From Planctomycetota bacterium (GTDB lineage Bacteria; Planctomycetota; SZUA-567; H5-PLA8): a stretch of 64,000 nucleotides of DNA. Numbering within the stretch: position 1 is the stretch's first letter; each line of letters starts with the position of its first letter. The DNA lies in NCBI GenBank assembly GCA_027493525.1, contig JAOSKN010000003.1, positions 496,001 to 560,000 of the forward strand, written 5' to 3'. The notes beneath the pieces are model-generated. The model made no database searches, had not been told where the DNA came from, and saw only the letters and a program-made list of their open reading frames with translations. A program made the position numbers and the translations under genes. Positions 1 through 64,000 of the stretch are shown one piece after another.

Positions 1-156
1 GGCTACCCTCCTGGCAGACTGGACCAGGTTCTGTGCCTTCGCCTTGAGCGCTTGCTCCTCCTCAAAGAAGGAGGCAGGGGTGGTTCCTGAAGGCATTGCA
101 AGAAGCGCGCACCAGCAAGCGGAAGAAACTTTTCCGAGTCCGCTTAGAATCCTCGC

Positions 157-1866
157 ATGCCCGAGGCTCCTAACGAAACGGCCGCCGCGGAGGCGGACCC
201 GTCCATCCGACGCGATCAAGCCTTCGTCGCCGCGCTCGTCCTCGCCTGCCTCCTCCCGTTCCTCGGCAAGCCCATCCATCTCGACGACCCCATGTTCCTC
301 TGGATCGCCCAGCGGATCCCCGCGCATCCGCTGCGGCCCCTGGATTTCCACCTCAATTGGGAAGGCTGGAGCACGCCCGCGCATCTCATCCACTTCAGCC
401 CGCTGGCGCACAGCTACTTCCTGGCGCTGGTCGGCGCGGTCCTGGGCTGGAGCGAAATCGCGCTGCATCTGGGCATGCTCCTCCCGGCGCTGGCGTTCGC
501 TCTGGGGGTGCTGAGCCTGGCGCGGGGCCTCTGTGCGCATCCGCGGCTCGCCGCGCTGCTGGCCGTCGCGACCCCGGCCTTTCTCGTCTCCGCGAGCACG
601 CTCATGGGCGACCTGCCCATGCTCGCGTGCTGGGTCTGGGCGGTCCACTTCTGGCGCCGGGGGCTGCTCGAGAGGCGCCTGGCCTTTCTCGCGGCGAGCG
701 GGCTGCTGGTTACGCTCGCCGCGCTCGCCAAGTATTTCGGCCTGGCGCTCCTGCCGCTCCTGGCCGCCTACACGCTGGCGCATGGGCGCGAGCGCGGCTG
801 GCGGCTCGTCGTCCGCCCGCTGCTGGCGCTGCTCCTGCCCGCCGCGCTCTGCCTGGCCTACGTGAAGGGCATGCAGCACGCCTACCGGCACGACTTCCTG
901 GGCTTTGCTTCGCACTACGCCTCCAGCCTCCGGCAGGGCTCGCCTTGGCGGCGCTTCGACGCGCTCGTGGCGGGCCTCTCCTTCGCCGGCGGGTGTTGCC
1001 TGCCGCTGGCGCTCTGGGCGCCGTGGAACTGGCGGCCGCGCGGGGCCTGGGTGCTGGCGGGAACCGCCCTGGCGCTCGGCGCGGCCGTCTGGGTCTGCCA
1101 GGACCGACTCGACGTCGTTACCCGCCGCGGCTTCGGCCTCGAGCGTTGGGACCGGGTGGCGCATCTGTTTGTCTTCGCCGGCGCGGGACTGCACTTCTTC
1201 GCGCTGGTCCTTGCCGACCTCTGGAAGCGCCGCGACGCCGACGCCTGGCTTCTGGCGCTCTGGGCCTTCGGCGCTTTCGCCTTCGGCGCGTTCCTGAACT
1301 GGACGATCAACGCGCGGGCGCTCCTGCCCATGCTCCCGGCGCTGGCGCTCCTGGCGGTGCGGCGCGCGGAGGCCCGCGAGGGCTTCGCGAACTGGCCCGC
1401 CTGGAAGCGCCTGGGGCCGCTCGCGCTGGGGCTCGCGTTGAGCCTGGCGCTGCTCTGGGCCGACTTCCGCTGGGCGGCCTCGGCCCGCGACGCCGCGCGC
1501 GAACTGACCGCTCGCCACGCCGCGCCCGGGCGCGAGGTCTGGTTCCACGGGCATTGGGGCTTTCAGTGGTACATGCAGGCCGGCGGCGCGCGGCCCGTCG
1601 ACCGCGGCGGCTCCACGCTCGCGCCGGGCGACGTGCTCGTCGTGCCCAAGCACAACGCGAGCGTCTACGCGCCGCCCGAGGCCGGCGCCCGATTGATCCA
1701 GGTATTGGAGGTTCCGGTCTCGAGCGGCGTCAGCGTGGCCAGCACGCGCCTGGGCGCGGGCTTCTATTCGGACGTCTGGGGCGCCCTGCCGTTCGCTTTC
1801 GGCGCGACGGATCCCGACGTCTACGAGGTCTACCAGCTCGAAGAAGAAGTGAAGTTCGGGGAATAA
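157..1866 (+). CDS. Multi-pass membrane glycosyltransferase-like protein (ArnT/PMT-type, GT39/GT83-like)
   Basis: 569-aa ORF, many TM segments, N-terminal 'GKPIHLDDPMFLWIAQRI' resembling the first-loop acidic motif of GT-C enzymes. Confidence 0.7.
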   Translation: MPEAPNETAAAEADPSIRRDQAFVAALVLACLLPFLGKPIHLDDPMFLWIAQRIPAHPLRPLDFHLNWEGWSTPAHLIHFSPLAHSYFLALVGAVLGWSEIALHLGMLLPALAFALGVLSLARGLCAHPRLAALLAVATPAFLVSASTLMGDLPMLACWVWAVHFWRRGLLERRLAFLAASGLLVTLAALAKYFGLALLPLLAAYTLAHGRERGWRLVVRPLLALLLPAALCLAYVKGMQHAYRHDFLGFASHYASSLRQGSPWRRFDALVAGLSFAGGCCLPLALWAPWNWRPRGAWVLAGTALALGAAVWVCQDRLDVVTRRGFGLERWDRVAHLFVFAGAGLHFFALVLADLWKRRDADAWLLALWAFGAFAFGAFLNWTINARALLPMLPALALLAVRRAEAREGFANWPAWKRLGPLALGLALSLALLWADFRWAASARDAARELTARHAAPGREVWFHGHWGFQWYMQAGGARPVDRGGSTLAPGDVLVVPKHNASVYAPPEAGARLIQVLEVPVSSGVSVASTRLGAGFYSDVWGALPFAFGATDPDVYEVYQLEEEVKFGE

Positions 1867-1944
1867 CGCAAGGTCGCGATGGCCGCGGCGCGGGCGCCTC
1901 GCCCGCCAGGCTTGCAACGGGCTGCCGGTCTGCGCCGCCTCGGG

Positions 1945-2205
1945 CTATGTCGCGGGCGCCTCGGCGGCCTTGCCGCGCGGGCGGTGGATGAACAGTTCCC
2001 TGCGCAGCTTGCGCTGGGCGCGCTTGAGCTTCTTGAGGGCCGTGCGCAGCTTCGGGTCGTACTTGTTGACCTTGCCGTCCTTGACGGCCTTCTCCTTCGC
2101 CGCGGCCAGCTTCTTCTTCCACTCGCCGATCTGCTCGGTGATCGGCTTGACGCTGGGAACGCTCTCGACGGGGGGCAGCTTGACGACCTTCTTCTGCTTC
2201 GGCAT
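1945..2205 (-). CDS. Small basic conserved-type protein, function unknown
   Basis: 86-aa Lys/Arg-rich ORF (MPKQKKVVKLPPVESVPSVKPITEQIGEWKKKL...) in a gap between larger genes. Confidence 0.55.
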   Translation of the reverse strand: MPKQKKVVKLPPVESVPSVKPITEQIGEWKKKLAAAKEKAVKDGKVNKYDPKLRTALKKLKRAQRKLRRELFIHRPRGKAAEAPAT

Positions 2206-2299
2206 GCAACGGTTCCTCGCAAGGACGCTGGGGCGACAAGGGGCCCATTATCCATGGAACGTGCGGCTGTCAATCGGATTTGCGCCGGCGCCGCGGTAC

Positions 2300-5200
2300 T
2301 CAGCGCCGGTAGAGGCTGCTGCGGCCCAGGCGCGTAAGGCGCACCAGGGTCTCCAGCGTGACCCCGTTCACCGTCAGCGCGACCGGCACGTCCACGAAGG
2401 CCGGGTCGTTGAGCGGGTCCGTGACCGGCGCGACGCCCAGCACGCCGTCGTCAAGCCAGTGCGTGAGCGCCCGCACCGTCCAGGTCCGGTTGTTAAAGGA
2501 CATGCTGCTCACGCCCGTGAGCGGGATGGGCTGGCCCAGCCCGTCCTTGGAACCGCGGCGGTAGCTGAAGCTCGTGCCGGTCCCGGTGAACACGAGGTTC
2601 GGGATCGAGCCGTCGCCCACGTTCTCGGTGAAGTCCGCCAGCGCCAGCGCCGCGCCGCCGGCCGTTGGATCGGGCTCCTGCCCCTGCGGCAGCCGCAGCG
2701 CAAGATCGGCCATCGCGCGCTGCTGGAACCCACCCAGCTTGTCGGAGCGCTGCATGATCCGCATGCGGGTCGCGATCAGCAGGCCCTCGGGCAGCTCGAA
2801 CCCCGGCGCGCCGTAGCGGAACCTCCCCGTCCCCGTGGTCCCGACCGTGCGCAGCGTGTAAAGCGTCCGCAGCCGCGCGCGCGAACCCCAGGTCCCTATG
2901 CGCAGCGAGAGGTTCAACTCCACTGGCGCGTTGAAGTACGTCGCCAGGTTGTCCGCTCCCGCCGCCGCCAGCCCGGCGTCGAGGTCCACGTTCCGCGCCG
3001 CGATCGAGAAGCGTCCCGTCGCGTTGGAGAGCGTCACGCGCACGTACGTCGTCCCGTTTTTGAGCTGCCACGTCGTGGTTCGCCCGTTCGCCAGCAGCGG
3101 CGCGCCCAGCGCGAAGGACGCCCCCTGCAAGTCCACCGTGACCTGTTCCCCGCGAAGGTCGCCGTGTCGATCCCCTGCGCCGCGAAGTCGGCCGCGTTCA
3201 GCACGCCCGAGGCCGAGAACGAGTCCACGTTCTCGCCCAGCCCCAGCGCGCGCTTCACGAAGGAGACCGCGTAGCGCAGGCTCTGGATCTTCAGCGACCG
3301 CGAGTCGGCCGTCACCAGCTCCTCGAAGCGCTGGTACGCGAGGGCCATGTGCCCGGGCGCCGATATGCTCCCGTCGGCCGGCGGCGGGCCCCCGGCGTCC
3401 AGCGCGCCCAGCCCCCGCGGTTCGAAGACGAGCACGTCGCCGGGGCTCGCCGGCCCAGCCGGGTCCCCGGCGTCGAGGTCGAGGGCCGTCGTCGGCGAAA
3501 GCCCCGCCGTGACCGTGTCGTGCCCGCTCCCCGTCAGCACGATGAGCTGCTGCAGCGTCACCGTACCGCCGAAGCCCGGCGCGAGGTCCGTGCCCAGCAT
3601 GACCGTGTCGTCGCCGCCGGCGTCGTTCGCCGCCGCGTCCAGCGCCAGGCTCGCCGTCTCACGGAACGAGAAGGGCGCGAAGTCCACCCCGCCGCTGCTC
3701 CCGCTCACCGTGCCCATGCCGGCCTGCGGGTTGGCCAGTGTCAGGTCGTCGGCGTCCCCGGGCGTGATCAGCTTCAGCGCGTCGAACCCGCTCAGGTCGA
3801 GGGAGGCCATTCCGCTGAACGCCGGCAGGTTCGTCGCGCCGAGGTCCAGCGTCCCCGAGCCCGGCGTGGCCGCGTCCGGCCGGTAGGTCAGGTCCAGCGC
3901 GCCGTCGCCAAGCGCCTCCAGCGTGTTCTCGCCCGCGCCCCCCGCGAGCGTCAGCGGCAGGTCGAGGACGCCGCCGCTCCAGTCCAGCGTGAAGGCGTCG
4001 TCGTCGGCCCCGCCGTTGAGCGCCACCGCGACCCCGCTCCCGACGTAGTCCGCGTCCAGGCCCTCCAGGACGAGCGTGTCGTCGCCGGCCCCGCCGTTGA
4101 GCGTCAAGCTTGTGGCGGGCATCGAGAAGATCACGCTCAGCCCGCCCGCCACGCCGCGCAGGCTCGAGAAGCCGTCGCCGGCCGTCGCGTCGTCGGAGAG
4201 GAGCGCGTCGTCGCCGCCCCCGGTGAGCGTGAAGGTCAGCTCGTCGGCCGTCATGTCCAGCGTGACCGCCGGCTCCACGTTGACGTAGGCGACGATCGCC
4301 CCGTCCACGCCGATGGACCCCGAGGCCGGCCCGGTGAAGGCATGCGTCAGCGCCGTGGCCGCGCCCTGCTCGACGACAAGCCGGTCGCCGGTCGCGCCGT
4401 TCGTCCCGCCGTCGTAGCCGATTCCGTCATCCGGGATGGGGCTGTCGCCGCCCGAGAAGTCCACGCGCAGCAGGTCGTCCCCGCCCAGCGTCGCCACCTC
4501 GATCTCGTCCACCGGCTCGAAGTTCGTGAAGAGCGTGTAGCGCGTCCCGTTCCAGTCCACGTACAGCGCGATCCCCGTGCGCGAGAGCACGACGGTGTCG
4601 TCCTCCCCGTCCCGCCCGTCCACGCTCACCAGGTTAAGGTCCGGGTCGTAGTTGACGGGGGAGGGGTCGCCGACGCTCACCAGCAGCTCGTAGTTGCCCG
4701 TCTCGCTGGAATCGAAGCCCGCGACCTGCGCGTAATACGTCCCCGTCGCCGGCGCGGTGAAGTTCACGATCAGCGAGTCCTGGTTGTAGTACGTCGTCCC
4801 CGTCCCGATGGTCGTGAAGTCGTAGCGGATGTCGTCGTTGCTCGCGAGCAGCGTCGTCCCGTCGGTGTCGAAGAGGCTTAGCACCGTGTCCACCGGGTCG
4901 GCGTACCCCGGCAGGTTGAGCGACTGGGTGTCGGACATCGTGTTGAGCGTAATGAGCTGCCCGGCCTGCGCCGTGAAGCTGTAGACGTCCAGTTCGTCCG
5001 CGACGGCGACCGCGCCGAGCACGTTCGCGGCGCGCACGCCCGAGATGGGCAGGTCGGCCAGCGCCAGCGCCTGCGCCGTGGCCGGCGTGCCGTGCCCCGC
5101 GACCTGCTCGTCCGTCGTCGCCTGCGGCGCGGCCGTCAACCCATTCGAGAACTCCAGCTTCACCTTGCTTAGCCGGCTCAGCGTCCGCGGCGATTCCCGC

Positions 5201-6048
5201 GCGGCCTCGCCCAGACCCGTGCTCCCCGTCGCCATGATGTGGACGTTCTGCGCCTCGCCGGTGTCGTCGGGATCGCGGAGCAGCGGGCTCCCGTAGGGAT
5301 CGTAATGCTGCAGGCCCAGGTTGTGCCCCAGCTCGTGCGCGGCGGTGCCGTAAAGCGCGACCGTGAGCTGCCGCAACTGCTCCTCGCGGTCCTCGCCGCC
5401 CGTGAACTCGTTGACGCTCCCGAAGAAGTTGGCCGTGAACACATGCCCCACGTCGTTCCCGTTGATGTTCCGGTAATCCGGGAACCCGTCGGCGATGCCC
5501 AGCAGGTTAGGGGTGGGGTCCGTATCGCCGAAGCGGACGGTCTCGAACGTCCCGCCGGGATCCGCTTGCGAGAAGCTCACCGTGAACTCGGCGTAGACCG
5601 TCTCCATCCCGGTTTGGATGCCGTCCTGCAACTGGGTGACCTCGCCGGCCGTGAACGCGTCCACCCCGGCGTCGCTCGCCAGTTCGCCCAGCCGCGTCTC
5701 GAAGTCGGTGAAGTCGAGGAAGACCGCGATCCCGCCGCCTCCGCGCTTTCCCACGCCGGCGGCCCCGCCCGCGGGCGCGGTGGGCGTCGGATCGGGCGCG
5801 ATGCGCGGCAGCCGCCGCCTCGCCGTGGTCGGATCGATCCCCGTGCCCGGCCCGGTGGAGTCCCTCGCTTCCGCGCGGCAGTGCGGGCAGTCCGCGCGCC
5901 AGGCCATGAACGCTGCCTCGCGCGCCGGCTCGGCGCCAAGGGCTTGCCCCGCCAGAGCGGGCCAGGTCCCGAGCAGCGCTAGTATGAAAGGGAGGTTTCG
6001 CGCGCGACCCGAAACGTTCCGACCGCCGCGCGGCATGCCGGCTTCCAT
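2300..6048 (-). CDS. Exported metzincin-type zinc metalloprotease with PPC-like domain and novel C-terminal module; split by a 1-nt frameshift near 3148-3151
   Basis: HELGHNLGLQH (HExxHxxGxxH) plus downstream 'HIMATG' Met-turn; 'LITLNTMSDTQSLNLPGYADPVDTVLSLFDTDGTTLLASNDD' PPC-like. The 1004-aa ORF loses frame at a C4 run; adding one base joins it to the 278-aa ORF 2300-3136 (...FAGEQVTVDLQGASF...). Confidence 0.8.
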
Positions 6049-6229
6049 GAACGAAATAGATTAACGGCTCGCTGCGCGCATTGCAAAGATTGCATGCCCT
6101 TTTCGCGGCCTTGGCTTGCACATGTGAACCGAGCGTCCGATACCGAAAGAAGCGCGCGCATTGGCGTATCCTGTTTTCCGTGAATGGAGCGCGTGGGCCG
6201 CGACATACAAAATACAGAGGAGACCGCGC

Positions 6230-6844
6230 ATGCCGACGTCTCGGAATCTCGCCTTGGCGCTTGCGCCGCTCGCCCTGTTCGCGCTGGCTTCATGCGGCGG
6301 CGGAGGCGGCGCGCTCCCCGGAGCCGGCGCGAAGGCGCCGCTCGGCGCGGTCCTCGCCGAAGGCCTCGCCGACGCCTCGGGGCAGCCCGTCGGCGCGGAA
6401 ACCTACGGCGGCAAGCTCGTAGGCGTCTACTTCTCCGCCCATTGGTGTCCGCCCTGCCGCGCCTTCACGCCGGAACTCGTCAAGTTCCGCGACGCGCACG
6501 CCGCCGAATTCGAGGTCCTCTTCGTCAGCGCCGACCATTCGGCCGGCGAACAAAAGGAATACATGGACTCGACGGGCATGAAATGGCCGGTGGCGAAATT
6601 CAAGGGCCCCGCCGGACAGGGCCTCGCCCGCGCCCTCGGCGTCGAAAGCATCCCCGCGCTGGTCGTGATGAACGAAGACGGCGTCGTCGTCACCACCGCC
6701 GGCCGCGAGGACCTCTCCGCCGACCCCGTTGCCGCCCTCGCCAAGTGGAAGCGGCACGCGCCGGCGAAGGGGGTAATCAATAATCGGTTACGACGAAGCG
6801 CGCCGGCCAGGTGGCACAATGCATCGGAAGTCGTCTCGAATTAA
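6230..6844 (+). CDS. Thioredoxin-like (nucleoredoxin/TlpA-type) lipoprotein
   Basis: Signal with lipobox-like 'LFALASCGGG'; 'YFSAHWCPPCRAFTPELVKF' WCPPC active site; cis-Pro 'SIPALVV'. Confidence 0.85.
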   Translation: MPTSRNLALALAPLALFALASCGGGGGALPGAGAKAPLGAVLAEGLADASGQPVGAETYGGKLVGVYFSAHWCPPCRAFTPELVKFRDAHAAEFEVLFVSADHSAGEQKEYMDSTGMKWPVAKFKGPAGQGLARALGVESIPALVVMNEDGVVVTTAGREDLSADPVAALAKWKRHAPAKGVINNRLRRSAPARWHNASEVVSN

Positions 6845-7000
6845 TTCTATGCAGTCTTACCTAAATGAACCGCCGATGCCTTGAGCCTTTTCCCCTCCTC
6901 CCTGAGGAGGGGCGGGGGTGGCGCCAGAATTAAGCCGCGCGAAGCGCGATCCAAATCCTAAAGAAACGTAGGAAAGATAGTTCAGTCGGCGCTTCTATTC

Positions 7001-7108
7001 CGTTCACCGTTCACCGTTCACCGTTCACCGTTCACCGTTCACTGTTCACTGTTCACTGTTCATTGTTCACCGTTCACTGTTCACCGTTCACCGTTCACTG
7101 TTCACTGT
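7001..7108. repeat. Heptanucleotide tandem repeat (GTTCACC/GTTCACT)n
   Basis: About 15 consecutive 7-bp units read directly; between convergent genes. Confidence 0.95.
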
Positions 7109-7914
7109 CTCCCACCGGCCCCCACCGCCTCCAACTCCCGCTCCACCTCCCGGCAGAAGGCCAGCGCCCTGCGCAGCCCGTCCTCGGCCTGCTGCGCGGG
7201 CCAGTGTTCGATGCCGTGCGCGAAGAGGCACTGCGGACGCGCGTGCCCGGCGGTCTTCAGCGCGCGGAACATCGCGGGGAAATCCAGTTGCCCCGTGCCG
7301 GCGAGCTGGTGCGACGGGTCGCGCCAGATCTCCGCCGTCGGCGCGCCCCAGTCCCACGCATAGAACATCCCGATCCGCTCCGCGACGCGCCCGATGACCT
7401 GCTCCGGCTGCTCCCCCTGGAAATGCAGGTGATTCGGGGCAAAGGCCAGGCCCAGGGCGCGGCCTGCGTACGCCCCAAGCACCTGCTCGATGTCGGCCAC
7501 GCGGTCGAAGCCCGAATGGTTGTGGTTCTCCAACAGGTACTCCACGCCCAGCGCCTCGGCGCGCTCCACGACCGGCCGCGCTTCCTCGATGACCTCCTCG
7601 GCGCTCTGCTTCGAGCTGCCGCGGATCAGGCAGCGCCCGCCGAGTTCCCTGAGCTGCTCCAGCCGCGCGAGCTGGAGCTCCCGCGTCATCCCGCCGCCGT
7701 AAATGCTCAGCGCGTGGCAGCCCAGGCCCGCGTGCGCCAGCGCGCGCCGGATCCGCGGGAGGTCCAGCTCCCGCTGCTTCGGCGGCAGGTGCTCGCACAT
7801 CCCGCCGACGAACCACAGATCGATCTTGCGCAGCCCCAGGGCCGCGACGCGGTCGCAGGCCTCCTCGAGGCTCACCCCGGCGAAGGCGTAGCTCGGCGCG
7901 AGGTACTCAAACAT
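7102..7914 (-). CDS. Sugar phosphate isomerase/epimerase (xylose isomerase-like TIM barrel)
   Basis: 270-aa ORF; 'EYLLENHNHSGFDRVADIEQVLGAY', 'LAFAPNHLHFQGE' typical of AP_endonuc_2-like proteins; overlaps the next gene. Confidence 0.8.
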   Translation of the reverse strand: MFEYLAPSYAFAGVSLEEACDRVAALGLRKIDLWFVGGMCEHLPPKQRELDLPRIRRALAHAGLGCHALSIYGGGMTRELQLARLEQLRELGGRCLIRGSSKQSAEEVIEEARPVVERAEALGVEYLLENHNHSGFDRVADIEQVLGAYAGRALGLAFAPNHLHFQGEQPEQVIGRVAERIGMFYAWDWGAPTAEIWRDPSHQLAGTGQLDFPAMFRALKTAGHARPQCLFAHGIEHWPAQQAEDGLRRALAFCREVERELEAVGAGGRQ

Positions 7915-8980
7915 GAGCGGGCTCCTTCTTCTCGGCCTGCGGCTTGCGCCGCGACCACGCCGCCAGCGCGTTCTCGGCCGGTTCGATCGGCCACGTCACG
8001 ACCGTCCCGCGCTGCGCCGCCCGGCAGACGGCCTCGATCAGCCCGAACGAGACCAGCGCCGACTCGCCCCGCTGCGGGTGCTTGAAGCCCGGCTCCCGCA
8101 GCGCGCGCGCCACGTCCGAACTCAGCGTCGCCTGCGCGTTGAGCTGGTTCTCGCCGCCCCACTTCACCGGGAACGCCTCGGCCAGCCGCCCCTCGCGGTC
8201 CCAGCGCCGGTAGTGCATGTTGATCACGACCTCCGCGCGCCCTTCCGTGCCGATTACGTCCAGGTTGTAGTAGACGTACGGGTTCGTCGCGTGCGGGTAG
8301 ACCGGGCAGTCCTCGCTCATGCAGAAGATCCCGCGCGCGCCGCCGTCGAACTCGACCAGCGCCAGCGCGTTCCGCGGGGCCGGATGCGTCTCGGGCAGGC
8401 TCAAGCGGTCCTCGCAGCCCCCCACGATCCATTTCGGCTCGGGCTCGCCGAGAATATGCCACGCCATGTCGAACATGTGGGTGCCCTGCCCGAGCAGGTT
8501 GCTGTAGCACGTCGCGCGGAGCATCGTGACCTTCCCGAGCTTCCCGCTCGAAACGGCCTCCTTCAACGCGAGCCATTCCTTCATCCCGCGCTTCTGGTGG
8601 TTGACCACGAGCAGCATCCCCGCCTCGCGGCTGATCCGTTCCAGCGCCTGGGCTTCGGCGTAGTCCAGGGCCATCGGCTTCTCGACGACCAGCGCCTTGA
8701 CGCCGGCCTCCGCCGCCGCCCGGATCGCCGGCGTGCGCAGCGTCGGCTGCGTGCAGAGGTGGACCACGTCGAGCTGCCCGCGGTGCGCGGCGAGCATCTT
8801 CTTGTAGTCGTCGTACGCGTGCTCGGGCTTGGCGGCCTCGTAGAGTTTCGCGAGCCGCTCCGGCGCCAGGTCCGCCGCCGCGATGAACCGGTACAAGCCC
8901 GTATGCAGCGCGCCCTTGATATGATCGATGCCGCGCGGGCCGGCGCCGATGAGTCCGAGTCGAAGCGGGGTCGTGGACAT
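7907..8980 (-). CDS. Gfo/Idh/MocA family oxidoreductase
   Basis: N-terminal Rossmann 'RLGLIGAGPRGIDHIKG' and 'VVEKPMALDYAEA' (EKP motif); start MSTTPLRLG at 8980. Confidence 0.9.
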   Translation of the reverse strand: MSTTPLRLGLIGAGPRGIDHIKGALHTGLYRFIAAADLAPERLAKLYEAAKPEHAYDDYKKMLAAHRGQLDVVHLCTQPTLRTPAIRAAAEAGVKALVVEKPMALDYAEAQALERISREAGMLLVVNHQKRGMKEWLALKEAVSSGKLGKVTMLRATCYSNLLGQGTHMFDMAWHILGEPEPKWIVGGCEDRLSLPETHPAPRNALALVEFDGGARGIFCMSEDCPVYPHATNPYVYYNLDVIGTEGRAEVVINMHYRRWDREGRLAEAFPVKWGGENQLNAQATLSSDVARALREPGFKHPQRGESALVSFGLIEAVCRAAQRGTVVTWPIEPAENALAAWSRRKPQAEKKEPAHV

Positions 8981-9480
8981 GAGGGGTAACTCCTTGGGTT
9001 GCCTGCGAGCGAACCGGCATGACAGGGAATATGTACCCTGCCGCCCGCGGGAAGGGGATGGACCGGGGTATGAATTACCTGTTGAGATTACAGATTGTGG
9101 GGTTCCGATCGCCCGGCCCTGTCCCCTTTCCGTGGTAGGCCGCGTGAGGGCGTTCAGGGCCTTGCCTCCCGCTGCGCCCCGCCGTTCAAGCCCGCGGGGC
9201 GCACGGGGATTCAATCCGGAAAGGATTGCCGGCAGGCGCGTCCAGCGCGCATGCCACCCCCCGGCGGCCCTTTGCCGCCGCCGCTTCCGGCTACACCCGC
9301 CGCGTGGTCATGGGGTTCGTCCGCGTCCGGCGGGGGCCGCTCGGCGGTTTCGTGCGTTCCCGGTCTGCACGCCTGCGGAGGCTATTCATCTTTCACGGTC
9401 GCCTGGCCGGGCGGGTCATTTTTCTCCGCGTTCGGGGTCGGGGGTTCCTGGGGCGGGTCGCTGGGGCGGTACACTTCAGG

Positions 9481-9888
9481 CTAGCCAAGAAGAATCGAGA
9501 CTTGAAATGGAATATCTAATTTATAAAATAGTCTCATGCCGCTTAAAGATAATTCAATGGCACCTTGGTCAAGGTTTGATCGGTAACTGCAATAAATATC
9601 TACACTTATTCTTGACGATTTCAACTTTCGAATGAATGCGTGGCCACGAAGCAATCTCATATCTAGCGCGACAATATGCCTTTCCAGTGGCAACCGCTCC
9701 GAGACTGGGGCCTTGTATGCCCACATATCCTCCTTATAGCGTTCACACTTTCCCTGCATAAAATCTCCCTTTAGGTGACTATGCGTGGGCGAAAGATGTA
9801 GCCTCTTCGATATTGCATTCAAATCTCCAATTACTCCGTAAATACGTAAAGTGGCACTGTAGCGCTCAACAACTCTGGCTTTGGACAC
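9481..9888 (-). CDS. DUF4279-like protein, candidate immunity protein to the adjacent Rhs tip
   Basis: 'YSATLRIYGVIGDLNAISKRLHLSPTHSHLKGD...WAYKAP' resembles DUF4279; GTG start preceded by GGGGAGGGGG; lower GC than surroundings. Confidence 0.55.
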   Translation of the reverse strand: MSKARVVERYSATLRIYGVIGDLNAISKRLHLSPTHSHLKGDFMQGKCERYKEDMWAYKAPVSERLPLERHIVALDMRLLRGHAFIRKLKSSRISVDIYCSYRSNLDQGAIELSLSGMRLFYKLDIPFQVSILLG

Positions 9889-9940
9889 TGCCCCCTCCCC
9901 ACTATTTCTGAATAGCCAAGTTGGAGTACCCGACCCAGTG

Positions 9941-10621
9941 CTATTCGCGGCCGCTGAAGCCAGTATCGTGCCAAGGCACCCCGCCTGTTTCGCTATACCA
10001 TACGGCTCCACCCATTCCTCTAGTCCAGTAGCAATAACAAAGTGGGTCAATGGAAACTATAGTTATGACGGCCTTCTGTAGCTCGCCGCCTGCAGCCATC
10101 AGTTTACATTTTGTCAAACACGCAATACGTTCACATGCACCTTCGGCCGCGATCCCGGCATCAGCGTACAGGGCAACAACTACAGCGATAAGGACCACTC
10201 GGGTGTATTTTGGATCTTGTGCAATGTCTGCCGCGAGTTCGCGAAGCTTATGCCATGGCAATCTGTCTTTGGGGCGCATTCCACGTTCCGCCTTGTATTC
10301 TTCAATGGCGGCCTTCAATGCCTCTTTACCTATGTTGTTTAATCTCTCCCAATCAGCCGCTGCTTTTACTTGTCCGAGTTCCTCGCCGGGATCACCCATG
10401 GGATCAGTCATCGTTGTTGCCCTGCCGAATTGATATTGGTATAGGTTTAAATCTTCAAATATACTCACCCACCTACTCACAAACCGCCCCAACCCCGTAT
10501 CGAAGTACCGGTTCTTGTAGTACATCAACCCCGTCTCGGGATCGAGCCTTTGCCCCGTGTAGAAGAAGGGGTTGTTTGCAGTCCCCGCCGAAAAAACGGG
10601 GGTACGTTTTCCCTGGGGCAT
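9941..10621 (-). pseudogene. Orphan Rhs core/C-terminal tip (truncated Rhs toxin remnant)
   Basis: 'NPFFYTGQRLDPETGLMYYKNRYFDTGLGRFVSRW...NLYQYQFGRATTMTDPMGDPGEELG' is the Rhs-associated core boundary followed by a variable C-terminal domain; no upstream YD-repeat body. Confidence 0.8.
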
Positions 10622-10915
10622 GTTCTGGGGCCGGGAACGGGGGCCAGAACACGCCCTGCGCCTGCTCAAGGGCCTGCTCCGGCGTGGAAAAACAAGGGGA
10701 ACGCGGCTGGACGGGCCGTTCAAGAGCCGGGAAAGCGGCCTGGAGCGGGGCTGGAGGGCCGGGAGCGCCATGACGGCAACCCAGGATACCCGGCGGGCGC
10801 GGCTTGTCAGCAGGAAAGGAGCAGGGCGTTTCACCTGCGCGGCTCCCGTAGGATTCGAGTTGCCAGGCCCAGCCGACTCGGGGATACTTATAAGGCAGGT
10901 CAGGAAAGAGAGGTC

Positions 10916-11095
10916 ATGTCCACGAAGGCGCTCGCCAGGAAGTCCGCGAAGCCGGTCGTCCTGAAGAACTGGGACGAGGTGGCGGCTTATTTGGCCAAGA
11001 AGCTCAAGCCCGTCGGCCAAGGCCCCAAGGGCCAGCCCATCTACGACGACGACGAGGTCAAGGCCCTGAACATCCAGATGGCCAAGCCTTCCTGA
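10916..11095 (+). CDS. Small protein, candidate antitoxin partner of downstream PemK/MazF-like protein
   Basis: 59-aa ORF, purine-rich RBS region (aggaaagagaggtc-ATG), stop 4 nt before the next ORF. Confidence 0.45.
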   Translation: MSTKALARKSAKPVVLKNWDEVAAYLAKKLKPVGQGPKGQPIYDDDEVKALNIQMAKPS

Positions 11096-11099
11096 TTCC

Positions 11100-11435
11100 A
11101 TGCCCGTCGTCCCTGGCGAAATCTACCTGCTCGACGATGCCGACGCCCGACTGCGGGATTCCGAGTCGGTGCGTTACGTCCTCGTCCTCCGCATCGAAGG
11201 CGGGCAGGCCGACATCGCCTACTTCTCCAGCCGATTCGACCTGTTCAGGGATGGCAAGGACATCGCCATCTACAGGACATGGAGCGAGTTCCCCGCCAGC
11301 GGGCTGACCATGGACTGCTACCTCATCACCGATCCGTTGGGGCGCACGAAGGTCTCGAAGTTGACCCATCGGAAGGGCAGAATCGGAGGCGCCTTCAAGC
11401 AGTCCGTCGAGGACTGGTGGGGCCAGGCGCTGTAG
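11100..11435 (+). CDS. PemK/MazF-like protein (candidate type II toxin)
   Basis: 111 aa: 'GEIYLLDDADARLRDSESVRYVLVLRIEGG...FPASGLTMDCYLITDPLGRTKVSKLTHRKGRIGGAF' follows the PemK/MazF strand pattern. Confidence 0.5.
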   Translation: MPVVPGEIYLLDDADARLRDSESVRYVLVLRIEGGQADIAYFSSRFDLFRDGKDIAIYRTWSEFPASGLTMDCYLITDPLGRTKVSKLTHRKGRIGGAFKQSVEDWWGQAL

Positions 11436-11438
11436 TCC

Positions 11439-11672
11439 CTACGCCTCCACGGCCACGTCCGGCATCGCCTCGTCATACGCCTTGCGCAAGTCGGCGGGGA
11501 CGAGCCTCGAGTAAATCTTGGTGGTGTCGAGCGACCCGTGGCCGAGGAACTCCTGGATGTGCCGGATGTCCGCGCCGCCGCGCGGCAGGTGGACGGCGCA
11601 GGAATGGCGCAGCAGGTGCGCATGGACGCGCTGGGCGTTCGGCCCGCGCATCGCGTTGACGCGCTTCATCAT
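11439..11672 (-). pseudogene. Tyrosine recombinase (integrase) C-terminal catalytic fragment
   Basis: 'HAHLLRHSCAVHLPRGGADIRHIQEFLGHGSLDTTKIYSRL' with HxxR, GH and catalytic Tyr motifs; only about 77 aa remain. Confidence 0.8.
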
Positions 11673-11935
11673 GCCTGGCGCCGCTGGCTGCGGCTGTAGG
11701 CAGCCCGTGCTTCGCCGTCCGGATCGTGTGGCCCACTCAAGTTACTTCACTCGGGTCTACGTGCGAGTTGAATCCGGGGTGCGCGCCTCGCACTGGCTGC
11801 GGAGTACCGCATCCAGTGGCGCCAGATCACAAACCAACCTCAGTCAGTGCCACCAGCCTGTACAGAAAACAGAGGGGACACTACAGTCCACGCACACCGG
11901 TGCCAGCGACTCTTGGTGGTCCGCTCTAGCTACGA

Positions 11936-12991
11936 TCATGGAGCCTTCACCACATACACCTTATCAAGCTTAACAATAAGAATATCGCCACTAAAATCAT
12001 ATGCAATTTGCCCGGCTTTCAACGTAGTCAATCGAGACTCTAGCCGCTTTTGAGATAATATCTCATTATCCTTTGTGATTAAGGAGCAGCGTGCAATCAT
12101 AAGAATTCTTCCGTCGGCCTCAATTCGAATTAAGTCACCGCAATCGCCCAAAAGCCATATTCTATTTAGTCGATCTATACATCCATGCGCGACATGAAAC
12201 TTTTCCATGCACCTTTGAGAATCCTCGCTCCGCACATTATATATAATCCTAACCGGCCAACCCTCTTGATTCACTAAACCGACATAACCTGAACCAGGAT
12301 CTGCAAATAAGCACCGACTCCCCAATGGAATCATGAAAACCTTGCGATAATCAGACGAAGTAAATTGCAATACTTCATCACTCTTTTCGCCCACTTTCTC
12401 ACCACGCATAGTGTAGTTGTATCGGTTTGCCTCCGCGCCGCTTGACTTACACTCAGCAACTACCAAGACCCCTGATGAGTCGCAATAGTTCATTCCAACA
12501 ATAGTTCCATTTTGCATTCGTATTGAATTAAATATCACATCATCCGTTTTACGAATCAAGTTAATCTTCCTTAACGCATAGCTTCCAGGGATATCCTCTT
12601 TACAAATAACTATTTCTGATGTCTGGAAGCCCATGGATTGCCTATGAATAGTTCCACGGAGTTGTCTGTTAAAATTACCCCACTCGATCACCGTGAAGTT
12701 TTTTGTTCCGTGCTCACCTAAGTATAACTCATTATAGGCGCTTCCACACGCGACTCCTTTTTGAAAGACTTCAATATCCCCAACTGCTTCGCGCGTAAGT
12801 TCACCCTTAATAACACAAACCGTTCTCTCGGACGGGAAAAACTCCGATTCCCCGAGGCAAAAACGTGCATACTCAAAATAGATGACGTCCTTCTCCACAT
12901 GCCGTAGTGCGCCGACATCGTATGGCAACTCAAAAGTTTCCATGATTTTAATTTGCTCAACTCGTACGCGAGTTTCCTCTTGATTTTCCAT
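11936..12991 (-). CDS. Hypothetical protein, possibly exported, AT-rich gene
   Basis: Long ORF in distinctly AT-rich sequence; hydrophobic stretch just upstream of the chosen Met (PALCWFLACFAVEVLS), so the true start may lie upstream within ORF 11936-13183. Confidence 0.6.
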   Translation of the reverse strand: MENQEETRVRVEQIKIMETFELPYDVGALRHVEKDVIYFEYARFCLGESEFFPSERTVCVIKGELTREAVGDIEVFQKGVACGSAYNELYLGEHGTKNFTVIEWGNFNRQLRGTIHRQSMGFQTSEIVICKEDIPGSYALRKINLIRKTDDVIFNSIRMQNGTIVGMNYCDSSGVLVVAECKSSGAEANRYNYTMRGEKVGEKSDEVLQFTSSDYRKVFMIPLGSRCLFADPGSGYVGLVNQEGWPVRIIYNVRSEDSQRCMEKFHVAHGCIDRLNRIWLLGDCGDLIRIEADGRILMIARCSLITKDNEILSQKRLESRLTTLKAGQIAYDFSGDILIVKLDKVYVVKAP

Positions 12992-13117
12992 GCTCAGCAC
13001 CTCTACTGCAAAGCATGCCAGGAACCAACATAAGGCTGGGATGCCATGAAAAGGCGGCTCCGCGGCGGATACACTCCGCCATTGGAAGTCTAACCCCCAT
13101 TTAAGGGAGGAGTCGCC

Positions 13118-13240
13118 ATGCGTCATTGTTACTTGGGTCTCGATTTGGGCAACACGAATTCCGTCTTCTACCCGATGTCCCACGACGGCCAGAAGCTCGA
13201 TTGCGGCTCGCTGCCGAAGTTATCCGAATTCGGCGCGTGG
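13118..13240 (+). pseudogene. Possible IS110-family transposase N-terminal remnant
   Basis: 'MRHCYLGLDLGNTNSVFYPMSHDGQKLDCGSLPK' resembles the first DEDD strand of IS110-type transposases; similarity lost after about 35 codons. Confidence 0.35.
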
Positions 13241-13256
13241 CACGGATGGCCCCAAA

Positions 13257-13306
13257 GTGTGCCACTGGCGGCTTGTCCGCCGGCGGCTTGCCCGCCAGTG
13301 GCACAC
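13257..13306. repeat. REP-like palindromic element
   Basis: 15-bp perfect inverted repeat GTGTGCCACTGGCGG / CCGCCAGTGGCACAC around a GC-rich loop containing CCGCCGGCGG. Confidence 0.7.
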
Positions 13307-13455
13307 ACAAGTATCTACCTTCATCGCTCGCCACCCGGCTGCACGTCGCCTTCGCCCCCGTGAAAGTACCGGAAAACGTGGCGCGCGGGGCTTTTCCTCC
13401 GCCGGTTCCCGCCGTTGCCGTGTATTCCATCGGGAAGCGTACGACCCGGAAGCCC

Positions 13456-14454
13456 ATGGCCCACTACATGCCACACCGCACCTTGAATTCGAGAGGAGGG
13501 TGGATCGTCCTCCTCGCCCTCGCCGCCTGCGCCGCCGCAGGCGAACCCGAGCCCGCCGCGACGCAGCCGTACATCGCCCGCTTTGCCGGCGACAAGCCCG
13601 CCGCGATCTCCTTCACCATCGACGACGGCTTCAAACTCGCCACGGACGAACTCGCGAAGGCGCTCGAACCGACCGGGTTCAAGGTCACCTGGTTCATCAA
13701 TCCCGGCCACACGACCGAAGACATGCGCGGCTTCAAAGGCCGGGCCATGTGGCCGCAGTGGCGCGCGCTGCACAAGGCCGGGCACGAGATCGGCAACCAC
13801 GGGCTCTTGCACCGCAGCCTCACCGGACTCGACGAGGCCGAGGCCCGGCGCGAGATCGACGAGGCCCACGCGCTGATCGAGAAGCAGCTCGGCGTCGCGC
13901 CCTTCTCCTATTGCTTCGCCAACGGTCAGCGCAACGAGGCCGTGGACAAACTCGTCGCCGTCAAGCACCGCGCCCACACCCGCGGGCGGCTCTTTTACGG
14001 CGGCGACAAGTGGACCCTCGACAAGGCCAACCGCTGGGTCGACGGCGCCATCGCCAATAAGGAATGGATCGTCCCGATGCTGCACAGCTATTCCAAGGGC
14101 TACGCCCAGTTCGGCACGCCCGGCGAGTTCGACCTCCATCTGCAGTACGTCAAGGACCACGAAGCGCAGCTCTGGGTCGCGCCCTTCGGAACCGTCTCGA
14201 AGTACGTCCAGTTGCGCGACGCCTCCAAGCTTGAAAGCAAGCCGCTGGACGGCGGGGTGGAACTCAGGCTGACCGCCGAGAAGGACACCGCCGTCTTCGA
14301 TCAGCTCCTGACCGTCGTGGTCCCGGCGCCCGGCGCGGCCCGCGTGGAGGCCCGCCGCGCCGGCCAGGAACTCCCCGCGCGCGTGGACGCCGGCCGCGTC
14401 CTCGTCGAACTTCGCCCCGGCCCCGAGCCCTGCACGGTCACCTGGTCGAACTAG
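13456..14454 (+). CDS. Polysaccharide deacetylase (NodB/CE4-like), exported
   Basis: 'AISFTIDDGFKLATDELAKAL' (DD motif), 'GHEIGNHGLLHRSL' (HxxxH); N-terminal signal. Confidence 0.85.
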   Translation: MAHYMPHRTLNSRGGWIVLLALAACAAAGEPEPAATQPYIARFAGDKPAAISFTIDDGFKLATDELAKALEPTGFKVTWFINPGHTTEDMRGFKGRAMWPQWRALHKAGHEIGNHGLLHRSLTGLDEAEARREIDEAHALIEKQLGVAPFSYCFANGQRNEAVDKLVAVKHRAHTRGRLFYGGDKWTLDKANRWVDGAIANKEWIVPMLHSYSKGYAQFGTPGEFDLHLQYVKDHEAQLWVAPFGTVSKYVQLRDASKLESKPLDGGVELRLTAEKDTAVFDQLLTVVVPAPGAARVEARRAGQELPARVDAGRVLVELRPGPEPCTVTWSN

Positions 14455-14524
14455 CCCCCGTCCGTCCGGGCCAGCGTGGTCGAGCCTCGTCGTTTAGACC
14501 ACCCATTATATATTAGGGTAATAT

Positions 14525-14542
14525 TTGCTCCACGTGGAGCAA
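14525..14542. promoter_or_regulatory. 18-bp perfect palindrome TTGCTCCACGTGGAGCAA (parS-like)
   Basis: Read directly; resembles ParB parS sites of TGTTCCACGTGGAACA type. Confidence 0.5.
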
Positions 14543-14650
14543 TTATTCGGTATGTTAATTCAAGTTCCGTGTTCCGAGGGCGAACCCGGTCTGCTACGAT
14601 TTCGACGCATAATGTGCAACATTTTTAGACCGATCCCGATCTTAGGGTTT

Positions 14651-14674
14651 CAATTGCTCCACGTGGAGCAATTG
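14651..14674. promoter_or_regulatory. 24-bp perfect palindrome CAATTGCTCCACGTGGAGCAATTG (parS-like), second copy
   Basis: Read directly; same core as 14525-14542. Confidence 0.5.
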
Positions 14675-14763
14675 GACATTACGCAGTTGCGAGGTTCCAG
14701 GTGCTAGGAGGGAAGAGTGTGCACAGCGTGCAACATTTTGCAGGGCTCTGAGTGACCTGTTGC

Positions 14764-14827
14764 CAGAACCCAACCCCCAACCCCCAGAACCCAGAACCCA
14801 GAACCCAGAACCCAGAACCCAGAACCC
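14764..14827. repeat. Heptanucleotide tandem repeat (CCAGAAC)n with CCAACCC variants
   Basis: Consecutive 7-bp units read directly; between convergent genes. Confidence 0.95.
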
Positions 14828-14877
14828 GATCCACGCACCACGGTGCATCTTTTTTTCGACTCCCTGCTACGCTCCTT

Positions 14878-15735
14878 TCAGTCCGCACCGACCTTACGGT
14901 GTGCGGACTCGTGGTAGGCCTTCGGGGAGACCCCCACGAGCTTCTTGAAGACGCGGCTGAAATGATACGGGTCGCGGAAGCCCACTCGGGCGGCCACCTC
15001 GGAGACGGCCAGGTCCCCGGTCGCCAGCAGCCCCTTGGCCCGCTCGACGCGGAAGCGCTGGAGGTAGGCCATGGGCGCCTGCCCCGTCGCCTTGCGAAAG
15101 GTGTTCGAGAAGTAGGTTGGGTGCAGGTGAACGACCCCGGCCAGGTCTTCCAGGGTGAGCGGCTCGGCGAAGCGCTCGGCTACGAATTGGAGCACCCGCC
15201 CAACCCGGTCCCCATCGCCGCGCAGGACGACCTCGCCGGCCGGCGCGCCGGCGTCGAGTTCCGCGGCCCGCCGCAGCAGCCGGGCGAGGATCAGGTTCAA
15301 CATGCCGTTCAGGGCCAGCGCGCGGTAGGGCGTGGCGCCGGAGCGCGCGGCGTACTCGGCCGCGAGCTGCGCCAGCAGCGCCTGGGTTTCGGGATCGCCG
15401 GAAAGGTCGAACGGGGCGGGGCAGGGCAGCACGTCGAAGAGGTCCACCAGCCCCAGCACCCGCGCGTCGAAGTGAACGTAGGTGAGGTCGAGCGGCGTCT
15501 CGTCCCGCCAGACCTTGCGCTGGAGCGTGCGGGCGGCGATGAGGCAGGCCTGCCCGGCGCGGAAGCGCAGTTCGCCGGATTCGAGCAGGTGTCCGCCGGA
15601 GCCGGCATGGACGAAGTAGATCTTGTTGAAGGGAAGGACGAGTTCCGGCACGTGCCAGTCCGCTCCCGGCTGGACGCGCTGCGCGACGAGGACGCGAACC
15701 TGGAGCGAGCCCAGCAGGGCGTCGAGCGCGGGCAT
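14878..15735 (-). CDS. AraC family transcriptional regulator
   Basis: C-terminal double HTH 'LTLEDLAGVVHLHPTYFSNTFRKATGQAPMAYLQRFRVERAKGLLATGDLAVSEVAARVGFRDPYHFSRVFKKLVGVSPKAY'. Confidence 0.95.
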   Translation of the reverse strand: MPALDALLGSLQVRVLVAQRVQPGADWHVPELVLPFNKIYFVHAGSGGHLLESGELRFRAGQACLIAARTLQRKVWRDETPLDLTYVHFDARVLGLVDLFDVLPCPAPFDLSGDPETQALLAQLAAEYAARSGATPYRALALNGMLNLILARLLRRAAELDAGAPAGEVVLRGDGDRVGRVLQFVAERFAEPLTLEDLAGVVHLHPTYFSNTFRKATGQAPMAYLQRFRVERAKGLLATGDLAVSEVAARVGFRDPYHFSRVFKKLVGVSPKAYHESAHRKVGAD

Positions 15736-15814
15736 GCCGGGAGTATAGCGGAAAGGCGATCCGAAACAGAAGAGCCGGGCCAGGCGCTTGAACCCGGCGT
15801 GGGCTTCCCGCCGC

Positions 15815-16786
15815 CTACTCCTCGGTCACGTTGCCGGACCAGCGGCGCGTCACGGGGCGACCCAGGTGCTTGGCGCGAAGGTCGTGGAAGACGGCCGGAT
15901 CGGTGACGACCTCGGTGGGGCGCAGGCGGCTGCGCACGAGGAAGTCGGCCTCCGGTGGATAGCAGGCGATCGGGATGCCCTGGGCCTCGTCGGGGACGAT
16001 CTCGCCGGGGAGGCGCGAGATCCTGGCGTTGGTCGGGAGCGCGGCGCTCTGGTAGCGCAGGTCCATGCTCCAGCGGACGTGGTCGGAGCGGTTCTCGAAG
16101 CTGGCGTGAGGCGTGAGGTTGTGCAGGAGCAGCACGCCGCCCTTGGGCACCTCCGCGCAGACCTGTTCGCCCTGCGGCAGGTCGCCGGCGGTGATGATCA
16201 GATAGGGCTTGTCCTTGCGGCCATGATGCCGCGCGACCGTGCCGCGCTTGTGCGCGCCCTTGATCACCCACATGCAGCCGTTCTCTTCCGTGGCGTCGAC
16301 CAGCGGCAGCCAGACGGTGAGCACGGTGGCCTTGTCGCAGAAAGGCTCCATGTACCCGCTGTCCTGGTGCCAAGGCACTTCGCCATAGGCGTAGTTGGGC
16401 AGCTTGGGGCGGAGGCGGTAGACGCTGCTGGCAATAAGCTCCGGCCCGCAGAACTGTTCGGCCACGTCGAGCAGGTTGGGGTTGGCGATCAGGTGGAAGA
16501 AGGCCGGCCCGCAGAGCGAACCGTTCCAGATCGCCTTGGCGACCGCGTCGGTCTCGCGGCTGATCATCCCCAGGCGGTGCTTGAAGCCGTATTCGTCGTA
16601 GAGGCGGCTGAGCTTCCCTTCGGCGAAAAGCTTCCGCGCGCGCGAATCGACCTCGGCCTCGATCTCTTCAATGACCGGCTGGAGGTCGGCGTCGCTGAAG
16701 ACGTCCCGGACGACCAGGTAGCCGTCCCGGTCGAACCGTTCCATCTGGGTCGCGCTGAGTTGCAGGGACGGGGCGGGGCAGTTCAT
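15815..16786 (-). CDS. Phytanoyl-CoA dioxygenase (PhyH) family protein
   Basis: 'VPWHQDSGYMEPFCDKATVLTVWLPLVDATEENGCMWVIKGAHKRG' (HxD...), start MNCPAPSLQ. Confidence 0.9.
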   Translation of the reverse strand: MNCPAPSLQLSATQMERFDRDGYLVVRDVFSDADLQPVIEEIEAEVDSRARKLFAEGKLSRLYDEYGFKHRLGMISRETDAVAKAIWNGSLCGPAFFHLIANPNLLDVAEQFCGPELIASSVYRLRPKLPNYAYGEVPWHQDSGYMEPFCDKATVLTVWLPLVDATEENGCMWVIKGAHKRGTVARHHGRKDKPYLIITAGDLPQGEQVCAEVPKGGVLLLHNLTPHASFENRSDHVRWSMDLRYQSAALPTNARISRLPGEIVPDEAQGIPIACYPPEADFLVRSRLRPTEVVTDPAVFHDLRAKHLGRPVTRRWSGNVTEE

Positions 16787-16932
16787 GGGCGCCTCCTGGT
16801 GGTCGTTTTCCACGTACCACGCCGATCTCGCCAACCTTGCCGCGCGTGTGCGTGGTCGATTTACGAGGATATTCCCCCAATTCCGGGGAGCGCGCAATGG
16901 CCCCGGTTCACCATTGGTGGTATATAATCACC

Positions 16933-17721
16933 ATGGACTGGAAGACGTTCCGCTTCGCCATGCCGTTGGCCGAGCCGCCGCGGATCAAGGCGCTGGCCTT
17001 CGGCCGGCATCCCAGCGGCGAGTACACCTACCGCCTGCCGGGCTACTGGTGCCTGCATCTGTTCCGCGTGGAGGCCGAACTGCGCATCGACGGGCGGACC
17101 TTTCCGATCCGCCCGGGCCACGCGAGCATCACCCCGCCGGGCGCGAAGCTGGATTACGCCTTTCCGACCTTCTCGGACCAGATCTACTCGCACTACGCGC
17201 TGCCCGCGGCGGACGGCCTGCCCACGACCGCGGTTCCGGCGATGCAGGATCTGGGCGGCGAGTTCGCGCAGTTCGAATCCTTGATGGGCGAGGCGGTGGG
17301 TTATTTCCCTTCGCAGCCGCGGCGGGCCGAGGCGCGGCTGTGGGAGATCCTCTGGCGGCTGAGCGATCGGGCCGCCGACGCGGGCGAGCCGGAAGGCGAG
17401 GCGCATCCGGCGCTGCGCGAGGCGCGGCGGCAGATCGAGGTCCGCCTCGGCGACGGCGTCGAGGTGGCCTGGCTGGCACGGCGGGTCGGGCTGAGCCACA
17501 ACCAGTTGACGCGCCTCTTCCGCGCGGGGACGGGGCAGACGGTGGTGGGTTACATCCGGCAGCGCCGGCTCGAGCGCGCGCGGCACCTGCTGACCAACTC
17601 CACGCTGCCCATCAAGGCCGTCGCCGCCGAGGTGGGCCTGCCCGATCTGCATCAGTTCAACAAGTTCATCCGGGAGGCGCTGGGGCAAGGGCCGCGCGCG
17701 GTCCGCGAAGGGCGAAGCTGA
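16933..17721 (+). CDS. AraC family transcriptional regulator, divergent from PhyH
   Basis: C-terminal 'VAWLARRVGLSHNQLTRLFRAGTGQTVVGYIRQRRLERARHLLTNSTLPIKAVAAEVGLPDLHQFNKFIREALG'. Confidence 0.95.
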   Translation: MDWKTFRFAMPLAEPPRIKALAFGRHPSGEYTYRLPGYWCLHLFRVEAELRIDGRTFPIRPGHASITPPGAKLDYAFPTFSDQIYSHYALPAADGLPTTAVPAMQDLGGEFAQFESLMGEAVGYFPSQPRRAEARLWEILWRLSDRAADAGEPEGEAHPALREARRQIEVRLGDGVEVAWLARRVGLSHNQLTRLFRAGTGQTVVGYIRQRRLERARHLLTNSTLPIKAVAAEVGLPDLHQFNKFIREALGQGPRAVREGRS

Positions 17722-17749
17722 GGCCGCGCGTAAACACTACAACGCTCCT

Positions 17750-17884
17750 TGAACCGCAGAGCACGCGGAGAACGCAGAGAAGTTTTATTACGGGTTCAAG
17801 TCATTACGGACAGGAAGCCCCAACGTGTCCTTTAGGTTGCGGCTCTTTACCCTTCCTGCCTTTGCGCTCTCCGCGGTTTCGTTT
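17750..17884. repeat. Imperfect inverted repeat at a convergent gene junction (candidate bidirectional terminator)
   Basis: gaaccgcagagcacgcggagaacgcagagaag ... cttcctgcctttgcgctctccgcggtttcg. Confidence 0.55.
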
Positions 17885-17887
17885 TAG

Positions 17888-18547
17888 CTAAAAGCCGCGG
17901 AAGGTGGTGCCGTCGTCGAGAAGGATGTCGTCATAGCCGGCCAAGTCGGGCGCCGGGGTATTCTGGCGGCCCTTGAAGAAGGCTTCGATCGTCCGCACCG
18001 CGCCGCCGGAACGGTCGAGAAACTCCCACGAACCCTTCGCGAGCCCGGCCAGCGCCGCGCCGCCGCGTTCCAGGGCCTGTTGCAGTTCCTGGACGCCGTC
18101 CCAGCCCCAGGGCGTGAAGCCGAGGACCAGCTTGTGGCGGTCCTTGCGTGGGCCGTGCTGTTCGATGCTGGTGCCCGAAGTCCAGCCGGCCTTTTCCCAG
18201 TTCGTGTCCAGGTCGTGGCACTCGAGTACCGCGTCGCGCTCGGCGGCGCCCTGCTCCGCGGACCGCAGGGCATGGTAGAGGACAATCGTGGGCCACTGGG
18301 CGAAGATCTCGTCGAGGTTCGGGTCGCCTGGGTTATTGATGAGCTGGTAGTCGCCGTTCTCGAGCGTGACGATGCGCAGCCGGTCGGGGAGCGCCTCGGC
18401 GGTGCGGTACTTGGGCGAGGCGTGGAAGAGCGGCGAGATGATCGCGCTGCGCCGGGTCCAGGCAAGGCCGCAGGCGGCGTGGAGGGCGGCTTCGAGTTCC
18501 TTGAGGGGCGGGCGCGCCGGCGCCCAGACAACGATCTCTTCGCGCAT
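17888..18547 (-). CDS. Hypothetical protein
   Basis: 219 aa from MREEIVVWAPARPPL; good coding character; no family recognised. Confidence 0.6.
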   Translation of the reverse strand: MREEIVVWAPARPPLKELEAALHAACGLAWTRRSAIISPLFHASPKYRTAEALPDRLRIVTLENGDYQLINNPGDPNLDEIFAQWPTIVLYHALRSAEQGAAERDAVLECHDLDTNWEKAGWTSGTSIEQHGPRKDRHKLVLGFTPWGWDGVQELQQALERGGAALAGLAKGSWEFLDRSGGAVRTIEAFFKGRQNTPAPDLAGYDDILLDDGTTFRGF

Positions 18548-18624
18548 GCGGACGTGATACCCCCGGCGCCGAGGCGCCGCAACCGCATCCGGGTTTCCGG
18601 CCGTGGGCTGCGGCATGCGGGGGC

Positions 18625-20925
18625 TTATTCAGACACGTCGAGGGGGCTCTTCTGCGCGGGACCGCCCGCCTCGACCCGGTTACCGTCCAGCTTCGTGTCG
18701 CTACAGTTGCGGACGACGATGCCGTGATTGAGTTCCGCGCCGGAGTAGGCGATGCGCTCTTTCGCCGGATCGTGGGCCGTTCGATTCGCGCCGGTGACGA
18801 AATTGCCTTCGAGGACCAGGCCCGCGACATCCGCCACGTGAATACCGCAATAAGTCGCGCCTTCGACGCGATTGCCGCGCAGCGTCACGCGGGCGTTGAC
18901 GCGCTCGGTGCGGCCTTCGGCAGAGGCGGTTCCCGCGTCGAGGTCGATGGGCATGTAGCCCTGGTAGGTTTTCAATTCAATCAGCCGGTTGTTTTCGACG
19001 AGCAGGTCGGTGGCGAAGGCGCCGTGGCTGCCCCCGATCATGGGCCCGAGCCGCATGCGGCCGGAACGTTCGAGCACGTTGCCGCGGATGACCCCGTTCG
19101 CGCCGGAGACGATGATGCCGCGGCCCCAGTTGGAGTAGATGTAGGTGTCCTCGATCTGGAAGCCCTGCCCGCGTTTCTCCTCGGGATAGGCCAGCATGTC
19201 GTTCTCCTGCGCCTCGACGCCCTCCTTGAGGGTGAGCTTGTAGAACAAGGACGGCTGCCAGGCATGGAGTTTCTTGGCCGCCTCGCGTTCCTTGAGCCCT
19301 TCCTCCTCGCACTTATCGATGGCGAGAACCTCGCGCCGGCCCCGGTCGTGAAGCCCGGAGCGCGCATGGAAGGAGACCGACATGCCGGGCGCGACGCCGA
19401 GCCGGGTCGAGCCGGTGCGCTGCGCGACGACCAGCTCGGTGGGCGAGAGCACCTTGACCACGTGCGGGTTGAGCATATTCATGGCGATGGCGTCGTCCAT
19501 GATCGTTTCGAGGGTGCAGCCGAGGATCTTCGGACCGGGGCCGAAAGGCTTGAAGTGCAGCCCGTCCGAGACGTTGCAGACCAGCCGGCGGGTGTTGGGC
19601 CGCCGCACGGCGCGGAAACGGTCGTACACGTTCACGTCCTTGGCGTGCATGTCGCGGAGAACCATCTGCCCGGCGGCATGCACGGTCACTCGTTCGAAGC
19701 GCATCCCGCCGCAATCTTCGAGGGCGAAGCCGTTGCCGGTGAAGCGCGGGCAGAAGACGATGGAGTCGCCCACGGCGACGCCCGAGGGTTCAGGGTAATC
19801 GTAGCGCAGGCGCAGGGCCGTCTCGTAGACGCCGGGCTCGACCTCCTTGATGGGCTGATGGTTGGAGTGCCCCGCGACCCAGTTGGGCTTGATGACGCGC
19901 CCGCGAGCCTCTTCGCCGTAGAAGACCTGCGCGCGCAGGAAGCCGGGGTTGGGGACCTTGAACGCGGCAGTGCTCGATTCGAACCCCGGATCGAGGCGGA
20001 AGCGGACCTTGCCGACGACCCGCGCGGCGGGCTTGGGTGCTTCCGCTTCTCCTTCTTCCGCTCCTTCGGCTTCGCCTTCCATTTCTTCCTGCGCCGGCGC
20101 GGCGGCGGCGGGCGGTTCGGGGAACTCCAGCGCGAGGATCTCCCCCTGGACGTAGGGCAGCGGGTCGTAATCGACGGTCAGGTCGCGGATCGTGACGTTG
20201 CGGCAGCGGTCCAGCGCGATGGCGGTGAATTTATGGGAGTCGAACCAGAAGGTGGCTCCCTGCGCCTCGAGGACGAAATCCTGGACGTCCTGAATCCAGA
20301 TCACCGCGCCCTTCCTGCCCTTGGCCTGCTCGGGATTGTTCGGATCGAAGGAGAACCGGTAGTGGCCGGGAGGCACCTTGAACGTGCCGCCTTTCTTTGC
20401 GGCTTCGAGCAGTTCCTTGCGCAGCTTCTCGCCGGCCTCGCGCTGCGCCTGCTTGTCGGCTTCGGTGAAGGCTTGCAGTTCGGGCGGAAGGGCGCTGTGC
20501 TTCTTGTCGAAGGGCATGAAGGAGAGGTGCCGCCGCGTGTTCTTGACGACGAGCATGCCGAGTTCCTTGCGGACGGCGCCGCTCGAGTTCGGCCCGGCGC
20601 GCAGTTCGAGTTCGAGCGTGTAGAAGCCGTCGGCGAACGCCTCGCCGATGGGCGTCTCCGTCTTGAGGCTCAGGCGCGCGTTTTCGATCGCGGGCTTGCC
20701 GGTCAGCGGCAGCTCCAGCGTCTTGGCGCCATCCTGCACGGGCTTGAAGCGGACCACGCCGGCGCTCAGCTCGGCCGGCATGCCAAGCAGCGAGAAGTCC
20801 CAGGCGATGACGCCGCCCGACTCCCGGTACGCGAAGACTTCCAGCGCCGGCCCCTCCGACGCATGGGCTGCATCGAGGCCGAGGGGCAACAAGCAGAGGA
20901 TAAATGCGGCGGCTGCCTTTGACAT
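18625..20925 (-). CDS. Exported right-handed parallel beta-helix protein, paralog 1
   Basis: Signal MSKAAAAFILCLLPLGLDAAHASEG; repeated beta-helix rungs ('RCRNVTIRDLTVDYDPLPYVQGEI', 'NVLERSGRMRLGPMIGG', 'GIVVRNCSDTKLDGNRV'). Confidence 0.85.
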   Translation of the reverse strand: MSKAAAAFILCLLPLGLDAAHASEGPALEVFAYRESGGVIAWDFSLLGMPAELSAGVVRFKPVQDGAKTLELPLTGKPAIENARLSLKTETPIGEAFADGFYTLELELRAGPNSSGAVRKELGMLVVKNTRRHLSFMPFDKKHSALPPELQAFTEADKQAQREAGEKLRKELLEAAKKGGTFKVPPGHYRFSFDPNNPEQAKGRKGAVIWIQDVQDFVLEAQGATFWFDSHKFTAIALDRCRNVTIRDLTVDYDPLPYVQGEILALEFPEPPAAAAPAQEEMEGEAEGAEEGEAEAPKPAARVVGKVRFRLDPGFESSTAAFKVPNPGFLRAQVFYGEEARGRVIKPNWVAGHSNHQPIKEVEPGVYETALRLRYDYPEPSGVAVGDSIVFCPRFTGNGFALEDCGGMRFERVTVHAAGQMVLRDMHAKDVNVYDRFRAVRRPNTRRLVCNVSDGLHFKPFGPGPKILGCTLETIMDDAIAMNMLNPHVVKVLSPTELVVAQRTGSTRLGVAPGMSVSFHARSGLHDRGRREVLAIDKCEEEGLKEREAAKKLHAWQPSLFYKLTLKEGVEAQENDMLAYPEEKRGQGFQIEDTYIYSNWGRGIIVSGANGVIRGNVLERSGRMRLGPMIGGSHGAFATDLLVENNRLIELKTYQGYMPIDLDAGTASAEGRTERVNARVTLRGNRVEGATYCGIHVADVAGLVLEGNFVTGANRTAHDPAKERIAYSGAELNHGIVVRNCSDTKLDGNRVEAGGPAQKSPLDVSE

Positions 20926-21136
20926 GCGGGAAACTCCAAGCGCGGGTCCGCGCCTCGCATGAGTCCGCCGCGAATACGCTTCGCGCGGTACGAGGCCGTC
21001 CCATTGCTAACACCGGATGCGCCGAGCGCGAAATGGACTTTTCTAAGCTTTACCTGGACGGAACCAGGCGGTCTTACATAAGGTTTTTTGCCCAGGCCCT
21101 GCGCAATTTTCCCTCCTCGCCGGGTGTACGGACCGG

Positions 21137-21522
21137 GGACATGGGTAACGGGTGTTCGGAGACATGGGTAACACCTGCGACCAACGGATAGGGTGCAACC
21201 TTTCCAGGAGGTTGCGCCTATGCCTTGGCAGGAGGTTACCCCGGTGTCGCTGCGTCATGAATTCGTCGAGTGGGCTCAACGGGCGAACGTGAACATGCGT
21301 GAACTCTGCGACCGCTTCGGGATCGCGCCCAAGACCGGTTACAAGTGGCTGCACCGCTTTTGGGAGCAGGGCTTGACCGGATTGCACGACCGCTCCAGAC
21401 GCCTGCGCCGGACGCCTGACAAGACGCCCGAACGTGTCGAGGCGCTGGTCTTGAGCGTCCGCGACGAGCTTCGCGGCGCCGGGCAGGATCGCGCGTTCGG
21501 CAGCCGTCGCGCCGAGGCACTA
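21137..21522 (+). mobile_element. IS481-family insertion sequence remnant (left end plus transposase N-terminus)
   Basis: 'FVEWAQRANVNMRELCDRFGIAPKTGYKWLHRFWEQGLTGLHDRSRRLRRTPDKTPERVEALVLSVRDE' HTH; upstream repeated GACATGGGTAAC; truncated at the stop codon of the neighbouring gene. Confidence 0.8.
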
Positions 21523-23649
21523 CTTGCCGCTGACGGTATTGTCCTTCTCGACCACGCCCATGCTCTCGTGAACGGCGATGGGCAGGTTCAGGTCCAGGCC
21601 GCCTTCGGGAACCTCGTACTTGAGCCTGTTCACGTTTTTCAGCGTGTTTCCGGAGATCGCGATATTCTCGCAGCGCCTGACCGCGATGCCGCTGTAGGCG
21701 CAGCTCTCGATGAGGTTGTCGCGAATCGTGACGTTCGAGGCGCGCAACACCCGGATTGGGGGCGCGTTCTCCGGTTCCGCTTCGGTCCAGCAGTTATCGA
21801 GAAACCGGTTCTTCTCGACCACGATATCCCTGGGCATGCTGCCGATGCCCCAGCCTGACTGGGGGCCGATGTCCAGTCGGCGCGTCGACTCGAAGGTGTT
21901 TCCTCGCAGGCTGCCCTGGATTCCGCTGAGGGTGATCGCGCGCGCCCAGCCCGAGATGAAGAAGTTGTCTTCGATCTTGAAATCGCGGCAGGCGGGGCAC
22001 TCTTCCCAAATGAGCATGGCGAGGGGTGCGAGCTTGAGCGGGCGATCGAGCTTGAACAGGTGGAACTTCGTGGGCGACCAGGCGAAGCGCTTGCGCGCCG
22101 CCTCGGCCTCGGCCAGTCCTTCCTCCTGGTAGGATTCGCAGGATTCGAGCTTCGCGCGGCCGAGGAATTCCAGGGTCTTGTCGTCGTAGGCGGCGACGGT
22201 CGCGCCGGCTTTGACCAGCATCGGCACGGAGCCGCTGCGCTGCGCCGCGACATATTCCGTCTCGGATAGCGCTTTCACGACGCGCGGATTCCAGGTCTGG
22301 ATCGGGAGGGCGTCGTCCATGGCGCCTTCGAACACCGAATTCGTGACCGAAAAGCCCTCGCCCATGTGCTTGACCATGAGCCCGTCGGCGTTGGTGGCGA
22401 CCAGACGCCGCGTATTCGGCCTGCGCCGCAGCTCCAGGCCCGCGTAACGGCTCCCCTTTCCGCCCACCGCCCCGGAATAGGAATCCACCAAGCCGCCCAG
22501 GCCGGCGGCATAGAGCGTGACCTTTTCGAGCCGCAGGCCGTCGCAGTAGTGCATGCTGAACGGGTGCCCGCCATACCGCGGACAGAGCGCGATCGCGTCG
22601 CCGACTTCCAATCCGGAGCGCTTGGGCGGCCAGTAGCGCACCACCAGGTTGGTCTCGTAGAGGCCGTCTCCCAGCGACTCGACGGGGCTGTCGTTCGTAT
22701 GCGCGGCGGTCCAGTCCGCCTTCATGACGCGGCCCTTCGCGCTGTCGTCGTAAAAGGCATGGATGCGCAGGAGCCCCTTGTTCTTCAAGAACGGCCGCAG
22801 CGCTTCCTCGAAACCCGGCTCGCAGGCAAAGCGAATACGTTTCGCCTCCTCGTCGATCGAGACCACGCGGCCCTGCGCGAAGGGCAGGGGGTCGTAGTCG
22901 ATGGTCAGGTTCGTAATGCTCACGTTTCGGCACTTCGACAGCCGGAAGCAGTTGGCGTGCAGCGAAGTCATCCAGAGCGTCGCGCCCTGTCCGTCGAGCG
23001 TGAAGTCCTGGACGGCGTTCCAGGAAAAAAAGGCCCTGCCGCGCGTATCCTGGTCGGGATGGCTGAGCCGATAGTGGCCCGGGGGAATCTTGAACTCCTT
23101 TGCGCCGGCCTCGCGCGCGGCTTCGATCTCCGCGACCAGTTTCGAGCCGGCTTCGAGCTGGGCCTGTTTTTCTTCGGCCGACCAAGCCAGGATCTCCGGC
23201 GGATAGGCGCCGCAGCGTTTTTCATGCGGGATGAAGTTGAGAAACCGGCGCCCGTGCTTGACCGCCAGCACGCCCAGGTCCCGCCGCAAGGCGCCTTCCG
23301 GCAGCAGCGGGGAATGCAGTTCGAGTTCGAAGGTGTAATAGGCTTCCACGAAGCGCGCGTCGATCGGCGTCCGCGTCTTGAAGCTCAGGCGGTCCTTGTC
23401 GTGAACGGCCGTCCCCGGGAGCGGCAGTTCGACCGTCTTGAGTCCGTCCACGACCGGTTTGAATCGCGCCGTGGCCTCAAGCCCCTCTGCGGCGGCGGGG
23501 GGCAGGCCCTGGATCGTGAGGTCCCAGTCGATCGCGCCGCCGGATTCCCGGTACGCGAAGACCTCGAGCGTCGGGGCCTCCGAGGCAAGGGCCGAATCGA
23601 GGCCGATGGGTAACAACCATAGGATGAAAACGGCGGCGGCCTTCGACAT
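21520..23649 (-). CDS. Exported right-handed parallel beta-helix protein, paralog 2
   Basis: Signal MSKAAAVFILWLLPIGLDSALASEA and collinear similarity to 18625-20925. Confidence 0.85.
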   Translation of the reverse strand: MSKAAAVFILWLLPIGLDSALASEAPTLEVFAYRESGGAIDWDLTIQGLPPAAAEGLEATARFKPVVDGLKTVELPLPGTAVHDKDRLSFKTRTPIDARFVEAYYTFELELHSPLLPEGALRRDLGVLAVKHGRRFLNFIPHEKRCGAYPPEILAWSAEEKQAQLEAGSKLVAEIEAAREAGAKEFKIPPGHYRLSHPDQDTRGRAFFSWNAVQDFTLDGQGATLWMTSLHANCFRLSKCRNVSITNLTIDYDPLPFAQGRVVSIDEEAKRIRFACEPGFEEALRPFLKNKGLLRIHAFYDDSAKGRVMKADWTAAHTNDSPVESLGDGLYETNLVVRYWPPKRSGLEVGDAIALCPRYGGHPFSMHYCDGLRLEKVTLYAAGLGGLVDSYSGAVGGKGSRYAGLELRRRPNTRRLVATNADGLMVKHMGEGFSVTNSVFEGAMDDALPIQTWNPRVVKALSETEYVAAQRSGSVPMLVKAGATVAAYDDKTLEFLGRAKLESCESYQEEGLAEAEAARKRFAWSPTKFHLFKLDRPLKLAPLAMLIWEECPACRDFKIEDNFFISGWARAITLSGIQGSLRGNTFESTRRLDIGPQSGWGIGSMPRDIVVEKNRFLDNCWTEAEPENAPPIRVLRASNVTIRDNLIESCAYSGIAVRRCENIAISGNTLKNVNRLKYEVPEGGLDLNLPIAVHESMGVVEKDNTVSGK

Positions 23650-23839
23650 GCTGGATGCCCCGGGCTTGTCCGCGCCTTGCATGGAGAGCGCCGAGATCAC
23701 GCCCCACGCGGCGCGCGGTCGTTCCTGTGGTAACACCGGAAGGAGCGCCGCGCGGGATGGATTTTTCTAAGGTTTGCCTGGACGGAATGAGTGGCACGGG
23801 CGCCCGTGAAGCCTGGACGTCCGGTGTGCGTAACCCCGC

Positions 23840-25852
23840 TCAGCCCCGCGCCTCAAGCGCCTTCTTGACCGTGGCGACGATCTTCTCGGCGCTGGGCAGG
23901 ATCGCGCGCTCGAGTTCCGGCGCGGAGGGGATGGGGACGTCGGCGGCCGCCACGCGGAGGATCGGCGCGTCGAGGTAGCCGAAGGCCAGTTCCTGCACGC
24001 TGGCGGCGATCTCCGCGCCCCAGCCGCCGGTGAGATGGCTTTCCTCGACGGTGACGAGGGCCTGCGTGCGCGCGGCCGATTCGGCCACGGTCTTGCGGTC
24101 CAGCGGGTTGAGGCAGCGCAGGTCGACGACTTCCGCCTCGATCCCTTCCTTGGCGAGCTGTTCGGCGGCCTGGAGCGCGAGGGTGACCATGTAGCTGTTG
24201 GCGCAGAGGGTGATGTCGCGGCCGGGGCGGACGATGTTGGCCTTGCCCAGCGGGATCTTCTCGCTCTGCTTGGGCACCGGGCCCTTGGCGATGTAGAGCG
24301 CCTTGTGCTCGACGAAGACGACGGGGTTCTCTTCCTCGAGGCAGGTCGCCAGCAGGCCCTTGGCGTCGCGGGGGCTCCAGGGCGTGACGACGCGGATGCC
24401 GGGGAGGTGGGTCAGGAGCGCGTCGAGGCACTGGCTATGGGTCGCGCCGTAGCCGCGGTAGCCGCCCATCGGGGTGCGGATCACCATCGGCACCTTGATC
24501 TGCCCGTCGTAGATGTAATGGAATTTGGCGGCGTGGTTCAGGAGCTGGTCGAAGGCCAGCATGATGAAGTCCATGAACATGATCTCGCCGATGGGGCGCA
24601 GCCCGCCCATCGCCGAGCCGACGCAAAGTCCCACGATGCCTTCTTCGCTGACGGGGGTATTGACCAGACGTTCCCGGCCGTAGTGCTCGAGCATTCCGCG
24701 AGTGACCTTGAAGCAGCCGCCGTACTCGCAGATGTCCTCGCCGAAGCAGAAGTAGCGCTCGTCCTTGTCCATGGCCTCGCGGATGGCTTCCTGGAGCGCT
24801 TCCCAGTAGGCCTTCTCTTCGAACTCGCCTTCCTTCAAGGGGCGCTGGCTGGGATCCTCGGCATCGGGGACTTCTGGCGAGGCGTAGACCTTCGTGGCGG
24901 CCGTTTCAGGCCGCGCGGGCTTGAGCGTCTGGCAGCGCTGGAAGGCCGCGTCGATCTCCGCGTCCACCTTCCGCTCGACCGCGGCCAGTTCCTTCTCGGT
25001 GGCGCGATTGCCGTCGAGGAGGCGCTTGCGGTAGAGCGCGAGCGGGTCGCGGGCGGCCCAGCGGGATTCCTCGTCCTTGTCGCGGTAGAGATTCTGGTCG
25101 CTGCGGCTGTGCCCGCGCGCGCGCCAGGTGACGGCCTCCAGGAGCACCGGGGCGTGCTCGTTGTGGAGCATCTGGATCCCGGCGCGGACCTGTTCGACGA
25201 CCTCTTCGAGGTCGTTGCCGTCCATGCGCTGGTACAGGATGCCGTAGGCCTCGCCGCGATGCGCGATGGAGGGGCCGGAGGTGACGTCTTTCACCGGCGT
25301 GGACATGCCCCAGCCGTTGTTCTCGCAGATGAAGATGACGGGGAGTTTCCAGATCGCGGCCATGTTCAGGGCTTCGTGGAAGGCGCCCTGGTTGGCCGCG
25401 CCGTCGCCGAAGAAGCTGATGACGACGTTTTCCCGGTTCTGGCGCTTGAGGGAGAGCGCGAGCCCCGCGGCCACGGGGATGCCGCCGCCGGTGATCCCGT
25501 TGGAGCCCATGAAGCCGATCTTGGGCCCGGCCATGTGCTGCGTGCCGCCCTTGCCGGCGCTGTAGCCTTCCTCGCGCCCGTAGAGTTCGGCCATCAGCCT
25601 GAAGACATCGCCGCCCTTGGCGAGGAAATGCCCGTGCCCGCGGTGGGTGCTGACGACGAGGTCGGTTTCGCGCAGGCTGGCGCAAGCGCCGACGGCGACG
25701 GCTTCCTGGCCCACCGAACTGTGAAACGTGCCGGGCAGCCTGCCGGCTTTCGATTCGCCTTCCATGCGGGTCTCGAAGGCGCGGATCGTGTACATGCGCT
25801 CGAAGAGGCGCAGGGGCGGGGGCAAGGGGGGCAGAATGACGGTGCGGCCCAT
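23840..25852 (-). CDS. 2-oxoacid/acetoin dehydrogenase E1 component, alpha-beta fusion
   Basis: N-half TPP-binding 'FFGDGAANQGAFHEALNMAAIWKLPVIFICENN'; C-half 'FGEDICEYGGCFKVTRGM...NTPVSEEGIVGLCVGSAMGGLRPIGEI'. Confidence 0.95.
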   Translation of the reverse strand: MGRTVILPPLPPPLRLFERMYTIRAFETRMEGESKAGRLPGTFHSSVGQEAVAVGACASLRETDLVVSTHRGHGHFLAKGGDVFRLMAELYGREEGYSAGKGGTQHMAGPKIGFMGSNGITGGGIPVAAGLALSLKRQNRENVVISFFGDGAANQGAFHEALNMAAIWKLPVIFICENNGWGMSTPVKDVTSGPSIAHRGEAYGILYQRMDGNDLEEVVEQVRAGIQMLHNEHAPVLLEAVTWRARGHSRSDQNLYRDKDEESRWAARDPLALYRKRLLDGNRATEKELAAVERKVDAEIDAAFQRCQTLKPARPETAATKVYASPEVPDAEDPSQRPLKEGEFEEKAYWEALQEAIREAMDKDERYFCFGEDICEYGGCFKVTRGMLEHYGRERLVNTPVSEEGIVGLCVGSAMGGLRPIGEIMFMDFIMLAFDQLLNHAAKFHYIYDGQIKVPMVIRTPMGGYRGYGATHSQCLDALLTHLPGIRVVTPWSPRDAKGLLATCLEEENPVVFVEHKALYIAKGPVPKQSEKIPLGKANIVRPGRDITLCANSYMVTLALQAAEQLAKEGIEAEVVDLRCLNPLDRKTVAESAARTQALVTVEESHLTGGWGAEIAASVQELAFGYLDAPILRVAAADVPIPSAPELERAILPSAEKIVATVKKALEARG

Positions 25853-25979
25853 GGTCGAAGGGCTATCCTCCAGGCTGCGGCGCGGCTAGAACGCGGATGT
25901 CCCGAAAGGTTCAATCGCGCGCAGGCACTCTAGGTCACGCCTTCCGGCGCGTCAACGGAGCCCGGCCCCCGGTTGACCC

Positions 25980-26726
25980 ATGCTGCTGCCCTATGCCGAC
26001 GAAGCGCCCCGCGAAGGCCCTCCGCCCGCCGTCACCTGGGCGCTGATCGCGGCGAACCTCGCCGTGTTTCTCCTGTGGGGCGGGCGCCCGGACTACGAGG
26101 AGTTCGTCCAGCGCTGGGGCTTCGTGCCGGCGCGGGCGAGTCTTGGCACGGCGCTGGCCTCGCTCTTCCTACACGCCAACCTGCTCCACCTCGCCGGTAA
26201 CTTGTGGTTCCTGCATATCTTCGGGGACAACGTGGAGGCGCGGCTGGGGCCCGTCCGATTCCTGAGCGGTTACCTCCTGGCCGGCCTGTGCGGCGCCTTC
26301 AGCCATTACGCCGTGTTTTCCACCTCGTCGATACCCAGCATCGGCGCGTCCGGCGCGATCTTCGGCGTGATGGGGATGTATATGTTCCTCTTCCCGCGCA
26401 ACCGGGTGAAATTCTTCTATTTCTTCTTCATCCTGATGGGCACGTTCCATCTCTCCGCGGCTTGGGCGATCGGTTACTTTTTCCTTTCCGAACTGCTGCT
26501 GAGCTACTTCAGTCTGGCCCTGTGGCTCGAGAGCGGCATCGGGCACCTGGCCCACGCGGGAGGGTTCGCGTCGGGGTTCGTCCTGGCCGCCGTGCTGCTC
26601 AGGCTGGGCTTGATTCGCGACGACCGCCGGCACCTCTGGGCGGTGCTTTCGGGGACGGCCCCGCCGCCTCGGGCGGACGCCGGCCCGCCGGAAGCATCCG
26701 CGCATTCCACCCGGCGGATTGAATGA
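25980..26726 (+). CDS. Rhomboid family intramembrane serine protease
   Basis: 'NLLHLAGNLWFLHIFGDNVE' and catalytic 'SIGASGAIFGVMGMYMFLFP', 'GHLAHAGGFASGF'. Confidence 0.95.
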   Translation: MLLPYADEAPREGPPPAVTWALIAANLAVFLLWGGRPDYEEFVQRWGFVPARASLGTALASLFLHANLLHLAGNLWFLHIFGDNVEARLGPVRFLSGYLLAGLCGAFSHYAVFSTSSIPSIGASGAIFGVMGMYMFLFPRNRVKFFYFFFILMGTFHLSAAWAIGYFFLSELLLSYFSLALWLESGIGHLAHAGGFASGFVLAAVLLRLGLIRDDRRHLWAVLSGTAPPPRADAGPPEASAHSTRRIE

Positions 26727-26880
26727 ACTCGGCCGCGGGCCGTCAATGGGTTGAGCGGCGTCGCCGGGAAGTCCGGAACCCCCGCGTGCTCCCGCAATCC
26801 GGCCCGGCGGCGCCGCTCATTCGCAGTCGTATGCGCGGGTCGCCGTGCTATACTCGCCGCGGAACGGGAGACCCCCCCGC

Positions 26881-28071
26881 ATGCCCAAGTGCGTGCTCGC
26901 CTTCTCCGGCAGCCTCGACACCCTGGTGATGATCCCCTGGTTGAAAGAGCACCGTGACCTAGACGTCGTGACGCTCTCGGTCAACCTCGGCGGCGAAACG
27001 GACCTGGAAGAACTGGGCGAACAGGCGCTCCTGGCCGGCGCGGTCTCGGCCCGGATCGAGGACGTTCGGGACGCTTTTTTCCGCGATTTCATCTCCCCCT
27101 CGCTGCGCGCGCTGGCGCACTACGAGAGTTACCTGCTCGCGGCCGCGCTGGCGCGCCCGCTGATCGCGCGGGAACTGGTCCGCGTGGCGCTGGAGGAAGG
27201 CGCGAGTTGCGTGGCCCACGGCAGCACGCTGAAGGGCAACGACCAAGTGCGCTTCGAGTCGGCCATCTCGACGCTGGCGCCCAAGCTCAACGTGATCATG
27301 CCGCACCGGGAATGGAACCTGCGCACCCGCGACCAGCGGGTCAAGGCGGCGCGGCTCAAGCGCCTGCGTCTGCCGGCGGGACGGCAATCGGATTACAAGT
27401 ACGACTTCAACCTGTGGGGGCAGTCGATCAAGTGCGAGGCCTTCGCCGATCCGTCCAAGGCCATCCCGGAAGACGCCTACACGATGACCCAGAACGCCGT
27501 CTCCGCGCCGAACGAGCCGGAGCAGGTCCAGATCGAGTTCCTCGAAGGCGTGCCGGTGGGCCTCGACGGCCGGCGCATGGCGCCCGTGCAGATGCTCGAA
27601 GACCTGAATCGGGCCGCCGGGCGGCACGGCATCGGCCGCGCGGACCTGATCGAGGACCGCCTGGTGGGGTTCAAGTCCCACGAGGTCTACGAGGCCCCGG
27701 CGGCGACGGTGTTCTACATCGCCAAGCGCGCGCTGGAGTCCCTGACCCTCTCCCGCGAGACGCTGCAGGTCCGCGAGGGCCTGGCCGTCGCCTACGGCCG
27801 CTGCGTCTACAACGGGCAATGGTTCAGCGACCTGCGCGAGGCGCTGGACGGCTTCTACAACCGCATCAACCAGAACGTGACCGGAAAGGTGACGTTGCGC
27901 CTGTACAAGGGCAACGCCACCGTGGTGGCCCGCGAGAGCGAATTCAGCCTGTACTCGGCCGAGACCGCGCTTTCGGAGTCCGTGGAGGATTCGCCGGCGG
28001 AATCGAAGGGTTTCAGCAAGCTCTTCACGCTGCCGCTGACCGCGGAGGCCCGCCGCAAGAAGGGCGGTTGA
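26881..28071 (+). CDS. Argininosuccinate synthase-like protein with altered nucleotide-binding motifs
   Basis: ArgG-like throughout ('KGNDQVRFE', 'NAVSAPNEPEQVQIEFLEGVPV', 'GIGRADLIEDRLVGFKSHEVYEAPAATV') but SGSLDTL replaces SGGLDTS. Confidence 0.9.
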   Translation: MPKCVLAFSGSLDTLVMIPWLKEHRDLDVVTLSVNLGGETDLEELGEQALLAGAVSARIEDVRDAFFRDFISPSLRALAHYESYLLAAALARPLIARELVRVALEEGASCVAHGSTLKGNDQVRFESAISTLAPKLNVIMPHREWNLRTRDQRVKAARLKRLRLPAGRQSDYKYDFNLWGQSIKCEAFADPSKAIPEDAYTMTQNAVSAPNEPEQVQIEFLEGVPVGLDGRRMAPVQMLEDLNRAAGRHGIGRADLIEDRLVGFKSHEVYEAPAATVFYIAKRALESLTLSRETLQVREGLAVAYGRCVYNGQWFSDLREALDGFYNRINQNVTGKVTLRLYKGNATVVARESEFSLYSAETALSESVEDSPAESKGFSKLFTLPLTAEARRKKGG

Positions 28072-28412
28072 TGCCGGGTATGGCTTGCGGCTTTCGATTT
28101 AAGCTTTGAATCGGCGCGCAGGGTTGGCTTGCTGCCCTGAAGGCGAGGTCTTTCGGCGCGCGCTGGCCTTGGGGCGAACGGGAACTAAAACGGGCCCCGC
28201 CACTCGCGTGACGCGGCCCGGTTCGTTTCCGCGGACGTAGAAGGCGAGCTTTTGAGCATCTTCAGGAATATCGTAGCGCCATCTGCTGGCCCTGGAGGGC
28301 GTCCTCTTCGTTGGACTCGTCCGCCGTATGCGCCTGATACGTCTGGTCTCGTCCGCCTCGATGCCGCCCTCCATGCCGGCGCATCTGGCACTACACTATT
28401 CCTGAAAATGCT

Positions 28413-28631
28413 CTAGAGATCGTTGGGGCGGACGGTGGAGCGCTTGTTGGCCTTGGCGCGATCGGAAGCCTTATCCAGGCAGCAGGCGACGCAGGCGCTG
28501 AGGGCGTCGACGAGGTCGCCGGAACTCTTGAGACCCTTCGCCTTGACGTAGTTCTTCACCTTGCTGCCGACCACCAGCCCTTCGGCGGACGCCTTGCCCT
28601 TGCCGCCGGCCTTCTTCGCCTTCTTCGCCAT
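28413..28631 (-). CDS. Small bacterial histone-fold protein
   Basis: 72 aa: Lys-rich N-terminus then 'VVGSKVKNYVKAKGLKSSGDLVDALSACVACCLDKASDRAKANKRSTVRPNDL'; R-S-T-V-R-x-x-D histone-fold signature. Confidence 0.75.
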   Translation of the reverse strand: MAKKAKKAGGKGKASAEGLVVGSKVKNYVKAKGLKSSGDLVDALSACVACCLDKASDRAKANKRSTVRPNDL

Positions 28632-28734
28632 GGGGATTCCTCCTCCGCATCGTCTAGGCGGCGGGACGCGTGCCACGCCGGTTTCAGGTTGGAAGTTGAA
28701 CAGGCGGGCGACTCTAGGCGCTTTCGCCAAGGCG

Positions 28735-30482
28735 TCAAGGACTTCCGGGGCGCGCGAGGCGCCCGCGCGCTTCAAGCCGGCCGCGCGGCGCGCCGGGGCC
28801 GGGTTCGGGCGTAAGGCGCGCCTCGAGCGCGCCCCAGATCCCGATTGCGCGCTGGATCAGTTCGACGACGGCGCCCTCGTCCGGATACCGTTCCATGAAC
28901 TCCGCCGCGCCCAATTCGTCGCGTTCTTCCTCGAGCCAGATCTGGGCAAGCATCCCCGCGATGGGCGCCAAACGCGCGCCGTCGGTGCGGAGTTCGAAGC
29001 ACGGCTCCGGATCGCGCGGGGCCGCCGGCCGGGCCAGCAGCGGCGGCGCGGGGAGCATCGCGAAGGGCCCCGCATCGCTGCTGACGGCCAGGCCCTCGGC
29101 GTCGGTGAGCCACATCGGCCGGGTGTAGCTGCCGCGGACCAGAATGTAGCGGTCCACTTCGCCCTTGCGGATGCGCCGAACGTAGGGTCGGTCGGCGTCC
29201 TCGCTAGGCGGATCGTCGTAGAGCCCTTTCCAGCGCACGCGGGCCAGTTCGCCCAGCGCGTGGCGGGCTTCGGGGGTGGCGTGGAAGGGAAGCGAGGCCA
29301 GCACGCGCGGCTGCCCGGTGCCCGAGCCCGGCGCGGGATCTGCGATCTGCACCCGCAGCACGCGCCCGAAGACCGGCCAAAGCGAAGCGTTCAGGTCCAC
29401 CTGCGCGTCGGCCAGGTACGCCAGGCGCGTCTCCCAGCGGCGCTTCGACTTGCCGTCCTGCAATTCCTCGAAGAGGTGCCGCGCGAAGAGTTTGCCCAGG
29501 TCCAGCGGGATTCGAGCGTCGAGGACCGGCTCCCTGCCGCCTAGGCCGTCGTCGAGCAGCCGCGCGGGCGGTTCGTGCGGCGGCAACCCGCCTTCCCATT
29601 CGCCGTCGGCGCGCAACACGTCGGGAGTTGCGCTAAGGTGGATGCGGATCCGTTCGGGCAGCACCTGGAGCCCGAAGACCTCGGGCCAACTCGGGCGCAC
29701 CAGCCGCGCGTAGTCGATGCCCTGCTCGATCCGAATCGCGCGCGGCCGCACGTCGATCTCGACGGCCGTGCCCTCGGGGACCGCTGGGCCGCCGGCGTTT
29801 CCCGCTTCGCCGTTGTCGGCGGGTTCGGCGCCGTTCAAGGCCAGCGCGATCAGCCCGCCGCCGAGGTCGTGAAAGGCCGCGCGAACCTTGGCGGCGTTCT
29901 TGCCGAAGCGCCCGGCCATCCAGCCGCCCATGCGGACCAGCGCGCCGCGCCCGCCCTGGAGGCGCAGGTAAACGGCGAGCGGCGGCTTGCGGCTCCGTTC
30001 GCCGTCGCTCGCCGGCGGCGGGGCCTCGAGGACCACGGCGAGTTCGCCGCCGACCAGAAAGCGCGCGCCGGGCCGGTCGGGTTGGAAGAGCGCCTTCAGC
30101 AGGGCTGGCTGCTTGTCCCATTTGGCGCGGAACGCCTCGAGCTTCTCCCGCCAGTGCGTGCGCGCCTGAAGTTCGGGCAGTTCCCAGAGCGCCTGGACGG
30201 CGGGGTGCGCTTCGAGCGCGCGCCACGCCTCATCGCCGTTGCGCACGCGCGCGGAGATCAGGGCCTGCTTGGGCAGATAGCGCCCGATGGGGCCGCCGGC
30301 CGTCGGCGCGAAGCTGGCGGCGAAGGGGCAGACGAGGCACGCGCCGAGCAGCCAGGCCGCGGCCAGGACACGGCCGGCGACGCGCAGAACCTGGCGCCAG
30401 GGCTTGGGGGCTCAGCCGCTACGGTCAGGGGAGCCGGGGAAGGCGGAGCGGGCGGGGGAGGGCTCGGTTCCTGGTGATCCAT
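28735..30482 (-). CDS. Hypothetical membrane-anchored protein; probable 1-nt frameshift near 30406-30410
   Basis: 503-aa ORF 28735-30246; adding one base to a G5 run joins MDHQEPSPPPPAPP... to a TM segment (VLRVAGRVLAAAWLLGACLVCPFAASFA) and then the main ORF. Confidence 0.6.
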
Positions 30483-30497
30483 ACAACTCGCGCCCCG

Positions 30498-31148
30498 TTA
30501 CGTCTCGCCTGAAAAGCCGTTCTGTCCGATCAGGCGCACGAAGATACAGGAGGGTCCGGCGCGGGTCTCCAGCTTTCCGCCGCGCCGCGTCGCGGTGAGC
30601 AGCTCCTGTTCCTGTGCGGAGCCGACGGGGGCGACGAGCAGGCCGCTCTCGGCAAGCTGCTCTTCCAGGGCCTTCGGGATCCGCGGGCATGCGGCGGAGA
30701 CGACGATCCGGTCGTACGGCGCCTCTTCGGGCCAGCCCAGGGAACCGTCTCCCAGGCGATAGCGGATGTTGGCGTAGCCCAGGTCCGTCAGCCGGTCTTC
30801 GGCGGTTGTGGCGAGAAATTCGATGCGTTCGACGGTCCAGACTTCGCGGGCCAGTTCGGCCAGCAGTGCGGTGAGGTAGCCCGAGCCGGTGCCGATCTCG
30901 AGAACCTTCTCGGTCCCGCACAATTTCAGGGCCTGGAGCATCAAGGCGACCATGTACGGCTGGCTGATGGTCTGGCCGTGCGAGAGTTGCAGGGCGCGGT
31001 CGGTGTAGGCCTGTTCGCGAAGGTACTCGGGTACGAAGGCGGCGCGGTCAACCTTGCGGAAGGCGTCCAGGACGCGGCGGTCGGAGATGCCGCGGTCTCG
31101 CAGGTCGCCTTCGACCATGCGCTCCAGTTCGTCCGCGTCGTATGCCAT
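30498..31148 (-). CDS. pcm: Protein-L-isoaspartate O-methyltransferase
   Basis: 'RAAFVPEYLREQAYTDRALQLSHGQTISQPYMVALMLQAL', 'KVLEIGTGSGYLTALLAEL'. Confidence 0.95.
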   Translation of the reverse strand: MAYDADELERMVEGDLRDRGISDRRVLDAFRKVDRAAFVPEYLREQAYTDRALQLSHGQTISQPYMVALMLQALKLCGTEKVLEIGTGSGYLTALLAELAREVWTVERIEFLATTAEDRLTDLGYANIRYRLGDGSLGWPEEAPYDRIVVSAACPRIPKALEEQLAESGLLVAPVGSAQEQELLTATRRGGKLETRAGPSCIFVRLIGQNGFSGET

Positions 31149-31186
31149 GGGTGGCCCGTTCGAGTCAGGGGCCCGGGCGGCCGCCG

Positions 31187-31861
31187 TCAGCGGCAGCGCC
31201 AGAGCACCCGGAAGAAGCGCAGCGCGTCAAGGAGCGGGTTGATCTTGCTCTCCTCGGCGCCGGTGTAAATCGTGCGGATGGGAATCTCGACCAGGCGCGC
31301 GCCGGCGCGGAGGGCCTTGATCAGGATTTCGGACTCCAGGTCGAAGCGCCGGCCGTCGAGGCGCAGGGCCTGCCAGGTGTCGAGGCGGATCAGGCGGAAG
31401 CCGACCTGGGAGTCGCGGATCGGCACGCCGGCCATCCGGGTGATGCACCAGGACGCGAAGCGGTTGGTGGTGCGGCGCACGAACGGCATCTGGTCGGAGC
31501 GGAGCATGCGGTTGCCCAGCACGATGTCGGCGTCGCCCTGCCGGTAGGCCTCCAGGAAGCGCGGAATCTCATCGGGGTCGTGCTGCCCGTCGCCATCCAG
31601 CGTGATCGCGGCCTGGAACCCCGACGCCTGGGCCAGCGCGAAGCCGTTGCGCAGGGCCATGCCCTTGCCGAGGTTGGTCTCGTGGCGCAGCACGCGCGCG
31701 CCGTTCTTGGCGGCCAGATGCGCGGTGCGGTCGGTGGAACAGTCGTCGATCACGATGCAGATGCCGACGTGCCTGCGCACGCTCCGCACGACCCGCTCGA
31801 TCGAGCGTTCCTCGTTGTAACAAGGCACGATGGCACAGATGGCGTCCTTGCCGGTGTTCAT
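31187..31861 (-). CDS. Glycosyltransferase family 2 (dolichol-phosphate mannosyltransferase-like)
   Basis: 'AIVPCYNEERSIERVV', 'VIDDCSTDRT', 'AITLDGDGQHDPDEIPRFLEAY'. Confidence 0.95.
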   Translation of the reverse strand: MNTGKDAICAIVPCYNEERSIERVVRSVRRHVGICIVIDDCSTDRTAHLAAKNGARVLRHETNLGKGMALRNGFALAQASGFQAAITLDGDGQHDPDEIPRFLEAYRQGDADIVLGNRMLRSDQMPFVRRTTNRFASWCITRMAGVPIRDSQVGFRLIRLDTWQALRLDGRRFDLESEILIKALRAGARLVEIPIRTIYTGAEESKINPLLDALRFFRVLWRCR

Positions 31862-32814
31862 GCGGTGCGATCCCCGGTGACGGTCTCGGAAGCGCCGCGC
31901 CCGGCGCGCGCAGAGGCGGTGGGCAGCAGGGATGCCGAAGGCGCGGCTGCGCCGCCGTCCTTCCAGACGGGATAGAAGACCGCCCACTGGCAGGGATCGG
32001 CCTTCACGCGGGTTTCCAGCGCGTCGGCGAAGGCCTGGGCCAGCGCGGCGATCCGCTCGGCCTTCGTGCCCTCCGCCGGCGGGTCGATGGGCGCGCCGAT
32101 GTGCAGCGTGTAATCCCGGTTGAAGCGGCGATAGACGAAGGTCGGGAGCAGCGGCGCGCCGGTGTCCACGGAGATCCGCCAGGGGCCTTGCGGGAACCAG
32201 GTCGGGCGGCCGAAGAGGTTCACACGCACCGCCGGGCCGCCGGTAAGGCGGTCGCCGAGAATCGCCACGGGGCGGTTCTCGCGAAGCGCCCTCAGGACCG
32301 CGCGCGCCCCGCTGTGCGTATGCACCACCGTCACGCCGTGCTTGGCGCGCTGGCCGACGAACAACTCGTTCACGCGCGGTTCCGCATGGGTCTGGGTCAG
32401 CGCCACGATCGGATAGCCCAGGCGGCCGACGACGAAGGCGCCGAGTTCCCAGTTCGAGTAATGCCCGGAGACGAAGACCATGCCCCGGCCGCCCTTGAGC
32501 GCGAGGTCAAGATTCTCCTGGCCCACCACGGTGACGTTCCGCTCGAAGAACTCGTTCCCGAATCCTTCCGCGCCGAAGAACTCGCAGAGGTACATTCCAA
32601 AAGAGCGGAAGACCCAGCGCGCCTGCCGCCGCAACTGCGCCTCGCTCGCGCCAGGCCCCAGAATCTGGCGCAGGTTGGCGATGACGGACCTTCGCGCGGG
32701 GGCATCCAACAGGTAGTGGAGGTCGGCCAGGCGGTGCGCGATCCAGTATTGCACGTTGCGAGGTAGAATCCGGGCGAGCCCTACGATCCCCAGGTAAGCA
32801 GCATACTTGAGCAT
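31858..32814 (-). CDS. Lysophospholipid/lipid A-type acyltransferase (LpxL/HtrB family)
   Basis: 'GRGMVFVSGHYSNWELGAFVVGRLGYPIVALTQ' HxxxxE/D-type acyltransferase motif; overlaps GT2 gene. Confidence 0.9.
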   Translation of the reverse strand: MLKYAAYLGIVGLARILPRNVQYWIAHRLADLHYLLDAPARRSVIANLRQILGPGASEAQLRRQARWVFRSFGMYLCEFFGAEGFGNEFFERNVTVVGQENLDLALKGGRGMVFVSGHYSNWELGAFVVGRLGYPIVALTQTHAEPRVNELFVGQRAKHGVTVVHTHSGARAVLRALRENRPVAILGDRLTGGPAVRVNLFGRPTWFPQGPWRISVDTGAPLLPTFVYRRFNRDYTLHIGAPIDPPAEGTKAERIAALAQAFADALETRVKADPCQWAVFYPVWKDGGAAAPSASLLPTASARAGRGASETVTGDRTA

Positions 32815-33047
32815 GCAGCGTGCGCGCTCCCGGAAGCTATGAACAACACTTTCTTATTGTGGTCTTTTTACAACATATCGCAAGGTCCGCTTTGGCAAAT
32901 CCAGCTTTGAGTAAGAGTTCCGGGGGCGACGCCGGATCGGCCCGCAGGTCGCCCTTGCGCCGGGACCGTTGCGACTGCATTTGAATCCCGCCCAGCCCCG
33001 GTCAAAATGCGTCTTTTACGGCATCCTGCAAACGGGAGGAGCGCTTC

Positions 33048-34151
33048 ATGGCGGCCAGCGGCGGTCGTGGGTTCGGCATCGTCGGGATCGGGATGATTTC
33101 CGAGTTTCACGCGCGGGCGATCCAGGCGATGGAGGGCGGGCATCTGGTCTGCGCCTACTCCCGCAAGGGCGGCCCGAACGCCGACAAGTTCGCCGCGGAG
33201 TTCGGCGTCAAGGTCTACACCGGGGACTACGAGGCCTTCCTGAAGCATCCCGGCCTCGACGCGGTCGCGATCGCGACGCCTTCGGGCGCGCACCTGGAGC
33301 CCGGCGTGGCCGCGGCGCGCGCGAAGAAGCACGTCATTTGCGAGAAGCCCCTGGAGGTCACGCTGGAGCGCTGCGACGCGCTCATCGCCGAATGTAAGAA
33401 ACACCGCGTGCTGCTCGGCGGGATCTTCCCCTCGCGCACGGGCGAGGCGGTCCAGGCGATCAAGAAGGCCGTGGACGAGAAGCGCTTCGGCAAGCTGACC
33501 GTCTGCAACGCGGTGGTCCCCTGGCATCGCACGCAGGCCTACTACGACGGCGGCGGCTGGCGCGGCACGTGGAAGCTCGACGGCGGCGGCGCGCTGATGA
33601 ACCAGTCGATCCACACCATCGACCTGCTCCAGTGGCTCGCCGGGCCGGCGAAGGAACTGAGCGCTTACGCGGGGAACCTGATCCACAAGCGCATCGAGGT
33701 CGAGGACGCGGCGGCGGCGGCGATCAAGTGGAAGAGCGGCGCGATCGGCACGCTCGTGGGCAGCACCGCCATGTGGCCGGGTCTCTCCAGCGAGGTCCTG
33801 ATCTGCGGCGAGCACGGCACGGCGTGGTTTCGCGGCGGCAACCTCGTGAGCTGGCAGTTTGCCGAGGAACAGCCCGGCGACGCGCAGATCCGCGAGAAGT
33901 TCTCGCCCAAGCCCGACGCGGGGAAGGGCGGGGCGTCCGACCCGCGCGCGATCAGCTTCGTGGGGCACCAGAAGCAGTTCGAGAACTTCGTCCGCTGCCT
34001 CGACGGCAAGGAGAAGCTCCTCGTGGACGGCAAGGAGGCGCGCAAGGCCGTCGAGATCATTCTCGCGATTTACGCCTCGGCGCTGGGCGGCAAGGCGGTG
34101 AAGCTGCCGCTGAAGAAGACGCCCAAGCGGCGCAAGTTCCCGAAGGTCTGA
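33048..34151 (+). CDS. Gfo/Idh/MocA family oxidoreductase
   Basis: 'FGIVGIGMISEFHARAIQAM', 'HVICEKPLEVTLERCD'. Confidence 0.95.
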   Translation: MAASGGRGFGIVGIGMISEFHARAIQAMEGGHLVCAYSRKGGPNADKFAAEFGVKVYTGDYEAFLKHPGLDAVAIATPSGAHLEPGVAAARAKKHVICEKPLEVTLERCDALIAECKKHRVLLGGIFPSRTGEAVQAIKKAVDEKRFGKLTVCNAVVPWHRTQAYYDGGGWRGTWKLDGGGALMNQSIHTIDLLQWLAGPAKELSAYAGNLIHKRIEVEDAAAAAIKWKSGAIGTLVGSTAMWPGLSSEVLICGEHGTAWFRGGNLVSWQFAEEQPGDAQIREKFSPKPDAGKGGASDPRAISFVGHQKQFENFVRCLDGKEKLLVDGKEARKAVEIILAIYASALGGKAVKLPLKKTPKRRKFPKV

Positions 34152-34172
34152 CCCGGAGCATCGGACGCGCGC

Positions 34173-35755
34173 ATGGCCCTATCGCGGCTCCTCGTCCTCC
34201 AGCTCGACTCCGTGCCCTGGCCGGTGCTGAAGCCCTTGATGGATGCGGGGCGCGCGCCGCGGCTGAAGGCGCTCTACGAACGCGGCTGCTCGGGCACGCT
34301 GCGCTCGACGGTCCCGCCGATCACCCCCGCGGCGTGGGCGACTTTCATGACCGGCGTCCGGCCTGGGCGGCACGGCATCCTGAACTTCAAAGGCTTCGAT
34401 CCCCGCCGGCAGAGCTACTGCGTGGCCGACGCGCGGCACCTGAGCGAGCGGAACATCTACCGCCGGCTTGCGCTGGCCGGCAAGCGCGTCGGCGTGGCGA
34501 TGCAGCCCAGCACGCATCCGCCGTTCGACGTCAACGGCTTCTGCCTCACCGGCTTCGACAGCCCGGGGCTCTCCGCGCCCTTCGCGCACCCGCGCGAACT
34601 GGAAGCGGAGATTCTTGCGCTCTGCCCCGAGCACGGCCAGAACTTCAACCTGCACAGCCTCTGGGCGAAGCCGGCCCGGGAAGGCGAAGACGTCCTGCCG
34701 CGGAACCTGGAGGCCGCCGCCGGGCAGATGCGCCGCGTCGCGAAGCTCGCCTTGGACCTGCATGCCAGGCATCCGGTGGACGTGCTGGCCGTTTATTTCC
34801 AGGCGCCGGACGTGGTGCTGCACAAGGCCTGGCCGTATTGCCTCCCGGAAGGCGGCCAGGAGAACCCGGCGCGGCGCGAGGCGGTCGCGAGGTTCTTCGG
34901 CGCGATGGATGCCGCTTGCGGCGATTTGATCGACGGTTTCGGCGGAGCGGGGAGACTCTCACGCTGGCGCTCAGCGACCACGGGCACCAGCCGGCGCGGC
35001 ACGCGGTCTTCGTCAACACGCTGCTCGCCGAGGGCGGCTTCCTGAAGTACGCGCGCTCGCCCGCCGCGCTGGCCCGGGACGCCGTGCGCCGGGTGAAGGA
35101 CCTCGCGCGCGGGATCAAGCGCCGCGGCCTCAGCCGGCCGCTGGACTGGAACTCGACGCTGGCCTGGATGCCGTACCAGGCCTGTTCCGGGATGGTCTAC
35201 GTGAACCTCAAGGGACGGCAGCCGTTCGGCTGCGTCGAGGAACGGGATTACGAGTCCGTCCGCGACCGGGTGCTCGAATTCCTGCGCGCGGCGAAACTTC
35301 CTGACGGCGCGCCCGTCTGCGCCGACGTGGTGAGCGGCGACGCGTTCTTCGACGCCAAGCTCGAACGCGGCCTGCCCGATATCCTCATGCTCCAGCACGA
35401 GGGCGTGGATTTCAGGCGTCGCGCGATCGATGCCCCGTTCGCACGGCCGCTGCACGGCCGCGCCGGCATACATCACCCGGACGGGCTCTACATCCTGGAC
35501 GGCCCGGGCGTGGCCGCCAGGAAGGACGCCGACGGGGAGATCCTCGACATGGCGCCGACGCTGCTGGCCGCGCTGGGCCAGCCCGTTCCGAGCTACATGG
35601 AAGCCCGCGCGCGCGCCGACTGGTTCGCGCCCGCGCTGGAGGCACGGATCGTGGAGCAGGCCTGGGGCGACGGGGCGGCTGCGCCGGCCGGTTATACGCA
35701 GGAGCAGGAGGCGGCGATCGAAGAGCGCCTGGCGGACCTGGGATACCTCGATTGA
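34173..35755 (+). CDS. Alkaline phosphatase family protein (phosphodiesterase/nucleotide pyrophosphatase-type); split by a 1-nt frameshift at 34949-34952
   Basis: N-part 'LLVLQLDSVPWPVL...TVPPITPAAWATFMTGVRPGRHGILNF'; C-part in another frame 'GETLTLALSDHGHQPARHAVFVNTLLAEGGFL'; one extra G restores a single frame. Confidence 0.85.
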
Positions 35756-35761
35756 GAGGTG

Positions 35762-35846
35762 TGAAGTATGAGCTATGAAGTATAAATCAGGATTGAAAAC
35801 GGAAGCAAAATCTTGTGCTGCTTCCGGTATAGCTACTTCATACTTC
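35762..35846. terminator. Nested inverted repeat at a convergent junction (candidate bidirectional terminator)
   Basis: Outer arms GAAGTATGAGCTATGAAGTATA / TATAGCTACTTCATACTTC; inner CGGAAGCA / TGCTTCCG. Confidence 0.6.
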
Positions 35847-35856
35847 TTTCTTTATC

Positions 35857-36405
35857 CTATGCTCCCGGCGGCCTGCCTTGCCCGCGGGCTTTCATCTGCG
35901 CGGCGACCTTGCGGGCGATCTCGACGTAGTGGAACTGCAGTTCGCGCGCGGCGTCGGTGAGCGTGCGCTCCTCCAGCTCGGCGAGGTTGCCACGGGTCTT
36001 TTCCTTCAGGGCGTCGAGCAGGTCGATGGTCTGTCGCGCGCCTTCCAGGTCCACTTCGCGTCGACCGCTGAAGGGGTTCTCCATCTGTCCCAATTGCATC
36101 AAAGCCTGCTGGGCGAGGCTGGCGATGAGGTTCAGGAAGATGCGGTTGGGCTGCGCGCCGCTCTCGTCGGCTTCCGTCTCGTCGGCTTCGGCCCGCGCAG
36201 CGGCATCGGCCGCGGGCCGGGCAGCCGGCTTTCCGCCGGGCGCGGCGCTCTTGGGGCCGCCCGGGGCAGGCGCGGCCTCCTTTAGGGCCTCGCGTTCCTT
36301 GCGAACCTCTTCCTTCCAGCTCTCGTCGACCTTTTTCTTGGGAATGCGGAAGGCGGGAACTTCGCCCCCGCCCGCCGCCTGCCCGTCTTTGGGTTGCTCG
36401 CTCAT
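35857..36405 (-). CDS. DUF1844 domain-containing protein
   Basis: 'FLNLIASLAQQALMQLGQMENPFSGRREVDLEGARQTIDLLDALKEKTRGNL'. Confidence 0.85.
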   Translation of the reverse strand: MSEQPKDGQAAGGGEVPAFRIPKKKVDESWKEEVRKEREALKEAAPAPGGPKSAAPGGKPAARPAADAAARAEADETEADESGAQPNRIFLNLIASLAQQALMQLGQMENPFSGRREVDLEGARQTIDLLDALKEKTRGNLAELEERTLTDAARELQFHYVEIARKVAAQMKARGQGRPPGA

Positions 36406-36428
36406 GGTGACCGCTCCGTGCGCCGGGC

Positions 36429-37469
36429 TTATTTCTTCTTGGCGGCCTTTTTCTTGGCCGGGGCCTGTTTCTTCTTGTCGAACTGCGCGTCGAAGGCGAT
36501 GGCGCTGGGCTCGAAGTCGAGGGCCTTCACGTAATGCGCGGCCTCGGCCGCGCCGTGCTCACGATCCATCTTCCCGTCTTCCCACTCGACCGAGAGCGGC
36601 CCGCGATAGCCGACGTCGTTGAGTGCGCGGATGATTTCCTCGAAGTCCACGCTGCCGCGACCGAGGCTGCGGAAGTCCCAGGTGCGGCGCGGGTCGCCGA
36701 AGTTGGTGTGCCCGCCGAAAACGCCAGCCTCGCACGGCCGGTCGCTCATGTAGACGTCCTTCATGTGCACGTGGAAGATGCGGCCGGCGAACTTGCGGAT
36801 GAACTTCACGTAGTCCACGTTTTGGTAGAGCAGGTGGCTGGGGTCGTAGTTGAAGCCGAAGCGGCGGTGGTTGCGGAGCGCCTTGAGGGCCATCTCGGTG
36901 CTCGCGATGTCGAAGGCGATCTCGGTTGGATGGACTTCGAGCGCGAAGTTGATGCCCAGTTTGTCGAACTCGTTGAGGATCGGGCGCCAGCGCCTGGCGA
37001 AATCGGCGTAGCCGGCTTCGAGGGTTTCCGGCGCGACCGGCGGGAAACTGTAGAGCAAGTGCCAGATGCTCGAGCCGGTGAAGCCGTTGACGACGCCGAC
37101 GCCGATGTTCTTCGCGGCGTGTGCGGTCATCTTCATCTCATCGGCGGCGCGCTTGCGGACGCCCTCGGGCTCGCCGTCGCCCCAGATGCGGTCGTTGAGG
37201 ATCGCGCGGTGGCGTCCGTCGATGTTGTCGCAGACGGCTTGCCCGGCGAGGTGGTTCGAGATGGCGAAGACCTGCAGGCCGTGCTTGGCCGCGATCTCCT
37301 TGCGGCTCTTGGCGTATTTCCTGTCGCCGGCGGCCTTCTCGACGTCCACGTGGTCGCCCCAGCAGGCCAGCTCGATCCCGTCGTAGCCGAACGAAGCGGC
37401 CTTTTGGCACATGGTCTCGAAATCGAGATCCGCCCACTGGCCCGTGAACAGCGTTACCGGTCTGGCCAT
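36429..37469 (-). CDS. Sugar phosphate isomerase/epimerase (TIM barrel) with Lys-rich tail
   Basis: '[43 protein letters not shown]', '[35 protein letters not shown]'. Confidence 0.9.
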
Positions 37470-37651
37470 CCGTGCGTCCTCCTCCGGAGCGTTGGTTGTC
37501 AAGCCCGCGCCGCGCCGGAAGCTCCGGCGCCGTGCGCGTCCCCTGGCAGCGTGGAATAGCTCCGACCAGCGTATGCGGCGCGGGGCATCCGTCAACGTAC
37601 GGCGGAGAAGGCGGACTGGATTCCTGCCCCATCAGCCGTGAAACTGAGCGC

Positions 37652-38788
37652 ATGTCCGCGCGCGTCTACCTCGACCACAACGCCACCTCGCCGCTGCGCC
37701 CCGAAGCCCGGCGCGCGATGGAGCCGTACTTCGGCGAAGCCTTCGGCAACGCGGAGAGCCTGCACTTCCACGGGCAACAGGCCAAAGCGGGGCTCGAACG
37801 CGCGCGGCGAACCTGCGCGGGCGTGCTGGGCTGCGATCCGCGGGAGGTGGTCTTCACTTCGGGCGGGACCGAGTCCCTGAACCTGGCCCTGCGCGGGATC
37901 GCGTGGGCGCGGCGCCTGACGGGGAAGGGAATGCGGATCGTGCTGAGCGGGCTCGAGCACGCGGCGGTGCGAGAGACGGCGCGATCCCTGGAGGACCAGG
38001 GTTTCGACCTCGTCGTCGTCCAGCCGCTCGCCGATGGCCGGATCGACCCCGCGCGCTTCGCCTCGGCGCTGGACGACTGGACCGCCGCGGCCGCGCTGAT
38101 GTACGCGAACAACGAGACGGGCGTGATCCAACCCGTTTCAGAAGCCCTGGAAGCCTGCCGCCACCTGCGGATTCCGCTCGTGGTCGATGCGGTGCAGGCG
38201 CCGGGGCGCCTCCCGCTGAACTTCGGCCCGCACGGGCCCGCGGCGCTGGCGCTCTCCGCGCATAAATTCGAAGGGCCCAAGGGCGCAGGCCTGCTGCGCC
38301 TGAAGGCCGGCACGCTCTACCAGAGTCACGCCAGCGGCGGCGGCCACGAAGGCGGGGCGCGCGCGGGCACGCACAACCTCGCCGGGATCGCGGGGCTCGC
38401 CGAGGCCCTGCGTCTGGCCGAGGCCGAACGCGAGGCCGAAACCGCGCGCCAGGGCGCGCTGCGCGCGGAGTTCGAGGCGCAACTCAAGGCGGCCGTGCCT
38501 GGGCTTGCGATCCACGGCGAAGCGGCGCCGCGTCTCTGCAATACGGTTTACGTGTCGATTCCCGGACAGGCCAGCGAGACCCTCGTCAACGCGCTGGATC
38601 TCGAAGGCATCTCCGTCTCCAGCGGCGCGGCATGCAGCGAAGGCACGCACACGGAGAGTTTCGTGCTGCGCGCGATGGCCGCCGACGACGCGCAGGTCCG
38701 CTCTGCGGTGCGATTCTCGATGGGGCGGAGCACGAGCGCGGACGATCTTCGACGCGCCGTGGAGTGCCTGAAGCAAAAGGTCTCGTAA
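37652..38788 (+). CDS. Cysteine desulfurase (NifS/IscS-like)
   Basis: 'VYLDHNATSPL', 'FTSGGTESLNLAL', 'ALSAHKFEGPKGAGLL', 'SSGAACSEGTHTESFVLRAM'. Confidence 0.95.
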   Translation: MSARVYLDHNATSPLRPEARRAMEPYFGEAFGNAESLHFHGQQAKAGLERARRTCAGVLGCDPREVVFTSGGTESLNLALRGIAWARRLTGKGMRIVLSGLEHAAVRETARSLEDQGFDLVVVQPLADGRIDPARFASALDDWTAAAALMYANNETGVIQPVSEALEACRHLRIPLVVDAVQAPGRLPLNFGPHGPAALALSAHKFEGPKGAGLLRLKAGTLYQSHASGGGHEGGARAGTHNLAGIAGLAEALRLAEAEREAETARQGALRAEFEAQLKAAVPGLAIHGEAAPRLCNTVYVSIPGQASETLVNALDLEGISVSSGAACSEGTHTESFVLRAMAADDAQVRSAVRFSMGRSTSADDLRRAVECLKQKVS

Positions 38789-38818
38789 GGTAACACCCGG
38801 ACTTCGCGGGCGCCGGCC

Positions 38819-48823: not shown

Positions 48824-50032
48824 ATGAGCCTGAAAACCGTTAAAGGCGGTGCCGCGGCGCTGGCGGTCCTCGCGCTGGCGCTGCTGGGAGGCTGTGGAAG
48901 CGGGGGGAAGACCGCGGCGAAGAGCGGCGAGAGCGGCAACGGCGGCGAGACCAAGGCTGCGGGAGGCGGGATTCCCATCGGGGTGGTCCTGGAGAAGACC
49001 GGCGGCCTGCAGGATTGGGGTCGGGACTCCGAACGCGGCATGTTCCTGGCGTTGGAGCACCTGAAAGGGCAGGGTGGGATCGAGATCTCCCTGGACATCC
49101 GCGACAACAACTGCAAGCCCGACCAGTCGGCCAGCGAGTTCATCAACCTGGTCAGCGTGAAGAACGTGCTCGCCGTCCTGGGCGCGGTCGCGTCCAGCGA
49201 CACGCGCGCGATGAAGGAACAAGCGAACAAGTACAAGGTTCCCCTGATCACGCACGCCTCGACCAACGTGCAGCTCACCAAGGACACCGAGTGGCTCTAT
49301 CGCATTTGTTTCGACGATGAATTCCAGGGCGCGGTCTGCGCGCGCTTCGCGTGGGATTCGCTCAAGGCCAAGAAAGCGATCGTCGTCACGGACGCGGCGC
49401 AGGACTACAGCCGGGGGCTGACGGCTTCGTTCACCAAGACCTATACGGAACTGGGCGGAACGGTCGTCGAGGAACTGACCTACCAGACAGGCGACAAGAT
49501 CTTCACTTCGCAGGTGGGCAAGCTGCAGGCGTCCGAAATCGAGTGCGTATTCACGTCGGGATATGCGCCGGAAGTGGGCCTGCTGCTGAAAACGGCGCGC
49601 GAGGCGGGATTCGATAAGCCGTTCCTGGGCGGGGACGGGTTGTCCATGGAGCAATTCTACAGGATCGCCGGAGCGCAGGTGGGCACGGGCGTGTACATCT
49701 GCGACCACGCACACCCGGACGACCCGGACCCCAAGGTCCAGAAATTCGTTACGGCCTACAAGGCCAAATTCGCCGGCGCGACGCCGGGCTCAATGGCGTT
49801 CCTGGGCTACGACGCGATCTTCGCGATCCATGACGCGCTGGTCCGGGCGAAGGCCAAGGGCGAACTGACCCGGGACTCGGTGCGCGAGGCAATAGGCTCG
49901 ATCCAGGACCTCGATCTGGTGACGGGGCGGATCACGATGGGCGCGGATCACGAGGTGAAAAAGCGCGCGGTGGTCCTGAAATACCAGCCGGACGGCTCGT
50001 TCAAGTTCGCAGCGGAAGTGAAGCCGGAGTAG
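48824..50032 (+). CDS. Branched-chain amino acid ABC transporter substrate-binding lipoprotein
   Basis: Lipobox 'ALLGGCGSG'; 'IPIGVVLEKTGGLQDWGRDSERGMFLALEHLKGQGGIEISLDIRDNNCKP'. Confidence 0.9.
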   Translation: MSLKTVKGGAAALAVLALALLGGCGSGGKTAAKSGESGNGGETKAAGGGIPIGVVLEKTGGLQDWGRDSERGMFLALEHLKGQGGIEISLDIRDNNCKPDQSASEFINLVSVKNVLAVLGAVASSDTRAMKEQANKYKVPLITHASTNVQLTKDTEWLYRICFDDEFQGAVCARFAWDSLKAKKAIVVTDAAQDYSRGLTASFTKTYTELGGTVVEELTYQTGDKIFTSQVGKLQASEIECVFTSGYAPEVGLLLKTAREAGFDKPFLGGDGLSMEQFYRIAGAQVGTGVYICDHAHPDDPDPKVQKFVTAYKAKFAGATPGSMAFLGYDAIFAIHDALVRAKAKGELTRDSVREAIGSIQDLDLVTGRITMGADHEVKKRAVVLKYQPDGSFKFAAEVKPE

Positions 50033-50129
50033 CGCGCGCGGCCCACGGGGTCCCGCACCGGCAGGCGCCACGGGCCGCGGCTCGTGGCGCGTTCGTTCCC
50101 GGCGTCGGGAGGCCGGAGGCCCCGCGACA

Positions 50130-51286
50130 TTGACGGAATTCATCACCCAGGTTCTCAACGGCCTGACGTTTGGGGCGCTCATCGCGCTCGTCGCCGTCGG
50201 CTACACGATGGTCTACGGCATCATCAAGCTGATCAATTTCGCCCATGGCGAGTTTTACATGACCGGCGGCGTGGCCGGCATGCTGATCTTGTCGACGCTG
50301 GCGGCGCCGGGGATGCCGCTGAACGGCGCGCCGGGGCTGCTTAAACTCCTGCTGGCGCTGGCGGCCGCGGGCGCCTGCGTGGCGGTGCTGGCGGCCGTGA
50401 CCGAACGCCTGGCGTACCGGCCGATCCGCGACACGGGGCGCATCGCCGCGCTCCTGACGGCGGTCGGCGTCTCGCTGTTCCTCCAGAACACGGGCATCGC
50501 GATCTTCGGCGCGCGGCAAACGGCGTTCCCGGAAACGCTCGCCGACGAGCGCTTCCCGCGTTTTGCGGCGAACCTGGATGACCTGGAGGCGGGGCAGCCT
50601 GCGGCGCGGCAGATCGCCTATCGCGCGCCGTTCCGCCAGCCTGACGGCGCGCCGATGCTCGATCCCAAGACCGGGCAGCCGCTATACATGCAGGTGAATC
50701 TGGTGGAGGCCGGGAAGGTCATCGAGGCCGCGAAGCTGGAGCGCGCGCGGCGCGCGCAGCCGGAACAGGTCTACGCCTACGCGGCGGTGACGGTCAGCGT
50801 GAAGCAGTTCATCGTCTTTCTGGCCCTGGCGCTCTCGGCGGCCGGGCTTTATGTGCTGGTGCAGCGCACGAAGATCGGGCGGGCGATGCGCGCGGTGAGC
50901 CACGATATGGAAGCGGCCGGGCTGATGGGCATCTCGGTGGACTTCGTGATCCTGCTGACGTTCCTGGTGGGCGGGTTCCTGGCGGGCGTGGGCGGGGTGC
51001 TGGCCGGGGGGATGTTCATCGGGACGGTGGATCCGATGATGGGCTTCATGCTGGGGCTGAAAGCGTTTATCGCGGCGGTGCTGGGGGCATCGGGAGCATT
51101 CCCGGGGCGCTGCTGGGCGGGCTGCTGCTGGGGTTGGTGGAGCAGCTCACGCAACATTACGCCGACACGGTGCTCTTTTCGGGCGCCAGCGCGTACCGCG
51201 ACGCGATCGCCTTCGTGATCCTGATCGGCGTGCTGTTGGTGCGGCCCGCCGGGTTCTTTGGGCGCTTCGAAGGCCAGAAGGTGTAG
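50130..51286 (+). CDS. livH: Branched-chain amino acid ABC transporter permease LivH, frameshifted at 51084-51088
   Basis: '[37 protein letters not shown]'; one extra G in 'gctgggggcatc' restores [25 protein letters not shown]...FEGQKV*. Confidence 0.9.
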
Positions 51287-51299
51287 GGGCGGGGACGCG

Positions 51300-52583
51300 A
51301 TGTTCGAAGGCCTTTTCAATTTCGCGAACCTCTCGAACCATCTGATCCTGGTCGGGATCTTCGTGATCCTGGCGCTCTCCCTCAACCTGATTAACGGCTC
51401 GCTGGGCGCGTTTTCGCTGGGGCACCATGCCTTCTGGGGCATGGGCGCGTACGTGGCGGGCAGCGTGGTCTGGGCGTTGGGCACGCCGGACGGCGGGTTC
51501 GTGCCGTGGGCGCTCTCGTTCCCGCTGGCCATGCTGGCGGCGGCGCTCTTCGGAGTGCTCGTGGGCGTGCCCTGCCTGCGCCTGCGCGGGGACTACCTGG
51601 CGATCGTGACCCTGGGCTTCGCCGAGATCTTCGTCATCTTCGTGCGAAATTCAGAGAGTTGGAAGAACCTGCTCTCCGCGCCGGCGGGGGCGGAAACCGG
51701 GCCTGTCCGCGCGATCTTCGCCGAGCGCGGTCTGGGCGGCGCGGCGGGGTTCTCAATGGGCGACGGCTTCAAAGGCGGCAACGATTTCGTGCTCTCCCTC
51801 ATGAGCCGTATGCTCGGCCCGGAGCAGGCCATCTTCGGGAAGAATCTCTTCTATCTCATCCTGACCTGGCTCCTCGTCGCCGCCACCTACCTGGTGATCC
51901 GCAACCTGCTCCGCTCCGCGCACGGCCGCGCGATCCTTGCGATCCGCGAGGACGAGACGGCGGCGGAACTCCTGGGCGTCAACCTGACTCGCTACAAGGT
52001 GCTGGCCTTCGTGACCGGCGCGGCCTTCGCGGGCCTGGCCGGAGCGCTGTACGCCAATTATCTCTCGAACGTGTCGCCCAATTCCTTCCTGCTGATGAAC
52101 GGGATCAAGATCCTGCTGATGGTGGTGCTGGGCGGGCTGGGCAGCATGTCGGGAACCTTCGTCGCCGTGATGGTGCTGTACGCCAGCGAGCAGGCGCTCT
52201 CCACGCTCAGCATGCGGGTGCCGTTTCCGGCGTACACGGGCGGCGGGTTCGAATTCGCGGACCTGGAGCTGAAGGAGCTGTGGCAGGTGATATTTTCGCT
52301 GGTGCTGGTGCTGCTGATGTTGATGCGCCCGCAGGGGATCATGGGCCGCGAGGAGTTTTCGCGCGCCTGGGTCCGCAAGATCCTGGCCGAGTGGCGCAAG
52401 GACCCCGTGATGCCGGTGCTCACGGCGGCGCAGTGGCTCCAACTGCTCGTCGTCCTCGCCGCGAACCGCAATCCCTGGGTGCTGCTGGGTTCGTTGCTGG
52501 CGGTGGTGGGCTGCCAGTTTTTCAAGCTCCGGCGCAGGACGGCGAGGCTGCGCGCGGCGGCGGAAGGAGGCGCGCGCGCATGA
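51300..52583 (+). CDS. livM: Branched-chain amino acid ABC transporter permease LivM with C-terminal extension
   Basis: 'LSLNLINGSLGAFSLGHHAFWGMGAYVAG', 'CLRLRGDYLAIVTLGFAEIF'. Confidence 0.95.
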   Translation: MFEGLFNFANLSNHLILVGIFVILALSLNLINGSLGAFSLGHHAFWGMGAYVAGSVVWALGTPDGGFVPWALSFPLAMLAAALFGVLVGVPCLRLRGDYLAIVTLGFAEIFVIFVRNSESWKNLLSAPAGAETGPVRAIFAERGLGGAAGFSMGDGFKGGNDFVLSLMSRMLGPEQAIFGKNLFYLILTWLLVAATYLVIRNLLRSAHGRAILAIREDETAAELLGVNLTRYKVLAFVTGAAFAGLAGALYANYLSNVSPNSFLLMNGIKILLMVVLGGLGSMSGTFVAVMVLYASEQALSTLSMRVPFPAYTGGGFEFADLELKELWQVIFSLVLVLLMLMRPQGIMGREEFSRAWVRKILAEWRKDPVMPVLTAAQWLQLLVVLAANRNPWVLLGSLLAVVGCQFFKLRRRTARLRAAAEGGARA

Positions 52584-53359
52584 GCACGGCCCCCGTCCTC
52601 GCCGCCACGGGTCTGAACATGAAATTCGGCGGGCTCACCGCCGTCAGCGAGTTCTCGCTGTCCTTGGCCGCGGGCGAGATCGTCGGCCTGATCGGGCCCA
52701 ACGGCGCGGGCAAGACGACCGTCTTCAACATGCTGACCGGCGTCTACAAGCCCACGCGCGGCGGCGTCACGGTCAACGGCGTCGATACGGCGCGGCTGAG
52801 CCCCGACCGCATCGCCAGCCTGGGCCTCGCGCGCACCTTCCAAAACATCCGCCTCTTTCGCGACATGTCGGTGCTCGATAACGTCAAGGTCGGCTTCCAG
52901 CCGCGGAGGACCCAGTCGATCCTCGGCGCCGTCCTGCGCGGCCGCGCATTTCGCGAGGAAGAACGGCGCATCGAGGCCGAGGCGCTGGACCTGCTGAACC
53001 TGATGGGCCTCGCGGCGCTCCGCGACGCGCTGAGCGGGAACCTCGCCTACGGCCAGCAGCGCCGGCTCGAGATCGCCCGCGCCCTGGCTTCGCGCCCCAG
53101 GATCCTGCTCCTCGACGAGCCCGCCGCGGGCGCGAACGAGCGGGAGTCCGCCGATCTCCAGGCTCTGGTGCGCGAGATCCGCGAACGATTCAACCTGACG
53201 ATTCTGCTGATCGAACACGACATGCCCTTCGTGATGAAGCTCGTCCAGCGCCTGCTGGTCCTCGATCACGGCGAGACCATCGCCTCCGGCTCCCCCGAGG
53301 AGGTTCGCGCCAACCCCAAAGTGATCGAGGCCTATCTGGGGCAGGAGGCCGGGGCATGA
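52580..53359 (+). CDS. livG: Branched-chain amino acid ABC transporter ATP-binding protein LivG
   Basis: Walker A 'GPNGAGKTT', 'LARTFQNIRLFRDMSVLDNV', Walker B 'ILLLDEPAAGAN'; ATGA overlap. Confidence 0.95.
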   Translation: MSTAPVLAATGLNMKFGGLTAVSEFSLSLAAGEIVGLIGPNGAGKTTVFNMLTGVYKPTRGGVTVNGVDTARLSPDRIASLGLARTFQNIRLFRDMSVLDNVKVGFQPRRTQSILGAVLRGRAFREEERRIEAEALDLLNLMGLAALRDALSGNLAYGQQRRLEIARALASRPRILLLDEPAAGANERESADLQALVREIRERFNLTILLIEHDMPFVMKLVQRLLVLDHGETIASGSPEEVRANPKVIEAYLGQEAGA

Positions 53360-54078
53360 GCGGCGCTGCGCCGGTCCTGCAGGTCGCCGACCTGAACGTC
53401 TATTACGGCGGGATTCACGCGCTCAAGGGCGTGAGCCTGGAGGTGCGCGCGGGCGAACTCGTCACCCTCATCGGCTGCAACGGCGCGGGAAAGACGACGA
53501 CGCTCAACGCGATCTCCGGCAGCCTGAAGCCGCGCTCCGGGACGATCGGCTTCAAGGGCGAGCGGATCGACGGCGCGCCCGCGCATCAGATCGTGCGCAA
53601 GGGCCTGGCGCTCTGCCCCGAGGGCCGGCGCATCTTCCCGAATCTGACCGTGGACGAGAACCTCGACTTGGGCGCCTACATCCGCGACGACCGCAAGGCG
53701 GTGCTCGAGGACCGCGAGAAGATGCGCGAAACGTTCCCGATCCTGCGCGAGCGCGCGCGGCAACTGGCGGGCACGCTCTCGGGCGGGGAACAGCAGATGC
53801 TGGCCATCGCACGCGCGCTGATGTCCCGGCCGCGGGTGCTGATGCTCGACGAACCCAGCCTGGGACTGGCGCCGAAACTGGTCGAGCGGATCTTCGAGGT
53901 CCTCGCGGGCCTCAAGGCGCAGCACGTCACGATCCTGCTGGTGGAGCAGAACGCGCGGCAGGCGTTGAGCGTGGCCGACCGCGGGTACGTGCTGGAGACG
54001 GGGCGGATCGTCAAGACCGGTCCGGCGAAGGACCTGGCCGACGATCCGGACGTGAAGAAGGCGTATCTTGGCGGGTAG
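53356..54078 (+). CDS. livF: Branched-chain amino acid ABC transporter ATP-binding protein LivF
   Basis: 'GCNGAGKTTTLNAISG', 'LSGGEQQMLAIARALMSRPRVLMLDEPSLGLAPKLV'. Confidence 0.95.
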   Translation: MSGAAPVLQVADLNVYYGGIHALKGVSLEVRAGELVTLIGCNGAGKTTTLNAISGSLKPRSGTIGFKGERIDGAPAHQIVRKGLALCPEGRRIFPNLTVDENLDLGAYIRDDRKAVLEDREKMRETFPILRERARQLAGTLSGGEQQMLAIARALMSRPRVLMLDEPSLGLAPKLVERIFEVLAGLKAQHVTILLVEQNARQALSVADRGYVLETGRIVKTGPAKDLADDPDVKKAYLGG

Positions 54079-54084
54079 GAGCCC

Positions 54085-55368
54085 TCAGCCCTCCAATTCC
54101 GCCGCCTTGGGAAACTCCACGTTGGACCTCACGAAGACCATCGAACGCAGCCTGAACAGCACCAGCGCCGGGCCCGCCACCGCCAGTCCCGCGACGACCA
54201 GGAGCGACTCCTGCACGCTAAGGCCAATTCCCGCGCGCAGCAGCTTGTAGAGCCCTCCGCCGGCCGCGATGAAGACGAAGTTCAGGAAGTTGTACGTGCC
54301 GAGCACGCGCCCGATCAGCGCGTCCGGCGCGCGCGCCTGGATGATCGCCTGGAACGGAATGATGAAGAAGCCCGCGAAGAGGCCCACGCCGCCCAGCATT
54401 GCCAGCAGCATCCGGTACGAGTCCGCGTCGGCCTGCATGGGCGTGAGTCCGATCGCCAGCAGGAACCCCGCCATGCCCGCCGCGCCGAGCGGCACCGAGT
54501 TCAGGTTCCGCGCCGAACCCTTGAAGAGGTAGCCGGCCAGGACGCTCCCAACGCCGATCCCCACCACCAGCGGAAGGTTCAGGTACGCAGCCTGCGCGTC
54601 GTCGATGCCCAGCACCGGTTTGAAGTCCGGCAGTCCGTCCACGATCATCACGGCGACCATGTAAAAGAGCGCACCGCCGATGCAGAGCCACAGCAGGATG
54701 CCGTCGCGCGCCATGTAGCGCAGGGATTCGAGATACGGGCCGACGGGCGTGCGGTCGTACTTGAGGCTCGGGTCGCTGGGCGTGAGAGGTTGGAGGAAGA
54801 GGCTCGCCGCCAGCCCGATCCCCGCCACGGCGAGCATCCCCGCGCCCGGCTGCCAGGTGTGCCCGTCCAGATACTCGCGGCTCGCCAGCCCGCCCAGCAC
54901 CACGCCGCAGAGGATCGCGATGTTGGTGAGCATGTTGATCACGCCGTTGGCCGGGCCGAGCGACTCCTTCGGGAGGATCTCGGGGATCATCCCGTACTTC
55001 GCCGGGCCAAAGTAGGTGCTCTGCAGCGCCAACCCCAGCAGCGCCGCGAGGCTGATCCAAAGCGAGCCGGTGAGCATCCCCAGCAGCGCCGTTGCGGCGA
55101 TGGGCGCCTCGGCAATTTTCATCCAGACGGCCACCTGCCGCTTGCTGCGGCGGTCGCCGAACTGCCCGGCCCAGCCGGAGAAGAGGATGAAAGGAAGGGT
55201 GAAGAGCGCCGTTACGACGCCGGAGGCGCCCGTGCCCAGCGCGTCGCTCCAGATGCCGCCGGCCGTCACTTGCAGGATGATGAATTGCTTGAAGAGGTTG
55301 TCGTTCACCGCGCCGAAGAACTGCGTCACCAGCAGCGCGTTGAAGCCCCGGGTGAAGACGCGCGGCAT
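54085..55368 (-). CDS. MFS transporter (lysophospholipid transporter LplT-like)
   Basis: 'LLVTQFFGAVNDNLFKQFIIL', many TM segments. Confidence 0.85.
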   Translation of the reverse strand: MPRVFTRGFNALLVTQFFGAVNDNLFKQFIILQVTAGGIWSDALGTGASGVVTALFTLPFILFSGWAGQFGDRRSKRQVAVWMKIAEAPIAATALLGMLTGSLWISLAALLGLALQSTYFGPAKYGMIPEILPKESLGPANGVINMLTNIAILCGVVLGGLASREYLDGHTWQPGAGMLAVAGIGLAASLFLQPLTPSDPSLKYDRTPVGPYLESLRYMARDGILLWLCIGGALFYMVAVMIVDGLPDFKPVLGIDDAQAAYLNLPLVVGIGVGSVLAGYLFKGSARNLNSVPLGAAGMAGFLLAIGLTPMQADADSYRMLLAMLGGVGLFAGFFIIPFQAIIQARAPDALIGRVLGTYNFLNFVFIAAGGGLYKLLRAGIGLSVQESLLVVAGLAVAGPALVLFRLRSMVFVRSNVEFPKAAELEG

Positions 55369-55456
55369 GCGATGGCGGCCCCGGCTCGTGTCGAGAAGGC
55401 GAAGAAGGCGGCTTCAGGATAGGCGGCCCGAGGCGTGTGTCACGCCCCGATCGCGG

Positions 55457-58420
55457 TCACGGCTTGAGGTATGAATTTCCCTGCCGCCGTAGCAGGACGG
55501 TGGTGCCGACCGAGGCGTTGGGCGCGACGTAGACGGTGATCGGGAGCAGCACCGCCAGCGGCTGCGCGATGGGGGTGGTCGCCGTGGGCGTGCCGAAGGT
55601 TCCTTCCGGCATCCAGTGGGTCGCGGCCGTGATGCGCCAGAGCGCGTGCTGGAACTCCACCTTGGCGAAGTTCAGCGCGGGGACCGGCGTGCCGTCGAGG
55701 TTCCGGGCGGGTCGAACGTAGCGGTGCGCCGCGCCGCCCGAAACCGGCACGAATTCCGCGTCCACCGTCGGGTCGTTGCCCACTGTTTCGGCGAACGGGC
55801 CAACGATCAGCGTCGCGCCCGCGACCGCCGGGTCCACCGGGCCGCCGCCGACGGTTCGGTAGCAGAGCGTCAGGAGCGCCCGTTGCTGGATAAACTGGTT
55901 GCCCAGCCTCCGCTGCAAAATCTTTACGCTGTCGGCGAAGAGGATCCCGTCGGGCAGCTCGTGCAGGGACGAGCCGTATCTGAATTGGCCTACGCCCGAG
56001 CCGGCCATGGTGCGATGGGTATAGGTCGTCGTCAGGGTCGCCGTAGCGGTGAACGCGCCGATGGTGAGACTCACAGGGATGTCGTTGGGCTCGTTGAGCT
56101 GCGGCGGGAAATCGATGCCCAGCACGCTCAGGCCGGCGCGGGTCGCGCTGAAAGTGAATGCCCCTGTCCTGCGGTTCAGGCTGGCGCGCGCGCGGAACGT
56201 CTCGCTCACGGGGGAGACCCACACGACCTGGCTGGACGAGGCCGACGCGGGCGCGGGAAATTCGAAGAGCGCGCCGCCAAAATCGAGTTCGAACGCCGCC
56301 GAGCCCAGGCTCGCCAGCGGCTGCCCGGCCGATTCCAGCGACGCCAGTTCCACCTTGCCGCGCACGCTCAGCGTATCGTCGTCGGCGATAGTTTCCGGAT
56401 TCAGCGTGTAGCGGACGGATTCGATCTTCAGGCCCGGATCGATCAGCAATTCGGCGCTGAGCATGACCGAGGAGGAGTTGTCGCCTAGGTTCGCGTCCAA
56501 CTCATTTACCGTCGCAACGGCGGCGGTGTTGGTGAAATCGCCGGCGCCGATCACGGTGGTCACGATGGTGAGCATGGCCGTCGCGCCGGAGGCCAGCGTG
56601 CCGACGTTCCAGACGCCCGAGGCGGACGTATAAGTTCCGTCGCCGGAGGCGCTCACGAAGTCCAGTTGCGCCGGCAGCACGTCGGTAAGCGCGACCGAGG
56701 TCGCGTCGTGCGGCCCGGCGTTGGAGACCGTGAGCGTAAAAGTAACCGTTTCGCCGACGAAGGGCATCGAGTTGTCGCCCATCTTGGTCACGGTCAGGTC
56801 GATGCTGCGGCGGATCGTGGTAACCTCGGTGTCGCTGTCGTCTCCGAGGTTGATCCGCGTCTCGTCGACCGCGGTGACCGAGGCGGTGTTGGTGACCGTC
56901 AGCCCGTTGGCGGCGGTGAAGTCCACGTCGATGGTAACCGTCAGCGTCTCCATGGCCCCGGCCGCGAGGCTCGGGAGCGTCCACGTGCCCATGGGATCGG
57001 TAGAGGAGGTGCCGTAGGAGCCGCTGCTGGGCACGATCGAGACAAGCGTCGTGCCGCTCACGGGGAGCACGAGGTTCTCGGCCACCTCGATATCGGTGGC
57101 GTCGGACGGGCCGTTGTTGGTCAGCGTGACCGTGTAGATGAGGGTATCGCCGGCGAGGACCGGGTCGGCGCTGTCATCCTTCATAAGGGTCAGGTCGATC
57201 TGGCGGTCGATGTCGGTGGTCTCGGTGGCGGAGTCGTTGGCGTTGTTCGTATCGGTTTCGGCAAATGCGCTGAGCGTGGCGGTATTGGAGATCATATCGG
57301 CGTCGGAAGCCGAGGATGCCACGTCCAAGACGATGATAAGCGTCTCACTGGCTCCGGCGGGGAGGTCGCCCACGGTCCAGGTGGGATCGCTGTAGCTGGT
57401 CATGCCGCTGGGCGTGATCGAATTCACGGACGCGCCCGAGGGGAGGGTCAGGTTCTCCGTCAGCGCAATGCCGCTGGCGTCGGACGGCCCATTATTGGTG
57501 ATCGTAACCGTGTAGGCGACCGAGTTACCCGCGAGGACGGGATCGACATTGTCTACCTTCGTGACGACCAGGTCGTATTGCCGGTCGATGTTCGTGGTTT
57601 CTGAGTCCATGTTGTTGGAGCCGTCGGAATCCGGCTCGGTCGAGTCCGTAATGGTGATGCTGTTGGCCAGATTGTCGCCGTCGGCAGCCGAGGAATCCAC
57701 AGCCACAACGACCGTAAGCGTCGCGTTGGCGCCAGCGGCGAGCGCGCCCAGGCTCCAGACGCCAGTGGGACTCAGAGCCGGGGCATACGTTCCCGCGCTG
57801 GGCGTGATCGAGGTGACGGATGCTTCGGTCGGAATCGAGAGGTTCTCCGTCAACTCCACGCCGCTGGCATCCGAGGGGCCAAGGTTCGTGACGGTCACGG
57901 TGTAGGTGGCCGTATTGCCTGCGATGACTGGATCGACGTCATCGACCTTCTCGACCATTAGGTCAACTTGGCGGGCGATGGTGGTCGATTCCATGACGGA
58001 ATCGTTGGCGGGGTCAGTATCCGTTTCAGTAACGGCCATGAGAGTCGCAGTGTTGATGATCATGTCGCCGTTAGCAGCGGACGAAGCCACATCTACTATG
58101 ATTGTCAACGTTTCCATATTCCCTGCATCAAGACTACCCACGGTCCAAGTGCCTGCGGAAAATGAGGTCGTACCGCTGGATACAATAGAATTTACCGTTG
58201 TGCCTGCTGGGAGCGTCAGCGATTGTGTGATTTCGACTCCGGTTGCGTTATTCGAGGAAACGTTCGTAGCCGTTACTACATAGGTTACGGATGTGCCGGC
58301 GATGACCGGATCGACGCTCTCGGTCTGCGTTACCGCAATGTCAACCTGCGCCCAAACCCCGGCCGCCGAGCAAGCCAGCACCCCCAAGATCAAGCTCCAG
58401 CGCAGCGCGGGTCGAATCAT
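55457..58420 (-). CDS. Exported DUF11-repeat surface protein with novel C-terminal module shared with the 2300-6048 metalloprotease
   Basis: Signal MIRPALRWSLILGVLACSAAGVWAQ; five successive units 'VDL.V.K.D..DPV.AG...TYTVTVTNLGPSDA'; C-terminal 330 aa collinear with the metalloprotease C-terminus. Confidence 0.9.
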   Translation of the reverse strand: MIRPALRWSLILGVLACSAAGVWAQVDIAVTQTESVDPVIAGTSVTYVVTATNVSSNNATGVEITQSLTLPAGTTVNSIVSSGTTSFSAGTWTVGSLDAGNMETLTIIVDVASSAANGDMIINTATLMAVTETDTDPANDSVMESTTIARQVDLMVEKVDDVDPVIAGNTATYTVTVTNLGPSDASGVELTENLSIPTEASVTSITPSAGTYAPALSPTGVWSLGALAAGANATLTVVVAVDSSAADGDNLANSITITDSTEPDSDGSNNMDSETTNIDRQYDLVVTKVDNVDPVLAGNSVAYTVTITNNGPSDASGIALTENLTLPSGASVNSITPSGMTSYSDPTWTVGDLPAGASETLIIVLDVASSASDADMISNTATLSAFAETDTNNANDSATETTDIDRQIDLTLMKDDSADPVLAGDTLIYTVTLTNNGPSDATDIEVAENLVLPVSGTTLVSIVPSSGSYGTSSTDPMGTWTLPSLAAGAMETLTVTIDVDFTAANGLTVTNTASVTAVDETRINLGDDSDTEVTTIRRSIDLTVTKMGDNSMPFVGETVTFTLTVSNAGPHDATSVALTDVLPAQLDFVSASGDGTYTSASGVWNVGTLASGATAMLTIVTTVIGAGDFTNTAAVATVNELDANLGDNSSSVMLSAELLIDPGLKIESVRYTLNPETIADDDTLSVRGKVELASLESAGQPLASLGSAAFELDFGGALFEFPAPASASSSQVVWVSPVSETFRARASLNRRTGAFTFSATRAGLSVLGIDFPPQLNEPNDIPVSLTIGAFTATATLTTTYTHRTMAGSGVGQFRYGSSLHELPDGILFADSVKILQRRLGNQFIQQRALLTLCYRTVGGGPVDPAVAGATLIVGPFAETVGNDPTVDAEFVPVSGGAAHRYVRPARNLDGTPVPALNFAKVEFQHALWRITAATHWMPEGTFGTPTATTPIAQPLAVLLPITVYVAPNASVGTTVLLRRQGNSYLKP

Positions 58421-58559
58421 CTCGGGCCTCACGAAGGTTCGCCGCGCGGGCGAAGCTCGGGGTAAGCGAATCTTGACGGAGCGCAATGGCGCCAAACCGA
58501 GCATTATAGGGGCCGGCAGGTCTGTAGCAATCCGCTTCGATGGCGCCGGAGGAGAGCGA

Positions 58560-64000: not shown

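Follow-up and report, generated by a model that had tools for sequence, protein, structure and literature searches.

A 72-residue planctomycete histone with the signature residues of the FtF class

A short open reading frame of a planctomycete genome was analyzed together with its surroundings in the window, the whole stretch of 64,000 nucleotides under study. Translation of minus-strand positions 28413–28631 gave MAKKAKKAGGKGKASAEGLVVGSKVKNYVKAKGLKSSGDLVDALSACVACCLDKASDRAKANKRSTVRPNDL*. A preliminary description had proposed a small bacterial histone here, and the three stretches it quoted, a Lys-rich start, an RSTVRPNDL end and an ACVACCL segment, were all read in this translation. The features of the locus are listed below.

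28413–28631, minus strand: gene for the predicted face-to-face (FtF) histone, alpha3-truncated, 72 aa; start ATG at 28629–28631, stop TAG at 28413–28415.
28581–28631, minus strand: Lys-rich N-terminal tail, residues 1–17, net charge +5, of low pLDDT.
28539–28568, minus strand: helix alpha1, residues 22–31 (GSKVKNYVKA region), from the AlphaFold2 model.
28449–28514, minus strand: helix alpha2, residues 40–61, with C47, C50, C51 and R58, and with N62 directly after it; from AlphaFold2, the HLp alignment and PMC12701072.
28416–28439, minus strand: L2 loop and alpha3, R64-S-T66-V-R-P-N-D71-L72, with the putative R–D clamp R64/D71; from sequence, alignment and model.
28636–28646, minus strand: Shine-Dalgarno region GGAGGAGGAA, 5' of the ATG, read from the sequence.
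28711–28738, minus strand: weak promoter-like site TTGACG-16-TAGAGT about 80 bases 5' of the ATG, a consensus match only (9/12).
28735–30246, minus strand: 503-aa neighbor protein directly upstream of the histone, in conserved gene order.
28254–28416: 163-bp MITE-like repeat with terminal inverted repeats GAGCATYTTCRNGAATA; arms at 28245–28286 and 28381–28422.

The ATG is preceded by GGAGGAGGAATCCCC. Because this is a strong Shine-Dalgarno sequence at good spacing, the 72-aa start is likely and was preferred over a mechanically listed 120-aa extension starting at TTG. Compared with the gene of the sister species (L002), the histone gene showed 46 base differences, 31 of them at the third codon position, and the differing codons comprised 29 synonymous and 9 non-synonymous ones. 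The NG86 estimates were dN 0.097 and dS 1.25. Together with the third-position excess, these values mark the reading frame, on comparative sequence grounds, as a protein-coding gene subject to purifying selection. In the 64-kb window, neither an Rfam scan nor a tRNA scan returned a match.

Pfam and NCBIfam scans of the 72-aa protein gave no match at E 10, Pfam CBFD_NFYB_HMF (PF00808) included, and PF00808 was not found in the whole genome at E 1. A phmmer search of the PDB returned HLp of Leptospira perolatii (9QT0) as the best match at E 2.1e-12, followed by HBb of Bdellovibrio (8cmp) at E 2.4e-5 and HTkC of Thermococcus at E 0.0034. A single-chain AlphaFold2 model, built on an 11-sequence alignment, reached pLDDT 90–94 in the core (residues 21–72) and a mean of 52 and 57 in residues 1–10 and 11–20, respectively. 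The Lys-rich tail of residues 1–17 is therefore probably disordered. Helices were predicted at residues 22–31 and 40–61, in line with the alpha1–alpha2 pair thought plausible beforehand, and a last turn of three residues at 69–71. The predicted net charge of the protein was +11, with +5 in residues 1–17 and +6 in the core.

The structure prediction that had been proposed as a check thus yielded a histone-like monomer. Foldseek against the PDB placed HLp first, with an rmsd of 0.6–0.7 Å, a TM score of 0.95–0.96 over HLp and 48% identity; HBb and HTkC came next, and histones of archaea and eukaryotes followed at some distance. Since the PDB sequence matches and the Foldseek ranking agree, the protein is, as judged from sequence and model, a bacterial histone with HLp as its closest solved relative, and the signature residues described below agree with this identity. 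Bd0055 (HBb), the comparison first suggested, does match significantly, but the nearest solved relative is instead HLp, an FtF tetramer.

The family to which the planctomycete histone belongs has already been described. In the classification of Schwab et al. (2024), the alpha3-truncated histones, whose alpha2 is shortened and whose alpha3 has 3–4 residues, comprise FtF tetramers, bacterial dimers and minor groups (PMC11390915). Two residues that join the dimers, Arg and Asn at profile positions R48 and N52, are retained in FtF histones and are both missing from bacterial dimer histones (PMC11390915). Hu et al. (2025) confirmed the tetramer for HLp, in which R49, N53 and R55 are conserved and R55 and D62 form a clamp (PMC12701072); all four residues are conserved among tetrameric FtF histones (PMC12701072).

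In the phmmer alignment, HLp R49, N53, R55 and D62 correspond to R58, N62, R64 and D71 of the planctomycete histone. The RxTxxxxD motif of alpha3-truncated histones is present as R64-S-T66-V-R-P-N-D71, and the chain ends D71-L72, one residue past the motif Asp, which is where FtF histones have the C-terminal carboxylate that reaches across to the opposing dimer. The extent of alpha2 (40–61), the last turn at 69–71 and the best Foldseek matches (HLp, HBb and HTkC) agree with an alpha3-truncated histone. R58 and N62 are both conserved in 50 of 51 distinct homologs from related genomes, and 47 of the 51 have their C-terminus within one residue of the motif Asp; T66 and D71 are invariant in a 30-row alignment. 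By sequence and model, the histone is assigned to the FtF class because R58/N62, R64/D71 and the position of the C-terminus fit its definition, and all residues tested (R58, N62, R64, T66 and D71) are in place. The alpha3 had rightly been called very short, although this is no oddity of the protein: the short alpha3 defines the class (PMC11390915) and is shared by the 47 homologs just mentioned. As a separate observation, three relatives (L018, L020 and L021) end in RKTVRAHDF plus two or three residues and make up a small group of variants in the phylum.

The closest comparison is with HLp (PDB 9QT0, 9QT1 and 9QT2; PMC12701072). Both proteins have the whole histone fold, a positive N-terminal tail and a one-turn alpha3 that ends one residue past the clamp Asp, in addition to the four equivalent residues. 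However, only about half of the residues are identical over the fold, and the Lys-rich tail is longer in the planctomycete histone. Its dimer core has C51 and S56 where HLp has L42 and L47, and its last residue is L72 in place of F63. The core is thus less hydrophobic than that of HLp at positions 51 and 56, a point against the HLp-like reading given below. The archaeal FtF histone HTkC of Thermococcus kodakarensis (9F2C; PMC11390915) shares the truncated fold (rmsd 1.1 Å) and, by class definition, the FtF signature residues. Its sequence match is weaker, at 35–36% identity and the E-value given above, and archaeal FtF histones are generally tailless (PMC11390915), whereas the planctomycete histone has a tail.

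By analogy with HLp, we consider it highly probable that the planctomycete FtF histone is a homotetramer around which about 60 bp of DNA is wrapped regardless of sequence, and that it serves as one nucleoid protein beside HU. Two chains would pair head-to-tail through alpha2. Such dimers would associate in twos, with a contact at each end made by R58, N62, R64 and the opposing dimer's C-terminal residues, into a closed, torus-shaped homotetramer. The DNA would be wrapped by a positively charged belt to which the lysines of alpha1, both loops (L1 and L2) and the tail contribute. The HLp tetramer wraps about 60 bp with contacts from alpha1, L1 and L2 (PMC12701072), and the counterparts of its DNA-contacting lysines and L2 residues are K24, K26, K30, S65 and T66 (alignment and PMC12701072). 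The histone would work as one nucleoid protein among others, because the genome also carries three HU-family genes.

A dimer-type histone like HBb of Bdellovibrio bacteriovorus (8CMP, 8FVX and 9EZZ; PMC11317129, PMC10627809) would bend DNA as a dimer and not wrap it. HBb shares the truncated fold and the RxTxxxxD motif, its match is significant in sequence (8cmp, as above) and structure (Foldseek rmsd 0.9–1.2 Å, about 1 Å), and bacterial dimers have also been reported from Planctomycetota (PMC11390915). Even so, this reading appears improbable. The alignment places S and D of HBb at positions 58 and 62, so that HBb lacks equivalents of the two residues needed for the FtF tetramer (PMC11390915), whereas both are present in the planctomycete histone, and the HLp match is better than the HBb match by seven orders of magnitude.

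The gene neighborhood bears on another reading, in which the histone fold no longer packages DNA and has a different role, for example as a regulator or as a partner of the 503-aa neighbor. This neighbor has no Pfam or NCBIfam match. It adjoins the histone directly upstream in 5/5 histone-bearing genomes of the family, at 36–49% identity, and the sister species and L024, a further member of the family, share the order lpxL-like gene, GT2, PCMT, 503-aa protein, histone; argG lies convergently on the other side of the histone. Some minor histones have no identifiable DNA-binding residues (Schwab et al., PMC11390915). On the other hand, the Lys and Thr positions of the HLp DNA contact are kept here (K24, K26 and K30; S65 and T66), the tail as well as the core carries a net positive charge, and the 503-aa protein is not common to more distant relatives. 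We regard a non-packaging role as very unlikely. That the frame is a chance ORF with a mere resemblance to the histone motif, to which the silence of Pfam, NCBIfam and PF00808 might point, has a practically negligible probability and is refuted by the HLp match, the low dN/dS against the sister species, the homologs across the phylum and the histone fold of the model.

Relatives of the histone were found in 22 of the 60 nearer genomes. A profile search found them in 163 of 392 sampled Planctomycetota genomes (about 42%) and in 97 of the 217 high-quality ones, although the query itself escapes Pfam and NCBIfam. Planctomycetota are already among the listed FtF carriers (PMC11390915). L024 shares its protein match with L003 of the same family, and L031 shares its own with L014 of the same class; the named relatives that coincide in this way are Planctomycetota, which places the window in a planctomycete. 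Named relatives outside the phylum came from Deltaproteobacteria, Myxococcales, Bdellovibrionales and one Ilumatobacter contig. No histone relative was found in the viral contigs searched, and a phage origin is thus unsupported. Within the family, the histone was detected in 5/7 genomes, and the two genomes without it are both incomplete (79–86%); this presence in 5/7 does not support a universal essential role and counts against the nucleoid reading to that extent. The source genome (G000) has a single copy, and paralogs were rejected as a candidate. Some genomes of the phylum survey carry two or three histone copies, such as G084 with three.

The source genome also has three HU-family matches, by which a Leptospira-like situation with the histone as the only nucleoid protein was rejected; Leptospira lacks HU (PMC12701072). 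A further difference is that SMC and methionine aminopeptidase, the reported histone neighbors in Leptospira, are not among the planctomycete histone neighbors examined. This planctomycete thus retains HU and encodes an FtF histone as a standard gene of its chromosome. Research on bacterial histones is recent, and two examples, dimer or tetramer, have been characterized. The locus refines what was known of FtF histones in Planctomycetota without altering it, adding sequence rather than principle.

The alpha2 cysteines had been noted as unusual. In the alignment, C47, C50 and C51 occupy the places of HLp K38, A41 and L42, the last of which belongs to the dimer core. Among the 51 homologs, the full triad occurs only in both species of the genus (L001 and L002) and in another planctomycete (L025), and single cysteines are scattered over several alpha2 positions in other homologs. 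The triad is indeed rare, but as a lineage feature only; a conserved functional site was rejected as a family feature on this distribution. From the sequences, the triad looks like a lineage variant that resembles tolerated small residues in the helix. That oxidation or a metal ion locks or alters the dimer through the triad, making this a redox- or metal-responsive bacterial histone, seems a doubtful proposal of low probability.

The genome has five good copies of the 163-bp repeat, one directly downstream of the histone and the others at C2:665765, C1:177323, C2:2356110 and C2:1986201 of G000. TA flanks both sides in 3/5 copies, as is expected for IS630/Tc1-mariner-type elements. An exact search for the end pattern did not find the repeat in the other six genomes of the family. 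One end of the repeat lies in the TAG stop codon of the histone. Truncation by the adjacent repeat was rejected as the origin of the short alpha3, since homologs that lack the repeat stop at this residue as well. In the sister species, which has no repeat here, TAG stands at the corresponding place; this fits a repeat that inserted at the TA of a stop codon already present and thereby regenerated TAG.

A repeat end forms the TAG stop of the flanking gene in 4/5 good copies, the histone included. This is unlikely to have arisen by chance because TA occurs 973 times in the window. If one tenth or one fifth of the tolerated sites were stop codons, the chance of 4/5 would be 0.0005 or 0.007, respectively. 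In each of the three non-histone copies, a long ORF has its TAG stop formed by the repeat end; one of these ORFs we take, by its sequence, to encode a LysR-type regulator.
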